Positions 1-64,000 of a stretch of DNA of 64,000 nucleotides are shown piece by piece. The first letter of the stretch is position 1. Every line of letters starts with the position of its first letter. The notes below the pieces were generated by a model that worked only from the letters and a program-made list of their open reading frames with translations, made no database searches and had not been told where the DNA came from. Where the stretch lies: contig NZ_LZZT01000015.1 in NCBI RefSeq assembly GCF_014170305.1, forward strand, positions 310,001 to 374,000. Direction: 5' to 3'. This DNA comes from Achromobacter sp. UMC71 (GTDB taxonomy: Bacteria; Pseudomonadota; Gammaproteobacteria; Burkholderiales; Burkholderiaceae_B). Both the position numbers and the translations under genes were made by a program.

Positions 1-1
1 G

Positions 2-136
2 ATGGAAGAATTGCGCGCCAGCGGCGTGGACACGGGCGGGCCGCCCTCGTTCAGTCAGGCGGACCGCAAGGCCTTCGCCAACCAGCTCGATACCCTGTTG
101 GCGCGCGTGGCGCGCCAAACCGCGCCCAAGGGCTGA
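2..136 (+). CDS. C-terminal fragment of an unidentified protein
   Basis: An open frame enters from the left edge and ends at a TGA at 134-136, giving about 44 residues with the tail [10 protein letters not shown]. The Met at 2-4 may be internal. The codon use is typical of the surrounding high-GC genes, so a real gene end is likely. There is too little sequence to assign a family. The upstream part lies outside the window. Confidence 0.5.
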
Positions 137-167
137 GCGGACAACCGGGCTGCGCTGCCGGCCCGCA

Positions 168-335
168 TCAATAGAACGTGATGTACGCCTTGTAGATGAT
201 GGTGCCGATGGCCGTGATGAGGCCCACGCCCATCAGGCCCATGCCGATATTGCGGTCACGCAGTCCAAACCCGACCAGCATGAGCGCCACGCCGGTGACG
301 ATGATGATCAACATGGTGTTGGTGCTGGGATGCAT
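168..335 (-). CDS. Small inner-membrane protein, 55 aa
   Basis: The protein is very short, with two hydrophobic stretches (about residues 8-26 and 30-48) separated by a charged turn GLRDRN, so it probably forms a two-helix hairpin in the inner membrane. The start MHPSTNT is chosen because GGAGA lies about six bases upstream. A longer frame reaches 578 but has no good ribosome site and unusual composition upstream. No known function is recognised. It follows the tRNA-Val on the same strand but is separated from it by a terminator, so it is probably transcribed on its own. Confidence 0.6.
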   Translation of the reverse strand: MHPSTNTMLIIIVTGVALMLVGFGLRDRNIGMGLMGVGLITAIGTIIYKAYITFY

Positions 336-362
336 GACGGTCTCCGAAAGGCTGGGCTTTCC

Positions 363-408
363 GCCAGGGCTGTTGCCCTGGCCTGCCTGCCAAGGCTGCT
401 GCCTTGGC
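363..408. other. Two adjacent perfect hairpins upstream of the small membrane protein gene
   Basis: GCCAGGGC-TGTT-GCCCTGGC (363-382) is followed six bases later by GCCAAGG-CTGCTG-CCTTGGC (389-408). They lie in the presumed 5' leader of the gene that starts at 335. Neither has a T-run, so they are not simple terminators. They could be leader structure or a paired repeat. I see no gene in the rest of 336-568. Confidence 0.45.
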
Positions 409-567
409 CCACCTTCATCATAGGCAAAACCCGGCGCGACGACGCGCAATCGGGGCCGCACCGCTTGCGCGAGATCAATGAGTTGGGCTTTGTTGTCGCT
501 TCGGGCCCTAGCTCCATAGCCCTCCGTGGCCTTCAGCAGCTGCTTTGCTCTATCCCTGCCGGAAAAC

Positions 568-597
568 AAAAAAGCCAACCGCTAGGGTTGGCTTCAT
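568..597 (-). terminator. Intrinsic terminator of the tRNA-Val transcript
   Basis: On the minus strand, AGCCAACC-(loop)-GGTTGGCT is followed by a run of six T's. It lies about 120 bases downstream of the tRNA-Val gene, in the right orientation to end its transcript. Confidence 0.7.
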
Positions 598-716
598 TGC
601 TGTAGGCGGCCTTTGGCTACCTGTCTCGAATCGCAATCGCGCGCCTGTTGGCCTAATCGGCCGGGGCTTGGGTCTGGACCTGGGCCTAGGCCTGCGCCAT
701 GCTCTTCGAGGGTCTT

Positions 717-791
717 TGGTGGGTGGTACAAGTTTCGAACTTGTGACCCCTGCCGTGTGAAGGCAGTGCTCTACCACTGAGCTAACCACCC
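717..791 (-). tRNA. tRNA-Val (anticodon CAC)
   Basis: Read on the minus strand, the sequence folds as a standard cloverleaf. The acceptor stem is GGGTGGT/ACCACCC, the D-arm contains AGCTCAGTGGTAGAGC, and the anticodon stem CTGCC/GGCAG carries the loop TTCACAC, so the anticodon is CAC and reads GTG. The T-loop contains GTTCGAA, and the 3' CCA is encoded. A good promoter lies just upstream and a hairpin terminator downstream, so this is a single-gene tRNA unit. Confidence 0.95.
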
Positions 792-804
792 CGAAAGAGG
801 CGAA

Positions 805-834
805 ATATTAGCACGCTTTTTTGGATGTGTGCAA
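805..834 (-). promoter_or_regulatory. Sigma70-type promoter of tRNA-Val
   Basis: On the minus strand, a TTGCAC -35 (829-834) and a TAATAT -10 (805-810) are 18 bp apart, with the tRNA starting about 14 bases further on. Both elements are close to consensus. Confidence 0.7.
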
Positions 835-851
835 GCCGCCTCGGAAAATCT

Positions 852-1574
852 TCAGTTGGCCGCTGCCGGCGCGTCCATTTTGCGCCAGACGCATTCGCCG
901 CCGACCGACTTGTCCAGCGCGGCCAGGTAGGTTTCGTGCTCGGCCAATTCGGCATCGTTGGCCTTGAGCACCGGCAGACCCGAGGCATCGAACTTGGCCA
1001 GCACCACGCCGCCATTGGCGCCCTGGTTGTTGTCGTCGACATCGATCAGCAGCGCGTCCTGGCCGCGGGTCATGGCCAGCCAGACCTCGGCCAGCAGCTG
1101 CGAGTCGAGCAATGCGCCGTGCAGCGTACGGTGGGCGTTGGAAATGCCGAAGCGGTCGCACAGCGCGTCCAGCGAGTTGCGCTTGCCTGGGAATAGCGAG
1201 CGCGCGTGCAACAGCGAGTCGGTAATGGTGTCGCAGTATTCGGTGATGGCGCCGCGGCCGGTCTTGGCCAATTCCGCGTTGAAGAACTTCACGTCGAACG
1301 CGGCGTTGTGCGCAATCAGTTCGGCGCCCTGGATGAACTTGACGAATTCGTCGGCCACGTCGGCAAAGCGCGGCTTGTCGGACAGGAACTCGGTGGTCAA
1401 GCCGTGCACCGCCAATGCCTCGGGGTCGCTGTCGCGGTCCGGGTTCAGGTAGATGTGCAGGTTGTTGCCCGTGGACATCCGGTTGACCAGTTCGACGCAG
1501 CCGATTTCGACGATGCGGTGTCCCTGGGCCGGGTCCAGTCCGGTGGTTTCAGTGTCAAAGATGATCTGGCGCAT
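852..1574 (-). CDS. dnaQ: DNA polymerase III epsilon subunit (3'-5' proofreading exonuclease)
   Basis: This is the proofreading subunit of the replicative polymerase core; it removes mispaired 3' ends. The product is 240 aa, close to the 243 aa of E. coli. The DEDDh exonuclease motifs are clear: DTETTGL at residues 7-13 (Exo I), HNAAFD at 89-94 (Exo II), and His152 with LLD at 155-157 (Exo III). The C-terminal region should bind the alpha subunit. Start MRQIIFDTE is used because it places Exo I at the normal N-terminal position. The RND pump gene ends only four bases upstream on the same strand, so dnaQ may be read through from the efflux operon. Confidence 0.96.
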   Translation of the reverse strand: MRQIIFDTETTGLDPAQGHRIVEIGCVELVNRMSTGNNLHIYLNPDRDSDPEALAVHGLTTEFLSDKPRFADVADEFVKFIQGAELIAHNAAFDVKFFNAELAKTGRGAITEYCDTITDSLLHARSLFPGKRNSLDALCDRFGISNAHRTLHGALLDSQLLAEVWLAMTRGQDALLIDVDDNNQGANGGVVLAKFDASGLPVLKANDAELAEHETYLAALDKSVGGECVWRKMDAPAAAN

Positions 1575-1578
1575 AAAG

Positions 1579-4500
1579 CTATTCCGACGCATGGGCCGCA
1601 GGCGCCGGCGGCGTATGGGCATCCGGGCCATCCGGCTGGGCCGGGGGATGCGCTGCGCTGCCGGCGGGGCCGGGTTTCTGGCGTGCGGTGGCGATCAGGG
1701 TGTAGGCCACCGGCACGACGAACAAGGTCAGTAGTGTACCCAGCATCAGTCCGCCCACCAGGACCCAGCCGATCTGCTGGCGCGATTCGGCGCCGGCGCC
1801 CGACGACAGCGCCAGCGGCACGGTGCCCAGCACCATGGCCCCGGTGGTCATCAGGATCGGCCGCAGGCGTAGCACGCTGGCCTCGGTGACGGCCTCGAAC
1901 AGTTCCCTGCCCTCGTCGCGCAACTGGTTGGTGAATTCCACGATCAGGATGCCGTGCTTGGTGATCAGCCCCACCAGGGTGATCAGGCCGATCTGGCTGT
2001 AGATCGACAGCGTGCCGCCCGTCAGATACAGGGCCAGTAGCGCGCCAGTCATGGACAGCGGCACCGACAGCATGATGATGAAGGGGTTGCGCCAGCTTTC
2101 GAACTGCGCGGCCAGCACCAGGTAGATGAAAGCCAGCGCCATGGCGAACACCAGGTAGATGCTGCCGGACGAATCGCGGAATTCGCGCGACTGGCCGTCC
2201 AGGTCCGTCACCACCGTGTTGGGCAGGACATCGCGGGCCACCTGGTGCATGTGGGTCAGCACCTCGCCCAGCGCATAGCCCGGCGCCACCGCGGCGTCGA
2301 TCTTGACCGCGCGCAGGCGGTTGAAGTGGTTCAGCGACTGCGGCGACACGCCTTCGTGCACGCCCAGCAGGTTGTCCAGCTGCACCATGCTGCCATCGCG
2401 CGCCCGGATGTGGATGCCGGAAATGTCGGTGGGGTTGGCGCGGTCGCGCGGCGTCACCTGCACGATCACGTCGTACTGCTCGCCCTGGTCCTTGTAGCGC
2501 GTAACCTGGCGGCCGCCCAGCATCGATTCGAGCGTGCGGCCCACGGTATCCACGTTGGCGCCCACGTCCGCCATCTTGTCGCGGTCCACCCGCACCCGCA
2601 GTTCAGGCGTGTTCAGGCGCAGGTCGGTGTCCAGGTTCATCAGGCCGGGATACTTGCGCAGCTCGGTCAGGAATACCTCGGTCAGGCGGGCCAGCTCCGG
2701 GTAGGAAGCCTGGCTCATGATGATGAACTCCACCGGCTTGGAGCGCGCCGATTGCCCCAGCGACGGCGGATTGGTGGGGAACGCGCGCACGCCGGGCAGC
2801 GACGAGAACAGCGGCTGCAGTTCCTGCGTGATGGCCTGCTGCTTGCGGCTGCGCTCTTCCCAGGGCTTCAGGCGCAGGATGGCGGTGCCGTCCGTCACGG
2901 TGGGAAAGCCCACGGTCACCTGGCTGCCGCTGGCCTCGGGAATGCCAGCGTAGAACCCTTCGATGCCCTGCATGCTGTCCAGCGTGTAGTTCAGCGTGGC
3001 GCCTTCGGGCGCGCTGACAATGCCGAACACCACGCCGCGATCCTCGATGGGCGCCAGCTCGCTCTTGACTACCTTGAACAGCACCCCGCTGCCGGCCGCG
3101 ACGGCCACGCCGATGGCCACCACGAGCCAGCGGTGCCGCAGCGATGCGCCCAGCAGGCGGCGGTAGCCGCTGCTCATGGCATTGAGCCAGCCTTCGATCA
3201 GGTTGTACCAGCGGCTATGGCTGCTCTGGTGGCGCAGCAGCACCGAGCACATCATCGGCGTCAGCGTCAGGGCCACGAAGCCGGACACCAGCACCGCGCC
3301 GGCCAGCGCCAACGCGAACTCGATGAACAGCCGCCCCGTGCGGCCGGTGGCAAACGCCAGCGGCGCGTACACGGTCACCAAGGTCATGGTCATCGCCACC
3401 ACCGCGAAGCCGATCTCGCGCGATCCGCGCAGCGCGGCTTCCTTGCGCGGCATGCCGTCTTCGATATGGCGGAAGATGTTCTCCAGCACCACGATGGCGT
3501 CGTCCACCACCAGGCCGATGGCCAGCACCATGGCCAGCAGCGTCAACGTGTTGATGGAAAAGCCGAACAGGTACATCAATGCGCAGGCGCCCACCAGCGA
3601 CACCGGGATGGTGACGATGGGGATGATGCTGGCCCGCAGGTTGCGCAGGAAGAAGAAGATCACCAGCACCACCAGGATGATGGCTTCGCCGATGGTGTGG
3701 AACACCGAATCGATCGACCTCTCGATGAAGACCGACGAGTCGTAGGCGATGGTCAGCTTCATGCCCGCCGGCAGGTTTTCGTTCAGGCGCACGATCTCTT
3801 CGCGCGCCGCCTTGGACAATTCCAGCGGGTTGGCGGTGGATTGGCGGGTAATGCCGATATTGATGGCGGGCTTGCCATTGAAGCGCGACAGCACCCGGTC
3901 GTTGGCAGCGCCGATCTCGACCTTGGAAACGTCGCGCAGCCGCACCGGATAGCCCTTCACATTGGCGACAATGACGTTCTCGAATTGCGCCGGGGTCTGC
4001 AGGTCGGTGGACGAGACCACCGAGAATTCGCGGGCCCGCGATTCGATGCGGCCGGCGGGAATTTCCACGTTCTGGCTGCGCAGCGCGGTTTCGACGTCCT
4101 GCACGGTCAGGCCGTAGGCGGCGAGCTTGTCGCGGTCCACGTAGATGCGCATCGACGGCAGCCGTTCGCCGAAGACGCGCACTTCGGCCGCCCCCGGCAG
4201 CACCGACAGGCGCGTCTTGATGTAGCGGTTGATGTAGTCGGAGGTCTGAATGGCCGAGTACGAGCCGGACTCCACCGCGATGTAGATGATGGGCTGGGAG
4301 TCGGCCTCGACCTTGCCGATGATGGGTTCGTCGATTTCGTCGGGCAAAAAGCGCCGGGCGCGCGAGACCTTGTCGCGGACTTCGGCCGCCGCCGCGTCCG
4401 GGTTGCGCGACAGGTTGAACTTGATGTTGATCAGGCTGCGCTCGGAGCGGCTGCGCGACGTCATCACGTCCACGCCTTCGATACCGGCCAACTGGTCTTC

Positions 4501-4701
4501 CAGCGGCTTGGTGACCTGCGATTCGATCACCTCGGGAGAGGCGCCCTTGTAGGTGGTGTCTACCGACACGATGGGTTCATCGATCTTGGGATATTCGCGC
4601 ACCGACAGGCGGGAATACGAGATCAGGCCGATCAGGACGATGATCAGCGACAGCACCGACGCGAACACCGGCCGTTTGATACAGGTTTCGGAAATACGCA
4701 T
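1579..4701 (-). CDS. RND family efflux transporter, inner-membrane pump (HAE1/AcrB type)
   Basis: This is a 1040-aa proton-driven drug/solute exporter of the inner membrane. It starts MRISETCIKRPVFASV with the first transmembrane helix at about residues 10-29. A large periplasmic loop follows, then a helix bundle that includes GLVVDDAIVVLENI (about 395-410), which carries the paired Asp residues of TM4 used for proton relay. A second periplasmic loop and the C-terminal helices GLITLVGLITKHGILIVEF follow. It lies 33 bases downstream of its adaptor gene. No outer-membrane factor gene is in the window, so it probably shares one encoded elsewhere. The substrate cannot be read from sequence. Confidence 0.93.
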   Translation of the reverse strand: MRISETCIKRPVFASVLSLIIVLIGLISYSRLSVREYPKIDEPIVSVDTTYKGASPEVIESQVTKPLEDQLAGIEGVDVMTSRSRSERSLINIKFNLSRNPDAAAAEVRDKVSRARRFLPDEIDEPIIGKVEADSQPIIYIAVESGSYSAIQTSDYINRYIKTRLSVLPGAAEVRVFGERLPSMRIYVDRDKLAAYGLTVQDVETALRSQNVEIPAGRIESRAREFSVVSSTDLQTPAQFENVIVANVKGYPVRLRDVSKVEIGAANDRVLSRFNGKPAINIGITRQSTANPLELSKAAREEIVRLNENLPAGMKLTIAYDSSVFIERSIDSVFHTIGEAIILVVLVIFFFLRNLRASIIPIVTIPVSLVGACALMYLFGFSINTLTLLAMVLAIGLVVDDAIVVLENIFRHIEDGMPRKEAALRGSREIGFAVVAMTMTLVTVYAPLAFATGRTGRLFIEFALALAGAVLVSGFVALTLTPMMCSVLLRHQSSHSRWYNLIEGWLNAMSSGYRRLLGASLRHRWLVVAIGVAVAAGSGVLFKVVKSELAPIEDRGVVFGIVSAPEGATLNYTLDSMQGIEGFYAGIPEASGSQVTVGFPTVTDGTAILRLKPWEERSRKQQAITQELQPLFSSLPGVRAFPTNPPSLGQSARSKPVEFIIMSQASYPELARLTEVFLTELRKYPGLMNLDTDLRLNTPELRVRVDRDKMADVGANVDTVGRTLESMLGGRQVTRYKDQGEQYDVIVQVTPRDRANPTDISGIHIRARDGSMVQLDNLLGVHEGVSPQSLNHFNRLRAVKIDAAVAPGYALGEVLTHMHQVARDVLPNTVVTDLDGQSREFRDSSGSIYLVFAMALAFIYLVLAAQFESWRNPFIIMLSVPLSMTGALLALYLTGGTLSIYSQIGLITLVGLITKHGILIVEFTNQLRDEGRELFEAVTEASVLRLRPILMTTGAMVLGTVPLALSSGAGAESRQQIGWVLVGGLMLGTLLTLFVVPVAYTLIATARQKPGPAGSAAHPPAQPDGPDAHTPPAPAAHASE

Positions 4702-4734
4702 GGTGGGCCGCCGCTAACTGTAAAGAAATTGGCG

Positions 4735-5823
4735 TCACACGCCGTTATTCACGACCTGCACGGCGCCGCCGTCGGTCACGCGTTGCAGGCCCGACACCAC
4801 CAGGTGGTCGCCCGCCGCCACGCCGGTCAGGATCTCGACGCGGCCCTCGCGGCGTTCGCCGATGGTGACTTCCCGGCGCTCGGCCACGCCGTCCTTAACC
4901 CGGTAGACGTATTGCGTTTCGCCGGAAGGCGACAGCGCGGCCTCGGGCGCGACCAGCGCCTTGTCCTGGTTGAACATCAGCTGCACGCGGGCGAACATGC
5001 CCGGCCGCAGCACCGAATCCTGGTTGGCCACGGTGGCGCGCAGCAGGATCGAGCGGCCGCCCGCGTCGACCAGCGGGCTGACGGCGTACACCAGGCCCTG
5101 GCGTTCCTGGCCGGGCAACGCGTCCAGGCGCAGCGTCAGCTGCTGGCCCACGCCCACCTTGCTCAGATACATTTCCGGCACGCGGAAATCGACCTTGAGC
5201 GGATCGATGGCCTCGAGCGGCGCCAGGTCCTGGCCCTGGTTGACGTAGTCGCCCACCGACACGCTGCGCAGGCCGGCAAAGCCGGCGAACGGCGCGGTGA
5301 TGGTCATTTTGTCCAGGCGCGCCTGGGCCAGCGCCACGGCGGCTTCCTGCACCTTGAGCGTGCTGGCCGATTCATCGCGTGCCTGCTGGCTGACGAAGCC
5401 CTTGCCCTGCAGGGCCACGGCCCGGCGGTAGTGGCTCTGCGCCAGTGTCAGGTTGGCGCGGGCCTGGGCCAGTTCGGCCCGCGGCACCGAATCGTCCAGG
5501 CGGACCAGGGGCTGGCCACGCTTGACCGGCTGGCCTTCCTTGAAATCGATGGACTGGATGCGCCCGGCCACCTCGGGACGCAGCACCACGGCTTCGTCCG
5601 AGCGCAGGCTGCCCACGGCCGACAGGCCCCGGGCAAACGGAATCTCAGTGACAGCGGCGACTTCGACCCGGACGGGCGCGGCCTTGGGCGCCGGCTTGGC
5701 GCTGGCCGCGGCTTTGGGCGCGTCGACGGCCGCCGGCGCAAGCCAGCGCGGCACGAATACGCCAAGAGCGGCCCCCGCGGCCAACCCGGCCGCGACGGCG
5801 GCCATCAATACAGCTTTTTTCAT
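4735..5823 (-). CDS. RND efflux periplasmic adaptor (membrane fusion protein)
   Basis: A 362-aa HlyD/AcrA-type adaptor. It links the inner-membrane pump encoded next to it to an outer-membrane channel. Start MKKAVLMAAVAAG gives an N-terminal signal anchor. The lipoyl/barrel-sandwich halves flank a helical hairpin (about residues 110-170, with the LAQARANLTLAQSHY segment), followed by the beta-barrel and the membrane-proximal domain (RREVTIGERREGRVEILTG). There is no lipobox Cys, so it is anchored by its N-terminal helix rather than by lipid. It is the first gene of a likely adaptor-pump(-dnaQ) transcript. Confidence 0.9.
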   Translation of the reverse strand: MKKAVLMAAVAAGLAAGAALGVFVPRWLAPAAVDAPKAAASAKPAPKAAPVRVEVAAVTEIPFARGLSAVGSLRSDEAVVLRPEVAGRIQSIDFKEGQPVKRGQPLVRLDDSVPRAELAQARANLTLAQSHYRRAVALQGKGFVSQQARDESASTLKVQEAAVALAQARLDKMTITAPFAGFAGLRSVSVGDYVNQGQDLAPLEAIDPLKVDFRVPEMYLSKVGVGQQLTLRLDALPGQERQGLVYAVSPLVDAGGRSILLRATVANQDSVLRPGMFARVQLMFNQDKALVAPEAALSPSGETQYVYRVKDGVAERREVTIGERREGRVEILTGVAAGDHLVVSGLQRVTDGGAVQVVNNGV

Positions 5824-5913
5824 GCGTGAATGTGGCGGTATCGCGGCGCGCGCCACGCATGCCCCGCTGGGGCGGCGCCGCTGGATCTGGAATAAGGCTT
5901 GGCACTGTAGCAC

Positions 5914-5940
5914 CCGGATTTACATACTGGAACAATCCGG
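5914..5940. promoter_or_regulatory. Inverted repeat upstream of the efflux operon
   Basis: CCGGATT-N13-AATCCGG is a perfect 7-bp-arm inverted repeat, about 90 bases upstream of the adaptor start. It is the size and shape of a repressor operator such as a TetR-family site. No regulator gene is adjacent, so the binding protein is unknown. Confidence 0.35.
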
Positions 5941-6022
5941 TAGCGCACTGAAAGCACTAAAACGCCCGACCCAGGGTATATCCCGATGCGGCGCGGCGGC
6001 CGCCCGCCCCCATTGCGGCCGA

Positions 6023-6484
6023 TCAAGAGCGCTTGATGGACTCCACGCCCAGGTTGGCCAGCTGGTCGGCACGCTCGTTGCCAGGATCGCCCGCGTGGCC
6101 GCGGACCCAGCGCCAGGACACGGTATGGCGGCGCACCTGCTCGTCCAGCGCCTGCCACAGCTCGGCGTTCTTGACAGGCTTCTTGTCGGCGGTCATCCAG
6201 CCGCGCCGCTTCCAGTTGGCCAGCCATTCGGTCATGCCCTTCATGACGTACTGGGAGTCGGTGTGGATGGTGACCGAGCACGAGCGTTTCAGCGCCCGCA
6301 GCCCCTCGATGACGGCCAGCAATTCCATGCGGTTGTTGGTGGTCTGGGCCTCGCCGCCATGCATTGTCTTTTCGTGCGCGCCGGCGCGCATCAGCACCCC
6401 CCAGCCGCCGGGACCGGGATTGCCCTTGCAGGCCCCGTCGGTCCACATTTCCACTTTCTGGTCGTTCGCGTTGTTGTCCTGCAT
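6023..6484 (-). CDS. rnhA: Ribonuclease HI
   Basis: Cleaves the RNA strand of RNA:DNA hybrids such as R-loops and primers. The 153-aa length matches E. coli (155). The metal-binding and catalytic residues are present: Asp16 in WTDGACKGN, Glu54 in NNRMELL, Asp76 in HTDSQYV, His130 and Asp140 in the [12 protein letters not shown] segment. Start MQDNNAND is chosen because it fits the family length; an in-frame longer frame belongs to the upstream methyltransferase region. The gene follows the methyltransferase gene on the same strand, 26 bases apart, a common beta-proteobacterial gloB/methyltransferase/rnhA arrangement. Confidence 0.95.
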
Positions 6485-6510
6485 GGTGCTGCTTGGTTGT
6501 CCTTGTACTG

Positions 6511-7314
6511 TCACAGAGAATCCGGCCGGCCGCGCGAGGCGCGGTCGAAACCGCCGTCCGCCTGGCGGTTGACCACCACCGACGCCGCGCGGGCGCGCTT
6601 GGGCTTGGTCTTCCAGGCCGGACCGATGATACGCATGCCGGCCACGCGCTTGACGGCCGACACGAGATAAACCGCGCCGCCCAGGCTCCACCAACGGGCG
6701 CCGGCGGACTCCAGGAAGCCCCAGCGCTGCAGCCATTTTTCGCTGCGGCAGGCCGGTGCATAGCAGCCGAAATGGCTTTGCTCGACTTCCAGCGACAGCA
6801 GCTTGAACCAGTCTTTCAGGCGCGGCAGCGACACCTGGGACGACGGCGGCTGCGGCAGCCAGGGCTCCATGCCGGGCATGCGCGTGCGCGCCCCCCACAT
6901 GCTCCAGGGGTTGAAGCCGGAGATCACCACCCGCCCCTCGGGCACCAGCACGCGCTCGACTTCGCGCAGCACGTTATGCGGCTCGGCGGCGCATTCGAAG
7001 GCGTGCGGCAAGATCAGGAGGTCGACGCTCTGGGATTCGAACGGCAGGGCCTCGGGCTGGGCCAACACCACCCGCGACTGCCAGCCCGTGGTGCTTTCGG
7101 GCGATGGGGTCTCGGTGCCGACGTAGCCCTTGAAGGGCATGCGGTTGGCGCGCAGCAGGTTCATGTCGGCCAGGCCGACCTGCCAGGCGTAATATCCAAA
7201 CACGTCCGCCACGGCCGCGTCGAACTGCGCGCGTTCCCAGGCCAGGGCGTATTGCCCTGGCGGCGTCTGGAACCATTCAGCCAGTTCTACAATCGGCGCA
7301 GTCTCTTCTGCCAC
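6511..7314 (-). CDS. SAM-dependent methyltransferase (Methyltransf_11 type)
   Basis: A 267-aa class I methyltransferase. The post-I region is visible as [17 protein letters not shown] (about residues 92-108), followed by [25 protein letters not shown], the usual strand-5/helix arrangement of the Methyltransf_11 family. The glycine-rich SAM motif near the N-terminus is weak. The gene is divergent from gloB with only 20 bases between the starts, and precedes rnhA. Its substrate is not known from sequence; neighbours of this type sit between rnhA and gloB in many proteobacteria. Confidence 0.8.
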
Positions 7315-7334
7315 GTCTTATTCCTTCGAATCTC

Positions 7335-8156
7335 ATGCAAGCCTTGACCGCCCCCGCAGGCGGCCGCGAAAGCACTGCCGCGGTCTTGCCTTTGCCCGCC
7401 TTCACCGACAACTATATCTGGGCCATCGTGCGCGGTGACCAGGCCGCCGTGGTCGACCCCGGCGAAGCCGGCCCCGTGCTGCAATGGCTGGCCCGCGAAG
7501 GCCTGAAGCTGCGCGCCATTCTACTCACGCACCACCATGGCGACCATGTGGGAGGCGTCCTGGAATTGTCCCGCATCGGCGATCTCACCGTATATGGCCC
7601 GGCCCGCGAAAAGCTGCCGCGCTGCGATGTGCCGCTGACCGAGGGCGACCGGGTGACCCTGCCCGAGCTCGACCTGGACCTGACCGTGCTGGACGTGCCG
7701 GGCCACACGGCCGGCCACATCGCGTATGTCGGCCGGGCGGCGGGAAAACAGCCTGTCCTGTTCTGTGGGGACACATTGTTTGCCGGGGGGTGTGGCCGGC
7801 TTTTCGAGGGAACTCCCGCGCAAATGCATGATTCCCTGGAAAAATTTTCTGTTTTACCGCCAGATACACAGGTTTTTTGCGCACACGAGTACACTCTAGC
7901 GAACTTGCGCTGGGCCATGGCAGTCGAACCCGCCAACCGCACCCTGCAACAGTGGTATCAGCGGGCCCAGCAATTACGCGCAGAAGGTCATCCCACGCTT
8001 CCGTCGACCATCGGTCAGGAATGCGCGACCAACCCGTTTTTGCGTACGCAGCAAGCCGACGTCGTCCGCGCCGCAGGTAACTGGGCCGGCCGCGACCAAA
8101 CTACGCCGGTAGAGGTTTTTGCCTCCCTTCGTGAATGGAAGAACGATTTCAAGTGA
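7335..8156 (+). CDS. gloB: Hydroxyacylglutathione hydrolase (glyoxalase II)
   Basis: Second enzyme of methylglyoxal detoxification: it hydrolyses S-lactoylglutathione to D-lactate and glutathione. The protein is 273 aa. The metallo-beta-lactamase zinc motif THHHGDHVGG lies at residues 65-74. Further metal ligands appear in DVPGHTAGHIAYVG, in FCGDTLFAGGCGRLFEGT and in FCAHEYTLANLRWA. The C-terminal HAGH domain ends in VEVFASLREWKNDFK. The start gives an N-terminal extension of about 15 residues over the E. coli enzyme; the conserved core begins near LPAFTDNYIW. Confidence 0.95.
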   Translation: MQALTAPAGGRESTAAVLPLPAFTDNYIWAIVRGDQAAVVDPGEAGPVLQWLAREGLKLRAILLTHHHGDHVGGVLELSRIGDLTVYGPAREKLPRCDVPLTEGDRVTLPELDLDLTVLDVPGHTAGHIAYVGRAAGKQPVLFCGDTLFAGGCGRLFEGTPAQMHDSLEKFSVLPPDTQVFCAHEYTLANLRWAMAVEPANRTLQQWYQRAQQLRAEGHPTLPSTIGQECATNPFLRTQQADVVRAAGNWAGRDQTTPVEVFASLREWKNDFK

Positions 8157-8163
8157 CCGCCCG

Positions 8164-9579
8164 ATGAATCTATCCCGACTCCTTCTGCCGCTTCTGCTGG
8201 CAGTCCTCGCCGGTTGCGCAGGAACCAAGTCCCCCGACAGCAAGAATCTCACCACCAACTCCCAAGGGCGCTACATCGCCCGCGACACGTCCCGCACGGT
8301 TGACCTGACCAACCCGCCGGCCGACGCCTGGGACCGCATCCGCCGCGGCTTCGCCATCCCCAACCTGAACACCGACCTCTCGCAGCAGTGGACCGACTAT
8401 TACGCGTCCCACCCCGAGGCGGTGCAGCGCATGGCCGAGCGCGCCGGCAAGTACCTGTATTTCATCGTCGACGAAATCAACCGCCGCGGCCTGCCGACCG
8501 AGCTGGCGCTGCTGCCCTTCGTCGAGAGCGCCTACAACCCCACGGCCCTGTCGCGCGCCCAGGCTTCCGGCCTGTGGCAGTTCGTGCCGGCCACCGGCCA
8601 GCACTTCAACCTGAAGCAAGACTGGTGGCGCGACGAACGCCGCGATCCCATCGCCTCGACCAACGCGGCGCTGGACTACCTGGAAAAGCTGTTTGAAATG
8701 CAGGGCGACTGGTACCTGGCCCTGGCCTCGTACAACTGGGGCGAAGGCTCGGTGCAGCGCGCCATGGCCAAGAACGAGGCCGCCGGCCAGCCCACGGACT
8801 ACCTGTCCCTGAACATGCCGGACGAGACCCGCAACTACGTTCCCAAGCTGCAGGCCATCAAGAACATCATCGCCGATCCGCAGCGCTATGCGGTCGCGCT
8901 GCCCCCGGTGGGCAACACCCCGTACTTCGTGACGGTGCGAAAGAACAGCGACATCGACCTGGAAATCGCCGCCAAGCTGGCCGAAATGCCGCTGGACGAA
9001 TTCAAGGCCCTGAACCCGTCGTTCAACCGCCCCGTCATCCGCGGCGACCACGGCCCCACGCTGCTGCTGCCGGCCGACCGCGTCGAGATCTTCAACGCCA
9101 ACCTGACCAACTACAAGGGCGACCTGAGCGCCTGGAAGGTCTACCCTACGCGCCGCGGCGAATCCTATGCCTCGATCGCCAAGCGTTTCGGCGTGACCGA
9201 AGCCAAGCTGCGCGAAACCAACGACATCAGCTCGCGCCAGAAGGTGGCCTCGGGCCAGTCGCTGCTGGTGCCGGGTGATCCGGGCGCAGGCGGCGTGCAA
9301 CTGGCCTCGCTGGCCGCCCCGGTGGGCGCGCTGGACTCGGCCCCCGTTTCCAGCAAGACGCCGGCGCCGCGCGGCAAGGCCAGCGCCCCCGCCGCGCGCG
9401 GCGCGTCGGCCCGCCCCAACGTGCGCACCCACAAGGTCCGCCAGGGCGACACCCTGTTCTCGCTGGCCAAGCAATACGGCACGTCGGTGGATGCGCTGCG
9501 CGCCCTGAACAACCTGAAGGGCAACGCGCTGAAGGTCGGCGCCCAACTGCGCGTGCCGGGCACCAACGCCCGCGGCTAA
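8164..9579 (+). CDS. mltD: Membrane-bound lytic murein transglycosylase D, lipoprotein
   Basis: Cleaves peptidoglycan glycan strands with formation of 1,6-anhydro-muramic ends. The 471-aa protein begins with a lipoprotein signal ending in the lipobox LAGC (Cys18). The SLT catalytic domain covers about residues 90-240, with the catalytic Glu in [12 protein letters not shown], the [11 protein letters not shown] motif and [11 protein letters not shown]. Two LysM cell-wall-binding domains follow (around 330-375 and 425-470, the second with [14 protein letters not shown]), separated by an Ala/Pro-rich linker. It begins eight bases after gloB, so the two are likely co-transcribed. Confidence 0.93.
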
Positions 9580-9614
9580 GGCCGCAGGCGCCTCGCCGCT
9601 TCCCACGCCATATC

Positions 9615-9645
9615 GCGGCGCCCGCCAGGGCGCCGCTCTGTTTTG
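9615..9645 (+). terminator. Terminator-like hairpin after mltD
   Basis: GCGGCGCC-CGCCAG-GGCGCCGC (9615-9636) is followed by TCTGTTTTG. The stem is strong but the T-run is interrupted, so termination is likely but perhaps not complete before fabI. Confidence 0.55.
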
Positions 9646-9710
9646 TCCGCGAGGCCGCCAAACTCCTTAAAATAGGCGGTCTCCAGAAGGAAAAATCAAA
9701 GGAACCACAC

Positions 9711-10496
9711 ATGGGCTTTCTCGCCGGCAAACGCATCCTGGTCACCGGGGTGCTTTCCAATCGCTCCATCGCCTACGGCATCGCGCGTGCCTGTCACCAG
9801 CAAGGCGCCGAACTGGCGTTCACCTACGTGGGCGACCGCTTCAAGGATCGCGTGAGCGAATTCGCCGCCGAATTCGGCAGCGACATCGTGCTGCCGTGCG
9901 ACGTCGCCGAAGACAGCCAGATCGAAGCCACGTTCACCGACCTGGCCAAGCGCTGGGACGGCCTGGACGGCCTGGTGCACTCCATCGGCTTCGCGCCGCG
10001 CGAAGCCATCGCCGGCAACTTCCTGGACGGCCTGTCGCGCGAGGGCTTCCGCATCGCCCACGACATTTCCGCCTACAGCTTCGCCGCCATGGCCAAGGCC
10101 GCGCTGCCGCTCATGGAAGGCCGCAACGGCTCGGTGCTGACCCTGACCTACCTGGGCGCCGAACGCGTGGTGCCTAACTACAACACCATGGGCCTGGCCA
10201 AGGCCTCGCTGGAAGCCAGCGTGCGCTACCTGGCCACCGCGCTGGGCCCGCGCGGCATCCGCGCCAACGGCATTTCCGCCGGCCCGATCAAGACGCTGGC
10301 CGCCAGCGGCATCAAGGACTTCTCGTCCATCCTGAAGTTCGTCGAAGCCCAGGCACCGCTGCGCCGCAACGTCACCATCGACGACGTCGGCAACGTAGCC
10401 GCATTCATGCTGTCGGACCTGGCCGCTGGCGTCACCGGCGAGATCACCCACGTGGATGCGGGTTTCTCGACGGTCGTACCGGGCATGGAAGAGTAA
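9711..10496 (+). CDS. fabI: Enoyl-[acyl-carrier-protein] reductase (NADH)
   Basis: Last reductive step of each fatty-acid elongation cycle (trans-2-enoyl-ACP to acyl-ACP). The 261-aa length matches FabI. The SDR-like Rossmann fold begins [20 protein letters not shown], with the divergent FabI nucleotide-binding motif. The catalytic Tyr-X6-Lys is in [14 protein letters not shown], and the FabI signature [13 protein letters not shown] follows. A leader with AGAAGGAAAAATC precedes the ATG. It is a triclosan-target type enzyme and should be cytosolic. A strong terminator follows, so fabI is probably transcribed alone. Confidence 0.96.
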
Positions 10497-10502
10497 GACC
10501 AG

Positions 10503-10531
10503 AAAGCGGGCCAGGCGGCCCGCTTTTTTTT
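10503..10531 (+). terminator. Intrinsic terminator of fabI
   Basis: AAAGCGGGCC-AGGC-GGCCCGCTTTTTTTT forms a strong hairpin with an eight-T run, beginning seven bases after the fabI stop. It also stands at the end of the convergent OsmC-like gene. Confidence 0.9.
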
Positions 10532-10536
10532 GCCGG

Positions 10537-10935
10537 TCAGGCCGGCCGCACGATCAGCGTGGACACCTGCACGTCCACCGCCGTCATCAGCCTGTGGATC
10601 GGGCATTTCTCGGCCACAGCCAGCAATTCGTCGATCTGGGCGTCCGACAGCGCGCCATGCAGCGTCAGCTTGGCCGTCAGGCGATAGATGCCCTTGCGCT
10701 CTTCCCCGGCATCGCGCACCACGTCCACCCCCACCGATTCCAGCGGCAGGCCCTTGCGCTGCGCGTAGACCATCAGCGTCATGGCCTTGCAGCCGCCCAG
10801 CGCGGTATCGAAATAGTCATGCGGATCGGGGCCCGCGCCCTGCGGCTGCGGCATGTCCAGCGGCAGATCGTGGCCTTCGGCCGTGGCGGTGAATTGCAGG
10901 GTGTTGGGCGCGTTCTGGCGCACGTGGATGGTCAT
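10537..10935 (-). CDS. OsmC/Ohr family protein
   Basis: A 132-aa protein of the OsmC fold, which uses two cysteines to reduce organic hydroperoxides. Cys residues are present in ALGGCKAMTLMVYA and in AVAEKCPIHRLM, the two expected catalytic positions. The start MTIHVRQNAPNTLQF is chosen because it gives the compact OsmC length; the longer frame upstream lacks conserved sequence. It is convergent with fabI and stands alone. It could be a YhfA-type OsmC protein of unknown substrate rather than Ohr. Confidence 0.85.
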   Translation of the reverse strand: MTIHVRQNAPNTLQFTATAEGHDLPLDMPQPQGAGPDPHDYFDTALGGCKAMTLMVYAQRKGLPLESVGVDVVRDAGEERKGIYRLTAKLTLHGALSDAQIDELLAVAEKCPIHRLMTAVDVQVSTLIVRPA

Positions 10936-11116
10936 GAGCGGATTTCCTCGCGTTGCGGGCGGCGCGCACGGCCACCCCTGCTCCACGTTGTAGCATCCGC
11001 CGCCGGCTCCCGCCCTGCGCGGCAACATCCATTTCTGACTGTAAGCTGAACTTCTTGGCGCCCCGCCGGTCGGATATCCCTATCCGCAAAATCGATTGCA
11101 TTCACCAGGGGGCACC

Positions 11117-11794
11117 ATGAGCGCCAGACAACTTCTAGATCAATTGCTGCAATCCGGCCAGGGCCTGCTGTCCGACGCCAATTCCAAGGTGCAGGGAGCC
11201 ACTGGCGGCAAGGGCTCCTTCCTGACCGGCCTGGGCGGCGGCGCCTTGGGCGCGGGCGCGCTGGGACTGCTGCTGGGCAGCAAGAAGGCCCGCAAGATCG
11301 GCGGCAAGGTCGCCATGTACGGCGGCATGGCCGCGCTGGGCGCCCTGGCCTACCGGGCCTACGGCGATTGGCAGCGCAAGCAGGCCGGCGCCCCGTCCGG
11401 ACCGCCGCAAACGCTGGACCGCCTGCCCCCACCCGAAGCCGAACAGCACAGCACCGCGGTACTGACCGCGATGATCGGCGCAGCCAAGGCCGATGGCCAT
11501 ATCGGCCCCGAAGAGCGCGCGCTGCTGGAATCCGAGATGAGCAAGCTGTCCACCGACGCGCAAGACCACCGCTGGCTGGAAGCCGAACTGGCGCGCCCGC
11601 TGGATCCCGCCCTGATCGCGCAGTCGGCCAAGACGCCGGAAATGGCGGCCGAAATGTACCTGGCCAGCCTGCTGGTGGTGGACGAGGAAAGCTACATGGA
11701 ACGCGCCTACCTGGACGAACTGGCGCGCCGCCTGCAATTGCAGCCCGGCCTGAAGGAACAGCTGGAACAGCACGCCAGGGCCGCGGTGGCCTGA
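11117..11794 (+). CDS. YebE-like inner-membrane protein with TerB-type domain (DUF533)
   Basis: A 225-aa protein. The N-terminal third is rich in Gly/Ala and contains a hydrophobic stretch (GGGALGAGALGLLLGS, about 42-57) followed by KKARKIGGKVAMYGGMAALGALAYRAY, the typical DUF533 pattern. The C-terminal part (from EQHSTAVLTAMIGAAKADGHI) resembles a TerB helical domain with conserved acidic residues (DGHIGPEERALL). The function is not established for this family. Start MSARQLLDQLL is preceded by AGGGGGCACC. A bidirectional hairpin separates it from the convergent Bug gene. Confidence 0.85.
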   Translation: MSARQLLDQLLQSGQGLLSDANSKVQGATGGKGSFLTGLGGGALGAGALGLLLGSKKARKIGGKVAMYGGMAALGALAYRAYGDWQRKQAGAPSGPPQTLDRLPPPEAEQHSTAVLTAMIGAAKADGHIGPEERALLESEMSKLSTDAQDHRWLEAELARPLDPALIAQSAKTPEMAAEMYLASLLVVDEESYMERAYLDELARRLQLQPGLKEQLEQHARAAVA

Positions 11795-11817
11795 AGGCCG
11801 TCTCTCCCCCTATACGC

Positions 11818-11846
11818 AAACGGCCGCCCCACTCGGGCGGCCGTTT
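11818..11846. terminator. Bidirectional hairpin between the YebE-like and Bug genes
   Basis: AAACGGCCGCCC-CACTC-GGGCGGCCGTTT is a perfect 12-bp stem with A's and T's at its base, placed between two convergent genes, so it can act on both transcripts. Confidence 0.8.
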
Positions 11847-11873
11847 GCATGCAGTAACCGGCCGCCCGCGCCA

Positions 11874-12860
11874 TTAATCGGCCCGCAGTCCGATGGCGTC
11901 GGTCAGCGCGGTATAGCGGTCGATGTCCGCGTTGATCATCACCTGGAACGCGCGCGGCGAACTGATCGTCGGTGTGAAACCTTGCTCGCGCAGCGACGCC
12001 TGCACGTCCGGCCGCTGCACGATCCGGGCCACCGCCGCGTTCAGCTTGGCCACCACCGCCGGCGGCGTCGCGGCCGGCGCCAGCAGGCCGTGCCACTGAT
12101 CCAACGCGTAGTCCGGCACGCCCTGCTCGGCCACGGTGGGCACGGCGGGCAGCAACGGCGAGCGCTGCGGCGACGTCACGGCCAGGGCCCGCAGCTTGCC
12201 CGCCGCGATCAGCGGCGCCGCGCTGGAGGCCGTGACGACGCCCATGCCGACCTGGCCGGCCACCACGTCGGTCAGGGCCGGCCCGCAGCCCTTGTAGGGC
12301 ACGTGCTGCAACGAGGCGCTGGTGGCGCGGGCCAGCATTTCGCCGGCCAGATGTTGCGGCGTGCCGTTGCCGCATGAAGCGAACGGCAGCGGCTTGTCGG
12401 GCCGCGCGGCGGCCAGCGCGTCGTCCAGGCTGCGCAGCGGCGATGCCGTCGGCACCACGAAGACGGACGGCACGAACGCCACGTTGATCACTGCCGTGAA
12501 ATCGCGCTTGGGCGCGAAACCCAGGTTGCGATAGACGCCCGGATTGATGGCGAACGAGCTGTTGACCATCAGCAGCGTGTAGCCGTCGGGCGGTGATTCC
12601 GCCACGATGCGGGCGCCGATATTGCCGCTGGCGCCGGGACGGTTCTCGACCACGACCGGCTGGCCGAACTGCTCTTGCAGGCTGGCGCCCAGCCGGCGGG
12701 CCAGCAGGTCGGTGCCTCCGCCCGGCGGAAAGGTCACCACGATGGTGATGGGGTGGGTCGGATAGGTCGCGTCGGACGGCGTGTCGCCCGAGGGCGGATT
12801 GCCGCAAGCGCCCAGCGCCAGGGCCAACAGCAACGATGAGGATAAGCGCGCGCGTTTCAT
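11874..12860 (-). CDS. Bug/TctC family substrate-binding protein (lipoprotein)
   Basis: Periplasmic solute-binding receptor of the tripartite tricarboxylate transporter superfamily, greatly expanded in Bordetella and relatives. The 328-aa protein has a lipoprotein signal (LALGACG, lipobox Cys near 20). Family signatures are VTFPPGGGTDLLARRL (beta-hairpin one), VENRPGASGNIGA and VPYKGCGPALTDVVAGQV. No transporter subunits are adjacent, so it is an orphan receptor and may also have a sensing role. It lies just downstream of nadC on the same strand; a link to pyridine or dicarboxylate uptake is possible but unsupported. Confidence 0.92.
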   Translation of the reverse strand: MKRARLSSSLLLALALGACGNPPSGDTPSDATYPTHPITIVVTFPPGGGTDLLARRLGASLQEQFGQPVVVENRPGASGNIGARIVAESPPDGYTLLMVNSSFAINPGVYRNLGFAPKRDFTAVINVAFVPSVFVVPTASPLRSLDDALAAARPDKPLPFASCGNGTPQHLAGEMLARATSASLQHVPYKGCGPALTDVVAGQVGMGVVTASSAAPLIAAGKLRALAVTSPQRSPLLPAVPTVAEQGVPDYALDQWHGLLAPAATPPAVVAKLNAAVARIVQRPDVQASLREQGFTPTISSPRAFQVMINADIDRYTALTDAIGLRAD

Positions 12861-12889
12861 GATGTCTGCCTGTCGTGGCGGGGCCGGGC

Positions 12890-13771
12890 TCAGGCGTCCA
12901 GGCCGATGTCCAGCACCTTGGCGCTGTGGGTCAACCAGCCCACGGCGATCTGGTCGACGCCGGTGGCGGCGACCGCCGCGGCGGTGTCGGGGGTGATGCG
13001 GCCGGAGGCTTCGGTGATGGCGCGGCCGCGCGCCATGGCGACGGCCTGGCGCAGTTCGTCCAGGCTCATGTTGTCCAGCAACACCACGTCCACGCCCAGC
13101 GCCAGCGCGGTTTCCAGCTGGGCCAGCGTGTCCACTTCCAGCTCGATCTTGACCATGTGGCCCACGCCGGCGCGGGCGCGTTGCACCGCGGCCTCGACGC
13201 CGCCGGCCAGGGCGATGTGGTTGTCCTTGATCAGCACCGCGTCGTCCAGGCCGTAGCGGTGGTTGCTGCCACCGCCCACGCGCACCGCGTACTTCTGCAC
13301 GGCGCGCAGGCCCGGCAGGGTCTTGCGGGTGCAGGTGACGCGGGCGCCATGGCCGGCGATGGCGCGGGCGATGGACGCCGTGGCAGTGGCCACGCCGCTC
13401 AGGTGGCACAGGAAGTTCAGCGCCACCCGCTCGGCGGAGAGCATGGCGCGGGCGTTGCCGCGGATGCGCGCGATCTCCATGCCGGGCTCGAGCGCGGCGC
13501 CGTCGCGTTGCGCCACGATGAATTCGATGGCGGGATCCATGGCGCGAAACGCCAGGCGGGCCAGGTCCAGTCCGGCCAGCACGCCTTCCTGGCGAGCCAC
13601 CAGGCGCGTCTCGGCCACGGCATCCGCGGGCACGATGGCGTCGGTGGTCAGGTCGCCGGCGCGCCCCAGATCCTCGAGCAAGGCCGAGCGCACCAGCGGC
13701 TCCAGCATCACATCCGGCAGGGCGGGAATGGCCAAACGGGCGGCAGCGGGGACTACACCTTTTATGCTCAT
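12890..13771 (-). CDS. nadC: Nicotinate-nucleotide pyrophosphorylase (carboxylating), quinolinate phosphoribosyltransferase
   Basis: Converts quinolinate and PRPP to nicotinate mononucleotide, CO2 and PPi in NAD synthesis. The 293-aa protein has the N-terminal open-face domain ([19 protein letters not shown]) and the barrel domain with [21 protein letters not shown] (substrate-binding Arg/Lys), [15 protein letters not shown], and [14 protein letters not shown]. nadA and nadB are not nearby, consistent with quinolinate salvage as described for Bordetella. A palindrome overlaps its start codon, and a second lies about 58 bp upstream, so it is very likely repressed by the adjacent NadQ. Confidence 0.96.
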
Positions 13772-13780
13772 TTTGAGTAT
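13763..13780. promoter_or_regulatory. Candidate NadQ operator 1, overlapping the nadC start
   Basis: TATGCTCATTTTGAGTAT is a near-perfect dyad (ATGCTCA / TGAGTAT, one mismatch) that covers the nadC ATG at 13769-13771. It shares the half-site TATGCTCAT with the second palindrome upstream. Confidence 0.6.
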
Positions 13781-13820
13781 TTAGTAGTTAAAAAAAGGCG
13801 CGCAAAGATTGCGCAACACT

Positions 13821-13839
13821 TATGCTAGAGATGAGCATA
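13821..13839. promoter_or_regulatory. Candidate NadQ operator 2, upstream of nadC
   Basis: TATGCT-N7-AGCATA is a perfect 6-bp-arm palindrome. On the other strand it reads TATGCTCAT..., the same half-site as operator 1. It lies between nadQ and nadC, where a repressor could control nadC transcription. Confidence 0.6.
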
Positions 13840-13898
13840 TTGCTTGTCAAGCTGCGCTGCACAAAGCCGGGCTGCGCCCGGCCAGGACGCGCGTAGCC

Positions 13899-14834
13899 CT
13901 ACAGACCGCGCGACAAAGGCAGCTTGCTGCCTGCGATGGCGCGCTCGAGCAGCACGTCGCGGCGAAAGCGGAACAGCTTGGCGGGGCGCCCCGTGGTGCC
14001 GGTGGCCATGTCGCCGGTTTCTTCCACCAGCGCCTGCTGTTCGATCAAGCGGCGGAAATTCTGCTTGTGCAGGCCGCGCCCAGCCAAGGCCTCGACGGCC
14101 AGTTGCAGTTGCAGCAGCGTGAACTGCGCCGGCATCAGTTCGAACACCACGGGCCGGTACTTGATCTTGGCGCGCAACCGCGCAATGCCGGTGGCCAGGA
14201 TGCGGCGGTGGTCGTGGCGCATGGGTTCGCCCGGCAATGCCGCGAGCGCCGCGCCCGGCTGGCGGCGGGCCGCCTCGGGCACCAGGCCGGCCTCGAACAG
14301 CAGCTCGTAGCGCTGCAGCACCATATCTTCATTCCAGGCAGCGCCCTCCAGTCCGAAGGTGATGGCGGCGCGCTGGCGCCGGCGGCTGCGCGCCGCGGCA
14401 TCGGGCGTGTCATCGCACCAGGCTTGCAGACGCGGCACGATCTGCTCGTCGACCAGCGCCGGGGTGCCCATGCGGCGGTCTTCCCATGGGAAATAGCGGT
14501 ACCAGTCCTGCCAGCCCACCTGCGCCACGCCGGTCTCGCCGGCCTCACGCGTCAAGCCCAGGTAGCTGACCGACATGACGCGGCCGCCCGATTCGTCGGA
14601 ACGGTCGCCGTCGGCGAAGGTGTAGAGCTGCTCGACATAGCCCAGCGGATGATGCGTCTGCGTTTCGACCCAGGCGCGCAAGCCTGCCTGCAGCGAGCGG
14701 TGCGAGAGTTCGAACGGCCCCGCCGGCAAGGCCCGCGCGTCATCTGTCGTCAGCACCCGCGGCTCGCCGTTGGTGACGGCGACCAGGACGGCGACGAGTT
14801 CGGCATGCACGGAGCGTTCGACGGATTCGGTCAA
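13899..14834 (-). CDS. nadQ: NadQ-type transcriptional repressor (Nudix-like plus winged helix, COG4111)
   Basis: A 311-aa regulator. The N-terminal half looks like a degenerate Nudix domain (VAVLVAVTNGEPRVLT, then FELSHRSLQAGLRAWVETQTHHPLGYVEQLYTF), and the C-terminal third is a winged helix (FTLLQLQLAVEALAGRGLHKQNFRRLIEQQALVEETG). This is the architecture of the NadQ family that senses NAD status and represses NAD biosynthesis genes in alpha- and beta-proteobacteria. The gene lies upstream of nadC on the same strand, with two palindromes between them. The most upstream in-frame start is TTG at 14834; a GTG eight codons in (SVHAEL) is an alternative. Confidence 0.82.
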   Translation of the reverse strand: MTESVERSVHAELVAVLVAVTNGEPRVLTTDDARALPAGPFELSHRSLQAGLRAWVETQTHHPLGYVEQLYTFADGDRSDESGGRVMSVSYLGLTREAGETGVAQVGWQDWYRYFPWEDRRMGTPALVDEQIVPRLQAWCDDTPDAAARSRRRQRAAITFGLEGAAWNEDMVLQRYELLFEAGLVPEAARRQPGAALAALPGEPMRHDHRRILATGIARLRAKIKYRPVVFELMPAQFTLLQLQLAVEALAGRGLHKQNFRRLIEQQALVEETGDMATGTTGRPAKLFRFRRDVLLERAIAGSKLPLSRGL

Positions 14835-15044
14835 GGTAGGCTTGGAAAAAATGGAAGAAACCAGGCGTAGCGGTCAGGGTCGGACCACGTCGCGAAGCGC
14901 TCGGCATTATAAGGTTCGGGCCCTGCAACAGCCCCTTGCAAACGTGACAGCGCAAAGCGCCAGGCGGGCGCCGCGCCGTCCTAAGATGGAACAAGAATCC
15001 CGGCGCGCCGCCATCCTGGGACGCCCGCAACCGGAGCCGCCATC

Positions 15045-15281
15045 ATGCTGAAAACCGCCAACGATTCCCCCCCCGTCCAACCCGTGCCGGACGGCACCAT
15101 CGAGCACCCGAATCCGGTCGATCCGCGCAAGGGCACCGGCATCCTGCCGATGCCCGCGCAAAGCGACACGGTGGCCGGCATGCCGCGCCGCGGCCGCGCC
15201 ATCGAAGAGCCCGGCGACCCCGGCATTATCACGCCCGAAGACGACGTGCTTGATACGTCCTACGAAAACCACAAGCGTTGA
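15045..15281 (+). CDS. Small hydrophilic proline-rich protein, 78 aa
   Basis: A short soluble protein with many Pro, Asp and Glu residues (PVQPVPDGTIEHPNPVDP; ITPEDDVLDTSYENHK). It has no membrane segment and no recognised domain, and is probably disordered. GGAGCCGCC precedes the ATG. It stands alone between nadQ and btrV, ending 24 bases before the convergent btrV stop. No function can be assigned. Confidence 0.6.
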   Translation: MLKTANDSPPVQPVPDGTIEHPNPVDPRKGTGILPMPAQSDTVAGMPRRGRAIEEPGDPGIITPEDDVLDTSYENHKR

Positions 15282-15305
15282 CGCAGCGGCGCGAAACCTG
15301 GCCGT

Positions 15306-15641
15306 TCAGCCGACCTTGGCCACCGCCTCCTGACGCGTGTCGACCACGGTCAGGATGGCCAGGAAGCCGCTGATGTCGAACACTTCGCGCACATGCGGCT
15401 GCATGGCGCACAAGGCCAGCGCGCCCGAGCCCTGCTTCAGGCGCTTGGCCAGCACCAGCACCACACGCAAGCCGGCGCTGGAGATGTAGTTCAGGTTGGA
15501 CATGTCGAGCACGAAACGGCGTTCGCCTTTTTCCACATGCGACAGCAAGTCGGCTTCGATGCCCGCGGCGTTGCCGCTGTTGATCTGGCCTTCGGGCGAG
15601 ACAACCAGCACTTCTCCGACTTTCTCGATTGCGAGATTCAT
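15306..15641 (-). CDS. btrV: STAS-domain anti-sigma factor antagonist (BtrV)
   Basis: A 111-aa single STAS domain of the SpoIIAA/RsbV type. The strand NLAIEKVGEVLVVSPEGQINSGNA and the segment FVLDMSNLNYISSAGLRVVLVLAK match the family; the Ser in YISSAGL is the conserved phosphorylation position. In the Bordetella T3SS partner switch, BtrV is phosphorylated by the kinase BtrW and dephosphorylated by BtrU, and unphosphorylated BtrV frees the downstream target. The gene is divergent from btrW. The symbol rests on family plus the btr context. Confidence 0.82.
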   Translation of the reverse strand: MNLAIEKVGEVLVVSPEGQINSGNAAGIEADLLSHVEKGERRFVLDMSNLNYISSAGLRVVLVLAKRLKQGSGALALCAMQPHVREVFDISGFLAILTVVDTRQEAVAKVG

Positions 15642-15835
15642 AGTGGTTCCCGATAAATGACCGGCGCCCCGATCCCGGCCCATGCGGGTGGCGGCGCGAT
15701 GCCGAGATGATACGCGAGCCGTCCACGCTGCCAAGCAAACTTCCTTCGACGCGGCGCATCGCCGCCCCGTTACGCCACCCGCCTGCAATCGGGCATACTT
15801 GCACCTGCACGTGTACCACTGAACGCAAGGCGACC

Positions 15836-16267
15836 ATGCCCTCTCAGCCCGATACGCTTGACCTCGCTCCCGACGCCCGCGCCGTCGCCTCCGCCATGCA
15901 ATGGATCGAGGCCATCGCCGAGCGCGACGCCTGGTCGCCCAAGCTGAGTTTCGGTCTGTCCTTGAGCCTGGACGAAGCGCTGACGAACATCGTTTCATAC
16001 GCCTTCGACGATCCCCTTCTTGCCCCCCACCCCGCCCGCGTCAGCCTCGCCTGCCGCCAGGACGGCGAATGGATATCGCTGGAGATAATCGACAATGGCC
16101 GGCCGTACGATCCCACCAAAACCCCGCCTCCCCCACTGGCAGCAACGCTCGATGACGCCGAAATCGGCGGCCATGGCGTGCGGCTGATGCAGCACTACCT
16201 GCACGAACTGCGCTACGCGCGTCATGGCGACGAGAACCGCCTGACACTGGTCATGCGCGCCGCGTGA
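15836..16267 (+). CDS. btrW: HATPase serine kinase / anti-sigma factor (BtrW)
   Basis: A 143-aa RsbW/SpoIIAB-like GHKL ATPase. The N-box is LSLDEALTNIVSYAF (about residues 44-58), the G1 box is EIIDNGRPYDP (about 85-95), and the G2 box is GGHGVRLMQHYLHEL. RsbW-type proteins bind either a sigma factor or their STAS partner, and phosphorylate the latter. It is divergent from btrV with about 195 bases between starts. In Bordetella, BtrU, BtrV and BtrW control T3SS secretion activity. The position at one flank of the btr cluster fits. Confidence 0.82.
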   Translation: MPSQPDTLDLAPDARAVASAMQWIEAIAERDAWSPKLSFGLSLSLDEALTNIVSYAFDDPLLAPHPARVSLACRQDGEWISLEIIDNGRPYDPTKTPPPPLAATLDDAEIGGHGVRLMQHYLHELRYARHGDENRLTLVMRAA

Positions 16268-16401
16268 GCCACTCTTGGCGCGGCTGATCAAGATGCGCTA
16301 TCGACAACTTGCAATGCATAGACAGAAAGTACCGAACAAAACCGGTCCATCTGTCACTCATGCATAGACTGCGCGCAAGGTTGCGCGCGGCCCACGCCCA
16401 G

Positions 16402-17550
16402 ATGCCGCCCGTGAACGCTCCCTATCGTCCAGAAGGATTGCTTGCCCGCCCGCTCTACGCCCGCGTCGACGCGGGCGCCGTGGCCCATAACCTCGCCCGC
16501 CTGCGCGCGGCGCTGCCCGCCGGCGCGCCGCGCCTGTGGGCCACCGTGAAAGCCGACGCCTACGGTCACGGCCTGGCGCGTGTGCTGCCCGCGCTGCGCG
16601 ACGCCGACGGACTGGCCGTGCTGCATCTGGACGAAGCCCGCGCCTGCCGCCGATTGGGCTGGCGCGGCCCCGTGCTGGTGTACGGCGGGCTGTATTCGCA
16701 GGCCGACACGCTGCTGCTGGACACGCCGGACCTGCACCTGGTGATCACCCACGCGGCGCAGCTGCAATGGCTGGCGCAATCGCCGGCGGCCGAACGGCCC
16801 GCGGTGTGGCTGCGTTTCGCGGGCGACATCCATCACACCGGCTTCAGCGCCGACGACTACCGCCCCGCCTTCGAGCTGGCCGCCGGCCTGGCCGCGCGCG
16901 GCCTGATCGGCGAGGTCGGCCATCTGAACCATTACGCCCGCGCCGACGAGGCCGACGGCGTGGCCGCTGCCGACACCTTGTTCCGCCAGGTCATCAACGG
17001 CCTGCCGGGCCCGGTGTCCACCAGCAATTCCGCCGCCGTGCTGCGCCATGGCGTCCTGGCCGCGGGCACCCAATGGGTGCGGCCGGGCCTGGCGCTGTAT
17101 GGCGCCAGTCCGTTCGCCGACCGCAGCGCGGCCGACCTGGGCCTGCTGCCGGCGATGTCGCTGCATTCGCAAGTGGTGGGCATCCAGCGTGTCAAGGCCG
17201 GCGCCGGCGTTGGCTACAGCGGCGCCTTCCAGGCCGTCGCCCCCATGGACGTGGGCATCGTGACCTGCGGCTACGCCGACGGGTACCCGCGCCATGCGCC
17301 CACCGGCACGCCGGTGGTGGTGGCCGGCGCGCGCACCCGCCTCTTGGGCCGCGTGTCGATGGACATGATGGCGGTGGATCTGGGGCCCGTGCCGCGGGCC
17401 GCCATCGGCTCGCCCGTGACGCTGTGGGGCGCAGATGGCCTGCCGGTGGAAGAGGTTGCCTCGTCCGCGGGCACGATCGCCGCGGAGTTGCTGACGGGGC
17501 TGTCGGCCCGGGTGCCGGTGGCGCAGGCCGGCGCGGGCCCCGTGCGCTGA
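16402..17550 (+). CDS. alr: Alanine racemase
   Basis: PLP enzyme that interconverts L- and D-alanine for peptidoglycan. The PLP-lysine motif is ATVKADAYGHG, near residue 50. The second catalytic Tyr is in GVGYSGAF, and the motif GYADGYPRHAP and the substrate loop RVSMDMMAVDL are typical. Start MPPVNAPYRPEG gives 382 aa; ATG at 16360 and 16309 are in frame but add a poorly conserved basic extension, and no site has a good Shine-Dalgarno. It sits between btrW and the sensor-MFS gene, an odd place for a wall enzyme. Confidence 0.92.
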   Translation: MPPVNAPYRPEGLLARPLYARVDAGAVAHNLARLRAALPAGAPRLWATVKADAYGHGLARVLPALRDADGLAVLHLDEARACRRLGWRGPVLVYGGLYSQADTLLLDTPDLHLVITHAAQLQWLAQSPAAERPAVWLRFAGDIHHTGFSADDYRPAFELAAGLAARGLIGEVGHLNHYARADEADGVAAADTLFRQVINGLPGPVSTSNSAAVLRHGVLAAGTQWVRPGLALYGASPFADRSAADLGLLPAMSLHSQVVGIQRVKAGAGVGYSGAFQAVAPMDVGIVTCGYADGYPRHAPTGTPVVVAGARTRLLGRVSMDMMAVDLGPVPRAAIGSPVTLWGADGLPVEEVASSAGTIAAELLTGLSARVPVAQAGAGPVR

Positions 17551-17590
17551 ATGGCGGCGCCCACGCACGACGGCGCCACGTTCAAGCCTG

Positions 17591-17639
17591 CCGCAGCTCG
17601 CAGCGGCGCGGCCTGTAGGCCGCGCCGCCCGCGAGCGGC
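17591..17639. terminator. Large hairpin between convergent alr and the sensor-MFS gene
   Basis: An 11-bp perfect stem GCGGCGCGGCC-TGTA-GGCCGCGCCGC (17603-17628) is nested within an outer GCTCGC...GCGAGC pair. There is no T-run. It lies exactly between two convergent genes, so a bidirectional terminator or 3'-end stabiliser is likely. Confidence 0.55.
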
Positions 17640-17652
17640 TCTACCCGCCGTG

Positions 17653-20121
17653 TCAGGCGGTCTCTTCGCGCGGCTTGGCCGGCGCGAACAACAGGAACAA
17701 CAGGGTGGCGCACAGATAGATCACGCCCGTGGCCGCCAGGCCCGCGCCCATGCCGGCGGCGCCGAACATCGCGCCGACCACCAGGGGCCCCGCCATCTGG
17801 CCCAGCTTGTCAGCGGCGCGCATGACGCTGGTGGCGCCCGCCGCGCCATAGCGCTGCACGTCAGGCAACGCCAGCATGTAGGGCGATTGCGAAGCGCCGG
17901 CAAAGCAGCTGGCCAGGGCCAGCAGCAGCACCGCGGCCGCGGCAGCCAGCAGGCCGCTGGTGAAGTACAGGCCCAGCATGCCGACGCTGCCCACCAGGCC
18001 GCCCAGCACGATCCAGCTTTTCTTGATGTGGCTGCGGTCCACCACGCGGCCCATCAGCGGCCCGACGTAGATCACGCACAAACCGTAGATCATCAGCACG
18101 CGGCCGATGCTGGAGGCGGCCACGCCTTCGGCTTCCAGGTACAGCGGCAACGCGAAGGACAGCAAGCCCACCTGCGCGATGGAAAACGGAATCACGCTGC
18201 CCACCAGCAGCAAGCCAAAATCACGCGAAAACAGCAGCTTCAAAGTATCCGAGAAATGCGCGCGGGCGCGTCCCGCGGTCTGCACGGCCAGCTTGCGGCC
18301 GCGGTCCATGTACGGCCTCATCAGCACCAGCACGCCGGCCAGCGGCATCACCAGCATTACAGCGCCCACCGCGAACACGGCGCGAAAGCCCACCTGCTCC
18401 ATCAGCATCGCGCCCACCGCCGCGCCGGACAGGTGGCCGGCGAACAGGCCCGCGATCACGCCCGTCATATTGCGGCCACGGTATTGCGGCGGGCTGCGGG
18501 TCACGATGAAGCCCTGCAGACCCATCCAGGTCAGGCCGTAGCCCAGGCCCACCAGGCCGCGCGCGGCGCTGAACATCAGCAGGTTGCTGGCGGCCGCGCA
18601 AGCCAGCATGCCCGCGGCGGACACGCCCAGGCCAGCCAGCACCGGCACCTGCCAGCCCTTGCGATCGGTCAGCCGGCCCGCCAGCAGCGAAGTCAACAGG
18701 CCGCAGCCCATTTCCACCGAGATCGGCAGCGCCAGCAGCAGATTGGCCGGCAGATCCAGGCCGCCGGCGGACAGGCTGCGCGCATACAAGGGCAGAAAGC
18801 CCAGCGGCAAGGCCCAGGCGAACAGGAAGCCGAACATCACCGGCCGCGCGATGCGGCCCACTTCGGACTCATCGTCCGGTCCGACGCGCGTGCCGTCCGG
18901 CAGCGTGGCACGCGCGGCGAACGCGCGATTCATCAGCAGCGACAACAGCAACAGCATTTCAATCGCGGCCACCAGCGCCACGGCCACGACGGTAACGGCG
19001 TCCAGCGCCCGGCCGCGCACGCCCGCGGCGATCACATCGCCCGACAGCCGCAACACCAGGTCGCCGTGCGCCTTCGGGTCGGCCAGCGCGGCGCCCAGCG
19101 GCAATACCAGCGTCAGGTCGTCGGGTTGCGGACGGGCCTGCGGCAGGCGCGACACATCCAGCGGACCGCGCGCATCGGCGCCGTACAGCACGCGGCCGTC
19201 GCGGTCGGCCAATTCGATCTGCGCCACGGCCGGGAAAGTGCCTGCCAGACGCGAAAACGGCGCGTCCACGCCGCGCAGGCGATCGACTTCGAGCCCATAG
19301 CCCAGCACGCGGTTCAGATCGCGCTGCAAGCCTTCGGCGAGCAGCCCCACGTTATTGCGCGTGACCTCCAGCCAGCCGCTGCGGAAGGTCGAGATGGTGT
19401 AGGCCGCGTACACACCCTGGGCCAGCACCAGCGCCAGCAAGGGCACCACGAAACGGGCTCGGCCGCCCGCCGCCAGCGAGGTCAGCGGCACCACGTATTT
19501 GAAGACCGCGGCCAGCCCCAGCCCGACCAGCACCGTGACGATCAGCAGCACCTGCAGGTTGTCCACGATGAGCCGGCGGCTGGCTTCGCCGTCCTTGGCG
19601 GCGGACAGCACCACAGCACCTACCGCCTTGCCGCCGGCAGCGGTCAGCGGCACGGCCACCGTCACGCGGTTGTCGGCGACCCCCACCAGCGCGCCGGAGC
19701 CGCGCCGCGTCAGGCCGGCGCCGGGCGCGCCGCGCGTGTCCAGCGTGCGCGCCAGGTAGGCGGCGTCTTCGGGCAGCTCGCCTTGCATGGCCAAGGCCTG
19801 GCCATCGGCCAGCAGCACCGCCGCGCCTTGGAGGTCGCGCGAGCCCGCGACGCCGTCGCGCAGCGTATCGCGCAGCCCAAAATATTGTTCAAGCGGCTTG
19901 CCCAGGCGCAAGCCGTTTTCGATGTTGCCGGCGACGCGGCGCGCCACCACTTCGACGCGGTCGGCGGTGGTGTCCACCACCAGTCGGTTCAGGGCCGACA
20001 GGCTCAGCGCGCCGATCAGCGCCTGGGCCAGCAACAGCACGGCCAGACAGGCCAATGTGACTTCAAGCACCGGGCGGCGACGCAACCCATCGAGCACTAT
20101 TTGTATTGGTTCGCTACGCAT
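17653..20121 (-). CDS. Fusion of a periplasmic double sensor region with an MFS transporter domain
   Basis: An 822-aa protein of unusual architecture. The first half (about 1-400) has TM helices at roughly 22-42, 190-210 and 225-250. These bracket two extracytoplasmic segments that look like CACHE/CHASE sensors (ADRVEVVARRVAGNIENGLRLG..., then NNVGLLAEGLQRDLNRVLGYG...). The second half (about 420-820) is a 12-TM MFS transporter, with the loop motif LAGRLTDRKGWQVPVLAG and the signature RGLVGLGYGLTWMGLQ. It lies divergent from btrU, inside the T3SS regulatory cluster. It may couple solute sensing to transport or signalling; no function is established. Confidence 0.78.
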   Translation of the reverse strand: MRSEPIQIVLDGLRRRPVLEVTLACLAVLLLAQALIGALSLSALNRLVVDTTADRVEVVARRVAGNIENGLRLGKPLEQYFGLRDTLRDGVAGSRDLQGAAVLLADGQALAMQGELPEDAAYLARTLDTRGAPGAGLTRRGSGALVGVADNRVTVAVPLTAAGGKAVGAVVLSAAKDGEASRRLIVDNLQVLLIVTVLVGLGLAAVFKYVVPLTSLAAGGRARFVVPLLALVLAQGVYAAYTISTFRSGWLEVTRNNVGLLAEGLQRDLNRVLGYGLEVDRLRGVDAPFSRLAGTFPAVAQIELADRDGRVLYGADARGPLDVSRLPQARPQPDDLTLVLPLGAALADPKAHGDLVLRLSGDVIAAGVRGRALDAVTVVAVALVAAIEMLLLLSLLMNRAFAARATLPDGTRVGPDDESEVGRIARPVMFGFLFAWALPLGFLPLYARSLSAGGLDLPANLLLALPISVEMGCGLLTSLLAGRLTDRKGWQVPVLAGLGVSAAGMLACAAASNLLMFSAARGLVGLGYGLTWMGLQGFIVTRSPPQYRGRNMTGVIAGLFAGHLSGAAVGAMLMEQVGFRAVFAVGAVMLVMPLAGVLVLMRPYMDRGRKLAVQTAGRARAHFSDTLKLLFSRDFGLLLVGSVIPFSIAQVGLLSFALPLYLEAEGVAASSIGRVLMIYGLCVIYVGPLMGRVVDRSHIKKSWIVLGGLVGSVGMLGLYFTSGLLAAAAAVLLLALASCFAGASQSPYMLALPDVQRYGAAGATSVMRAADKLGQMAGPLVVGAMFGAAGMGAGLAATGVIYLCATLLFLLFAPAKPREETA

Positions 20122-20140
20122 GGGGCCACGCCACCGCAAA

Positions 20141-20189
20141 GTATTTACACACGGGCACTAATGGTATTTACAATTAATGCAAATTGCAT
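20141..20189. promoter_or_regulatory. Regulatory sequences between the sensor-MFS gene and btrU
   Basis: A 9-bp direct repeat GTATTTACA occurs at 20141-20149 and 20164-20172 (23 bp period). It is followed by a perfect dyad ATGCAA-A-TTGCAT at 20177-20189. The whole lies in the 110-bp divergent gap and is AT-rich compared with its surroundings, so it probably contains the promoters and operator(s) of both genes. Confidence 0.45.
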
Positions 20190-20230
20190 CTTATTTCACG
20201 TCATTACCTCACCCGCCCCCCATCGCCCCC

Positions 20231-22234
20231 ATGTCGTTGCGCTCGCTCCGTAGCAAGATTTTTCTACTGGTCGTAGCGCTGCTCCTGGCGGTGGCGGCAT
20301 TCGTGATGCTGACCTCGCAGCGCAATGTGACGCGCACGGTGATGAACAGCGAGCGTCATGCCGTCAGCAATGTGATGGAACTGGTGCTGCGCGACGCCGA
20401 GGCCCGCTGGGGCGCGCTGCTGGCGGACAAGATATCCACGGTGCGCAGCGGCCGGCGCCAGTTGATGCAGAGCGGCACGGTGGTCGCGGCGGCGCTGGGC
20501 GCCTACGCCGACCTCGCCGAACGCGGCATCATGACTCCCGGCGCGGCCAAGGGCATGGCGCGCGCGTGGATCAACCGCCTGAAGCTGGACGACCGCCGCT
20601 ACGCGTTCGTCTACGACGCCGACTTCCAGGTGCTGGCCAGCGGCAACCCCGACATGATCGACCGCGACCTGTCGGCGCTGTCCGACTTCAAGAACCGGCC
20701 GTTGGCGCAAGCGCTGCTGGAAGAAAGCCGCACGTCCGGCTACGGTTTCGCCATCTACCGCTGGCCGCCGTCGGCCCAACGCGGCGAGGGTGAAACGCGC
20801 TATGCCTACTTCGGCTACTTCCGTCCGTGGAACTGGGTGTTCGCCATTTCCGACAGCGCCCACGACGTGATCGAGCAGATCGAGACGCGCCGCGCGCAGC
20901 TGGAAAATTCCGTGCGCGACACCTTGTCGAAACTGACCCTGGCGCAATCGGGCTTCATTTTCATCGCGACCGACGACGGCCGCATGGTGGTGCCCCCGCC
21001 CACGGCCCGCGCCGGGCTGCTGGACGCCAAGGACAGTGGCGGCGAAACGCTGCGCGCCCTGCTGGCGCGCCAGGACGGTGGCGGCAAGCTGCAAAGCCTG
21101 CGCTTTGACGGCGGCGACGGCCCCTGGCAGATCGACAGCGCGCGCTTCGCGCCGCTGGGCTGGACCGTGGTGGCGGTGGTACCCGAGAGCGACCTGACCG
21201 CGCCGGCGCGCGAACTGCTGAACCGGCAGGCGCTGATCTTCGTGATCATGATGCTGGTGGCACTGGTGTGCGCGTGGCTGGTGGCCGCACGCATCGTGCG
21301 GCCGCTGGAGACGCTGACCCGCTATGCCCGCCTGCTGCCCGAGCAGGACCTGACCACCGCCTCCAGCGTGCCCGCCCACATCGCGGCGCTGCCAGCCAAG
21401 CACAAGGACGAAGTCGGCCGGCTGGCGTCGTCGTTCCTGTTCATGGACCGCAAGCTGCGCGAGAATATCGCCCGCCTGATGCGCGAGACCACTGCGCGCG
21501 AACGCTTCGAGAGCGAACTGAACATCGCCCGCGCCATCCAGTTGGGCCTGCTGCCGGTGCCGCTATCGGCCATCACCCGCGAGCAGATCGACCTGAACGC
21601 GGTGATGCTGCCGGCCAAGGAAGTGGGCGGCGACCTGTACGACTATTTCACGCTGCCCGACGGCCGGCTGTGCCTGGCCATCGGCGACGTGTCGGACAAG
21701 GGCGTGCCGGCCGCGCTGTTCATGGCGGTCACGCGGACCCTGATCCGCGCCACCGCCGAGGACGAGACCGACCCGGCGTTGATGATGCAGAAGATCAACA
21801 ACCGCCTGTCCGAGAACAACCCGAACATGATGTTCGTCACGCTGCTGATCGGCGTGCTGGACATGACTTCCGGCGAATTGCAGTGGGCCAACGCCGGCCA
21901 TCTGCCGCCGGCGGTAGTGGGCGCCGACGGCGTGGTGCGGCTGCTGCAAGGCCGCAGCGGTCCGGCCTGCGGCGTGCAGGAAGACCTGCAGTACCGCTGC
22001 CTGTCGACGGTGCTGGCTCCCGGCGAGATGCTGGTGGGCTACACCGACGGCGTCACCGAAGCTGTCAATCCGCAGAATGCGCAGTATGGCGATCCCCGCC
22101 TGCTGGCCGTGCTGTCCAATCCCCCCGTGCCGGCGGCCAGCCTCGCCAAGCGTCTGCTCGAAGACGTGCAGGCCTTTGCCGACGGCGCGGAACAATCCGA
22201 TGACATCACATTGATCGTGATCCGCCGCCCATGA
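20231..22234 (+). CDS. btrU: SpoIIE/PP2C-type serine phosphatase with HAMP domain (BtrU)
   Basis: A 667-aa membrane phosphatase. The N-terminal TM (IFLLVVALLLAVAAFVML) and a periplasmic sensor region are followed by a second TM (ALIFVIMMLVALVCAWLVA, about 335-355), a HAMP linker (RIVRPLETLTRYARL), a coiled coil and the PP2C_SIG domain. Metal-binding motifs are GGDLYDYF, GDVSDKGVPA, YTDGVTEAVN and QSDDITLIV. In the Bordetella partner switch, BtrU dephosphorylates BtrV and so favours secretion. Start MSLRSLRSKIFL is chosen over MQIASYF (20177), which adds an uncharged Pro-rich leader. The stop overlaps the next gene by four bases. Confidence 0.85.
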   Translation: MSLRSLRSKIFLLVVALLLAVAAFVMLTSQRNVTRTVMNSERHAVSNVMELVLRDAEARWGALLADKISTVRSGRRQLMQSGTVVAAALGAYADLAERGIMTPGAAKGMARAWINRLKLDDRRYAFVYDADFQVLASGNPDMIDRDLSALSDFKNRPLAQALLEESRTSGYGFAIYRWPPSAQRGEGETRYAYFGYFRPWNWVFAISDSAHDVIEQIETRRAQLENSVRDTLSKLTLAQSGFIFIATDDGRMVVPPPTARAGLLDAKDSGGETLRALLARQDGGGKLQSLRFDGGDGPWQIDSARFAPLGWTVVAVVPESDLTAPARELLNRQALIFVIMMLVALVCAWLVAARIVRPLETLTRYARLLPEQDLTTASSVPAHIAALPAKHKDEVGRLASSFLFMDRKLRENIARLMRETTARERFESELNIARAIQLGLLPVPLSAITREQIDLNAVMLPAKEVGGDLYDYFTLPDGRLCLAIGDVSDKGVPAALFMAVTRTLIRATAEDETDPALMMQKINNRLSENNPNMMFVTLLIGVLDMTSGELQWANAGHLPPAVVGADGVVRLLQGRSGPACGVQEDLQYRCLSTVLAPGEMLVGYTDGVTEAVNPQNAQYGDPRLLAVLSNPPVPAASLAKRLLEDVQAFADGAEQSDDITLIVIRRP

Positions 22235-23454
22235 AGACATCGCTGCCCACCCTATTGCTGAGCCTGGCCCTGCTGGCGCCCACCGCCTGCCTGGCCCAGG
22301 CCGCGGCGGCGGTTTCCGCGGCCGGCACGCCGGGAGCGTCCGTAGTGGGAACGCCCGCTGCCGGGACGCCCGCAGCCGCGACGCCCCAGGTGTTCCCGAC
22401 CAAGCCCATTGCCCGTCCCGACGGCAAGAAATGGCGCATCGGCTATTTCGAGAGCGGCGACTACAGCGAATACCCGCGCACGCTGCGGGTCACGGTGGAC
22501 GGCCTGCAGAAACTGGGCTGGATCACCGTGCCCGCCATTCCCGACGGGCTGAGCGGCAAGCAGATGTGGGAATACCTGGCCGACAACGCCCGCAGCGACA
22601 CGCTCGAATTCGTGCGCGATGCCTGGTGGCAACCGGGCAATTTCGACGCCGCCCAGCGCCCCGCCGTGCGCGAGTCGATCAAACAGCGGCTCGAAGGCAA
22701 GAAGGACATCGACCTGATCATCGCCATGGGCACCTGGGCCGGCCAGGACATGGCCAGCATGGGCGCGCCGGTGCCCACCATCGTGGCCTCCACCAGCGAC
22801 GCGGTGGGCGCCCGCATCACCCGCTCGGCGCAGGACAGCGGGCTGGACAATCTGCATGCCCGCGTCCAACCCGAGCGCTATCAGCGCCAGGTGCGCCTGT
22901 TCCACGAGATCGTGCCGTTCAAGCGGCTGGGCCTGGTCTACGAAGACAGCCCCGAAGGCCGCACCTATAGCGCGGTGGACGCCGTGGAACAGGTCGCGCG
23001 CGAGCAAGGCTTCAAGGTGCTGACGTGCAATGCGCCGTCCAACGGCATCGCCCCGGAAGTCGCCACCCGCAACGCGCTGGAGTGCTATGCCAAGCTGGCG
23101 CCACAGATCGACGCAGCCTACGTGACGGTGCACCGGGGCGTGACCCCGACCTCGGTCGATACGGTGGCCGAAATCCTGCGCCAGGCGCGAGTGCCCAGCT
23201 TTTCGATGCTGGGGTCCGAAGAGGTCAAGCATGGCCTGCTGCTGAGCCTGGCCCAGGCGGACTATTCGTACGTCGGCTTGTTCTACGCCGAAACCATGGC
23301 CCGCATTTTCAACGGCGCCAAGGCGCGCGAACTGAGCCAGGTGTGGATCGATCCCGCCAAGATCGCGCTGAATCTGCAGACCGCGCGGGTCATCGGCTTT
23401 GACCCGCCGGTGGACATCCTGCTGGCCGCCGACGAGGTCTACGAAGCCCAGTAA
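22231..23454 (+). CDS. ABC-transporter-like periplasmic substrate-binding protein
   Basis: A 407-aa exported protein. The signal peptide ends near ACLAQA. It is followed by a low-complexity linker with repeated GTPA units (AGTPGASVVGTPAAGTPAA), then a type 1 periplasmic-binding fold of the ABC_sub_bind (TrpX-like) family: KWRIGYFESGDYSEYP, DLIIAMGTWAGQDMAS, FKRLGLVYEDSPEGRTY, and VDTVAEILRQARVPSFSMLG. The ATG overlaps the btrU stop (ATGA), so the two are translationally coupled, which suggests the binding protein supplies a signal to the membrane phosphatase. No permease or ATPase is nearby. Confidence 0.8.
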   Translation: MKTSLPTLLLSLALLAPTACLAQAAAAVSAAGTPGASVVGTPAAGTPAAATPQVFPTKPIARPDGKKWRIGYFESGDYSEYPRTLRVTVDGLQKLGWITVPAIPDGLSGKQMWEYLADNARSDTLEFVRDAWWQPGNFDAAQRPAVRESIKQRLEGKKDIDLIIAMGTWAGQDMASMGAPVPTIVASTSDAVGARITRSAQDSGLDNLHARVQPERYQRQVRLFHEIVPFKRLGLVYEDSPEGRTYSAVDAVEQVAREQGFKVLTCNAPSNGIAPEVATRNALECYAKLAPQIDAAYVTVHRGVTPTSVDTVAEILRQARVPSFSMLGSEEVKHGLLLSLAQADYSYVGLFYAETMARIFNGAKARELSQVWIDPAKIALNLQTARVIGFDPPVDILLAADEVYEAQ

Positions 23455-23541
23455 GGGACCGGGCGGCGGTAACCCGCTGTTTCCGCGCCGCCGGCCCCTG
23501 CTCGCCCAATCGCTTAGAATTCATCCACGCGTCTGGGCGAT

Positions 23542-23567
23542 GGAACTAAAAGCGCCATCGAGGTTAC
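23542..23567 (+). promoter_or_regulatory. Candidate BtrS-type ECF promoter of bspR
   Basis: GGAACT (23542-23547), 15 bp, then GTTAC (23563-23567). The same pair, with a spacer of 14 bp, occurs upstream of bopN and two Bsp22-like genes. GGAAC is the usual -35 core of ECF sigma factors. Confidence 0.6.
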
Positions 23568-23646
23568 TTAACTACAGGGGCAATCAGACCCCGCCGTTAG
23601 ACCTCATTTCGGGCCCGATTTCGGACACGCCGGATTTATTGGCTGC

Positions 23647-24216
23647 ATGACAATCTCATCGGTTACCCCTTCGTCGCCCTTCGTCTCTCTTGATGCCTTC
23701 GCCAAGGCAGCCGAGAGCGGGCAAGACATCTACGTCGACATCGCGGGCGAAAAGCTGCAGGTCCTGGGCATGGGCGCCACGCCCGGCGGCCGCAGCGTGG
23801 CATGGGTCGCGCCCAATGTCGACACGACCGGAATGTTCGCCCAGGCGCTGGCCCGCAGCTACGGCCAAGGCATCGCCAGCGCCGTGTCGCGCGAACTGGG
23901 CCTGGAACCCAATCCCGGCAAGCCCTTGTCCGCGCGCACTGTCGCGCTGGCGCTGGACATGGCGCAAACCTCAAGCGATGCGCTGTCGGGGGTGGACTTC
24001 CTGACCCGCCTGGCCCTGTCGGCCGCCAATGGCGCACCTGCCTTCCAGCAAGCCTGCGCCGATGCTGGCGTGGCGCCCGCCAGCCTGGATGCCGCCCGCC
24101 GCGGCGCGCTGGACCAGGCCATGCAGGCTCGTTTCGACCATGCCGCTCAATCCGGCCAAAGCCCGGTATCGCTGGGCACCGCCGCCGGTTGGCTGCGCGA
24201 ACTGCTCAAGGCCTAG
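23647..24216 (+). CDS. bspR: Secreted T3SS regulator BspR (BtrA), anti-sigma antagonist of BtrS
   Basis: A 189-aa acidic protein starting MTISSVTPSSPFVSLDAFAKAAE, with no signal peptide and a Ser/Thr-rich N-terminus, as expected of a T3SS substrate. In Bordetella the gene next to btrS encodes BspR/BtrA, about this size. It is secreted through the T3SS and, while inside the cell, inhibits BtrS, so secretion relieves repression. The assignment rests on length, composition and its place directly upstream of btrS. The gene has a BtrS-like promoter of its own, which would give negative feedback. Confidence 0.78.
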   Translation: MTISSVTPSSPFVSLDAFAKAAESGQDIYVDIAGEKLQVLGMGATPGGRSVAWVAPNVDTTGMFAQALARSYGQGIASAVSRELGLEPNPGKPLSARTVALALDMAQTSSDALSGVDFLTRLALSAANGAPAFQQACADAGVAPASLDAARRGALDQAMQARFDHAAQSGQSPVSLGTAAGWLRELLKA

Positions 24217-24310
24217 GGGTTTTACGTCCCTCATTTCGACGGTCAGATCGCCGTCCGAAAATGGCTTACTTGTTTTTACATATCTGACTATAAAAAAGCT
24301 ACTTTTGCCT

Positions 24311-24335
24311 CAATATTTCGAAAATCGAAATATTG
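24311..24335. promoter_or_regulatory. Perfect palindrome upstream of btrS
   Basis: CAATATTTCGA-AAA-TCGAAATATTG is a dyad with 11-bp arms and no mismatch. It lies about 30 bp upstream of a GATAAT (24353-24358) that could be the -10 of btrS, so a bound protein would sit around -42, as for a class II activator. The inner TTTCGAA...TCGAAA resembles inverted BvgA heptads, and btrS is Bvg-activated in Bordetella. Confidence 0.6.
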
Positions 24336-24412
24336 TGACGTCGGTATGCTGCGATAATCTCGGCCATGCCGGTAGTAACTTGTAGCTTAATACACGTTTC
24401 TTTTCCCCTTCC

Positions 24413-25024
24413 ATGACCAACCCCAGCGATTGCACAACCGCTTCCCCGGAAGCGGATCTGCCGCCCATTCGCGCTGACGGCGACGGGTCTGGCTGGGACA
24501 CGGGCGACGAATACCTGCTGCGGGATCTGGTGCGGGAGCATTCCACCCGCCTGCAACGCTTCATCATCAAGCACATCGGCAATACCAGCGAGGCCGAAGA
24601 CCTGGCCCAGCAGGCCTTTGTCGAAGCCGCGCGGTCATACCGCAATTTTCGCGGCGAATCGCAACTGTCTTCCTGGCTGTACGGCATTGCGCTGAACCTG
24701 GTGCGCAACTACCTGTCGCGCGCCCCCGAACGGCGCCACGATTTCGTCAGCGACAGCGTGCTGGCCGAGCATGCCTGTACCGACCTTTCCCCCGACCGCA
24801 TCCTCGAGCAGAACCAGACCCTGGCGCTGCTGCAGGAATCGCTGGAGGAACTGCCCGAGAACATGCGCGACATCCTGCTCATGGTCGGCGTGGATGACAT
24901 TTCCTACGAAGAAGCCGCCGCGCTGCTGACGGTGCCTATCGGCACCGTGCGCAGTCGCCTGTCGCGCGCGCGCTCTGCCTTGCGCACCAAACTGGCCGAA
25001 AAAGGCCTGCAACTGGACGATTGA
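24413..25024 (+). CDS. btrS: ECF sigma factor BtrS, master activator of T3SS genes
   Basis: A 203-aa ECF sigma factor. Region 2 is seen as LRDLVREHSTRLQRFIIKHIG...EAEDLAQQAFVEAARSYRNFRGESQLSSWLYGIALNLVRNYL (about 36-103). Region 4 is seen as LEELPENMRDILLMVGVDDISYEEAAALLTVPIGTVRSRLSRARSALRTKL (about 142-195). The N-terminal 33 residues are a disordered extension. In Bordetella, BtrS (also BrpL) transcribes bsc, bop and bsp22 genes and is antagonised by BspR. It stands at the border of the bsc array and is convergent with bscC. Confidence 0.92.
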   Translation: MTNPSDCTTASPEADLPPIRADGDGSGWDTGDEYLLRDLVREHSTRLQRFIIKHIGNTSEAEDLAQQAFVEAARSYRNFRGESQLSSWLYGIALNLVRNYLSRAPERRHDFVSDSVLAEHACTDLSPDRILEQNQTLALLQESLEELPENMRDILLMVGVDDISYEEAAALLTVPIGTVRSRLSRARSALRTKLAEKGLQLDD

Positions 25025-25088
25025 ACGGCCGGCGCCACCGGCCCGTCCCTCACGCAAGGCTTGCCGGCCGCCCCGCCCCGTTGCCCGT

Positions 25089-27026
<1,938 letters not shown>

Positions 27027-27061
27027 TCTTTCTCCTCGGGCGGGGTACCCGTCACCCATGT

Positions 27062-27460
27062 TCATGCCAGCCGCCGCACGGCGCCGGCCCAAAAGGAGAG
27101 CGCGTTCGCGAACGCGCCCATGGCTTCATCCAGCGCCAGCTCGCTGCTGTCGGGCCGCAGCAATTGCTGCAGCCACAACGCCCGCTCCTGCGGGTCGACC
27201 ACGCAGGCGGCGGCGTGCCGCGCCAGCATGCCGGCGGCCAATTTGCCGATCTCCTGCATCAATTCGTCACGGCCGGCCTGGCGGGCCGGCAAGGCACACA
27301 GCCGCGCGCTCAGGACCAGCCAGCCGTCGCGGCCCGCCAGCAGGTGGACCCGGTAGCGGTCATCGATCACCACGGTGACACGGCCATCGGCGCGCGTGGA
27401 CGGCGCCAGGCCGTGGCGCGCCGCGTAGGTGGAAATCAGGGGATGGGGGGTCGCGTTCAT
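27062..27460 (-). CDS. bscW: T3SS protein BscW, CesT/Tir-type chaperone-like
   Basis: A 132-aa acidic/amphipathic protein with the alpha/beta layout of small T3SS chaperones: DDRYRVHLLAGRDGWLVLSARLCALP (beta sheet) and a final helix LALDEAMGAFANALSFWAGAV. The ATG overlaps the bscU stop by four bases, so it is translationally coupled. In Bordetella the gene between bscU and bscC is bscW. The partner is unknown; a secretin-pilot or effector-chaperone role is possible. Confidence 0.72.
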   Translation of the reverse strand: MNATPHPLISTYAARHGLAPSTRADGRVTVVIDDRYRVHLLAGRDGWLVLSARLCALPARQAGRDELMQEIGKLAAGMLARHAAACVVDPQERALWLQQLLRPDSSELALDEAMGAFANALSFWAGAVRRLA

Positions 27461-28515
27461 GTCGGCTCGTCCGGGTTGCCAGCCAATTTCCTGACGAGCC
27501 GCAAGACTTCGGCGACGGGCTCGATCAGCTCGCTGGGGATGTATTGGTCAGGTTGCGCGGACGCCATCAGCGCGCGCGCAAGCGGAATGTTCTGCATCAC
27601 CGGCACGCCGGCTTCGCGCGCGGCCTGCATCATCTGTTCGGCCAGCGCGCCCTCGCCCTTGGCCAACACCATCGGCAGGGGCGTCTCGCCCGGCTCGTAA
27701 TAGATTGCCACCGCCAGGTGCGTCGGATTGGTCACCAGCACCGAGGCCTTGCGGGTATTGGCCACCGCGCCGTGCATCACCATTTCCTGGTGCAGATGCT
27801 TGCGCTTGTGTTTGATGTGGGGGTCGCCCTCCATCTCCTTGAATTCCTGCTTGATGTCTTCCTTGCTCATCATCAGCCCCTTGCGGTATTGCATGCGCTG
27901 CCAGACGAAGTCGGCCAGCGAGATCACCACGTAGGCAAAGGCGATGTTGACGATCAGCGTGCGCATCATGCCGCCCACGCCCGCCTCCAGCCCGGCCAGG
28001 CCGCTGTGCGGCACCGCCATCAATTCCGGCAGCGCATCGCGCACCACAAGCGTTACCAGCACCGACAGGAAGGCGATCTTGATGACGGACTTGAGCAGTT
28101 CGACCAGGTTCTTTTTCGAGAACATGTTCTTCAGATTGGTCATCACGTCCAGCTTCTTGGCCGACGGCTTGAGCTTTTCGAATGCCAGCACCACCCCCAC
28201 CTGCAGGAATTCCGAGAACATCCCCACCACCAGCACGATCAGCACGAACGGCAGCACCAGGTAGACGGCCTCGCGTAGCGCCGCGTCCAGCGCCAACGGC
28301 AACGCCTGCTCGAACGGCTGGCCCACCAGCGTCGACGGAATCAGGATCAGCCGCCCCAGGGCCTCGACGATGCCGTGCGCGTTGGCCAGCATGTAGCCGA
28401 ACAGCGCCAGCACCAGCAGCGTCTGCGTGAAGTCCTTGCTGTGCGCGACGTCGCCCTTCTGGCGAGCGTCGCGCAGCTTCTTGGTAGTGGGCTGTTCTGT
28501 CTTTTCGCCGCTCAT
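27457..28515 (-). CDS. bscU: T3SS export apparatus switch protein (SctU/YscU family)
   Basis: A 352-aa inner-membrane protein that switches substrate specificity from needle to translocators. MSGEKTEQPTTKKLRDARQKGDVAHSKDF is the family N-terminus (split here as motif TEQPTTKKLRDAR). There are four TM helices and a cytosolic domain with the autocleavage site NPTH (in VLVTNPTHLAVAIYY, about residues 254-257). It ends with IPLARALMASAQPDQYIP and a Glu-rich tail. Start and stop overlap neighbours bscT and bscW by ATGA. Confidence 0.95.
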   Translation of the reverse strand: MSGEKTEQPTTKKLRDARQKGDVAHSKDFTQTLLVLALFGYMLANAHGIVEALGRLILIPSTLVGQPFEQALPLALDAALREAVYLVLPFVLIVLVVGMFSEFLQVGVVLAFEKLKPSAKKLDVMTNLKNMFSKKNLVELLKSVIKIAFLSVLVTLVVRDALPELMAVPHSGLAGLEAGVGGMMRTLIVNIAFAYVVISLADFVWQRMQYRKGLMMSKEDIKQEFKEMEGDPHIKHKRKHLHQEMVMHGAVANTRKASVLVTNPTHLAVAIYYEPGETPLPMVLAKGEGALAEQMMQAAREAGVPVMQNIPLARALMASAQPDQYIPSELIEPVAEVLRLVRKLAGNPDEPT

Positions 28516-29312
28516 GGCGCCCGCCATTGGTTGTCCAGGAACGGCAGCGCCGACCCGATCTGGCCCGTGGCCTCGGCGGCGTACTCGAACAGCGTATTCA
28601 TGTAGAGCACCATCACCAGCAGGGCCAGCGCGCTCTTGATCGGCATCGCCAGGAAGAACACTTGCAACTGCGGCGCGAAACGGCTGACCAGCGCTAGCCC
28701 CACTTCGGCCAGGAACATGGCGACGATGGCCGGCGCGGCGAACAGCAGCGTCAACCGCAGGAAGCGGCCCAGTTGGTCCAGCATCAGCGGCACGCTTTCG
28801 CGGCGCAGCGTGGGCGTCCAGTCCCACAGGTCCCACAGGCGGAAACTGTCGTACAGCATCGTCAGCATCAGCATGAAGCCGCCACCGACCAGGAAGAACA
28901 CCATAAAGGCCTGGTTGAACAAAATGCCCAGCGGCGATGAATCATTGCCCGTGGCCGGATTGATGGTGGCCCCCAGACTGGCGCCGCGCTGGTTGTCCAC
29001 CACGAAGCCCACCGCCTCGAAGATCCAGAACGGAATCGCCACCAGGAACCCCATGACCAGGCCGACGAACACCTCCTTGGCCACCAGCAGCACCAGTTCG
29101 ATGGCGCCCAGGTCCATCTGCACGTAGCGCGGCGCCAACGCCGGCACCAGCACGATGCCGATGGCCGCGCAGACCGCGTAGCGCAGCATGCCGGGTAGAA
29201 GCTGCCGGTTGAACAGGGGCAGCATCGCGCACAGCGCCAGGATCCGCGGCTGCGTCAGCGCCAGCGTGCCCAGGAAGACTTTTGCTTCGACGTAGGTGAT
29301 GCCCGAGATCAT
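28512..29312 (-). CDS. bscT: T3SS export apparatus protein (SctT/YscT family)
   Basis: A 266-aa polytopic inner-membrane protein with the SctT/FliR pattern: LALTQPRILALCAMLPLFNRQLLPGMLRYAVC, then WIFEAVGFVVDNQRGASLG (the conserved NQRG region), and SPLGILFNQAFMVFFLVGGGF. It forms the export gate with SctR and SctS. It overlaps bscU by four bases and follows bscS by 15. Confidence 0.95.
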   Translation of the reverse strand: MISGITYVEAKVFLGTLALTQPRILALCAMLPLFNRQLLPGMLRYAVCAAIGIVLVPALAPRYVQMDLGAIELVLLVAKEVFVGLVMGFLVAIPFWIFEAVGFVVDNQRGASLGATINPATGNDSSPLGILFNQAFMVFFLVGGGFMLMLTMLYDSFRLWDLWDWTPTLRRESVPLMLDQLGRFLRLTLLFAAPAIVAMFLAEVGLALVSRFAPQLQVFFLAMPIKSALALLVMVLYMNTLFEYAAEATGQIGSALPFLDNQWRAP

Positions 29313-29327
29313 GGCCGCGTGTCGCTC

Positions 29328-29594
29328 CTAGTGGATCTTGTAGAAGAGGTCGAACACGGAGATCGTGAAGTTGTAGAGCTCGGCGCTGAGCCAGCGCGCC
29401 GTCAGCATGATGGTGGCGAACACCGCTATCAGCTTGACGGCGAACGACAGCGTCTGTTCCTGGATCTGCGTCAGCGCCTGGAACAGCGAAAACAGCGTGC
29501 CCACGATCGCCGCCACGGCGATGGGCGGCAGCGACAGCCACAGCACCAGGTACAGCGCCTGAGTCATGTAGGAGACGAGGTCGACGGTTCCCAT
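29328..29594 (-). CDS. bscS: T3SS export apparatus protein (SctS/YscS family)
   Basis: An 88-aa protein with two TM helices (about 14-36 and 48-70) and the family segment FQALTQIQEQTLSFAVKLIAVF. It is a FliQ/YscS export-gate subunit that packs against SctR and SctT. The length is the family norm. It sits seven bases after bscR. Confidence 0.95.
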   Translation of the reverse strand: MGTVDLVSYMTQALYLVLWLSLPPIAVAAIVGTLFSLFQALTQIQEQTLSFAVKLIAVFATIMLTARWLSAELYNFTISVFDLFYKIH

Positions 29595-29601
29595 GGCGGC
29601 C

Positions 29602-30270
29602 TCAGGCGTAGGACAGAACCAGGCCCTGGATCAGCCGCGTCCAGCCGTCGACCATGACGAACAGGAACAGCTTCAGGGGCATGGAAATCGTCACCGGCGA
29701 TACCATCATCATGCCCATCGCCAAAAGGATGTTGGACACGATCAGGTCGATGATGACGAACGGCAGGTACAGCAGGAAACCGATCTGGAACGCCGCCGTC
29801 AGCTCCGACAGCAGGAACGAGGGGATCAGCACCAGCAGGTCGTCCTGCTTCAGGTTGCGCGCCTGCTGCTCGCCCCACAGGCTGCGCGCGGTGCGCATGA
29901 AGAAGTCGCGCTGCTCCGCCCGGCTGTTCTTCAGCATGAAGGCGCGCATCGGTTCGGCGCCACGCGCCACGGCGTCCAGGATGCCTTCCAGCCGGTCGGG
30001 CTGCGCCGCGCCCGGCGCCACCACCGCGGGCGGGGCGCGCAGTTCGTCGCCGATCTGCATCACCACCGGGCCCATGACGTAGGCCGACAGGATCAGTGCC
30101 AGCCCATACAGCGCCATGTTCGGCGGCACCTGTTGCACGCCCATGGCGTTGCGCACCAGCGTCAGCACCACGGCGATCTTCAGGAACGATGTGGTCATCA
30201 CGGCGGCCAGCGGCACCAGCGCCAATAGCGCCAGCACGACCGCCAGGCTGATGGGATCCGCGCCGCTCAT
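29602..30270 (-). CDS. bscR: T3SS export apparatus protein (SctR/YscR family)
   Basis: A 222-aa FliP-type export-gate subunit. There are TM helices near the N-terminus (AVVLALLALVPLAAVMTTSF), the conserved KIAVVLTLVRNAMGVQQVPPN segment (read as VLTLVRNAMGVQQVPPN), and a C-terminal FLLYLPFVIIDLIVSNILLAMGMMMV. It overlaps the bscQ stop by four bases. Confidence 0.95.
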   Translation of the reverse strand: MSGADPISLAVVLALLALVPLAAVMTTSFLKIAVVLTLVRNAMGVQQVPPNMALYGLALILSAYVMGPVVMQIGDELRAPPAVVAPGAAQPDRLEGILDAVARGAEPMRAFMLKNSRAEQRDFFMRTARSLWGEQQARNLKQDDLLVLIPSFLLSELTAAFQIGFLLYLPFVIIDLIVSNILLAMGMMMVSPVTISMPLKLFLFVMVDGWTRLIQGLVLSYA

Positions 30271-31358
30271 GCGCCCGCCTTGCCCAGCCGATGCAGCGTC
30301 ACGCCGATGCGGCCGTCGATCTCGACCAGCTCGCCGCTGCCCACCAGCGCGCCGTTGGCGCGCACCAGCACGGGGCCGTCGGCCAGCGGCCGTTGCAGGT
30401 CAAAGGTTTCGCCGGGCTGCAACTGCTTGAGCTCGCCCAGGGTGATCTGGCGTTCGCCCAGTTCAAAAGTCAGCCTGACGGGAATGGCGTCCAGGTCGAG
30501 CGGCTCTACGGCGCCCGACGCTACAGCGGCCGCCGCGGCGTCGGCCGAGGGTTGCGGCGTCTCGGTCATAAGAGAGGTCCAGCCTTGAGTGATGAGGTAT
30601 GAGGAATCTTGCCGGCGCACGCGCAGCCCCTGGCGGCCGGCGCCAAGCCACAGTTCGCCTTCCGGCGTGACCAGGCAGTGGTGCAGGAAAATGGTGTCGC
30701 GCGGCGCCAGGCTGCGCAGTTCGGCTGCCGGCAGGTCGGCCCAGCCCAGGCAGGCGGCGATGCGTATCGGCACGGCGTCGGCGTCGATCTCGTTGGCGGT
30801 GGGCGCGGCGCGGCCGATCAAGCCGGCCAGCAGCATCAGGCCCAGGCCGTCGGTTTCCAGCGTGGCGTACACCGTGGCGCCGCTGGCGGGGTGGCGGGCA
30901 GCGACCGTCCAGCCTTGTGCCAGGACAGGTGCCGGACCGTCGCGGCGGACCACCCGCAGCGGGCCGCCGGGCGAGGCATCGCTCAAGCCCGCCACCACTT
31001 CGGCCAGCAGGGTCTCGATCGCGGCGGACACCAGGGCAGGCGGCAGCGCGCCGGCCTCCATGCCCGGCAGGCGCGCCGCCAGCCAGGCATCGGCGGCGCT
31101 GGCCGGCAGGCCCAGCCGCAAGCGCGCGCCGGCCCATTCCAGGTCGGCGGACAGGGGGGCCGACTGACGCAAGGCGTCCGGTACGCCGGGCGTGAAGCCC
31201 AGGCGCCAATGGGAGGGTTCCGCGTCGGCGCCGGCCAGGGGCGTCAGTGTCACCGGGAGGTCGGCGCCGTGGCGCGCGATCAGCGAGCGGGCGCGCGCCT
31301 CGTTGCCGGACAGGCGCGGCAACGGGGCGGACAAGGAATGTTGCGTACTTGCGGTCAT
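30267..31358 (-). CDS. bscQ: T3SS cytosolic C-ring protein (SctQ/YscQ family)
   Basis: A 363-aa sorting-platform protein. The N-terminal two thirds are poorly conserved. The C-terminal SpoA domain is clear: IPVRLTFELGERQITLGELKQLQPGETFDLQ, then VLVRANGALVGSGELVEIDGRIGVTLHRLG. An internal SpoA-like region precedes it (ELRSLAPRDTIFLHHCL...). In related systems an internal start gives a separate C-terminal product; an in-frame ATG (MTETPQPSADAA) before the last domain may serve this here. Confidence 0.92.
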   Translation of the reverse strand: MTASTQHSLSAPLPRLSGNEARARSLIARHGADLPVTLTPLAGADAEPSHWRLGFTPGVPDALRQSAPLSADLEWAGARLRLGLPASAADAWLAARLPGMEAGALPPALVSAAIETLLAEVVAGLSDASPGGPLRVVRRDGPAPVLAQGWTVAARHPASGATVYATLETDGLGLMLLAGLIGRAAPTANEIDADAVPIRIAACLGWADLPAAELRSLAPRDTIFLHHCLVTPEGELWLGAGRQGLRVRRQDSSYLITQGWTSLMTETPQPSADAAAAAVASGAVEPLDLDAIPVRLTFELGERQITLGELKQLQPGETFDLQRPLADGPVLVRANGALVGSGELVEIDGRIGVTLHRLGKAGA

Positions 31359-31370
31359 GGGGTCCAGGGA

Positions 31371-31937
31371 TCAGCGGGCCGGCGCCGAAGCGTCGGTCTC
31401 GGCCAGGCAAGGGTCTTCGGGATCGTCGGTGCTGACGCGCACGCACGCGTCGCGGCCCAGGCTGCCCGCCAACTGCTCGGCCAATGGCCGCGCCATGACG
31501 GCCAGGCGTTCACGCGAGGCCTCATTGGCGCAGACGAAATCGGCAACCACGCGCCCCGCTTCTTCGTATACCGACACGCTCACGCCAGGCAGCACGTCGT
31601 CCTTCAATTCCACGCGCACCTGGCGCCGCCCCTGGCTGCCGTCGGCCACCAGCAGTTGCTCGGCGCTGCCTTGCAGGGCCTCGGTCAGGGCCTGCGATGG
31701 CCCGTCGGCGCGCGGCGCGGCGGCGGCAGCGGCGCCCCCGAACAGCGAGAACGGCGTGGCTGCGGCGGGCGGCGCGGGTTCTTGCGCGTCCGTGTCCTGG
31801 CCTTGCGCCAGCGCCTGCTCGAAGGCCCGCCGGTCCGCGTCGCTGGCCTGGCGGCCCATGGCTTGGCCGTCGGATTGAGCCAGGCCCGAGCCCTGGGCGA
31901 TGGCGGTATCCAGGCCGATGCGTCGATCGATGCTCAT
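31371..31937 (-). CDS. bscP: T3SS needle-length regulator (SctP/YscP-like), short
   Basis: A 188-aa hydrophilic protein. It has an Ala/Gln/Pro-rich N-terminal part, and a conserved-looking C-terminal part (RRQVRVELKDDVLPGVSVSVYEEAGRVVADFVCANEASRERLA, about 108-150) that resembles the SctP substrate-switch domain. It is far shorter than Yersinia YscP (about 515 aa), so any ruler segment must be short. The identity depends mainly on position between bscO and bscQ. It overlaps bscO by four bases. Confidence 0.8.
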   Translation of the reverse strand: MSIDRRIGLDTAIAQGSGLAQSDGQAMGRQASDADRRAFEQALAQGQDTDAQEPAPPAAATPFSLFGGAAAAAAPRADGPSQALTEALQGSAEQLLVADGSQGRRQVRVELKDDVLPGVSVSVYEEAGRVVADFVCANEASRERLAVMARPLAEQLAGSLGRDACVRVSTDDPEDPCLAETDASAPAR

Positions 31938-32440
31938 GCCGGCTCGAACTCCTCGTGCTGTTCCCAATCTTCGCGGTCGCGCGACAGTGTCGCCGCCTCT
32001 TCCATTTCCATGTCTTCCTTGTGCTCCGCCGCCTTCAGGTGTTCGGCCAGGTGGATGCTGGCCAGCTCGACGAATTTGCCGGTCAGGCGCACGGCCTGTT
32101 GATGGCGGGCGCGGCTGTCGGCCAAGGCCTGGCTTTCTTCCTGCAGGCGCTGGGCGGCCCGCTCGACCGCGGCTTCGCATTGGCGCTCGCCTTCGCGCAG
32201 CCCTGCCACCCCCTGCAACACGTTTTCGATCTCGCGCACCCGCACCACGCGGCTGCACAGGTCGCGGTACATGTCGCGCTCGCGCCGCTCGGCGGCGTCG
32301 CGGAAGTCGGCCAGCGCCTGTTCCGATGCCTGGCGGGCGGCATCCGCCTCGGCCTGGCGCAGGCGTTGGCGCGACACCGCGATCTCGGCCTGGCCTTCGC
32401 GGAAGCGCTTGATGGCCAGCAGTTCATCGAACACGTTCAT
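31934..32440 (-). CDS. bscO: T3SS stalk protein (SctO/YscO family)
   Basis: A 168-aa, highly charged and almost wholly alpha-helical protein, with heptad patterns along residues 10-130 ([27 protein letters not shown]...). This is the coiled-coil hairpin of the FliJ/YscO stalk that links the ATPase to the export gate. The C-terminus is rich in Glu and Asp. It lies directly after bscN and overlaps both neighbours by four bases. Confidence 0.9.
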
Positions 32441-33768
32441 CGCGTCCCCACAATGGCGCTCATCTGCGCCAACGCATCGGCCAGGGTCGCGCGCTCGTCC
32501 GTGCGCTGGCGCAGGAACTGGTTGATCGCGCCGATCTTGTCGATGGCCTCGTCCGTCACCGCGTCGCCGCCGCGCTTGTACTCGCCGATCTTCACCAGCA
32601 GCTCCACCTCCTGATACTTGGCCATCAGCTCGCGCAGCCGGCCGGCGGCTTGCTTGTGCTCGGGCGTGATGACCGCGTTCATGACGCGGCTGGCCGACGC
32701 CAGCACGTCGATGGCCGGATAGTGGTTGGCGGCGCCCAGCTTGCGCGACAGCACGATGTGCCCGTCCAGGATGGAGCGGGTCTCATCAGCGATGGGCTCG
32801 GTCATGTCGTCGCCTTCCACCAGCACGGTGTAGAGCGCGGTGATGGAACCGTGCTCGTTCATGCCGGCGCGCTCCATCAACTTGGGCAGCGTGGCAAACA
32901 CCGACGGCGGATAGCCCCGGCGGGTGGGCGGTTCGCCGGCCGCCAGGCCGATCTCGCGCTGAGCGCGCGCAAAACGCGTCACCGAATCCATCAGAAACAG
33001 CACGCGCTTGCCCTGGTCGCGGAAATACTCGGCGATGGCGGTCGCCACATAGGCGGCCTTGGCCCGTTCCATCGACGACTTGTCGCTGGTGGCACAGACG
33101 ATCACGCTCTTGCGCCGGCCTTCGCGGCCCAGTTCGTGCTCCAGGAATTCACGTACCTCGCGGCCACGTTCGCCGATCAGGGCCACCACGGTCACGTCCA
33201 CGTCGGCGCCCTTGACCAGCATGCCCATCAACGTCGACTTGCCCCCGCCCGCCGCAGCGAAGATGCCCATGCGCTGGCCTTCGCCGCAGGTCAGCACGCT
33301 GTCCAGCGCGCGCACGCCCAGTTCCAGCGGCTCGGAGATGATGCGGCGCTTGAGCGGGTCCGGCGCTTCCGCGAACACCGGATAGAACTTGCTGGCTTCC
33401 AACGGTCCCAACTCGGCTTCGTCCAACGGCCGGCCCAGGCCGTCCAGCACGCGCCCCAGCAGGCCGGGCCCCACGGGCACCATGTGGGCACGCCCGGTGG
33501 GAATGACTTCGGTGGCCGTGGAAATGCCGTACATGTCGCCGATCGGCGTGAGCAGCGCGGCGTCGCGGGCAAAGCCCACCACCTCGCCCTTCATCTCGAA
33601 GTTCTCGCCCGGGTTGCGCAGGATGCAGACCTCGCCCACCTTCACCGAAGGCACCACCGCCTTGATGATGGTGCCGATCACCTGCGTGACACGGCCCTTG
33701 ATGCGCAGCGTCGGCGTGTCCTGCAGCGCCAGAGACATCATTTCGGAGATGTAGTCGAATTGACGCAT
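32437..33768 (-). CDS. bscN: T3SS ATPase (SctN/YscN family)
   Basis: A 443-aa hexameric ATPase that detaches chaperones and unfolds substrates at the export gate. The N-terminal barrel is followed by the Walker A loop [16 protein letters not shown] (about 165-180), the Walker B region [20 protein letters not shown], and the T3SS-specific [22 protein letters not shown]. The C-terminal helical domain ends in the dimer interface. It is flanked by bscL (regulator) and bscO (stalk), as in other Ysc-type systems. Confidence 0.97.
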
Positions 33769-33770
33769 CG

Positions 33771-34409
33771 TCAGACCCGGCTGCCCAGAGTGCGCTGGAA
33801 GGCCTGGCGCAATGCCTGGATCTGGCCTTCAAGGCTGGCTTCGACCATGCCGATCTCGCTTTCCAGGATGCAGGCGCCGCGCGCCAGCCGGCCGTCGGCC
33901 AAAATGTCCAGGTAGCCCACGCCGGGATAGGCGGCCAGCAGGTCGTTGATCTGCTCGCGCACCGTGTCCACTTCCGCCGGGTTCAGCCGCAGGGTCATCT
34001 GCTTTTGGTTGCGCACCACCGCCAGGGCGTTGCGTACCACCACCATGACCTTCTCGCGGTCGTCAAAGCCATCGACCACCTTGCGCACAGCCGACATGAC
34101 CAGCTCGACCATTTCGTTCTCCACGCCGGCGAAATACTCCACCGTGCGGCCGACCGTCTCGATCATCTTTTCCGCCTGGTCCAGCAGCGCCGATTCGCGA
34201 CCCTCCTGGTAGCCGCGCTCGCGCTCGGCCTCGAAAGCCGCCTGCGCGCTGCCGACGATGGCCTCGGCCTGCGCCCGCGCTTGCGCCAGCAACTGTTCGG
34301 CGTCGGCCCAGGCCGCGTTCTCGGCGGCGCGTAGCACGCGGGCGGCGGGGTCGATGCGGCCGGCGGCGGCGCGGGGCGTCAGCGGATCGCGGGGAATGAG
34401 GAAAGCCAT
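33771..34409 (-). CDS. bscL: T3SS stator/ATPase regulator (SctL/YscL family)
   Basis: A 212-aa protein with an N-terminal [25 protein letters not shown] region, a long helical segment ([39 protein letters not shown]), and a C-terminal globular domain ([27 protein letters not shown]). These match FliH/YscL, which regulates and anchors the ATPase. The gene overlaps bscK by 31 bases, and lies two bases before bscN. Confidence 0.92.
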
Positions 34410-35032
34410 GAGGGATCCGTTTTCTTCAATAGCGACAGGCCCAGCGACAGCGCCTGGGCGGCGGGCAGCGGCGCGTCGGCGGCAGGCAGGTCGGGCAGTT
34501 TCAATTCGGCGCGCAACGCGAGTTCGGGACCGCCGCCGGACAGCGCCGCGCGCAGCGCGTTCAGTCCCAGTGTGTCCACCGCGGCCGTGGTCTCCGAGAG
34601 CGTCCAGGCCGCGCTGGCGGCCACGCCGCCATGCAGCGCCCCGGCCGTGCGGCGCGTAAAGTCCAGCAGGTCGGCGCCCAGATGGGCGATCAGCGTACGC
34701 ACTTCGTCGCCCGCGATCGCGCGGCGCAGCCTGGGACCGCACAGCACGGCGCCGAGCCTGCGCGCGCATTGCGCCAGTGCGTCCGGCGGCAGCAGCGCCA
34801 GGGCCAGTTCAGGCCGCTCCGGGTCGGTGACCGGGCGTTGCTCCAGTCCCAGCACATCGAGAATGTCACGCGACCAATGGCGATGCCAGGCCGGCGCCAG
34901 CGCGGGCGCGGCCGCGATCGCCGCCAGCGCGGCGGGCGGCGCATAGGCTGCGTGGCGGCTGGGATGCAGGGTGCGGCTGGGCAACTGGTTGAATTCAACC
35001 AGCCGGCGGTCCAGCGCGGCGCGCGCCGTCAT
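34379..35032 (-). CDS. bscK: T3SS sorting-platform protein (SctK/YscK family)
   Basis: A 217-aa protein between the inner ring lipoprotein and the stator. The start MTARAALDRRLVEFNQLPSRTLHPS is used because SctK proteins begin with a similar region. The C-terminus FPAIR ends beyond the bscL start in another frame. YscK-family proteins bind SctQ and connect the sorting platform to the ring. Sequence similarity is weak; position supports the name. Confidence 0.85.
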   Translation of the reverse strand: MTARAALDRRLVEFNQLPSRTLHPSRHAAYAPPAALAAIAAAPALAPAWHRHWSRDILDVLGLEQRPVTDPERPELALALLPPDALAQCARRLGAVLCGPRLRRAIAGDEVRTLIAHLGADLLDFTRRTAGALHGGVAASAAWTLSETTAAVDTLGLNALRAALSGGGPELALRAELKLPDLPAADAPLPAAQALSLGLSLLKKTDPSWLSSFPAIR

Positions 35033-35034
35033 GG

Positions 35035-35880
35035 CTAGCGCCCTTCGGACACGGGTTCGCGGCGCTCGGGCCGGGCGCGGCCCGGCATGCCATAGCGCCA
35101 CAACAGGTAGCCCATGGCGCCGGCCAGCGCCAGCACCAGCACGATCAGCGCCACCAGCCAAGCGGTCAGCGCGGTCGACGAGCCTGCGCCCACTTCGATG
35201 CCCATCACCTGACGCGTCGGATTGCCGGCCGCCGAGGCCGAGGCGGCCGGCTGCGCCGATACCAGCGCGATCGACACCCGGTCTTCGGTCAGGCCGGGAA
35301 TGGCATGCGTGACCAACTTGCGGATCTGCGGCTGCAAGGCATCCAGGTTGTAGCCCGTCTGATGCTTGATGAACACGGCGGCGGTGGACGGCGTGGTGTT
35401 CTCGCCCACGCCACCGCGCTCCGGCAGGACGACGTGTACCCGGGCCGCCAGCACGCCGTCCATCTGCGACAGCGTGTTGGTCAACTCCTGCGACAAGGCA
35501 TAGATGTAGCGGGCGCGTTCTTCCAGCGGCGACGACACCAGCCCTTCCTTGCGGAAGATCTGTCCCATGCCGTCGAAGCGTTCGCGCGGCAGGCCCCGGG
35601 CGCGCAGGATGTCGAGCGCGCGGGCCACCTGCTGGCCGTCCACCGACACGGCCACGCCGGTCTTGGTGCTGGCCTTCTGCGCCGAGATGCCGGCATCGAG
35701 CAGCACCGACAACACCTCGTTGGCCTCGCTTTCGTTGGCGGCGGAAAACAGTTCCACCCGCGAGCCGCAGGCGGCAAGCAGCAGGGTCAACGCCAGCAGC
35801 AGCCAGCGCAGGCGCTGCCGCAGCGGCACACCGCGGGCGCCGCCGGCAAAGGGGAAGGACAGCGTGGAAACGGCGTGCAT
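35035..35880 (-). CDS. bscJ: T3SS inner-membrane ring lipoprotein (SctJ/YscJ family)
   Basis: A 281-aa lipoprotein of the inner ring. The lipoprotein signal has the lipobox LLAACGS (Cys near residue 34, after an N-terminal basic stretch). Two ring-building motif domains follow: SEANEVLSVLLDAGISAQK...DGQQVARALDILRARGLP and ELTNTLSQMDGVLAARVHVVLPERG. A C-terminal TM helix (AWLVALIVLVLALAGAMGYLLW) and a short basic tail follow. It overlaps the bscI stop by one base. Confidence 0.95.
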   Translation of the reverse strand: MHAVSTLSFPFAGGARGVPLRQRLRWLLLALTLLLAACGSRVELFSAANESEANEVLSVLLDAGISAQKASTKTGVAVSVDGQQVARALDILRARGLPRERFDGMGQIFRKEGLVSSPLEERARYIYALSQELTNTLSQMDGVLAARVHVVLPERGGVGENTTPSTAAVFIKHQTGYNLDALQPQIRKLVTHAIPGLTEDRVSIALVSAQPAASASAAGNPTRQVMGIEVGAGSSTALTAWLVALIVLVLALAGAMGYLLWRYGMPGRARPERREPVSEGR

Positions 35881-36308
35881 TAGGACATCCTGACGAGCGT
35901 ATCGATGTTTTGCGTGGTGCGCGAAACAGCCTTGCCGACCATTTCGTACTGCACCGAGATCTGCACCAGATCGGCCTGCAGGCGCAGCATGTCGGCGATG
36001 GACGGCTCGGTGGACATGGCGTCCAGTCGGCCGGAGATGTTCTGCCACTTCTCGGAATACTCGGTCGTGGTGCTGCGCAGGCTGGACAGGATCTGGTTGC
36101 CCAGCGTGGCGGGCGTGGCGTCGACGCCGGGCGTGAAAGCCGATTGCAGGGCCGATTGCAGGCCGGTCAGCGCCGGCGCGCCGACATCGGGTGCGGCCAT
36201 CAACTGAGTGAAGCGTTCGGTGGCCAGCGCGGACGGCGTGGCGGCCGGTGCGGCCGTTACCGTGTCCAGCACGGGTGCCAAAGCGGCGGAAAGCGCGGTG
36301 ATTTCCAT
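35880..36308 (-). CDS. bscI: T3SS inner rod protein (SctI/YscI family)
   Basis: A 142-aa secreted component. The C-terminal helix motif MLRLQADLVQISVQYEMVGKAVSRTTQNIDTLVRM is the YscI/PrgJ family signature that packs inside the ring. The N-terminal part is Ala-rich and flexible. The ATG follows AGGAAA. In Bordetella, BscI has its own chaperone (Bcr4); see the chaperone-like gene at 49130-49573. Confidence 0.92.
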   Translation of the reverse strand: MEITALSAALAPVLDTVTAAPAATPSALATERFTQLMAAPDVGAPALTGLQSALQSAFTPGVDATPATLGNQILSSLRSTTTEYSEKWQNISGRLDAMSTEPSIADMLRLQADLVQISVQYEMVGKAVSRTTQNIDTLVRMS

Positions 36309-36315
36309 GATTTTC

Positions 36316-36753
36316 CTAGCGTTGATCGGTTGGCATACCCAGCAGCGAACGCGCCAGCACGGCGCCCTCACCGCCGGCGCCGGCATCGGCGCAGGCTTGC
36401 AGCAGGCGCACGCTTTCGGCGTTGCGCCCGGCCAGTTGCAGGGCCAGTCCGCGCCAGGCGGAAAGCAGCCCGCGTTCGGCCGCGGCGCTGGCTTCGCCCT
36501 GCTCCAGCAGCCGCACGGCCTCGTCGGCGCGGCCTGCGTTCAGACGCGCCACCGCCAGCCCCAGCCAGGGGTAGGCGCGGCCGGGCCGCAGCGCGCGCAG
36601 CGCGTTGAAAATGGCGTCGGCGCGCGCAACGTCGCCGCGGCCCGCAGCCAGAAAACCGACCTCGGCCAGACAACGCGCGTCGTCCGCTTCAAGTACAAAA
36701 GCCGTCTCACCCGAGACGGCCATTGCGGAGCCTGCGCCCACCCTATCGTTCAT
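36316..36753 (-). CDS. Small TPR protein of the T3SS locus (YscG/PscG-like)
   Basis: A 145-aa helical protein with tetratricopeptide-like repeats (RCLAEVGFLAAGRGDVARADAIFNALRALRPGRAYPWLGLAVARLNAGRADEAVRLLEQGEA). It lies between bcrH2 and bscI. By position and length it is the counterpart of YscG/PscG, the TPR partner of the needle chaperone complex, but a translocator-chaperone role is also possible. GGAAG precedes the start. Confidence 0.72.
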   Translation of the reverse strand: MNDRVGAGSAMAVSGETAFVLEADDARCLAEVGFLAAGRGDVARADAIFNALRALRPGRAYPWLGLAVARLNAGRADEAVRLLEQGEASAAAERGLLSAWRGLALQLAGRNAESVRLLQACADAGAGGEGAVLARSLLGMPTDQR

Positions 36754-36765
36754 GGTGCTTCCGGC

Positions 36766-37245
36766 TCATGGGCGGACCTCCTTTTCAGCCAGCGCCAATA
36801 GCGTGGCGGCGCGCGCGCCCAGCTGGGCATAAGCGCTATCGGACTCGGCGGCGGCCACCACCAGCCGCAACGATTCGCGCGCGGCCTCGGACTGCGCCAG
36901 CGCCAACTGGCACTCGGCCACGCGCAGCGTTGCCTCCGGCGACAATGGGAACAGCAAGCCGATCAGCGACTGGATGCGGATCGCTTCTTCGAAGCGGGCC
37001 TGCATCTGCAGGCACAGCGCCAGTCCGGCCAGGTAATGCTTGCGGGTCGGGCCGTATTGCGACAGGAAGGCGAACAGCGGCAAGGCCTGTGCGTACTGGG
37101 CCTGGGCCACATGCGCATAGGCCATCGCGTAGATCACTTCGAGCTGGCTGGCGGTCAGCCGTTGGCTGCCGGGCAGCGCCGCCAGGCCGTCATACAATTG
37201 TTGCCCGAAGGCGCTGCGCGAAATCGCAGATGAAGATTGGGACAC
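36766..37245 (-). CDS. bcrH2: Translocator chaperone, SycD/LcrH family (BcrH2)
   Basis: A 159-aa TPR chaperone: LTASQLEVIYAMAYAHVAQAQYAQALPLFAFLSQYGPTRKHYLAGLALCLQMQARFEEAI shows the typical SycD tandem helices. It keeps the hydrophobic translocator BopB soluble before secretion. The start codon is GTG at 37245, with GGAG nine bases upstream. It lies just downstream of bopB on the same strand, whereas its paralogue bcrH1 lies upstream of bopD. Confidence 0.85.
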   Translation of the reverse strand: MSQSSSAISRSAFGQQLYDGLAALPGSQRLTASQLEVIYAMAYAHVAQAQYAQALPLFAFLSQYGPTRKHYLAGLALCLQMQARFEEAIRIQSLIGLLFPLSPEATLRVAECQLALAQSEAARESLRLVVAAAESDSAYAQLGARAATLLALAEKEVRP

Positions 37246-37271
37246 AGTGTTGGCTCCGATAATGGCGCGGG

Positions 37272-38555
37272 TCAGACCATCGCGCGTTTGCCGATATTGG
37301 CGGTGACCTGGCTCATGCTGTCGGCGGCGGCATTGATCATTTTGCTGACCATCTGCATGGACTCGTCCATCGCCTGCATCACGCTTTTGATCATTTCGCG
37401 ATCTTCTTCCATCGAGGCCTGCAGCTTGACCAACAGAGCTTCCAGCGCCTTCTTGTCGGCCAGCACCTTGTCGGCGGCCTCTTGCGCCTGGGCCGATTTG
37501 ATGGTCTCGGCGCCGGTGATGATCTGCCCCGTACCCTTGACCACCGCGGCCGCCCCTGACGCCACCTGCCCCGCGGTCTTGACGGAGTCGGCCACGGTGC
37601 GCGCGGTCTGCGAGCCGACGTTGGCCGCGGCGTTGGCGCCCGCGGACACGGCGCCCGCGCCGAACGAGGCAACCGCCATGATGATGCCCACGGTGATCGT
37701 GGCAGCCAGACCCACCGCCATGGCGATATAGCCGGCGGTCTGCGGATCCGCCCCCGCCAGCACCGCAATGGCGCCGGCCATCTTGCCCAGCGCGCCCGGT
37801 TCGATCAGGATTGCGCCCGTCATCAGCATGGAGGCGCCGGCCACGATGTTGCCGATCTTCTCGGCCATTTCAGGCTCCACGCCAAAGGCTTGCAGCAACT
37901 TGCTCACCGCCTGCGTGACCAGGTTGCTGATACTGATCTCGGGGCCGCCGCACTCGGCAGAGATCTGATTGGCCAGCATGCTGACCGCCCCCGCCACCGC
38001 AATGGCGGCCAGCGTGACCATCACCGGGCCAGCCGCGCCGCCGGTCACGGCGGTGGCCGCCACGGCCGCCACCACCATCAACGCCGCGGCGATCAGGGCC
38101 ACGATGGCGCCGATCCAGCCGAAGATCTTGCCCAGGATGCCGCCCTTTTCCGCCTCCTTGCTCTTCTGGATCCACTCGTCGACCTTGCGCAACTGTTCTT
38201 CGTTGTTCTTGGCCTGCTCGATGCGGTTGTTCTCGATGCTTTCCTTGGCGGTGCGCAGCTGTGCGTCCTGCGTCTTGCCTTGCAGCGTACGCAGCAGATC
38301 CACCATTTCCGAGGCGGAGAACTCGCGCGCCGGCGGCGCGATGGCTGGCTTGCCATTGGCGTTGGTGACGCCGTCGCCGCCGCTGTTACGGGCCTGCGCC
38401 ACGCTCGAGGCCCACTGCGAAGCCAGCGCCGCCAGGTCCAGGCCGCTGGCCGCTTGCAGGGCGGCTTGCGCCGCCGCCCCCGCGACCGCGCCGGCACCCG
38501 ACGGATCCAACGCGGGCGTCAGGCCGGCGTTGCCGGTAGATGGCCGGATATCCAT
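37272..38555 (-). CDS. bopB: T3SS translocator pore protein BopB (YopB/IpaB family)
   Basis: A 427-aa secreted pore former. The N-terminus is hydrophilic and contains a chaperone-binding region (LAALASQWASSVAQ). Long hydrophobic segments follow (ILGKIFGWIGAIVALIAAALMVVAAVAATAVTGGAAGPVMVTLAAIAVAGAVSML and a second near VGLAATITVGIIMAVASF), which insert into the host membrane. The C-terminus has a heptad coiled coil (ADKVLADKKALEALLVKLQASMEEDREMIKSVMQAMDES). Together with BopD it forms the host pore needed for effector delivery. Confidence 0.92.
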   Translation of the reverse strand: MDIRPSTGNAGLTPALDPSGAGAVAGAAAQAALQAASGLDLAALASQWASSVAQARNSGGDGVTNANGKPAIAPPAREFSASEMVDLLRTLQGKTQDAQLRTAKESIENNRIEQAKNNEEQLRKVDEWIQKSKEAEKGGILGKIFGWIGAIVALIAAALMVVAAVAATAVTGGAAGPVMVTLAAIAVAGAVSMLANQISAECGGPEISISNLVTQAVSKLLQAFGVEPEMAEKIGNIVAGASMLMTGAILIEPGALGKMAGAIAVLAGADPQTAGYIAMAVGLAATITVGIIMAVASFGAGAVSAGANAAANVGSQTARTVADSVKTAGQVASGAAAVVKGTGQIITGAETIKSAQAQEAADKVLADKKALEALLVKLQASMEEDREMIKSVMQAMDESMQMVSKMINAAADSMSQVTANIGKRAMV

Positions 38556-38579
38556 AATCTTGGCTCCCCTGGCGAACGC

Positions 38580-39404
38580 TTAAAGGTTGCGGGCGATGCC
38601 GCGGGTGGTTTCGCTACGGCTCTGCTCGATCGCGCCGAGCTTGTCGCGCACGTCGCGGATGACATCCATCATCTGTTGCATCAGATCGTTGGCATGCTGC
38701 ACACCGGACTCGAACACCTTGGCATCCGCCTCCAGGTGCGACCGGGCCGCGTCCGCTTCACCGGCCTTGCGGTCATAGGCCGCCTGCACGATGCCGCCCA
38801 CGCCGCCCGCCATGCCGCTCAGGCCCTGGCCGATGCCCGACGAATTGGTGGCGAAGCCGTCCAGCTTGGCCTGGGTGATGGACTGCTGCGCGCTCAGCGG
38901 GCTGGAGGTCGCCGTCATGCGCGCCGAGGCCGCCGTGGCGGCTATGCCGCCTGCGCCCACGCCGACCTGCATGGCGCCACCGACGATCTGGCTGATGCCC
39001 TGGGCCAATGCGCCCTTGAAGCGCTCTTCGGCTGCTTCCTTGATCTTGTCCGCCGCCGAGTGCAGGGCCTGGACCTGCGCATCCATCGAGGCGGCCCGGT
39101 CTGCTCGCGCGGCATTGCGCTGCTCTTGCGAGATCTTCTGCAAAAGCGCCATGACCGCATACATGTCGGTGTCGGCGGAACCCATCAGCTTGGCCAGCGC
39201 CTGCGCCACGCCCGCGGCGTCGCCGCCGGTGGGCGGCGGCAGGCCCAGCAAGGACAGCTTGTCGGCCGCGGCGTCCTTGCCCACGTACAGGGCAGCGTCC
39301 AGCGCGGTGTATCCCGGCGTCGTAGCGGGCGCCTGTGCGCCATCGGCGCCGGCCAGGGGATTGAGCAGCGCCGGATTGATGCCGCCGTTGTTGACGTTGA
39401 TCAT
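38580..39404 (-). CDS. bopD: T3SS translocator protein BopD (YopD family)
   Basis: A 274-aa minor translocator. Start MINVNNGGINPALLNP follows AAGGAG. The central region has a Gly/Ala-rich hydrophobic segment (ISQIVGGAMQVGVGAGGIAATAASA, about residues 137-160), and the C-terminal part has an amphipathic coiled coil (FESGVQHANDLMQQMMDVIRDVRDKLGAIEQSRSE). It is encoded between bcrH1 and bopB. Compared with other T3SS it is probably the YopD counterpart. Confidence 0.92.
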   Translation of the reverse strand: MINVNNGGINPALLNPLAGADGAQAPATTPGYTALDAALYVGKDAAADKLSLLGLPPPTGGDAAGVAQALAKLMGSADTDMYAVMALLQKISQEQRNAARADRAASMDAQVQALHSAADKIKEAAEERFKGALAQGISQIVGGAMQVGVGAGGIAATAASARMTATSSPLSAQQSITQAKLDGFATNSSGIGQGLSGMAGGVGGIVQAAYDRKAGEADAARSHLEADAKVFESGVQHANDLMQQMMDVIRDVRDKLGAIEQSRSETTRGIARNL

Positions 39405-39405
39405 T

Positions 39406-39906
39406 TCAATTCTCCTTGGCGCCGCGCGCCGCCAGCAGGGTGCGCAGGGCTTGCGCGCGTTCGGCCAGCACGGCGTGGCGGTCGGGTTTGCACATGGCCA
39501 GCGCCAGGTCGCAGGACTGCAACGCGGCGTCGGGCTGGCCCAGGTCCAGCAGGCACTGGGCGGCGTAGAACACAGGCGCCGGCTCCAGCGGATCCAGCAG
39601 GGTCGCGGCCATGTACTGCTGCAGGGCATCGGCATGCTTGCCCATGGCCTGGGCGGTGGCGCCCAGCGCCACCAGGTAGCGGTGCTCGGTGTGGTCCAGC
39701 GTTACCAGATAGGCCAGCACCTTCAGCGCATCGGCATAGCGCGCCTTTTCATAGAGACCGTAGCCCAGGCTGTAGAGCGCCTCGCATTCGTCGGCGGTCA
39801 TGCCCTTGAGCTGGCCCAGGCTGCCGCCTCGGGCCAACTGGCCGACGATCTGGTCGTGCAGCGCTGCGTATTCTTCGCCGGTCATAGGCGCCTGGGCGGT
39901 AGTCAT
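39406..39906 (-). CDS. bcrH1: Translocator chaperone, SycD/LcrH family (BcrH1)
   Basis: A 166-aa TPR chaperone: MTADECEALYSLGYGLYEKARYADALKVLAYLVTLDHTEHRYLVALGATAQAMGKHADALQQYM is the family signature with the aligned Tyr and Gly residues. It lies immediately upstream of bopD, its probable client. The gene ends two bases before the bopD start on the minus strand. Confidence 0.9.
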   Translation of the reverse strand: MTTAQAPMTGEEYAALHDQIVGQLARGGSLGQLKGMTADECEALYSLGYGLYEKARYADALKVLAYLVTLDHTEHRYLVALGATAQAMGKHADALQQYMAATLLDPLEPAPVFYAAQCLLDLGQPDAALQSCDLALAMCKPDRHAVLAERAQALRTLLAARGAKEN

Positions 39907-39930
39907 CGGACGGCTCCTGGTGCGTCGGGG

Positions 39931-40242
39931 TCAGACCATCGTGCGCGGACGCTTGACCGCAGCGCCCGGCGCGCGCGGGGCGCTGCGCTGGCGGGCATAG
40001 GCGGCCTCTTGCTCGACCTCGCGGTCCACGGCGTCCATGTCCTGGCGGAACAGGGCTTGCGCCTCATCGCGCTGGCGCTCGTCCAGAGGCTGCGCCTGCA
40101 ACGTCGACCGGACCTTTTCCGGGTCCAGCCCCAGCTTGCGCAGCTTGTCGTCGGATTCTTCGATGGACCGCTGGGCGTCGCGCACGGCGGCCTCGGCGCG
40201 CTCGATGATGTCCTGGATGTTCTGTTCTTGCGTGTCGGCCAT
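39931..40242 (-). CDS. btc22: Charged helical protein, probable Bsp22 chaperone (Btc22-like)
   Basis: A 103-aa highly charged protein with heptad-rich sequence (QNIQDIIERAEAAVRDAQRSIEESDDKLRKLGLDPEKVRSTL) and a basic C-terminus (RAPGAAVKRPRTM). In Bordetella bronchiseptica the gene directly between bsp22 and bcrH1 encodes Btc22, the Bsp22 chaperone. Here it follows three Bsp22-like genes, so it may serve more than one. The symbol rests on position and composition. Confidence 0.62.
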   Translation of the reverse strand: MADTQEQNIQDIIERAEAAVRDAQRSIEESDDKLRKLGLDPEKVRSTLQAQPLDERQRDEAQALFRQDMDAVDREVEQEAAYARQRSAPRAPGAAVKRPRTMV

Positions 40243-40282
40243 TGCCGTTCTCCGTGGGTGGGGCGGAATGAGTAGCGTCGGA

Positions 40283-40879
40283 TCAGCGCATGTTGCCGAT
40301 GATCGACGAACGGCTGTCCTGCATCTTCTTGACGAAGTTGGTCATCGTGTCGAAGGCTTCGTTGCGCTTGTTCGACAAGCTCTGCAACCGCAGCATGTCC
40401 ATCTGCTGGCTGTTGCTGGCGGCGTCCAGCTTGCTCTTGAGATCGGGAATCGCCTTTTCCAGGCCTTCACGGGTCGGCATGCCGGTAACATTCGCGCCGA
40501 TCACGTTGCCCTGCGCGTCCTTGATTGCCGTAGCCTTGACCGGCGCCGGGTCCATGCCCAGCTTCAGGGCCTGGGTGGCGTACTCCGTCGCCAGCGTCCT
40601 ATTGCTGGGCGTGCCCGCATCGGCCTTGACCTCGTCGCCGGGCTTGGCGTCTTTGGAATCGAGCGAGCCCTTCATGCCATTCAGCTTGGCCTGCATATCG
40701 TTCAGGGCGCCGGTCAACTCGTTGCGCTTCTGCACTTCCTCGATCTGGCTCTTGAGCTGGCTGTCCAGCAGCTTGGTGCGCTCGGACTGCACCATCATCA
40801 AGGCGGTTTCGATGTCCATGCCGGCAATGTCGGTCATGGCGATGCCGCCGACGTTGGCGCTGTTCACGTTCATGTTCAA
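40283..40879 (-). CDS. bsp22: Filament/tip protein, Bsp22-like paralogue 3
   Basis: A 198-aa secreted-filament protein; of the three copies it is nearest in length to Bordetella Bsp22 (205 aa) and lies next to btc22. The N-terminal helix DIAGMDIETALMMVQSERTKLLDSQLKSQIEE and the C-terminal helix MLRLQSLSNKRNEAFDTMTNFVKKMQDSRSSIIGNMR frame a variable middle (about residues 65-150). The ends form the EspA-like coiled coil and the middle should face outward. It has its own ECF-type promoter. Confidence 0.8.
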   Translation of the reverse strand: MNMNVNSANVGGIAMTDIAGMDIETALMMVQSERTKLLDSQLKSQIEEVQKRNELTGALNDMQAKLNGMKGSLDSKDAKPGDEVKADAGTPSNRTLATEYATQALKLGMDPAPVKATAIKDAQGNVIGANVTGMPTREGLEKAIPDLKSKLDAASNSQQMDMLRLQSLSNKRNEAFDTMTNFVKKMQDSRSSIIGNMR

Positions 40880-40944
40880 GATGAGCTCCTGGCCCGGGCC
40901 GACCGCCCGGCTTCGATGTAAGGTTGAGCGACTATGCAGCGTAA

Positions 40945-40969
40945 GTAACGGAACCCGGGTTCAGGTTCC
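40945..40969 (-). promoter_or_regulatory. Candidate BtrS-type ECF promoter of Bsp22-like gene 3
   Basis: On the minus strand, GGAACC (40964-40969), 14 bp, GTTAC (40945-40949). The -35 lies within the last codons of the upstream paralogue. It matches exactly the spacing of the promoter upstream of paralogue 1 and bopN. Confidence 0.6.
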
Positions 40970-41761
40970 ACGAATCTTCTCGGAAATCGCCATCTTGCTG
41001 TCCTGCATCTTCCTGATGTAGTTGCTGAGCATGTCCGCCGACTCATTGCGGCGGTTTGTCAGGGCCTGCAGACGCAGCATCTGGTCCTGCTGCTGGTTCG
41101 ACGCCTCGTCGATGGCACCCTGCACCCGCTGCACGGCCTGGCGCAATTCGCCATAGTCCGAGTCGTAGCGAATGCCGCCCGGGCAACGGTTCAGCGTCTG
41201 GCCCGGGTAATCAGGCGTCATAAAACCGTCGCTGCCCGCCATCTGCTTGACCAGGGCGCCCGCCAGGAAATGGCCGCGCAGGTCGCCGTCGTCGCGCCAC
41301 TTGGCCAACTGTCGGGCCTGGTCGGGCGGCAGGTAGGCGTTGGCGAATTCCTTCATGTCGCTCATGTGGCCGAAGAGGCGCCAGGTATTGCTGTCGGAAG
41401 AGAACCCCAGGTTCAGCCCGGCCTCGGCCGCCGCCCGGTTGATCTCGTCGGCCCGGCGGAAACTCCAGCCGCCGGCGTCGTGCCATTCCTTGTCGTATTT
41501 GGCGCCGGCCTTGAACTGGGCCTGCACCGCCTTCAGGCCCGCCTGCACAGTGTTCAGCAATTCCAGCCGGCGGTTCAGAGCGCGCAGTTCCTGGATCTGC
41601 GTCTCGATCTGCTTGTCCAGCAGCCGGCTGCGCTCGCCTTGCACGCTGAGCATGGCCGTTTCCTGGTCAGCGCCCACCAGGTCCGCGCCGCGCACCCCGC
41701 TGGAACTCTCCAGGCCCACCCCGCCCAGCACGGGCTGGCTGCCGCCTACCGGTCCGCTCAT
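40961..41761 (-). CDS. Filament/tip protein, Bsp22-like paralogue 2
   Basis: A 266-aa relative of Bsp22. The ends are conserved with its neighbours (GADQETAMLSVQGERSRLLDKQIETQIQELRALNRRLE and MLRLQALTNRRNESADMLSNYIRKMQDSKMAISEKI). The middle (about residues 80-215) is unrelated, with Trp- and Gly-rich segments such as GGWSFRRADEINRAAAEAG and LGFSSDSNTWRLFGHMSDM. It is the most divergent copy. There is only 30 bp between it and paralogue 1, so the two are co-transcribed. Confidence 0.75.
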   Translation of the reverse strand: MSGPVGGSQPVLGGVGLESSSGVRGADLVGADQETAMLSVQGERSRLLDKQIETQIQELRALNRRLELLNTVQAGLKAVQAQFKAGAKYDKEWHDAGGWSFRRADEINRAAAEAGLNLGFSSDSNTWRLFGHMSDMKEFANAYLPPDQARQLAKWRDDGDLRGHFLAGALVKQMAGSDGFMTPDYPGQTLNRCPGGIRYDSDYGELRQAVQRVQGAIDEASNQQQDQMLRLQALTNRRNESADMLSNYIRKMQDSKMAISEKIRGT

Positions 41762-41791
41762 AATCCGCCCCCGTTTATCCGTACCCAGGGC

Positions 41792-42517
41792 TCAGCGCAT
41801 GTTGCCGATGATCGAAGAGCGGCTCTCCTGCATCTTCTTCAGGAAATTGGTCATGACATCGAAGGCTTCGTTGCGCTTGCCGGTCATGCTTTGCAGTCGC
41901 AGCATTTCCATCTGCTGGGTATTGCTCAGGTTGTCCAGCGAACTCTTGATCTCCGTGACGGCCTGCTTGTTGGCGTCGATCGCTTTGCCGTTGTCGGCGA
42001 TCTTGGCCTGCAGCGCCGAGATCTTGCCGCTCAGTTGGTCCACGAAGTTCTGCACCACCCGGCCCTTGGCGTCCATGGTGCCGTTGCGGTCGACGTCCCG
42101 CGGCGCGTCGTCACCGGTGGGGATGTTCAGCCCCGCCGCTTTGATCTGGGCCAGCGTGTCATGCGAGAGCTGCTTGTCGTCGCCTTGCCCCCACGACAGC
42201 CCGTACCAGCCTTCGGGGTTGGGGCACTTGCTGGCCGACAGGCGGCCTTGCAGATCCTTCAATTGGTCGATTTCGCCCTGCAGACTGACATTGGACGATT
42301 CCAGCTTCAGGTTGTCGGCCGTCTTGGCGTTCATCGCCTCGTTCAAGCCCGCCATCTGCGCATTGCGGCCATTGACCGAGTCCAACTGCTGGCGCAAGGC
42401 ATCTTCCAGCAGTTGCGAGCGCTGGGTCTGGACCGCCATCAAAGCGGTTTCCAAATCCATGCTGGACAAATCCATGCCCGCCAGGCCGCTTACTCCCATT
42501 CCGGAAACCGTCGACAT
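41792..42517 (-). CDS. Filament/tip protein, Bsp22-like paralogue 1
   Basis: A 241-aa relative of Bsp22. Start MSTVSGMGVSG is preceded by AAGGAGAAAGGA. Conserved ends: DLSSMDLETALMAVQTQRSQLLEDALRQQLDS and MLRLQSMTGKRNEAFDVMTNFLKKMQESRSSIIGNMR. The middle contains CPNPEGWYGLSWGQGDDKQ and a second coil (DQLSGKISALQAKIADNGKAIDANKQA). It is the first gene of the minus-strand T3SS array, downstream of an ECF-type promoter. Confidence 0.75.
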   Translation of the reverse strand: MSTVSGMGVSGLAGMDLSSMDLETALMAVQTQRSQLLEDALRQQLDSVNGRNAQMAGLNEAMNAKTADNLKLESSNVSLQGEIDQLKDLQGRLSASKCPNPEGWYGLSWGQGDDKQLSHDTLAQIKAAGLNIPTGDDAPRDVDRNGTMDAKGRVVQNFVDQLSGKISALQAKIADNGKAIDANKQAVTEIKSSLDNLSNTQQMEMLRLQSMTGKRNEAFDVMTNFLKKMQESRSSIIGNMR

Positions 42518-42636
42518 TCCTTTCTCCTTTACCGGCCGCCCGCAGCCTGCGGTACGCACCTGAACCATCACGGGTTAACCCTTAAATTCAGCGTCGCAGC
42601 ACCGGTTCCGAAGAAGCCTCGGCCTGCCCCGTGTAC

Positions 42637-42661
42637 GTAACCGATGCCGCGGCTTGGTTCC
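42637..42661 (-). promoter_or_regulatory. Candidate BtrS-type promoter of the minus-strand T3SS array
   Basis: On the minus strand, GGAACC (42656-42661), 14 bp, GTTAC (42637-42641). It is placed about 120 bp upstream of paralogue 1. It is back-to-back with the bopN promoter in the 229-bp divergent gap. Confidence 0.65.
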
Positions 42662-42674
42662 CAGCAAAAAGGAT

Positions 42675-42699
42675 GGAACTTTCCCGGCCCAACCGTTAC
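42675..42699 (+). promoter_or_regulatory. Candidate BtrS-type promoter of bopN
   Basis: GGAACT (42675-42680), 14 bp, GTTAC (42695-42699), about 48 bp upstream of the bopN start. It mirrors the divergent promoter for the minus-strand array. Confidence 0.65.
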
Positions 42700-42746
42700 T
42701 ACCCCAGACCATGCGCGGCTCTCGCCCGCCGCCTACCCGCGTCCCC

Positions 42747-43847
42747 ATGAACCGTATCGACACCGGCCAGCCCGCCCCCGCTTTCTCGTCCACGACCCTG
42801 CATACCGACATCCAGTCCGGCCAGCAGCAGGTCGGCACGATGCTGGGCCAGGCCGCAATGACGGTGGACGGCGAGATCTCGCTGGCGGACTCTGCCGAAG
42901 AGCTCAGCCTGCACATGGCCGAGAAGGCCGAGGACAAGCACCACGCCGAACGCAAGATCGGCCGCGAGGCGCCCTTGCAGCTGCTCAGCGCCGAAGCCAT
43001 CGTGGCCTTCCTGGCCGAGGCCCATGAGGCCGACGCCCAGGAAAAGCTGATCGAACTGACCCGCCACCTGCTGGCCGGCCAGGCCGACCCGCGCCAGGCC
43101 GCGGCCCAGGCGTTCGGCGACGCCGCCCGCCAGTACCTCGGCCTGCAATACGCGCTGCGCCAGGGCGAACGCGAAGGCGCTTCCGAGGAGGTGCTGGACG
43201 GCTTGCGCGAGGCGCTGGCCGACCTGGAACTGGAAAGCGGCCCCCAGATACGCGCCAGCCTGAACACCATCGGCGCGGCGGCCGGCTATGCCGATGACGC
43301 CCGCGGCGTGGCCGACTTCCAGCGTACCTACCAGGACGTGGTGCTGGGCGAGTCATCGCTGGCAAAGACCCTGGCCCTGGCACTGGAACGCTTCGGCGGC
43401 AAGGACGTGGCCCGCGGGCTGCAACAGCTGATCCAGGCACTGGGCCAGGATCTGGCCGCGGCGCGCCCGTCCACCAGCGCGGACCGGCTGCAGGCGCTGA
43501 TGCAGGACCTATATCAATTAGGCGTGGCGGTGACCGTGCTGGACGGCTGCGGTGAACTGGGCCAGAAGCTGGCCGGGGAACATGGCAAACCACTGGCGGC
43601 CGACCGGCTGATGCAGGACCTGGTCAACGTCAGCAACGAGAAATGGGTTTCCGAGTCGCGCTTCTCGGCGCTGGCGGCCAGCCATGGCGTCGACACCGTC
43701 GGCGCGCGCATCACCTTCCTGGGCGGGGTGCGCGCGGTACTGAAGGACCTGCCCGTGCCCATGTTTCCCGACCTGGACGCGCGGCAGTCGGTGCTGAACG
43801 CGGCGCAACTGGCCCTGGACGCGGCCATCGACGAGGAATACGAATGA
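42747..43847 (+). CDS. bopN: T3SS gatekeeper BopN (YopN/TyeA-type, SctW)
   Basis: A 366-aa secreted gatekeeper that orders secretion of translocators and effectors; the B. bronchiseptica protein is nearly the same length. The N-terminal region (DIQSGQQQVGTMLGQAAMTVDGEISL) is the secretion/chaperone part, the middle is a YopN-like helical bundle, and the C-terminal part (from about 280, VNVSNEKWVSESRFSALAASHG) corresponds to TyeA, so the two Yersinia proteins are fused here. Start MNRIDTG is chosen by family length. Its stop overlaps the next gene's start (ATGA). Confidence 0.92.
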   Translation: MNRIDTGQPAPAFSSTTLHTDIQSGQQQVGTMLGQAAMTVDGEISLADSAEELSLHMAEKAEDKHHAERKIGREAPLQLLSAEAIVAFLAEAHEADAQEKLIELTRHLLAGQADPRQAAAQAFGDAARQYLGLQYALRQGEREGASEEVLDGLREALADLELESGPQIRASLNTIGAAAGYADDARGVADFQRTYQDVVLGESSLAKTLALALERFGGKDVARGLQQLIQALGQDLAAARPSTSADRLQALMQDLYQLGVAVTVLDGCGELGQKLAGEHGKPLAADRLMQDLVNVSNEKWVSESRFSALAASHGVDTVGARITFLGGVRAVLKDLPVPMFPDLDARQSVLNAAQLALDAAIDEEYE

Positions 43848-44224
43848 ACAGCCTGGACCGCGCCTTGGGCGCCTTCGGCGAACAGATCGGCATGGACGGG
43901 CTGGCCCTGGGGCCGCGCGGCAACCTCGCGTTGCAGCTGGAATCGGGCCGCCGTGTCGCCATCGAGGCCGCCGGCGACGAGGTGCTGGTGTATGTGTCGG
44001 ACCCTGTGCCCTATGACGCCCCGCAACGCCTGCTGCAAGCCTGGAAGCGGGCCCACCATTCCCGCCTGGAGGGCTATCCCGTGCAGGCCGCGCTGCGCGA
44101 GCAGGACGGCCTGCCGCGTCTGTTGGCCGTGACCCGGCTGCCTGCCGGCCAGGCCGGCGCGCCGGCGCTCAAGCTGGCGGTGGACGCGCTGTCGCGCTGG
44201 CTCGACGACGCCCGCGCGGCCTGA
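43844..44224 (+). CDS. Class I-type T3SS chaperone, probable BopN partner (SycN/CesT-like)
   Basis: A 126-aa acidic protein with the small-chaperone alpha/beta pattern: MDGLALGPRGNLALQLESGRRVAIEAAGDEVLVYVSDPVP, then helices with LLQAWKRAHHSR. The length and place directly after bopN, with ATGA overlap, fit a gatekeeper chaperone. In Yersinia SycN occupies the equivalent position. It does not resemble a TPR chaperone. Confidence 0.72.
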   Translation: MNSLDRALGAFGEQIGMDGLALGPRGNLALQLESGRRVAIEAAGDEVLVYVSDPVPYDAPQRLLQAWKRAHHSRLEGYPVQAALREQDGLPRLLAVTRLPAGQAGAPALKLAVDALSRWLDDARAA

Positions 44225-44249
44225 ACCCTGGACGGAGACCCCTCACACC

Positions 44250-44657
44250 ATGTCCGATATGCGCATCAGCGGCTACGCCTTCGACCGGGGCCTGGACGGC
44301 ATTTCCTACGCCGGCCGCGAAACCAGCGGGCAGCAACTGCCGGACCGCCAGGAAATGGCCCCGCCCGCCGAAGGCATCAAGGCCCAGCTGGCCCAATTGC
44401 TGGACACCCCCGGCACCGACCGCTACCTGGACAGCCAGCTGCGCCCGCCGCTGGCCAATCGCGACCTGCTGCTGCCCGGCAAATTCGGGCAGGCGCTGCA
44501 ATCCGCCCTGGATGGCCTGGCCACGGCGGCCGAGCGGGCCCAGGACAGCAACCCCGACGACGCCCGCGCGCTGAACCGCGCGGTGCGGCTGCTCAAGGAC
44601 GAAGCCGGCCTGCGCGAACTGGTCAGCATGTACCGCAGCGCGCTGTACCAGGGATGA
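44250..44657 (+). CDS. YscX-family T3SS protein
   Basis: A 135-aa protein in the position of YscX, between the gatekeeper chaperone and the YscY-like gene before SctV. The N-terminus is hydrophilic (MSDMRISGYAFDRG), and the C-terminal half is helical (NPDDARALNRAVRLLKDEAGLRELVSMYRSALYQG), the region conserved in YscX. YscX is an early secretion substrate that binds YscY and SctV. It overlaps the next gene by four bases. Confidence 0.78.
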   Translation: MSDMRISGYAFDRGLDGISYAGRETSGQQLPDRQEMAPPAEGIKAQLAQLLDTPGTDRYLDSQLRPPLANRDLLLPGKFGQALQSALDGLATAAERAQDSNPDDARALNRAVRLLKDEAGLRELVSMYRSALYQG

Positions 44658-45025
44658 CCGCCGCCATGCCCCTGACGCCCGACGCCCGCGAACTGCTCAG
44701 TCTGCTGGCCTACGTCTATCTGGAAAACAACCGGCCGGAGAAGACCGCGGTAGTGCTGCGCGCCCTGCAGACGCTGGGGCTGGCCGACGCCCGTCAGCTG
44801 GCCACCCTGGCGCTGGCCCAGCTGCGCGCCGGCAAGCCGGAAACCGCCCTGTCGACACTAGACCTGCTGGCCATGCAAGGCGGCGTCGATGCGCCGTTCC
44901 ACCTGATCCGCTCCCAGGCTTTGCTGGCCCTGGAGCGCCGCGACGAGGCCGCCGCGGCCATGCGCGCCTATGTCGCTCTGCGGCCCAACACGGCGCCCGC
45001 GCCCACCGAGACGGAAACGATTTGA
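44654..45025 (+). CDS. YscY-family TPR chaperone of the T3SS
   Basis: A 123-aa TPR-type protein: LTPDARELLSLLAYVYLENNRPEKTAVVLRALQTLGLADARQLATLALAQLRAGKPETALSTLDL. It lies between YscX-like and bcrD, as yscY does in Yersinia, where YscY binds YscX and SctV. It overlaps its neighbours on both sides. Confidence 0.78.
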   Translation: MTAAMPLTPDARELLSLLAYVYLENNRPEKTAVVLRALQTLGLADARQLATLALAQLRAGKPETALSTLDLLAMQGGVDAPFHLIRSQALLALERRDEAAAAMRAYVALRPNTAPAPTETETI

Positions 45026-45033
45026 GCCGCCCC

Positions 45034-47127
45034 ATGCAAGCCCTTAACCGCGCCGTCGCCGTCGCCACCAGCCGCAACGACATCGTCCTGGCGGTGCTGA
45101 TCGTCTCGATCATCTTCATGATGATCCTGCCGCTGCCCACGACGCTGGTCGATGTGCTGATCGGCGCCAACATGACGCTATCGGCGATCCTGCTGATGGT
45201 GGCCATGTACCTGCCGTCGCCGCTGGCCTTCTCATCGTTCCCCTCGGTGCTGCTGGTCACCACGCTGTTCCGCCTGGGCATTTCCATCGCCACCACCCGC
45301 CTCATCCTGCTGCAGGGCGATGCCGGCCACATCATCGAGACCTTCGGCAATTTCGTGGTGGGCGGCAACCTGATCGTGGGCCTGGTGGTGTTCCTGATCC
45401 TCACCATCGTCCAGTTCGTCGTCATCACCAAGGGCGCCGAGCGCGTGGCCGAAGTGGCGGCGCGCTTTTCGCTGGATGCCATGCCGGGCAAGCAGATGTC
45501 GATCGACGCGGACCTGCGCGCCGGCACCATCGACATGGACGAGGCCCGCAAGCGCCGCTCGATAGTGGAAAAGGAAAGCCAGCTGTACGGCGCCATGGAC
45601 GGCGCCATGAAGTTCGTCAAGGGCGATGCCATCGCCGGGCTGATCATCGTGGCGGTCAACCTGCTGGGCGGCATCCTCATCGGCACCATGCAGCGCGGCC
45701 TGACCGCTGGCGAAGCGGTGCAGGTGTATTCGATCCTAACCATCGGCGACGGCCTGATCGCGCAGATCCCGGCGCTGTTCATCGCCATCTGCGCCGGCAT
45801 CATCGTGACCCGGGTGCAGACCGGTGACGGTCCGTCCAACGTCGGCAAGGACATCGGCGCGCAAGTGCTGGCCCAGCCTCGCGCCCTGCTTATCGCCGCC
45901 GCCATTGCGGTCGGCATGGGCCTGATCCCGGGCATGCCCACCCTGACCTTCCTGGCACTGGCCGCCGTGGTCGGCACCATCGGCTTCGTGCTGCTGCGCG
46001 GCACACGCAAGGTGGTGGACGAGAAGACCGGCGAGATCACCGAGATCCCGGCGCTGGCGGCCGACGGCCAGAAGCCGCAGGCCAAACCGCGCGCCGACGG
46101 CAGCGCCGAGTTCGCCCCTACCCTGCCGCTGATGATCGATGTGGCTGCCGCGCTGCAACGCAGCTTCAATGCCGACGAGCTGAACGACGAGCTGCTCAAG
46201 ATCCGCCGCGCGCTGTACTTCGACCTGGGCGTGCCGTTTCCCGGCATCCAGCTGCGCTTTAACGATGCGCTGCCGGCGGACACCTACAACATCCTGCTGT
46301 CCGAAGTGCCGGTGTCGCAGGGCAAGCTGCGCCCCGGCGCGGTGCTGGTGCGCGACACGGAGCAGAACCTGCAGGCGCTGCAGGTGCCCTACGACACGGA
46401 CAAGCGCTTCCTGCCGAACATCCCCACCATCTGGGTCGACGCCGCGTTCGCGCCCACCCTGTCGGCAGCCGGCATTCCGTTCCTGGATCCGCACCAGGTG
46501 CTGACCTGGCACCTGGCATTCGTGCTGAAGAAATACTCGTCGGACTTCATCGGCATCCAGGAAACCCGGTTCCTGCTGACGGCCATGGAAGACCGCTTCC
46601 CCGACCTGGTCAAGGAAGCGCTGCGGGTGATGCCGGTGCAGAAGATCGCCGAGATCCTGCAGCGGCTGGTGTCCGAGGACATCTCGGTGCGCAACCTGCG
46701 CGCCGTACTGGAGGCGCTGATCGAATGGGGCCAGAAGGAAAAGGACTCAGTGCTGCTGACGGAATACGTGCGGGTCTCGCTCAAGCGCCACATCAGCTAC
46801 AAGTATTCCAGCGGCCAGAACATCCTGCCGGCCTACCTGCTGGCGCCGAACGTGGAAGAAACCGTGCGCGGCGCCATCCGCCAGACGTCAGCGGGCAGCT
46901 ACCTGGCGCTGGACCCGGGCGCTTCCAAAAAGCTGGTGGACAACATCAAGCGCGCCACCGGCGACCTGACGGCCGCGGCGCAAAAGCCCGTGCTGCTGAC
47001 CTCGATGGACATCCGCCGCTATCTGCGCAAGATGATCGAGCAGGACCTGTACGAACTGCCAGTGCTGTCCTACCAAGAGCTGACGCAGGAAATCAACGTG
47101 CAGCCGCTGGCCAGGGTGGACCTGTGA
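45034..47127 (+). CDS. bcrD: T3SS export gate protein BcrD (SctV/LcrD family)
   Basis: A 697-aa protein. The N-terminal half has about eight TM helices (DIVLAVLIVSIIFMMILPLPTTLVDVLIG...) with the FHIPEP-type cytosolic loop MDEARKRRSIVEKESQLYGAMDGAMKFVKGDAIAG. The C-terminal half is the cytosolic ring domain that docks chaperones and the gatekeeper. A TTG at 45022 (overlapping the previous stop) is an alternative start, but the ATG at 45034 gives MQALNRAVAVATSRNDI, the usual beginning. Confidence 0.95.
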   Translation: MQALNRAVAVATSRNDIVLAVLIVSIIFMMILPLPTTLVDVLIGANMTLSAILLMVAMYLPSPLAFSSFPSVLLVTTLFRLGISIATTRLILLQGDAGHIIETFGNFVVGGNLIVGLVVFLILTIVQFVVITKGAERVAEVAARFSLDAMPGKQMSIDADLRAGTIDMDEARKRRSIVEKESQLYGAMDGAMKFVKGDAIAGLIIVAVNLLGGILIGTMQRGLTAGEAVQVYSILTIGDGLIAQIPALFIAICAGIIVTRVQTGDGPSNVGKDIGAQVLAQPRALLIAAAIAVGMGLIPGMPTLTFLALAAVVGTIGFVLLRGTRKVVDEKTGEITEIPALAADGQKPQAKPRADGSAEFAPTLPLMIDVAAALQRSFNADELNDELLKIRRALYFDLGVPFPGIQLRFNDALPADTYNILLSEVPVSQGKLRPGAVLVRDTEQNLQALQVPYDTDKRFLPNIPTIWVDAAFAPTLSAAGIPFLDPHQVLTWHLAFVLKKYSSDFIGIQETRFLLTAMEDRFPDLVKEALRVMPVQKIAEILQRLVSEDISVRNLRAVLEALIEWGQKEKDSVLLTEYVRVSLKRHISYKYSSGQNILPAYLLAPNVEETVRGAIRQTSAGSYLALDPGASKKLVDNIKRATGDLTAAAQKPVLLTSMDIRRYLRKMIEQDLYELPVLSYQELTQEINVQPLARVDL

Positions 47128-47152
47128 GACCGCGCGCAACCGGAGCCCCGAC

Positions 47153-48521
47153 ATGAGCGAAGCGCTGGAACTGCGCGTGCTGTCAGGCCTGCATCGCGAC
47201 GCCCGCTGCCTGGTCGAAGACGGCTCGGTGCTGGGCGCCGATCCGGCCTGCGACATCGTGCTGGCCGACGACGGCATGGGGCCGCGCGCAGCCCGGGTGC
47301 GCATCGGCGCGGCCGGCTGGGACCTGGCGATGGACAACGGCCAGACCGGCGCTACCGCCGACAGCACGCCCGGCACGCCGTTCAACCGTCCGGTGCCGTT
47401 GGGCCCGGTGTGGATCACGGTCGCCCGGCGCGACGACCCTTGGACGAACGCGCCAGATGCAGCCAATGATGCGTCGGCGCAGGCCGCGGCAGAGGCGGCG
47501 CCGGGTGCCGCGATGGTCGAGACCACGGCGGGGGGCGGCGCCTGCCGCCGCTGCGCCCGCCATCGACGAAGACCGCCAGCTGGAACGCCGCCTGCCCTTG
47601 CCGCCCGCACAGGGCCGGCGCCGCAAGCGCGATTCCTGGCCCATGGCGCTGGGCCTGGCCGCCGTGGTGCTGACCATCATCGTCGCCATCGCGCTGGCGC
47701 TGATGCCGCCGTCCTCCGCCACGCGCGCCCCGCAGGTCGATCCGCGCCTGGCCGCGGCGGAAAAATCCGTGGGCCAGATCTCCGCCGTGTTCGACCGCAT
47801 GGGCCTGGCCTCGCGGCTGCACGTATCGATGTCGCGCGACGGCATGGTCACGGTGTCGGGCTGGGTCCGCAACGCCGCCGAGCAGGACGCGGTGGCATCG
47901 GCGCTGTCGCAGATCTGGCCCATGCCGGCCATGCGCGTCAGCAACGAAGACGACGTCGTGCGCACCGCGCGTGGCGCCCTGCGCGCCTTCAACGTGCGCT
48001 ATGAACCGCGCTACGAAGGCGATGGCCGCCTGAACATCGCCGGCATCGCCAGCAGCGCGCGCGAGCGCGCGTCCGCGCTGGATGCCCTGCGCGCCCAGCT
48101 GCCCGGCATGACCGTGCTGGGCAATGACATCGCGCTGACGCAACAACTGAGCGACACGCTGTCCAGCCAGCTGGTGGACGCCGGCCTGTCGGGCGTAACG
48201 CTGGCCTGGAAACCCGATCACCTGGAGATCGCGCCCGGCGCGCTGGACGACGACCAGCAGACCCGCCTGCAGGAGCTGGTGGACGACTTCAACAAGAGCT
48301 ACCTGGGCGTGGCCAAGCTGGCTGCGGCCAGCGCCGCGCCGGCGGCCGACAGCGTGCCATTCGTGATCCGCAGTGTGGTGGGCGGCCCCCAGCCCTTCGT
48401 GGTGCTGGAAGACGGCAGCAAGTTGCTGGTGGGCGGCGTCTACCGCAAGTACCGCCTGGTTGCCGTGGAAAACACCCGCATCATCTTCGAAGGCCCGCGC
48501 ACGGCCATCGTCACCCGTTGA
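47153..48521 (+). pseudogene. bscD: T3SS inner-membrane ring protein BscD (SctD/YscD), frameshifted in a G-run
   Basis: The first part in frame (ELRVLSGLHRDARCLVEDGSVLGADPACDIVLADDGMGPRAARVRIG) is an FHA domain and runs to about 47535. The rest (TM QGRRRKRDSWPMALGLAAVVLTIIVAIALALM, then periplasmic BON/ring domains to FEGPRTAIVTR) is in another frame. The two join if one G is removed from the six-G run at 47530-47535, giving about 455 aa. As printed, the first frame ends in a long unrelated tail at 48004. This is either a real null or slippage allele, or a base error; all flanking genes are intact. Confidence 0.85.
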
Positions 48522-48550
48522 TTCCCTGAACCTCCGACGCCACCGCCCGC

Positions 48551-48823
48551 ATGAACGACCCGACCGCCCTGACCGAACTGGAACAACGCCTGGCCGCCCC
48601 CGGCGGCGGCGACCTGCGCGCGACGCTGACGCAACGCCTGGCCGCGCTGGAGCAGTCCGCCCGCGCGCGCCTGGATACCGGTCTGGTACCCGTCGCATTC
48701 CAGCAATGCCAGGCCGTGGCCCAAGCCGCGGCGGCTGCGCGCGAGGTGCTTGCCGAACTACCGCTAGACCCCCACCAGGCCGGCGCCGTTGCGCCGCCCG
48801 CCTTCCCTCCCTTGACCCGCTAG
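48551..48823 (+). CDS. bscE: T3SS needle-associated protein BscE
   Basis: A 90-aa helical protein between bscD and the needle gene. MNDPTALTELEQRLAAPGGGDLRATLTQRLAALEQ is amphipathic, with an Ala/Pro-rich end. In Ysc-type systems, YscE and YscG jointly hold YscF; the TPR gene at 36316-36753 may be the other partner. The identification rests on position and size. Confidence 0.75.
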   Translation: MNDPTALTELEQRLAAPGGGDLRATLTQRLAALEQSARARLDTGLVPVAFQQCQAVAQAAAAAREVLAELPLDPHQAGAVAPPAFPPLTR

Positions 48824-48833
48824 GAGACGCACC

Positions 48834-49100
48834 ATGGCACTGAACGGATTGACCGGCTCGTCCGGCCTGAATTTCAACAGCGTAAACAGCACGATCTACG
48901 ACAGCATCCGCTCGCAGGAGAGCAACCTGCAGACCACGCTGTCCAATATGCGCACCAACGCCGACGGCAGCGTCTCGCAGGCAGACATGCTGAAGATGCA
49001 GCAGCAGGTGCAGCAATGGACCATGCTGATCGAAATTCAAAGCACGATTACCAAGCAGATCGCGGATTCGCTCAAGGGCGTGATCCAGAAGGCCAGCTAG
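48834..49100 (+). CDS. bscF: T3SS needle subunit BscF (SctF/YscF family)
   Basis: An 88-aa needle protein that polymerises into the needle. It starts MALNGLTGSSGLNFNSVNST and the two helices (IYDSIRSQESNLQTTLSNMRTNADGSVSQADMLKMQQQVQQWTMLIEIQSTITKQIADSLKGVIQKAS, here given only as motif NTDGSVSQADMLKMQQQVQQW) match YscF/PrgI. It is the last gene of the bopN array. AGGAGACGC precedes the ATG. Confidence 0.95.
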   Translation: MALNGLTGSSGLNFNSVNSTIYDSIRSQESNLQTTLSNMRTNADGSVSQADMLKMQQQVQQWTMLIEIQSTITKQIADSLKGVIQKAS

Positions 49101-49129
49101 GGCCTGCCTTTACGGGTGTCGCGGCGGGC

Positions 49130-49573
49130 CTAGACCGACCGCATCATGAAGGCGGGATCGCGCCGCAGCGCGTTGACGTCGGGTTCGGCGCGCGCGCTGC
49201 GTTTTTCCCAGGATTCGACCTGGTTCAGCAGCGCCTCGATCGCGGCCAGCAGCGCGTCCGCGCCGCATTGTTCGCGCGGCACGCCTAGCTGCAGGTGCAT
49301 GCGTCCGTCGGGCGCCGCACAGGCCACCACGCCGCCGCCTGCCTGCAGGAAATTGCCCTGCGCGGCCAGCAACGCCTGGGAGCCGTCCATCTTGCCCGCG
49401 CCCACCGCGCACGACAGCAGGACCTGCCCGCGCGCGCCGTGCGCCATCAGCTGCACCAGATGGCGGCCGTCGAACGCCAATTGACACAGGCCGCCGTCAG
49501 CCGCCGCCAGCGCGGGAATGCCCAACGCGAGTCCGAGGTCGGAGAGTATCCGGGCGAAGTGGGGATCTGGCAC
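49130..49573 (-). CDS. T3SS chaperone-like protein at the right end of the locus
   Basis: A 147-aa acidic protein with the CesT/SycE pattern: ILSDLGLALGIPALAAADGGLCQLAFDGRHLVQLMAHGARGQVLLSCAVG, then a long C-terminal helix ADALLAAIEALLNQVESWEKR. The start codon is GTG at 49573. In B. bronchiseptica the gene next to bscF at this end may be bcr4, the chaperone of the inner rod BscI; I cannot confirm it from sequence. It is convergent with bscF. Confidence 0.65.
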   Translation of the reverse strand: MPDPHFARILSDLGLALGIPALAAADGGLCQLAFDGRHLVQLMAHGARGQVLLSCAVGAGKMDGSQALLAAQGNFLQAGGGVVACAAPDGRMHLQLGVPREQCGADALLAAIEALLNQVESWEKRSARAEPDVNALRRDPAFMMRSV

Positions 49574-49727
49574 GATGACGGTTCTGCAATGCCGGGCGCC
49601 GCCAGGTTGTCGCGGCCACCCGAAATGCGGGAGATGTAAGAGGCGCCATTATGGCACTCGTTGCGTGGCGCGCCCAGGCCCCTGAGCGCGCTTGGGCCAC
49701 TGCCTGGACGGGCACCGCGGCGCGGTG

Positions 49728-51200
49728 TCAGAGTGGCACGGCCGCCCGCTCGCGCCCCACCTTGGCCAGCCGCCGCGGATCGCCTTCCAGGCTGTGCCAC
49801 AGGCGCAGCAATCGATCCGCGCCGGTGTCGCGCGCATCGATCGCATAGCGCGCGTAGTCCAGCCAGTGCCGCTCGTCCGGCGCCAGGCCGCCCTCAGCCA
49901 CCGCCAGCACGTCGTTCGCCAGCGCCCGCACGGCGTCATCATGCAAGGCATCACGCATGGCATCGGCGCGCATCGCGCGCAGCCGCAACCAGCCCCATGC
50001 GCGCAGCAGGTCTTCGGCTTGCCCCAGGTTGCGCATCAGGCCCAGCTGCAGCGCCGACGGCGCCATCACCAGCGTCGCCGCCACTGCCTGCCCGGCCTCG
50101 CCGATCAGTTGCGCGTCAGCAAAGCCCGCGCCCGGGCCGCGGCCTTCGATATAGCCGCTAGCGCCCAACCGGGCGTACAGCGCTTCGATGCCGCCCGGCT
50201 GCCGCCAGGCCGCGCGCAACTCGTCCAGGGATGGGTGCGCCGCCAGCCGGTAGCGCCAGCGCGCATCCAGGAAATGCGCGAACTGCGAATACTCGAAGTG
50301 GCCGCCCTGCGGCGCGATCGTCACCGCCTCGCCGGTATCTGTGCGCCGGCCCGGCCAGCCATCCGACGCCAGGAACGCCGACAGCGACGGCGCGCCATCC
50401 AGGTGCACGCCGGTGGCCGACTTGTAGCCATCGTCCACCGCCAGCGGCAGGCAGCGGCTGACGGTACCCGGCGCGAACATCCAGCGGAAATAGTCACCCA
50501 GGTCCACGAAAGGACGCTCAGGCAGGCGTTGCAGATAGTGATCGCCGGCATAGCGCGAATGGCGGAACATGCGGTCCCACACCGTCAGCCGGTTTTCCTT
50601 CAGGCCCGTGACCCGGCCGTTTTCCAGCGGACTGTTAGCAAAGAGCGCGATGCTGGCCGGCGTCAGCGCCAGCACCACGTTCAGCGCGCGCGCCGCCTGC
50701 GCCACGTCCACCGACGTGCAGGGGCTGTTCTGCGCCTTGGCGTCGATGCCGACGCGATGCAGCCAGTCGCGATGCCCCACCAGTTCGCGGTAGATCGGCC
50801 GCGGCACATACACGGAGGCATACCAGGTCGGGTCCAGCGTGCACTGCGGATGCTCGGAGGCATTCATCACCACCGCGTCTTCCGCCGCCAGCGCCGTGCT
50901 GGCGTCATGCAGTTCCCGCGTCACGCGCCGCGCCAGTTCGTTCAGGCCGCCTTGCGCTTCCGACACCGGCGCGAACGCGGTCTCGAGCAGATTGAAGCCA
51001 TTGTCCAGGCCGCTTTCTCCCGCCTCGACCGATACGCCCACCGCCTGCCCGTTGATGCGCACCATGTCCGGCGCCTCGTCACGGGCAGCCTTGATGGCCG
51101 CCAGCGCCTCGAAATAGCTCGCCACCGGATGGCTGGCGCCGGTATCCCGGTGCGCCACCGCCATTTCCATTTCCAGCCCCAACGTCTGCCCCGCCACCAT
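49728..51200 (-). CDS. Glutamate-cysteine ligase family (GCS2-like) carboxylate-amine ligase
   Basis: A 490-aa protein starting MVAGQTLGLEMEMAVAHRDTG; the GLEMEM motif is the conserved ATP/Mg-binding start of the GCS2 fold. Other family features are CTLDPTWYASVYVPRPIYRELVGH, and DLGDYFRWMFAPGTVSR. A ligase that joins glutamate or another acid to an amine is likely, but not necessarily gamma-glutamylcysteine synthesis. Start at 51200 is chosen because AAGGAG lies nine bases upstream; longer TTG/ATG starts exist. It shares the strand with LysR, and is next to a Bug receptor, suggesting a small catabolic or conjugation unit. Confidence 0.75.
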   Translation of the reverse strand: MVAGQTLGLEMEMAVAHRDTGASHPVASYFEALAAIKAARDEAPDMVRINGQAVGVSVEAGESGLDNGFNLLETAFAPVSEAQGGLNELARRVTRELHDASTALAAEDAVVMNASEHPQCTLDPTWYASVYVPRPIYRELVGHRDWLHRVGIDAKAQNSPCTSVDVAQAARALNVVLALTPASIALFANSPLENGRVTGLKENRLTVWDRMFRHSRYAGDHYLQRLPERPFVDLGDYFRWMFAPGTVSRCLPLAVDDGYKSATGVHLDGAPSLSAFLASDGWPGRRTDTGEAVTIAPQGGHFEYSQFAHFLDARWRYRLAAHPSLDELRAAWRQPGGIEALYARLGASGYIEGRGPGAGFADAQLIGEAGQAVAATLVMAPSALQLGLMRNLGQAEDLLRAWGWLRLRAMRADAMRDALHDDAVRALANDVLAVAEGGLAPDERHWLDYARYAIDARDTGADRLLRLWHSLEGDPRRLAKVGRERAAVPL

Positions 51201-51278
51201 CACAACGGTCTCCTTGTTGTTATACGAATCACGCTGCATGAGTAACGGCAATGCCGCCGCCGTTCCCGGCGGACGGTT

Positions 51279-52184
51279 TCAGGCGAGTTCGGGCATGCTG
51301 CCGAAACGCCGCGTCAGGATATCAACGAAAGCCTCGGTCACGACCGAAGGCGCCGTCTGCGCGGGATAGGCCATGCAGACCCGCACCGGCAATTTGGGCG
51401 TGAACGGACGGATCGCCAACTGCTGCGAGAACACGTCCGCGATATAGGGATTGACGATGCCCAGGCCGGTACCGGCGGCCGCCAGCGCGCAGATCGTCGA
51501 AGAATACGTAGTCTCGATTTCCGACACGGGCTGCACCTGATGGGCCAGCATCGCGCCGCGCAGTTGCAAGTAGACGTCGTCATCCGCGTTCAGCACCAGC
51601 AGCCGGCGTTCGTTCAGATCGGCAATGCCGATCGACGGCAACGCGGCCAGCGGATGATCCGGCCGCATCACGCAGACCGCCGCGCTCTCGTGCAGGCTTT
51701 CCAGCGACAGGTGCGCACCGTCCAGCGGCACCGTCGTCACCACCACGTCGTAAGTGCCGTGCAGCAGCCCTTCGCGCAGATATTGGCTGCCCACCGTCTG
51801 CATGTTGATGTGCACGTCCGGGTAGCGCTGGGCGAACTCTTCGACCGCCCCCGGCAGCATGCCCAGGCCCAGTGCCGGCGTGCAAGCCAGCCGCAGCACC
51901 CCGCTGCCGCTGCGGCGCATGGCCGCCACGCGGTCCTCGATGCGCTCGAGCCCGACGAAATGGCGCTTGACGGTATCGAACAGGTCCTTGGCCTCGCGCG
52001 TCGGGCGCAGGCGGCCGCGTTCCATGTCGAACAGCTTCAGGCCGCTGGCCTGCTGGGCTTGCGACAGCAAACGGCTGATCGACGGTTGCGTGGTACGCAG
52101 CATTTGCGCCGCGCCGGTCGTGGTACCGGCCAGCATTACCGCGTGGAAGGCTTCGATCTGACGGAAATTCAGCGGTCGGCTCAT
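51279..52184 (-). CDS. LysR-family transcriptional regulator
   Basis: A 301-aa LysR protein. The N-terminal helix-turn-helix is NFRQIEAFHAVMLAGTTTGAAQMLRTTQPSISRLLSQAQQASGLKLFDMERGRLRPT, and the effector domain follows (GSGVLRLACTPALGLGMLP...). It is divergent from the Bug gene, with a palindromic 140-bp gap, so the Bug and propeller genes are probable targets. The GCS2-like gene downstream may be another. Confidence 0.92.
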   Translation of the reverse strand: MSRPLNFRQIEAFHAVMLAGTTTGAAQMLRTTQPSISRLLSQAQQASGLKLFDMERGRLRPTREAKDLFDTVKRHFVGLERIEDRVAAMRRSGSGVLRLACTPALGLGMLPGAVEEFAQRYPDVHINMQTVGSQYLREGLLHGTYDVVVTTVPLDGAHLSLESLHESAAVCVMRPDHPLAALPSIGIADLNERRLLVLNADDDVYLQLRGAMLAHQVQPVSEIETTYSSTICALAAAGTGLGIVNPYIADVFSQQLAIRPFTPKLPVRVCMAYPAQTAPSVVTEAFVDILTRRFGSMPELA

Positions 52185-52208
52185 GGGATCACAGGGTATA
52201 GCAAACCT

Positions 52209-52239
52209 GCATAGGCTATGCCGAAAAAAGAATTTTTTC
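52209..52239. promoter_or_regulatory. Palindromes between lysR and the Bug gene
   Basis: GCATAG-G-CTATGC (52209-52221) is a perfect odd dyad, and GAAAAAA-GAA-TTTTTTC (52223-52239) is a perfect 7-3-7 dyad right after it. The first is a good candidate LysR-type binding site and also resembles T-N11-A; the second could be a UP-type or promoter element. Confidence 0.45.
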
Positions 52240-52325
52240 AAATACTCTTCGGCTCCTACACTCTTGGCTCCCAGGGCGCCGGCTCACGGCGCTCCCTTCA
52301 AATCCAACTGCTGTAGGGAAATACC

Positions 52326-53330
52326 ATGCGTTCATGCCGTCCCTTGCGCCGCCGCGTTTTGCAGACCCTGTGCTTGACCCTCGCCGGCGCTGTCCTGCCG
52401 TTCGCCGTCCAAGCTCAAACCCAAAACCCGGCCAATTATCCGGACCGTCCGTTGCGAATCATCGTGCCCTTCACCGCGGGTGGCAGTTCGGACATCCAGG
52501 GGCGCTTGCTGGCTGAACACCTGGGCAAACTTTACGGCCAATCCGTCGTCGTCGAAAACCGTCCCGGCGCCGGCGGCCACATCGGCGGCAAATACGTGGC
52601 CGATTCGGGCCCCGACGGCTACACCCTGCTGCTCGGCTCCATCGGCTTGCACGCCACCTACGGCGTCTACAAGACCCTGAATTACCGTCCCGCCGACGAC
52701 CTCAAGGTCATCACCATCGTCGCCGAAATGCCACACGTCGTGGTGGCCAACCCGGCGCTCGAAGCCAACACCCTGTCGGAACTGACCGCGCAGGCCAAAG
52801 CCAAGCCCGACTCCATCCACTTCGGCTCGGCCGGCGTGGGATCCTCGGTGCATATGGTAGGCGAACTTTACAAGATGGCCGCCCAGGCCCCGATCGTGCA
52901 CATCCCCTACCGCGGCAGTTCAGCCGCCACCAACGACCTGCTCGGCGGCCAGATCCAGCTGCTGTTCGAAAACGTGCCCACCACCATCGGCTACATCCAG
53001 ACCGGCAAGCTCCGTGCCCTGGCCATCACCGGCGCCACCCGCTCGCCGGCGCTGCCCAACGTGCCCACCGCGACCGAAGCCGGCCTGCCCGGCCTGACCG
53101 TCACCTCGTGGACCACGCTGGCCGCCAGCAAGGACGTGCCCGATGCCCTGATCGACAAGATCAGCGCCGACCTGCGCCGCGTCTATGCCGACCCCGCTTT
53201 TCGCGCCGGCCTGGAACGCCTGGGCATGACGCCGGTAGGCAACAGCCCCGCCGACGCGCGCGAGTTCGTCGAACGCGAGCGTGCCCGCTGGAACAAGGTC
53301 ATCGAGACCGAACACATCAGCGCAGGCTAA
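52326..53330 (+). CDS. Bug/TctC family substrate-binding protein
   Basis: A 334-aa periplasmic receptor with a signal peptide (LCLTLAGAVLPFAVQAQ). Family motifs are IIVPFTAGGSSDIQGRLLAEHL, VVENRPGAGGHIGGKYVADS, and IPYRGSSAATNDLLGGQIQ. It starts 141 bases from the divergent LysR, and precedes the beta-propeller gene by 24 bases, so an operon is likely. The ligand is unknown. Confidence 0.93.
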   Translation: MRSCRPLRRRVLQTLCLTLAGAVLPFAVQAQTQNPANYPDRPLRIIVPFTAGGSSDIQGRLLAEHLGKLYGQSVVVENRPGAGGHIGGKYVADSGPDGYTLLLGSIGLHATYGVYKTLNYRPADDLKVITIVAEMPHVVVANPALEANTLSELTAQAKAKPDSIHFGSAGVGSSVHMVGELYKMAAQAPIVHIPYRGSSAATNDLLGGQIQLLFENVPTTIGYIQTGKLRALAITGATRSPALPNVPTATEAGLPGLTVTSWTTLAASKDVPDALIDKISADLRRVYADPAFRAGLERLGMTPVGNSPADAREFVERERARWNKVIETEHISAG

Positions 53331-53354
53331 GCCTATCCCCACTTTCTGTCTTTG

Positions 53355-54629
53355 ATGAACCGCATGACGACTCCTCTTATCGCCTGCCGCCGCCTGGGAG
53401 CCCCGCCGGGCCACCATTTCTTCGGCTACTACAACAAGACCGTCTGGCATCGCCGCGGCCGCTATCTGCTGGCCAACCGCACGCCGGTCAAGGACGCGGT
53501 GCTCACGCCCGAGCTGCGCGCCGAGGTCGGCTATTTCGACCTGCACGACGGCGACCGTTACCACGCGGTTGGCGCCACCACCGCGTGGAACTGGCAGATG
53601 GGCTGCCAGTTGCAATGGCTGGACGGCAAGGCCGAACCGCAGATGATCTACAACTGCCGCCGCCCAGACGGCAGCGGCTTCTACCCGGGTTTCCGTTCGG
53701 CCGTGCACAACGTCGCCACCGGCGAAACCCGCTATCTGCCGCTGCCCATCTACGTCGCCGCGCCGAGCAGCCGCTACGCCCTGTGCGTCGACTACCGGCG
53801 CCTGTACATCACGCACCAGACCATCGGCTACAGCGAACACGCGCCCGACCCGGTCGCCCTGGCGCCGGCCGACGACGGCATTCATTCGATGGATCTGGAC
53901 AGCGGCGCACACCGCCTGCTGGTCAGCTACGCGGACCTGGCCGCCTTCCATCCGCGCGCCTCGATGGAGCGCGCCATCCACTGGGTCAGCCACATCGAGG
54001 TCAACCCCTCGTCCACCCGCATCCTGTTCCTGCACCGCTGGACCGAACGCGTCAAAGACGAAACCTGCTTCCTGCACCGGCTGATCACCATGAACCCGGA
54101 CGGCAGCGACATGCGCCTGCTGGAATGCTCCGACCACCCGCTGCCGCAACTGGCCGCCGACTTCGATCCCAGCGCGGTCGGCACCTTCGACTACGAAAAG
54201 TCCGAATACCAGATCTCGCATCCGCTCTGGCGCGACGACCGCTCGATCATCGTCTGGGGGCCGCACGAGGGCAGCATCCACTATCACCTGTATGAAGACG
54301 CCCCCGGCGGCCAGGTGCAAGTGGTCGGCGATGGCGTGCTGACCGAGAACGGCCACATGACCTTCTCGCCGGTGGACACCCGCTGGCTGCTCAGCGACAC
54401 CTATCCCGATCCCGTCACGCACGAGCGCATCCTGTTCCTCTACGACATGCGCACGGGCCAGCGCCACGATCTGGGCAGCTTCTACGCCGACCCCGGCCTG
54501 TCCAAGGAAAACCGCTGCGACCTGCACCCGCGCTGGAGCCGCGACGGCACCCAGGTCTGCATCGACTCCGTGCACGAAGGCGAACGCCAGATGTATGTGC
54601 TGGACGTCGGGCCGGTCGTGAAGGGCTGA
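53355..54629 (+). CDS. Beta-propeller (WD40/TolB-like) protein, oligogalacturonide-lyase-like
   Basis: A 424-aa soluble protein with no signal peptide. Repeated blade sequences such as YNKTVWHRRGRYLLANRTPVK, VNPSSTRILFLHRWTERVKDET, YEKSEYQISHPLWRDDRSIIVW and DLHPRWSRDGTQVCIDSVHEG show a propeller. Conserved His residues occur in GAPPGHHFFGYY and HYHLYEDAP, as in oligogalacturonate lyase-type propellers. It probably acts on the compound taken up by the adjacent Bug protein; chemistry unconfirmed. Confidence 0.7.
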   Translation: MNRMTTPLIACRRLGAPPGHHFFGYYNKTVWHRRGRYLLANRTPVKDAVLTPELRAEVGYFDLHDGDRYHAVGATTAWNWQMGCQLQWLDGKAEPQMIYNCRRPDGSGFYPGFRSAVHNVATGETRYLPLPIYVAAPSSRYALCVDYRRLYITHQTIGYSEHAPDPVALAPADDGIHSMDLDSGAHRLLVSYADLAAFHPRASMERAIHWVSHIEVNPSSTRILFLHRWTERVKDETCFLHRLITMNPDGSDMRLLECSDHPLPQLAADFDPSAVGTFDYEKSEYQISHPLWRDDRSIIVWGPHEGSIHYHLYEDAPGGQVQVVGDGVLTENGHMTFSPVDTRWLLSDTYPDPVTHERILFLYDMRTGQRHDLGSFYADPGLSKENRCDLHPRWSRDGTQVCIDSVHEGERQMYVLDVGPVVKG

Positions 54630-54635
54630 AAACAG

Positions 54636-54664
54636 GCGGGGCCGCTCAAGGCAGCCCCGCTTTT
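54636..54664 (+). terminator. Terminator after the beta-propeller gene
   Basis: GCGGGGC-CGCTCAAGGCA-GCCCCGC followed by TTTT, starting six bases after the stop. It ends the Bug/propeller transcript. Confidence 0.7.
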
Positions 54665-54734
54665 ATCTGATGGACGATGCGCTGGCGCGCTGCGCGCCCA
54701 ATGATCGGCTGCCCGGCGCCAGGCTGCTTGAACG

Positions 54735-55385
54735 CTAGCCTTCCTGCGCCACCTGCCGCAGCGCCTGCTCGAACACATCCGCTGGCTGGCCGCCCGACAC
54801 CAGGTACTTGCCATTCAGAATCACCGACGGCACCGACGTGATCCCGCGATCGCGCCACTCGGCCTCTTCGGCGCGCACTTCGTCCGTATAGCGGCCGGAC
54901 GCCAGCACCTCGCGCGCCTCGGCCTCATCCAGCCCCGCATCGGCCGCCGCGCGCGCCAGCACGTCGGCATCGGCGGTGTCCTGGTTGTCGTAGTGATAGG
55001 TCTCCAGCAAGCGCTTCTTCAGCGCCGTCTGGCTGGCCTGGCCCTGCAGCCCGGCCCAATGCAGCAGACGATGCGCGTCAAAAGTGTTGAACGAGCGGTT
55101 GTCCTCGCCCATGCGCATGCGCATGCCGACCGCGGCCGCGCGCTCGCTGATCACCTTGCGATTGGCCTGCACCTGCTCGCGGTCGTAGCCGTACTTGGCC
55201 ATCAGCCGCTCGATGGTGTTCTGCCCGCCCTTGGGCATATCGGGATTCAGTTCGAACGGCCGGAAATGCAATTCGACATCGGCCTCGCCCTTGACCCGCT
55301 CCAGCGCGGTCAGCAAGCCGCCCAGGCCCACCGCACACCAGGGGCAGGCAACGTCGGACACGAAATCGATAGTGACTTTGGACAT
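54735..55385 (-). CDS. DsbA-family oxidoreductase (FrnE-like)
   Basis: A 216-aa thioredoxin-fold protein of the FrnE type. The active site is CPWC in VACPWCAVGLG (about residues 13-16), with the helical insertion and cis-Pro region GITSVPSVILNGKYLVSGGQP. It lacks a signal peptide, so it is probably cytosolic. Start MSKVTIDFVSDVAC follows GGAGATTTTC. It is convergent with the beta-propeller gene and the terminator lies between. Confidence 0.9.
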   Translation of the reverse strand: MSKVTIDFVSDVACPWCAVGLGGLLTALERVKGEADVELHFRPFELNPDMPKGGQNTIERLMAKYGYDREQVQANRKVISERAAAVGMRMRMGEDNRSFNTFDAHRLLHWAGLQGQASQTALKKRLLETYHYDNQDTADADVLARAAADAGLDEAEAREVLASGRYTDEVRAEEAEWRDRGITSVPSVILNGKYLVSGGQPADVFEQALRQVAQEG

Positions 55386-55504
55386 GAAAATCTCCGAGAA
55401 CAAGCATCCAGCGTAGATCAAAGCGGCCTGCGGGGCTGAAAAAGCCCTGGATGCGCCAGGGGTTCATTCGTCTTGACCGGCGCCTGACTGACCGCGCGAG
55501 CCGT

Positions 55505-56281
55505 CTACCCGACTTGTACCCGCCCGAACAGGATCTTCTCGATCGCACGCACCCGGTCCCGGCGGCGCCTGACGGCACGGCCGGCACGGCCAAACGCGCG
55601 TTTCTGTTGCTTGGCCTCGCGGCTGGCTTGCAGGTGCTCGATGAACACCGCGTCGCCCAGCGCGTTATCCGTCTTGTCGAAGATCCAGCAATAGGACACT
55701 GGCAGCACCCCGATCCGGTAACGCGGCGATCCCGACGCCGCGTCGTCGGCGATCAGGCGCTCCAGCACTAACTGATCCCACTCCTCCGGCGATGCCGCGC
55801 ACGCATCGGCCCAGGCTTGCAGCAGCGCCGCCGCGCCCGGCGTGTGGTTGATGAACAGCGTGCCGCTCAGCAGATGGCCATCGGGCTCAAAATACGCGGC
55901 GATGTCGCAGTCCAACTTGGCCAGCGCGGGCCACGGGTCGCGGTGAAACACGGCATCCACATCCACGTACAGCAACGGACCGACGTGCTTCTTGCGCATG
56001 GCGACCAGCACCCCAGGTTTCATAGACGCATTGCGCACCCATGACCCGGCGGAATCGATCGCCTGCGCATCGACCGGCAACCCCAGCCTCTCGGCGGAAC
56101 GCAGCAGGCGGGTCTTTTCCGTCTCGTAGATGCTGTCCTGCGTGTAGAAGGCCACGGTCATTCCCGTGGCGATGGCGCCGGCCGCCCCATCCATCGGCGC
56201 CTGCCGCGCCGGAAAACTCGCCACCACCCGCCTGTGCTCCGGCGACCATGCGAAAAACTTGCGTTGAAACCACTCGAACAT
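55505..56281 (-). CDS. Glycosyltransferase-like protein (GT-A fold)
   Basis: A 258-aa protein. The metal-binding motif DVDAVFHRDPW (about residues 103-113) is a DxD-type site in a nucleotide-sugar transferase fold, with LLSGTLFINHTPGAAALLQAWADACA further on. The N-terminus is MFEWFQRKFFAWSPEH and the C-terminus is basic. The acceptor is unknown. No other polysaccharide genes are nearby. It is the last host-like gene before the repeat-rich and prophage DNA. Confidence 0.7.
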   Translation of the reverse strand: MFEWFQRKFFAWSPEHRRVVASFPARQAPMDGAAGAIATGMTVAFYTQDSIYETEKTRLLRSAERLGLPVDAQAIDSAGSWVRNASMKPGVLVAMRKKHVGPLLYVDVDAVFHRDPWPALAKLDCDIAAYFEPDGHLLSGTLFINHTPGAAALLQAWADACAASPEEWDQLVLERLIADDAASGSPRYRIGVLPVSYCWIFDKTDNALGDAVFIEHLQASREAKQQKRAFGRAGRAVRRRRDRVRAIEKILFGRVQVG

Positions 56282-56437
56282 GGTGCGCCCCGCCTATCGA
56301 ATCTGGAGAAATCAGGCGGAGTGTAGGGGCGGCGTTTGCGAGGGGGACGCCGTTGCAACCGGCAGAAATACGGGTCACTGTGTTGCAACCGATCGAAATA
56401 TCAATCAGGGTAACGGGGGGGATGGCGGGACCCGACG

Positions 56438-56480
56438 TAAAAAAACCCGCGAGGCCATCAAGGCTTGCGGGTTTTTTTTA
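56438..56480. terminator. Strong bidirectional terminator-like hairpin
   Basis: AAAAAAACCCGC-(16-base loop)-GCGGGTTTTTTT. It has A/T runs on both sides, so it could end transcripts in both directions. It lies just beyond the glycosyltransferase 5' end and may mark a boundary between the host genes and the non-coding island. Confidence 0.75.
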
Positions 56481-56635
56481 CAGCTTGCTTGCGCATCACC
56501 TGGGGCGATGGCGGAAATTCTTGGCGGACAGAGGGTCATCCAGACATTGCTTGGAAACTGGCTTGAAATCTAGGCTTTCCAAGTTCGAAAATTAGAAGTA
56601 CCTGATTTAATACCCCAAACATGGACGGGCGGATC

Positions 56636-57112
56636 ACCGACCGCCGCCGCGAGCTGCAGCACCAGCACCTGGCCAGCACGCCGCCGGCGACCACCGCGAG
56701 CTGCTGGCCACGTCCACCTCCACCTGCAGCACCGGCACCTGGTAAGCACGCCGCCGGCGGCCACCACAAGCTGTTGGCCACATCCACCGCCACCTGCAGC
56801 GCCGGCACTTGGCCAGCGCGCCGCCGGCGGCCGCCACGAGCTGCTGGCCACGTCCACCGCCGCCTGCAGCACCAGCACCTGGCCAACGCCCCGTCGGCGG
56901 CCACCACGAGCTGGTGGCCGCATCCACCGCGACCTGCAGCACCGGCACCTGGCCAGCGCGCAGCCGCCGGCCACCACGAGCTGGTGGCCACGTCTGCCAC
57001 GGCCTGCAGCGCCGACGCCTGGCCAGCACGCTGCCGGCGGCCACCACGTGCTGCTGGCCACGTCCACCGCCACCTGCAGCACCAGCACCTGGCCAGCGCG
57101 CCGCCGCCGGCC
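56636..57112. repeat. Tandem array with an exact 70-bp period, about seven copies
   Basis: The marker CTGCAGC occurs at 56654, 56724, 56794, 56864, 56934, 57004 and 57074, exactly 70 bases apart each time. Copies share CACCTGGCCAGC..., GCCGGCGGCCACCACGAGCTG.TGGCCAC and CACCTGCAGCACC, with scattered substitutions and no length changes. The array is very GC-rich. Because 70 is not a multiple of three, translations cycle through all frames; the long open frames on both strands here come from this and from the lack of stops. I see no gene. Confidence 0.9.
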
Positions 57113-57191
57113 GCAACGCGATCGAGGATCCAAGGCGACGAAGGCGAGCGCACCAGAAGCCGGTGAGACAAAGGAGGAGTTTCAAAATTTC

Positions 57192-57503
57192 GGGAGGGGC
57201 TGGGAAAAACCTAACCTTCCTAACCGCAGATGGCCAATCGCCCGCAAAGCCTTTATTCATGCGGCTTTCGGCCCTTTCGCAAAACCTAACTTTTTTCTAA
57301 CCAAAGCCTAACCCGGTTAGGTTTCTATACCCTAACCTTATAAAAAATAGATATCTATATAAATCAACTACTTACGACGAGGTTAGGTTTCAGGTTAGGT
57401 CAGGTTAGGTTTTAAACCTAACCAATATTATTTATATAAATCAACGCCTTACATATCAATTTCAGGCCTGGTTAGGAAGGTTAGGCTTTTCCCAGCCCCT
57501 CCC
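57192..57503. repeat. Long inverted repeat enclosing a GGTTAGG/CCTAACC heptamer cluster
   Basis: The 31-bp arm at 57195-57225 pairs with 57470-57500 with one mismatch, and three more bases pair outside (34 bp in all). Within, the heptamer CCTAACC or its complement occurs at 57210, 57219, 57307, 57315, 57331, 57381, 57393, 57403, 57417, 57470 and 57479, plus two partial copies near 57285 and 57297. A 20-bp direct repeat (TATATAAATCAAC, two bases, CTTAC; 18 of 20 match) lies at 57356-57375 and 57433-57452. The block is AT-rich between GC-rich neighbours, and carries no gene. Confidence 0.85.
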
Positions 57504-57676
57504 CCAATCTGCGTAGAAATTGAGCAAAGGCACGGCGTGTCGCACGTACACGAGCAAATCCGCGTCCGTGCTGCGTCGTTTTGCGTCACCCGGCAAGGCA
57601 CCAAATCGCCCCGCTGAGGCGCTTAAGGCCTTGCGCCAAGGGGTAACTAAGGGGTGAGTCTTTTTCTACACATTTA

Positions 57677-57709
57677 GCGCGCGGGCGAGGAGGGGGGATG
57701 ACCGCGCGC
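57677..57709. other. Candidate cos site of the P2-like prophage
   Basis: GCGCGCGG (57677-57684) and CCGCGCGC (57702-57709) are perfect inverted arms around GGCGAGGAGGGGGGATGAC (57684-57702). The 19-base core matches the known P2 cohesive end in 14 of 19 positions, including GGCGAGG and GGGG. It lies about 440 bases from the portal gene, as in P2. Confidence 0.6.
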
Positions 57710-57733
57710 CAAAGGCCGAAATCAGCTAGACTA

Positions 57734-57749
57734 CTGTTTATTCATACAG
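57734..57749. promoter_or_regulatory. LexA (SOS) box upstream of the small prophage gene
   Basis: CTGT-TTATTCAT-ACAG fits the CTGT-N8-ACAG LexA consensus perfectly. It lies 25 bases before the next start codon, overlapping the probable promoter region. It predicts DNA-damage induction of that gene. Confidence 0.65.
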
Positions 57750-57774
57750 TGGTTTATGGAAAAGGGGACACCCC

Positions 57775-58068
57775 ATGCTAGACACCCTGGAAGACATCAA
57801 GCTCGCAGTCGATGCCACCCTGCCGGCAATCATCGCGCGCCACCGCGTGGCCGGGCAGTTGACTTGGCGGCTCATACACCAGATAGAAGGCGAGCTCATG
57901 CATACGCTGGCCGCCACGGGCCGATACGATCCCGTGATGCTGCGCATGGTGACGGCTTCACCCTGGATGGGCTATCCCCACACCGACGAGCCGGTAGATT
58001 TCGGCGACTCCAACGTCAGGGCAATGACGTTTAGTGCGATAGAGGCAGCTTGGGCACTAGGGCGCTGA
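57775..58068 (+). CDS. Small prophage protein, 97 aa, predicted SOS-regulated, function unknown
   Basis: A 97-aa soluble protein (MLDTLEDIKLAVDATLPAI..., ending MTFSAIEAAWALGR) with a mainly helical first half. No family is recognised. It lies between the candidate cos site and the portal gene, convergent with the latter. The ribosome site lies in a small hairpin, GGGG-ACA-CCCC (57764-57774), directly before the ATG, so translation may be limited. A perfect LexA box lies upstream. Candidates are an antirepressor like Tum of phage 186 or another SOS-timed function, but there is no sequence similarity to support this. Confidence 0.7.
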   Translation: MLDTLEDIKLAVDATLPAIIARHRVAGQLTWRLIHQIEGELMHTLAATGRYDPVMLRMVTASPWMGYPHTDEPVDFGDSNVRAMTFSAIEAAWALGR

Positions 58069-58076
58069 ACGCGCGC

Positions 58077-58125
58077 TTGCCGTTGAGCAACGGCAATGCA
58101 AAGGCCCCGCACGATGGCGGGGCCT
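58077..58125. terminator. Two back-to-back hairpins between the small gene and the portal gene
   Basis: TTGCCGTT-GAGC-AACGGCAA (58077-58096) and AGGCCCCGC-ACGATG-GCGGGGCCT (58102-58125). Both are perfect stems without T-runs, between convergent genes, so a bidirectional terminator region is likely. Confidence 0.6.
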
Positions 58126-58145
58126 AGAACGGGCGACAGCTCGAA

Positions 58146-59195
58146 TCAGGCGGCAGTCTTCTCGCCCAGGTTGACGCGGTAGGGCTCGAACCTCACGGCG
58201 TTGGTGCCGAGCCAATTGTTGATCTCGCTGAACAGCTTTTGCAGCGGTTCGATCTCATTGCGGGCGAAGACCTGCGCCGCCGGCAGCACCGCACCAAAGC
58301 CCCCCGTTGCCCCTGGCACGATGCCCATTAGCTGCGGCGGCACCCGGTGCGCCGCCAGAATGTCGTCACGCGTGACGTTCTTGATGTTGAAGAAGTCATC
58401 GCGCGCCGCGACCTCGCTGATGGGGATAATCTGGATGCCATCCTTCTTTCCCTGCGGCGAATGCAAGAATAGGTTTCGGAAGTTGCCCGGCCCCTTGGCG
58501 CTGTGCAGCGCCTGGCGCAGCTTGCCCACGTCCTCATCATTCATCCCCGCGTCTGACAGATACATCACGAAGCCTGCGTGACTGCCGTTGTTGTAATAGC
58601 GCCGACGAAACAGCGTGGCCGATTCATTGAGCCAGGCCGATTGCAGCGTGCTGAGATATTCAGGCAGTCCGTACACCTCCTGATTGATGTCAGGGCTTTT
58701 CAGGTGAAAGATCGAGCCGCGCGCGAACTCATGCTCATCGTTCAAACCTGGCACGAAAAAGAACTGATCCGGCTCTTTGCCGCAGCGCGTGTACTTGGCT
58801 GGTGAGTGCCGCAGCCCAACCGTGCGGCCCGTGCGACTGCGGCGCGCTTCGACGTAGCAGTTTCCAAAGGTCTGGTAGTTGATCGCCAATTCCTTGACCA
58901 ACTGGGCCGATACCAGCGGATTCGGTACCAACGTAGACGCCAACACATTGGCTTTGAAGAAGATGGCGGAACTATGGTGCGTGCTGGCCCGGAACGATTT
59001 GGCCAGGCCCTGGAAGCTAACGGGCGGCTCATACCATCGCCCGTTGTCTAGGCATTCGATGTAATCGAGGATGTCGCGCCGATCAAGCACGGGGGTAGGG
59101 TCGCCGAAGGTGAACGCTTCTACGCCGGCCGCCTCGCCCCGCGCTGCGGTGCCGTACTCCAACGGCTTTCCGCTCGTATCAACAAGGCTTGTCAT
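58146..59195 (-). CDS. Q: Phage portal protein (P2 gpQ family)
   Basis: A 349-aa portal protein that forms the DNA entry vertex; P2 gpQ is 344 aa. Family features are VEAFTFGDPTPVLDRRDILDYIEC near the N-terminus, KANVLASTLVPNPLVSAQLVKELA, HEFARGSIFHLKSPDINQEVYGLPEYL, and GKKDGIQIIPISEVAARDDFFNIKNVTRDDILAAHRVPPQLMGI. It overlaps the P stop by four bases, on the leftward PQ operon as in P2. Confidence 0.93.
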   Translation of the reverse strand: MTSLVDTSGKPLEYGTAARGEAAGVEAFTFGDPTPVLDRRDILDYIECLDNGRWYEPPVSFQGLAKSFRASTHHSSAIFFKANVLASTLVPNPLVSAQLVKELAINYQTFGNCYVEARRSRTGRTVGLRHSPAKYTRCGKEPDQFFFVPGLNDEHEFARGSIFHLKSPDINQEVYGLPEYLSTLQSAWLNESATLFRRRYYNNGSHAGFVMYLSDAGMNDEDVGKLRQALHSAKGPGNFRNLFLHSPQGKKDGIQIIPISEVAARDDFFNIKNVTRDDILAAHRVPPQLMGIVPGATGGFGAVLPAAQVFARNEIEPLQKLFSEINNWLGTNAVRFEPYRVNLGEKTAA

Positions 59196-60970
59196 TCGTA
59201 TATCTCCACAGTGCTGCGGCGCGCGCCGTTGGCGCCTTCCAGCGGTTCATAGTCAAGGGCGTGCATGCAAGCCCACGCCAGGTCTGCATGCCCTGTTTCT
59301 TCGGAGCGGCCAGCGTCATACGTGACCCGGCTACCGCTCGCGGTAATCGTCTTTCGGATCGCCATGAAGGACTGCGCAATGTCGGTCCATCCCGCATCCC
59401 ATTCCAGGCGCTTGTTGCGGATCACGTCCTGTGCTTTCAACACCAGGCGGGTTTTCACTTCGGGCGAATAGTTGATCTGCCGGGCAGCGGGAAAGAACTG
59501 CTTTACCAACTGAAAAACGCCCTGCCCTAACCCCGTGGCATCAATCGCGATATCGACCACGGCATAGTGCTGCATCAAGTCTTTGATCTTCTCTGCCTGC
59601 TTGGCAAAGTCCATTCCACGCCATTGATGACGCTCAAGGATGCGGAACTTGCCGCCCGGCGTGCGCGGTAGCGCCACCACCACGCATCCGGCCGAATCCC
59701 CCGTATGCGACGGGTCATAGCCGATGGCCACCGGGAAATGCCCGTAGCGGCGCAACCCGAAATACTGCACGTCCACCCAATCAACCATCGCGTCAACCAT
59801 GCACGGTTGCAGCATCGAGAGGGGAAAGATGGACGCCGTATCATCGATGAACTTGCACATAAGCAAGTTCTCGAACTGATCAGGGCTGTACTCGTAGTTG
59901 CGCAACTCGTCGATGTCGAAAAGGTTGCAGCCGCCGGCCTCCGCATCCATGATCGTGACGATCTGACGCCATATCTTGTCATCACAGAGCCGGCCACCAG
60001 CAAGCGCGGCATGCGACACATCAAACTTGGCTTGCTCACGCTTGGCGCGGCGTCGGTTGAACTGATCGCCCGTCCAAAGCGGGTAGGCTTCGTGTGCCAT
60101 GCTGGACGGCGTAGAGAAATACGTCTTGCGCCACTTCTTGTGCATCGCCATGCCGCTGGCGACCTTATTGATTTCGGCAAACCGAGGCACCCAGAAAATT
60201 TCATCGAAATAGAAATTGCCGTGATAGCCCTGCGCGGTACGCGCATTCGTGCCCAGAAAGCGCAGATGCGCGCCGTTGGGCAAGACGATGGGATCACCCT
60301 TCAAATCGACATCCGCCACGTCCCGCGCGAACTGCACGATGTATTGCCGGAATACTTGCGCCTGGGCTTTGGACGCGGACAGGAAAATCTGATCCCTTCC
60401 GGTCGTAATGGCATCGATAAAGGCCTCGCGGGCGAAGTACCACGTCGCGCCGATCTGGCGACTTTTGAGGATCATCCGAGTGCGTTGATCGCCGTTGCGA
60501 TACCAGACCTTCTGATATCCAAATAGCGATTCTTGGAACGCCGCCAGCAGCTTGGCTACCTGCTCTTCGCTGATCGCATTGCGCTCCGGCTTTCGCTTCG
60601 GGGTCGCATTGCGCCGCTCAAGGTTGGGGTTTAGCTCCGACTCTGTGCCGCCATCGTCAAAGCGGCGCACCCGTGCGGTGCGTTCCAGCTGCCGCCCCAA
60701 TAGGTCAATCTCTTTGAAATCGCGACCGTCCTTTTCGGGCTTGGCAATCAGCACCGCCATACGCGTTTCTAGATGGTGCTCGATCTTCTGCACGGGCGAG
60801 GCGGCATCCCACTTATCGCGCGTCTTCCAGCTATGAATTGTCGTGCGCTTCTCGCCCAGCTTCAGGGCGATAGACGACACGCGCCAGCCCTGCCAATACA
60901 GGGATCGCGCGATCATCCGAGGGTCGATTTCTGAGGCTATTTCCAACATAGCCGCCATCGTGCCCGGCAT
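59192..60970 (-). CDS. P: Phage terminase large subunit, ATPase (P2 gpP family)
   Basis: A 592-aa packaging motor, close to P2 gpP (590 aa). The N-terminal helix-turn-helix (SLYWQGWRVSSIALKLGEKRTTIHSWK) precedes the ATPase with LKSRQIGATWYFAREAF as Walker A-like region and NFYFDEIFWV as Walker B. A nuclease domain contains AIGYDPSHTGDSAGCVVVALP and DIAIDATGLGQGVF. The ATG at 60970 is used; a GTG two codons upstream is possible. Divergent from O. Confidence 0.93.
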   Translation of the reverse strand: MPGTMAAMLEIASEIDPRMIARSLYWQGWRVSSIALKLGEKRTTIHSWKTRDKWDAASPVQKIEHHLETRMAVLIAKPEKDGRDFKEIDLLGRQLERTARVRRFDDGGTESELNPNLERRNATPKRKPERNAISEEQVAKLLAAFQESLFGYQKVWYRNGDQRTRMILKSRQIGATWYFAREAFIDAITTGRDQIFLSASKAQAQVFRQYIVQFARDVADVDLKGDPIVLPNGAHLRFLGTNARTAQGYHGNFYFDEIFWVPRFAEINKVASGMAMHKKWRKTYFSTPSSMAHEAYPLWTGDQFNRRRAKREQAKFDVSHAALAGGRLCDDKIWRQIVTIMDAEAGGCNLFDIDELRNYEYSPDQFENLLMCKFIDDTASIFPLSMLQPCMVDAMVDWVDVQYFGLRRYGHFPVAIGYDPSHTGDSAGCVVVALPRTPGGKFRILERHQWRGMDFAKQAEKIKDLMQHYAVVDIAIDATGLGQGVFQLVKQFFPAARQINYSPEVKTRLVLKAQDVIRNKRLEWDAGWTDIAQSFMAIRKTITASGSRVTYDAGRSEETGHADLAWACMHALDYEPLEGANGARRSTVEIYE

Positions 60971-60995
60971 TCTCACGCGCGCGCGAAACTGCCTG

Positions 60996-61016
60996 TTGTC
61001 TAACGGGCAGCGACAA
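60996..61016. promoter_or_regulatory. Possible late-gene activator (Ogr-type) site between P and O
   Basis: TTGTC-N11-GACAA forms a perfect dyad in the divergent P/O gap and reads TGT-N13-ACA, one base longer than the TGT-N12-ACA of P2 Ogr/Delta sites. It lies about 45-55 bases before a possible O start site, the position expected for P2 late promoters. Confidence 0.35.
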
Positions 61017-61102
61017 GGACAAGCGATTGAGCGTCAGGCGTACGGGGGCCAACATGGCAACACTTGAACCCACCCCTGAACATCAACTTGCGAGTAACCG
61101 AC

Positions 61103-61927
61103 ATGACCAAAAAATGGTTCACCGTCGCCACCGAAGGGCAAACCACCGATCAACGCAACATCACGCGTGAATGGCTGGAACAAATCGCCGCCACCTACGA
61201 CCGCAACACGTTCGGCGCGCGCATCTGGATTGAACACTTACGCGGCACCCTGCCCGACAGCCCCTTCAAGGCCCAAGGCGACGTGTTGGCCGTGCGCACG
61301 CAAGAAGGCGCAGACGGCAAGCTGCAACTGCAAGCCCAGCTTGACCCTACTGCCTCCCTGGTCGCGATGACGACCAAAGATCGTCAAAAGATCTATTCGT
61401 CCATTGAAGTCGATCCGGATTTCGCCGGCACCGGAAAGGCCTATCTGCGGGGCCTGGGCGTCACCGACAACCCCGCAAGCCTGGGCACTGACGTGCTGTC
61501 GTTCTGCGCCCAGCATCCCGAAGAAAAGCATCCGTTCGCCAACCGCAAGCACCGCCCGGAAAATGCGTTCTCGTCCGCCCTGCCCGTCGATCTGGATTTC
61601 TCGGAACCGACCGCAGCGCCGACCGATGCCCGGCTGCTCACCAAGATCAAAGACATGTTCACCGCCATGACCACCAAGAACCAGCCCGAAAAGCTGGCCG
61701 AACTGGGCGAGGCCTTCTCCGCTTTCGCCGATGGCTACGCGAAGACGACCACCGGCCTTATGGAAGAAATCGCCAAGCTGAACACCAAGCTCGACAGCTT
61801 CGGCGCATCGCACGTCACCGCCGACGAATTCAAGAAGCTCGCCGACAAGCTGGAGTTCTCCGACGCCGGCGGCGCACACCGCGCGCCCGCGACCGGTGGC
61901 GACGGCCAACTGCGCACCGACTGCTAA
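61103..61927 (+). CDS. O: Capsid scaffolding protein/protease (P2 gpO family)
   Basis: A 274-aa protein; P2 gpO is 284 aa. The N-terminal protease part has WFTVATEGQTTDQRNITREWLEQIAATYD, IWIEHLRG (catalytic His) and IYSSIEVDPDFAGTGKAYLRGLGVTDNPASLGTD (with the Ser region); the C-terminal half is a helical scaffold (EEIAKLNTKLDSFGASHVTADEFKKLADKLEF). It is cleaved during head assembly. Start MTKKWFTV is preferred to a TTG 13 codons upstream. Confidence 0.92.
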   Translation: MTKKWFTVATEGQTTDQRNITREWLEQIAATYDRNTFGARIWIEHLRGTLPDSPFKAQGDVLAVRTQEGADGKLQLQAQLDPTASLVAMTTKDRQKIYSSIEVDPDFAGTGKAYLRGLGVTDNPASLGTDVLSFCAQHPEEKHPFANRKHRPENAFSSALPVDLDFSEPTAAPTDARLLTKIKDMFTAMTTKNQPEKLAELGEAFSAFADGYAKTTTGLMEEIAKLNTKLDSFGASHVTADEFKKLADKLEFSDAGGAHRAPATGGDGQLRTDC

Positions 61928-61960
61928 ACCACGACAAATCAACGGATACCAGGAACCAAC

Positions 61961-63001
61961 ATGCGCGAACACACCCGCACACTCTTCACCGGCTATATGG
62001 GCGACATCGCCAAGTTGAACGGCACCCAAGACGCAAGCAAGTCGTTCAACGTGTCGCTGCCCGTGCAGATCACCATGGAAACCAAGATTCAAGAAAGCTC
62101 TGCTTTCCTGAAACTCATCAACATCCTGCCGGTCACGGATCAGATCGGCCAGAAAATGGGCTTGGGCGTTTCCGGCCCGTCTGCCGGGCGCACCAACACC
62201 GAGACGAAAGCGCGTCAAACGCGCGATCTGACCAAGCTTGACCCCAACGGCTACCAGTGCATCCAAACGAACTTCGATTCGCACATCAAATTCGCCATGT
62301 TGGATGCCTGGGCACGCTTCAAGGACTTCCAGCTGCGCATTCGCAATGCGATCATTCAGCGCCAGGCGCTTGACCGCATCATGATCGGCTTCAACGGTGT
62401 CAGCGCTGCGGCCGACACCGATATCAACACCAACCCCCTGTTGCAGGACGTGAACAAGGGCTGGCTGCAGCAGCTTCGCGAGCGTGCGCCTGAACGCGTG
62501 CTGAACAAAGGCAAGGACGGTGGCACCGTCAAGATCGGCGTCGGCGGCGACTACCGCAACCTTGATGCCGCCGTGTTCGATCTGGGGACGCTGCTTGACC
62601 CCTGGTTCCATGGCGATACGCAACTGGTCGCGTTGGTCAGCCGCGATACGCTGCATGACAAGTATTTCCCGCTGGTCAATGGCAACGACAAACCGACCGA
62701 AAAATTGGCAACGGACATCATCGTCAGCCAGAAGCGGCTGGGCAACGTGCAGGCGGTCGCGGTGCCGTACATGCCTGTCGGCACGGTGCTGCTGACGCGC
62801 TACGACAACCTGTCGATCTACCCGCAGGAAGGCGGCCGCCGCCGTCACGTCAAAGAGGCACCGGAGCGCGACCGCGTGGAGTTCTACGAATCGAGCAATG
62901 ACGCCTATGTGATCGAGGATTTCGGTTGCGCGGCGCTGCTCGAAAACATCGAACTGCTGCCCGATCCCGAACCCAAGGCGCAATCCGCCCAAGGCGAATA
63001 A
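61961..63001 (+). CDS. N: Major capsid protein (P2 gpN family)
   Basis: A 346-aa HK97-fold capsid protein; P2 gpN is 357. MREHTRTLFTGYMGDIAKLNGTQDASKSFNVSLPVQITMETKIQESSAFL matches the cleaved N-terminus, with FLKLINILPVTDQIGQKMGLGVSGPSAGRTNTETKARQTRDLTKLDPNGYQCIQTNFDSHIKFAMLD (motif GQKMGLGVSGPSAGRTNT) next. The C-terminus is KAQSAQGE. It follows O by 33 bases. Confidence 0.95.
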   Translation: MREHTRTLFTGYMGDIAKLNGTQDASKSFNVSLPVQITMETKIQESSAFLKLINILPVTDQIGQKMGLGVSGPSAGRTNTETKARQTRDLTKLDPNGYQCIQTNFDSHIKFAMLDAWARFKDFQLRIRNAIIQRQALDRIMIGFNGVSAAADTDINTNPLLQDVNKGWLQQLRERAPERVLNKGKDGGTVKIGVGGDYRNLDAAVFDLGTLLDPWFHGDTQLVALVSRDTLHDKYFPLVNGNDKPTEKLATDIIVSQKRLGNVQAVAVPYMPVGTVLLTRYDNLSIYPQEGGRRRHVKEAPERDRVEFYESSNDAYVIEDFGCAALLENIELLPDPEPKAQSAQGE

Positions 63002-63003
63002 CC

Positions 63004-63708
63004 ATGCCCAGCCCCGCACAGCGTCACCGCATGACGGTGCTGGCCGCCACTGCCGCCAGCGCCTACCACAGCGCCGAACCCAGCCCGGCGGCAGGCGTGT
63101 ACGGCCTCATGATGTCCGCCCTGGTGGATGACATGCGCCGCCTGAAAGATATCCAGTCCTTGGAACGCAAGATCAGCGCCAAAGCTGAAATGCTGCCCAA
63201 GTACCGCGACTATCTGGATGGCGTCTTGGCGGCCGATGCGGGCGGCCAGGACGAGATCGTCACCACGCTGATGGTATGGCACCTGGACGTGTGCGAACTT
63301 GCGCGCGGCCTGGAACTGGCGGGCTATGTCATCAAGCACGGGTTGGCTCTGCCCGAGCGATACAACCGCACGGTTGGCACGCTACTGCTTGACGAGGTGG
63401 GCGATGCGGTGCTGGCCGGCCGCGTGCCGCACGACGTGACCACGTTAGGCGCGCTGCAAATGCTGGCCGTACTGGTCGAAGGCCAGGATGCCCCCGATCA
63501 GGCCCGCGCCAAGCTGCACCGCGCCATGGGCGACACCCTGGCGGCGCTGGCGGGCCCCGATCCGATCGGTCAACGGTTGGAAATGGTGCGCGCGGCGCTG
63601 GCACAACTTAAGCGCGCGGTATCGCTGCACGACAAGGTTGGCGCGAAGAAGGACATTGAACAGCTCGAACGAACGATCAAAAAGGCCGAGGCAACCGCCG
63701 CCGGCTAA
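63004..63708 (+). CDS. M: Terminase small subunit/endonuclease (P2 gpM family)
   Basis: A 234-aa protein; P2 gpM is 247. Features are MPSPAQRHRMTVLAATAASAYHSA, LVDDMRRLKDIQSLERKISAKAEMLPKYRDYLDGVL, and VTTLMVWHLDVCELARGLELAGYVIKHGLALPERYNRTVGTLLLDEV. It cleaves at cos together with P. It follows N directly, two bases later. Confidence 0.93.
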   Translation: MPSPAQRHRMTVLAATAASAYHSAEPSPAAGVYGLMMSALVDDMRRLKDIQSLERKISAKAEMLPKYRDYLDGVLAADAGGQDEIVTTLMVWHLDVCELARGLELAGYVIKHGLALPERYNRTVGTLLLDEVGDAVLAGRVPHDVTTLGALQMLAVLVEGQDAPDQARAKLHRAMGDTLAALAGPDPIGQRLEMVRAALAQLKRAVSLHDKVGAKKDIEQLERTIKKAEATAAG

Positions 63709-63787
63709 CCGAGTGCCCCCAAAGCGCACGGCGGCGCGGGCTGACGGCGGCCATTGGCCCAACCCGAAGCCCGCCCACCGCCGATTC

Positions 63788-64000
63788 ATGAGTACCGCCA
63801 TGTCCTTCATTGCCAATCAGCCCGCCCCTGTCGCCGCAAACGACACCATCACCAACGATGGATTCTGGCCCGACGTGAAGGTGTCTGCCGCCCGCAAGAC
63901 GCTGCGATTGGACGGCACCGTCACAGATGAGCGCGTTCGACATGCGCTGATCGCCGCGATCATCGAAGTCGCGCGCGACGTTACAGCCTGGCGACTGCTC
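63788..64000 (+). CDS. L: Head completion/stabilisation protein (P2 gpL family), truncated by the window edge
   Basis: The first 71 residues are in the window, beginning MSTAMSFIANQPAPVAANDTI, followed by FWPDVKVSAARKTLRLDGTVTDERVRHALIAAIIEVARDV, which matches the N-terminal half of P2 gpL. A second ATG at 63800 could also be used. It follows M by 79 bases, as in the P2 O-N-M-L order. Confidence 0.85.
   Translation, partial: MSTAMSFIANQPAPVAANDTITNDGFWPDVKVSAARKTLRLDGTVTDERVRHALIAAIIEVARDVTAWRLL

Follow-up and report, generated by a model that had tools for sequence, protein, structure and literature searches.

Three Bsp22-family paralogues at a type III secretion locus of Achromobacter sp. 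UMC71 and their possible division of labour in one tip filament

The window, that is, the whole 64,000-nucleotide stretch of Achromobacter sp. UMC71 DNA analysed here, carries three adjacent minus-strand genes in the slot between bopN and btc22, where the classical Bordetella-type genome has one bsp22. The gene order is that of BP2252-BP2257, as given in the available text of PMC7498569. The three genes and their type III neighbours are the following.

41792..42517, minus strand: copy 1 (C1), Bsp22-family paralogue, intact ORF, 241 aa
40961..41761, minus strand: copy 2 (C2), divergent Bsp22-family paralogue, intact ORF, 266 aa
40283..40879, minus strand: copy 3 (C3), bsp22 counterpart by position, intact ORF, 198 aa from TTG
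39931..40242, minus strand: Btc22-like chaperone, 103 aa (NCBIfam NF051897, E 7.3e-23, 80.9 bits, under the cut-off of 100)
39406..39906, minus strand: BcrH1-type SycD/LcrH chaperone (NCBIfam TIGR02552, 5.7e-34)
38580..39563, minus strand: BopD-like translocator, SctB (NCBIfam NF038055, 3.2e-22)
37272..38555, minus strand: BopB-like translocator, SseC family (Pfam PF04888, 3.1e-41)
42747..43847, plus strand: bopN-like gatekeeper, SctW/TyeA (NCBIfam TIGR02568, 8.3e-39)

Copies 1 and 2 are separated by 30 bp, and the middle of copy 1 contains an EF-hand-like DxDxNGxxD loop. Copy 3 starts either at TTG or at ATG 40873 (196 aa), and the TTG aligns with the ATG of two relatives. The bopN-like ORF opens at TTG 42654 (397 aa); a start near 42747 (366 aa) is likelier, because an ECF-type box falls inside the TTG extension and 366 aa is the ORF length in several relatives.

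This box, GGAACY-N14/15-GTTAC, occurs four times in the window versus 0.03 expected. The four sites and the regulatory genes are listed below.

42637..42661, minus strand: ECF-type box 5' of copy 1, exact motif match
40945..40969, minus strand: ECF-type box 5' of copy 3, exact motif, kept in 5/5 aligned genomes; overlaps the copy 2 end
42675..42699, plus strand: ECF-type box 5' of the divergent bopN, exact motif match
23542..23567, plus strand: ECF-type box 5' of the BspR-type anti-sigma gene, exact motif match
23647..24216, plus strand: BspR-family type III anti-sigma factor (NCBIfam NF052467, 3.6e-75)
24413..25024, plus strand: ECF sigma factor, presumed in role to be the BtrS counterpart (NCBIfam TIGR02937, 8.5e-27)

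The ECF sigma factor presumably reads the boxes. A separate ECF-type promoter had been proposed for copy 3 in the preliminary description, and both the box and the excess of the motif support it. The motif scan of the window gave no exact box for copy 2, and a sigma-70 scan of 40200-42800 found no promoter. In 21 of 25 related multi-copy arrays an exact box stands before the last copy, and 0 of 7 C2-type genes are preceded by one.

The three proteins had been described as sharing both terminal helices, and pairwise BLASTP places this likeness far beyond chance, with E values of 2e-38 for copies 1 and 3, 2e-23 for copies 2 and 3, and 4e-15 (C-end) and 2e-7 (N-end) for copies 1 and 2. The alignments of copies 1 and 2 with copy 3 contain 18% and 23% gaps, respectively, and extend across the middle, where few columns are common. 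The proposed common C-terminal motif holds for copies 1 and 3, which both end in IIGNMR, but not for copy 2, which ends in EKIRGT. A profile built solely from 39 Bacilli proteins and run against 3107 ORFs detected copy 3 at 5.1e-59, copy 1 at 7.4e-48 and copy 2 at 2.9e-34, the best non-family ORF scoring 0.0011; a shared HMM thus exists, and the ends do not align by chance alone. These matches and the gene slot support membership of all three genes in the Bsp22 family, and judged by sequence the genes are of common descent.

The same profile matches the Bsp22-type protein of the classical Bordetella-type genome (G083) at 1e-35, and copy 3 matches this protein at 1.8e-29 with 41% identity. That such a genome has one Bsp22 copy is supported: once M138 is used to fix the numbering, its single gene also matches at the seven remaining Bsp22 residues that the available text of PMC12607632 names. 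NCBIfam showed no Bsp22 model for the window copies at E up to 10, and none for the G083 protein. Against Pfam, which contains an EspA model, none of the three copies gave an EspA-named match with E of 10 or below, with filters that removed most weak matches. The type III needle family PF09392 scored 19.0 bits with copy 3, 9.2 with copy 2 and 7.2 with copy 1, all under the curated cut-off of 29.4. At E <= 0.01, 21 of 71 family members match PF09392 (best 8.5e-6), and a remote relation of the Bsp22 family to the needle is possible. Sequence searches of solved structures returned nothing significant (best E 0.013 for copy 1 alone and 0.45 for the family profile).

A search of relatives for the array, proposed earlier as a check, found two to four copies in 25 of 32 type III loci of the family: seven loci carry one copy, 12 carry two (one of these cut by a contig end), 12 carry three and one carries four. 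The 80 best loci out of 159 confirmed ones make up the locus set; its type III count excludes L066 (weak), L067 (outside the profile set) and L055 (which has no type III genes in its vicinity). For A. insuavis, record L083 carries C1 and C3, and PMC7614980 describes isolate AC047 as genetically tractable. In a tree of 100 sequences and 100 columns, from which many Bacilli and L070 were left out, a C1 clade (14 members) and a C2 clade (5 members) each received an ultrafast bootstrap of 100, and each includes Achromobacter and Bordetella records.

Group alignments show that the C1 and C2 middles are conserved within their own groups across species. Among 4-5 close genomes, dN/dS of the middles is 0.11 for copy 1, 0.20 for copy 2 and 0.22 for copy 3, and ranges from 0.04 to 0.37 over nine segments (copy 1 of G019 left out), which indicates purifying selection on all segments of the three copies. 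The idea of diversified middles is not supported for copies 1 and 2 on these grounds, and rapid antigenic variation of the two was set aside on the segment-wise dN/dS and the group alignments. Gene conversion between the C1 and C3 ends was also rejected: their last 180 nt are 76-78% identical within four genomes versus 86-96% between orthologues (three comparisons).

Copy 3 behaves differently in that Achromobacter has two types of it, 51% identical and with different middles. Thirteen of 15 Achromobacter loci fall into two groups (5 and 8 loci; L038 and L056 belong to neither), between which mean identity is 0.51 for C3 and 0.46-0.57 for Btc22, BcrH1, BopD, BopB and BcrH2, and 0.97 for SctV, 0.82 for BopN and 0.72 for C1. 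Over 66 non-independent pairs from 12 loci (L037 omitted), identities track those of the same five chaperone and translocon proteins with r of 0.93-0.99 for C3 and 0.79-0.85 for C1. Since the chaperone and translocon block changes along with it, copy 3 seems to have changed type as part of a module that was replaced, or diverged, in a matched way. The idea of a diversified middle is partly supported for copy 3 by its two types, for which host range or antigenicity may be the cause, but these switch together with the block.

Structure models were obtained for copies 1 and 2 from alignments of 58 and 30 sequences, respectively. Both show a long-helix hairpin, with a long N-helix, a long C-helix and a mixed middle in between; the helices of copy 1 span 22-95 and 152-240, and the middle of copy 2 forms a separate helical region. 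A fold search with copy 1 returned generic coiled coils only. The list for copy 2 includes many flagellins and FlgL proteins, at fold scores that common helical arrangements also reach. Across 117 representatives, 34 of 44 C-terminal positions hold one residue in at least 80% of sequences with no helical periodicity (moment 0.11), compared with 16 of 40 positions and a moment of 0.52 for the N-helix. We infer that the terminal helices are likely the assembly core, in line with the earlier view of the coiled-coil ends as the assembling parts. At the 34 near-invariant C-terminal positions, a feature defined in the present analysis rather than a published criterion, copy 3 has no mismatch, copy 1 has 2 and copy 2 has 16.

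Our leading reading, which we put at just under even odds, is a division of labour in which the three paralogues all contribute subunits to the Bsp22-type tip filament of a single type III injectisome. Copy 3 would be the main, bulk subunit and face the translocon. Copy 1, with its assembly core complete, may be another regular subunit that has a middle of its own, perhaps in a segment closer to the needle. Copy 2, which keeps the N-helix and has lost much of the core, would probably sit at a filament end as junction or cap. One Btc22-type chaperone could serve all three copies through their common ends.

It is also conceivable, albeit rather unlikely, that any copy forms a filament, alternative or mixed, and that the middles provide surface diversity for adhesion, antigenicity or host range. 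The middles do differ from copy to copy and between the two Achromobacter copy 3 types, the middle is exposed in EspA and, judging by a permissive loop described in the available text of PMC12607632, in Bsp22, and the separate boxes of copies 1 and 3 could change the ratios. However, the C1 and C2 middles are conserved inside their groups across species, dN/dS of the middles stays at 0.11-0.22, recent conversion between C1 and C3 ends left no sign, copy 3 types switch with the translocon block, the boxes fit a single motif, and much of the core is missing from copy 2. We regard it as improbable that copy 2, perhaps along with copy 1, takes no part in the filament and acts as a secreted regulator or effector, with Bsp22 ends borrowed as a signal for export and for the chaperone: copy 2 deviates at 16/34 core positions and has a different terminus and a separate helical middle, yet it keeps both long helices of the family hairpin, and copy 1 retains 32/34 core positions. 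Redundant duplication without functional difference is very improbable, since C1 and C2 form clades that each span Achromobacter and Bordetella records and have distinct, conserved middles, although similar duplications seem present elsewhere in the family (3-4 similar copies in L059 and L061).

The Bsp22 domain is cross-phylum and extends beyond Achromobacter and Bordetella, to Paenibacillus, Bacillus, Microbacterium, Patulibacter, Devosia and Acinetobacter. The proteins there carry signal peptides or double-glycine leaders, or the domain is part of a two-partner-secreted protein; two loci of the double-glycine type adjoin NHLP exporters. In Paenibacillus, a PrsW-type protease is encoded next to the gene. 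No type III secretin over its cut-off was found in 11 of the 16 genomes tested. Signal sequences were counted in 39 Bacilli proteins on the segment upstream of the first motif at a threshold of 1.6, and the profile itself covers the signal region. Contamination of the Bacilli genomes was considered and rejected, as the genes track local GC (mean difference -0.030, r 0.90, 38/39 loci) and a downstream gene cluster is common to 26/39.

Given its presence in needle-less bacteria with other export routes, the domain seems to be a building block of general use outside the cell, a self-assembly hairpin that would be exported by different routes in several lineages. We tentatively propose, with somewhat more doubt than belief, that the Bsp22 fold is a general polymerising hairpin independent of the export route. 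It would form filaments or surface assemblies without an injectisome in Gram-positives (through Sec) and in some proteobacteria (through NHLP-type type I export), and the Bordetella/Achromobacter injectisome would have co-opted the module as a tip filament, diversified into a multi-subunit filament in many lineages. Should polymerisation also occur in Paenibacillus or Bacillus, where mature forms may have only ~70 residues, the domain would offer a minimal model of filament assembly, a new class of surface structure in Gram-positives and an origin of the tip filament that can be tested. If several paralogues share one filament, their order could be mapped as in the flagellum.

The flagellar axial proteins (flagellin, HAP3/FlgL and the cap) are paralogues with common terminal helices, distinct middles and fixed places in the filament. 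They serve as a working model of fixed-place paralogues, but no significant sequence relation to the copies was shown. In the source text available, Bsp22 itself is described as founding a tip-complex family of its own and as making a unique filament of the Bordetella injectisome. The EspA filament of enteropathogenic E. coli resembles it in function as a distally growing extension between needle and translocon, and is a helical hairpin with a variable loop (PMC12607632, available text). Classical Bordetella Bsp22 shares with the window copies the slot, a Btc22-type chaperone next to it, homologous ends, and a mixed middle between long N- and C-helices (same source and extent), but it is one gene versus three, and the G083 protein has a derived C-end. 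In Achromobacter, Bsp22 has been named SctA, and axlG, a Btc22 homologue, adjoins sctA in 98% of 208 genomes (PMC7614980); paralogues go unmentioned in the available portion of that paper, whereas the window has three. The printed precedent is Bordetella ansorpii, where the same slot is occupied by an array of three ORFs, which the available text of PMC7498569 describes as three different genes replacing bsp22. Our locus L095 is the contig named there and, unlike that description, all three of its genes score as Bsp22-family (4.4e-68, 6.6e-85 and 7.6e-86). Each has an exact box, unlike copy 2 of the window, and by best BLASTP match one is C1-like, two are C3-like and none is C2-like.

The window carries three adjacent Bsp22-family genes, the third of which (copy 3, C3) is the bsp22 counterpart by position:

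41792-42517, minus strand: copy 1 (C1), intact ORF
40961-41761, minus strand: copy 2 (C2), intact ORF
40283-40879, minus strand: copy 3 (C3), intact ORF

A bopN-type gatekeeper gene lies upstream in divergent orientation, and 3' of the array follow genes for a Btc22-like chaperone, an LcrH-type chaperone, SctB-type and SseC-type translocators, and a second LcrH-type chaperone. The preliminary description had noted shared ends around dissimilar middles. BLASTP bears this out, with E 2e-38 for the ends of C1 and C3, 2e-23 for those of C2 and C3, and, between C1 and C2, 4e-15 for the C-terminal and 2e-7 for the N-terminal end; few alignment columns are common to the three middles. A single profile built from 39 Bacilli proteins only and run on 3107 ORFs also finds all three (C3 5.1e-59, C1 7.4e-48, C2 2.9e-34), together with the product of the single classical Bordetella-type bsp22 of genome G083 (1e-35). 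Its 75 matches at E <= 1e-3 correspond to the 75-member family set, because the best ORF outside the set reaches only 0.0011. G083 is a one-contig genome of 4.0 Mb in the same family as the window genome (6.34 Mb). The available text of PMC12607632 names residues I26, A74, T135, M138, A139, T143, Y144 and M204 of RB50 Bsp22; once numbering is anchored on M138, which places its origin at a Met start, the G083 protein matches the other seven, so by residue matching it is Bsp22 or a very close equivalent.

Across the family, C3 was matched at E <= 0.001 in 36/268 genomes, the window's own included and a few weakly. We examined 32 type III loci, the window among them, and multi-copy arrays of the kind seen here (two to four genes) recur in 25: seven loci have one copy, 12 two, 12 three and one four, including one two-copy locus that ends at a contig end and one three-copy locus with C1 split over two frames. 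The array sits amid bopN, btc22 and the translocator genes wherever these could be identified, most often flanked by bopN and btc22; at locus L058 the Btc22-like gene is on the opposite side. C2-type genes are present in 7/32 loci. Some arrays look like independent expansions: L045 (three copies), L059 and L061 (three and four), and those of B. ansorpii and genomosp. 13, which by best hit each hold one C1-like and two C3-like genes. The split C1 of A. pulmonis LMG 26696 (L037 4671-5717; 4990-5382, L070), beside intact C2 and C3, is either a real loss or a sequencing error. In genome G244 two tandem genes with weak matches (309 and 458 aa; L066 6050-8395) lie close to LcrH-like genes and may belong to a more distant tip-protein family. 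A 470-aa Achromobacter protein in three genomes (G013, G016, G029; L067) matches the C3 middle weakly and locally (E 1.7e-4 to 4.1e-4), probably by chance.

The C3 slot is not uniform across Achromobacter, where we found two types. Type A comprises five loci (the window, G021, G012, G006, G019), three-copy throughout; type B comprises eight (L043, L044, L046-L049, L053, L054), two-copy throughout, with C1 and a type-B C3. C3 identity is 87% inside a type and 51% between types, the middles being wholly different between types. The same divide runs through the neighbouring genes (Btc22 46%, BcrH1 47%, BopD 48%, BopB 48%, BcrH2 57%), as against SctV 97%, BopN 82%, SctX 80%, SctI 76% and C1 72% outside the block:

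36766-40879: two-type block copy 3-btc22-bcrH1-bopD-bopB-bcrH2, 46-57% identity between types, the rest of the type III locus being well conserved

Over 66 non-independent pairs from 12 loci, C3 identity tracks that of the five other block genes at r 0.93-0.99, while C1 tracks them at 0.79-0.85 and the figures for SctV/BopN are 0.46-0.56. Because C3 identities follow these five genes, filament and translocon genes appear to have been replaced or to have diverged as a single block in Achromobacter. This covariation fits C3 as a translocon-touching subunit, Bsp22 being described as binding BopD in the available text of PMC7498569.

Our best reading is that the three copies divide the labour in a tip filament: C3 would be the bulk, translocon-facing subunit, C1 a second regular subunit and C2 an end-piece. 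A family tree of 100 sequences, built on 100 columns, gives ultrafast bootstrap 100 to both the C1 clade (14 members) and the C2 clade (5), and both contain Achromobacter as well as Bordetella records; C3 (8) forms a clade only if one Bacillus sequence is included (support 83). Among close genomes (four for C1, five for C2 and C3), dN/dS for N-terminal end, middle and C-terminal end was 0.10, 0.11 and 0.08 in C1, 0.07, 0.20 and 0.16 in C2, and 0.37, 0.22 and 0.04 in C3. The foremost rival is the mixed or alternative filaments proposed at the outset, with diversified middles. Such diversification holds in part for C3, whose two types argue against a blanket absence of variation; it is not supported for C1 and C2, whose middles are conserved across species in group alignments and carry the low dN/dS above. 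Alternatively, C2 might be a secreted protein with a non-filament role. Redundancy of the copies sits poorly with separate, fully supported C1 and C2 clades and their conserved middles. Recent gene conversion between the ends of C1 and C3 was considered and rejected, since DNA identity is 76-78% between the paralogous ends and reaches 86-96% between orthologues. The C1 middle holds an EF-hand-like DxDxNGxxD loop, kept in most of the aligned orthologues and a putative Ca2+ site, and a Devosia protein (L126) has a similar loop.

Four copies of the box GGAACY-N14/15-GTTAC lie in the window, where chance would give 0.03 (0/100 shuffles reached four); they precede copy 1, copy 3, bopN and a BspR-family anti-sigma gene, downstream of which lies an ECF sigma gene. 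This sigma factor, the presumed BtrS counterpart, would read the box. Copy 3's own ECF-type promoter thus stands as a sequence motif, kept in 5/5 aligned genomes, and 21/25 multi-copy arrays have an exact box in front of their last copy. None of the seven C2-type genes has an exact box upstream; in three B. ansorpii-type arrays every gene has one. Control of copy ratios, also suggested earlier, would need further factors because the box sites match one motif.

The domain extends beyond type III secretion. When the family alignment was run against the genome_contigs collection, 159/217 candidate stretches were confirmed; among the best 80 of 159 loci, 39 come from Bacilli (Paenibacillus, Cohnella, Brevibacillus, Bacillus, Lederbergia, Ureibacillus, Lysinibacillus), and Patulibacter, Microbacterium, Devosia, Pseudoroseomonas and Acinetobacter are represented among the rest. 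In the tree, members located away from type III loci do not group as a single clade. Even genome draws, counting the centre genome, found the family in 61/246 genomes of the Paenibacillus dendrobii order, 27/398 of its class, 9/289 of the Devosia class (three strong), 2/274 of the window's class (one of the two weak) and 1/296 of the Microbacterium phylum (just the centre genome). The family is thus frequent in a single Bacilli order and scattered or scarce in the other groups. A type III secretin scored above cut-off in 5/16 genomes (window, G083, Variovorax, Acidovorax, Pseudothauera) and in none of the other 11, some of the assemblies being drafts (Paenibacillus, Cohnella, Brevibacillus, two Bacillus, Patulibacter, Microbacterium, Devosia, Acinetobacter, Pseudoroseomonas, G193); weaker matches occur in Devosia, Acinetobacter, Pseudoroseomonas and G193, and likewise in 6/14 control genomes. 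Distant Bsp22-like genes lie beside type III chaperone-like genes in three Devosia-class genomes of 1.4-2.0 Mb (G946, G850, G725; L178, L179, L182), as a tandem pair in G946, and G944 has a tandem pair inside a type III locus (L180).

The export signals of these proteins differ. A hydrophobic segment precedes the first motif in 32/35 testable named Bacilli proteins (4/39 lacked a motif match) and 11/11 testable extra ones (1/12 lacked it), versus 1/70 testable type III-locus proteins (2/72 lacked it), that one being an ORF called from far upstream. Such leaders are seen at L082 4893-5483, L079, L132, L175 2317-2610 and other Bacilli loci; short Bacillus forms of 97-117 aa have the leader and almost no middle. 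Double-glycine-type leaders were found by pattern in G193, Pseudoroseomonas and three more Devosia-class proteins, and by eye in the Devosia protein. Two such loci were scanned:

L181 1839-8864 and L183 8023-15191: double-glycine Bsp22-like proteins beside NHLP-type export genes

In both, the genes that follow encode an NHLP-type HlyD and two ABC exporters, one of them a peptidase ABC exporter; the scores of the ABC subunits are just or somewhat under curated cut-offs. G193, with this arrangement, belongs to the window's own family. A 1474-aa Acinetobacter protein (L110 2148-6572) combines ESPR, TPS and SLH domains with an internal Bsp22 domain, and L127 and L131 hold ORFs of similar length. 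In three Patulibacter/Actinomycetota proteins (L078, L106, L118) the domain is fused to a Peripla_BP_6 receptor, and a Peripla_BP_6/ANF-type receptor gene is the downstream neighbour in 4/39 Bacilli loci (L098, L123, L130, L140); downstream neighbours encode a cNMP-binding domain in 27 and a PrsW protease domain in 25 of the 39. Since five proteins carry the core internally, away from the C-terminus, a free C-terminus is not essential. Polymerisation of the Bacilli, double-glycine, Acinetobacter and receptor-fused proteins is conceivable. At L173 10904-11683 the C-terminal half follows in frame, by eye, an IS transposase-type-looking stretch, the N-terminal helix seemingly lost.

Open full-text literature yielded nothing linking Bsp22 to Paenibacillus or Firmicutes, no title on relatives of Bsp22 for Bsp22 with Bacillus and homolog, nothing for PrsW with a cyclic nucleotide-binding domain and Paenibacillus, and, among the matches listed, no title on tandem tip-protein copies save general reviews. 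Relatives outside Bordetella are therefore likely, and only likely, to be new, as the search covered few subscription papers. The available text of PMC7498569 prints three B. ansorpii ORFs at the bsp22 position as "three different genes" and there does not call them Bsp22 paralogues. Compared with the B. pertussis order BP2252-BP2257, as given in that text, the window has the same gene order plus two additional genes between bsp22 and bopN.
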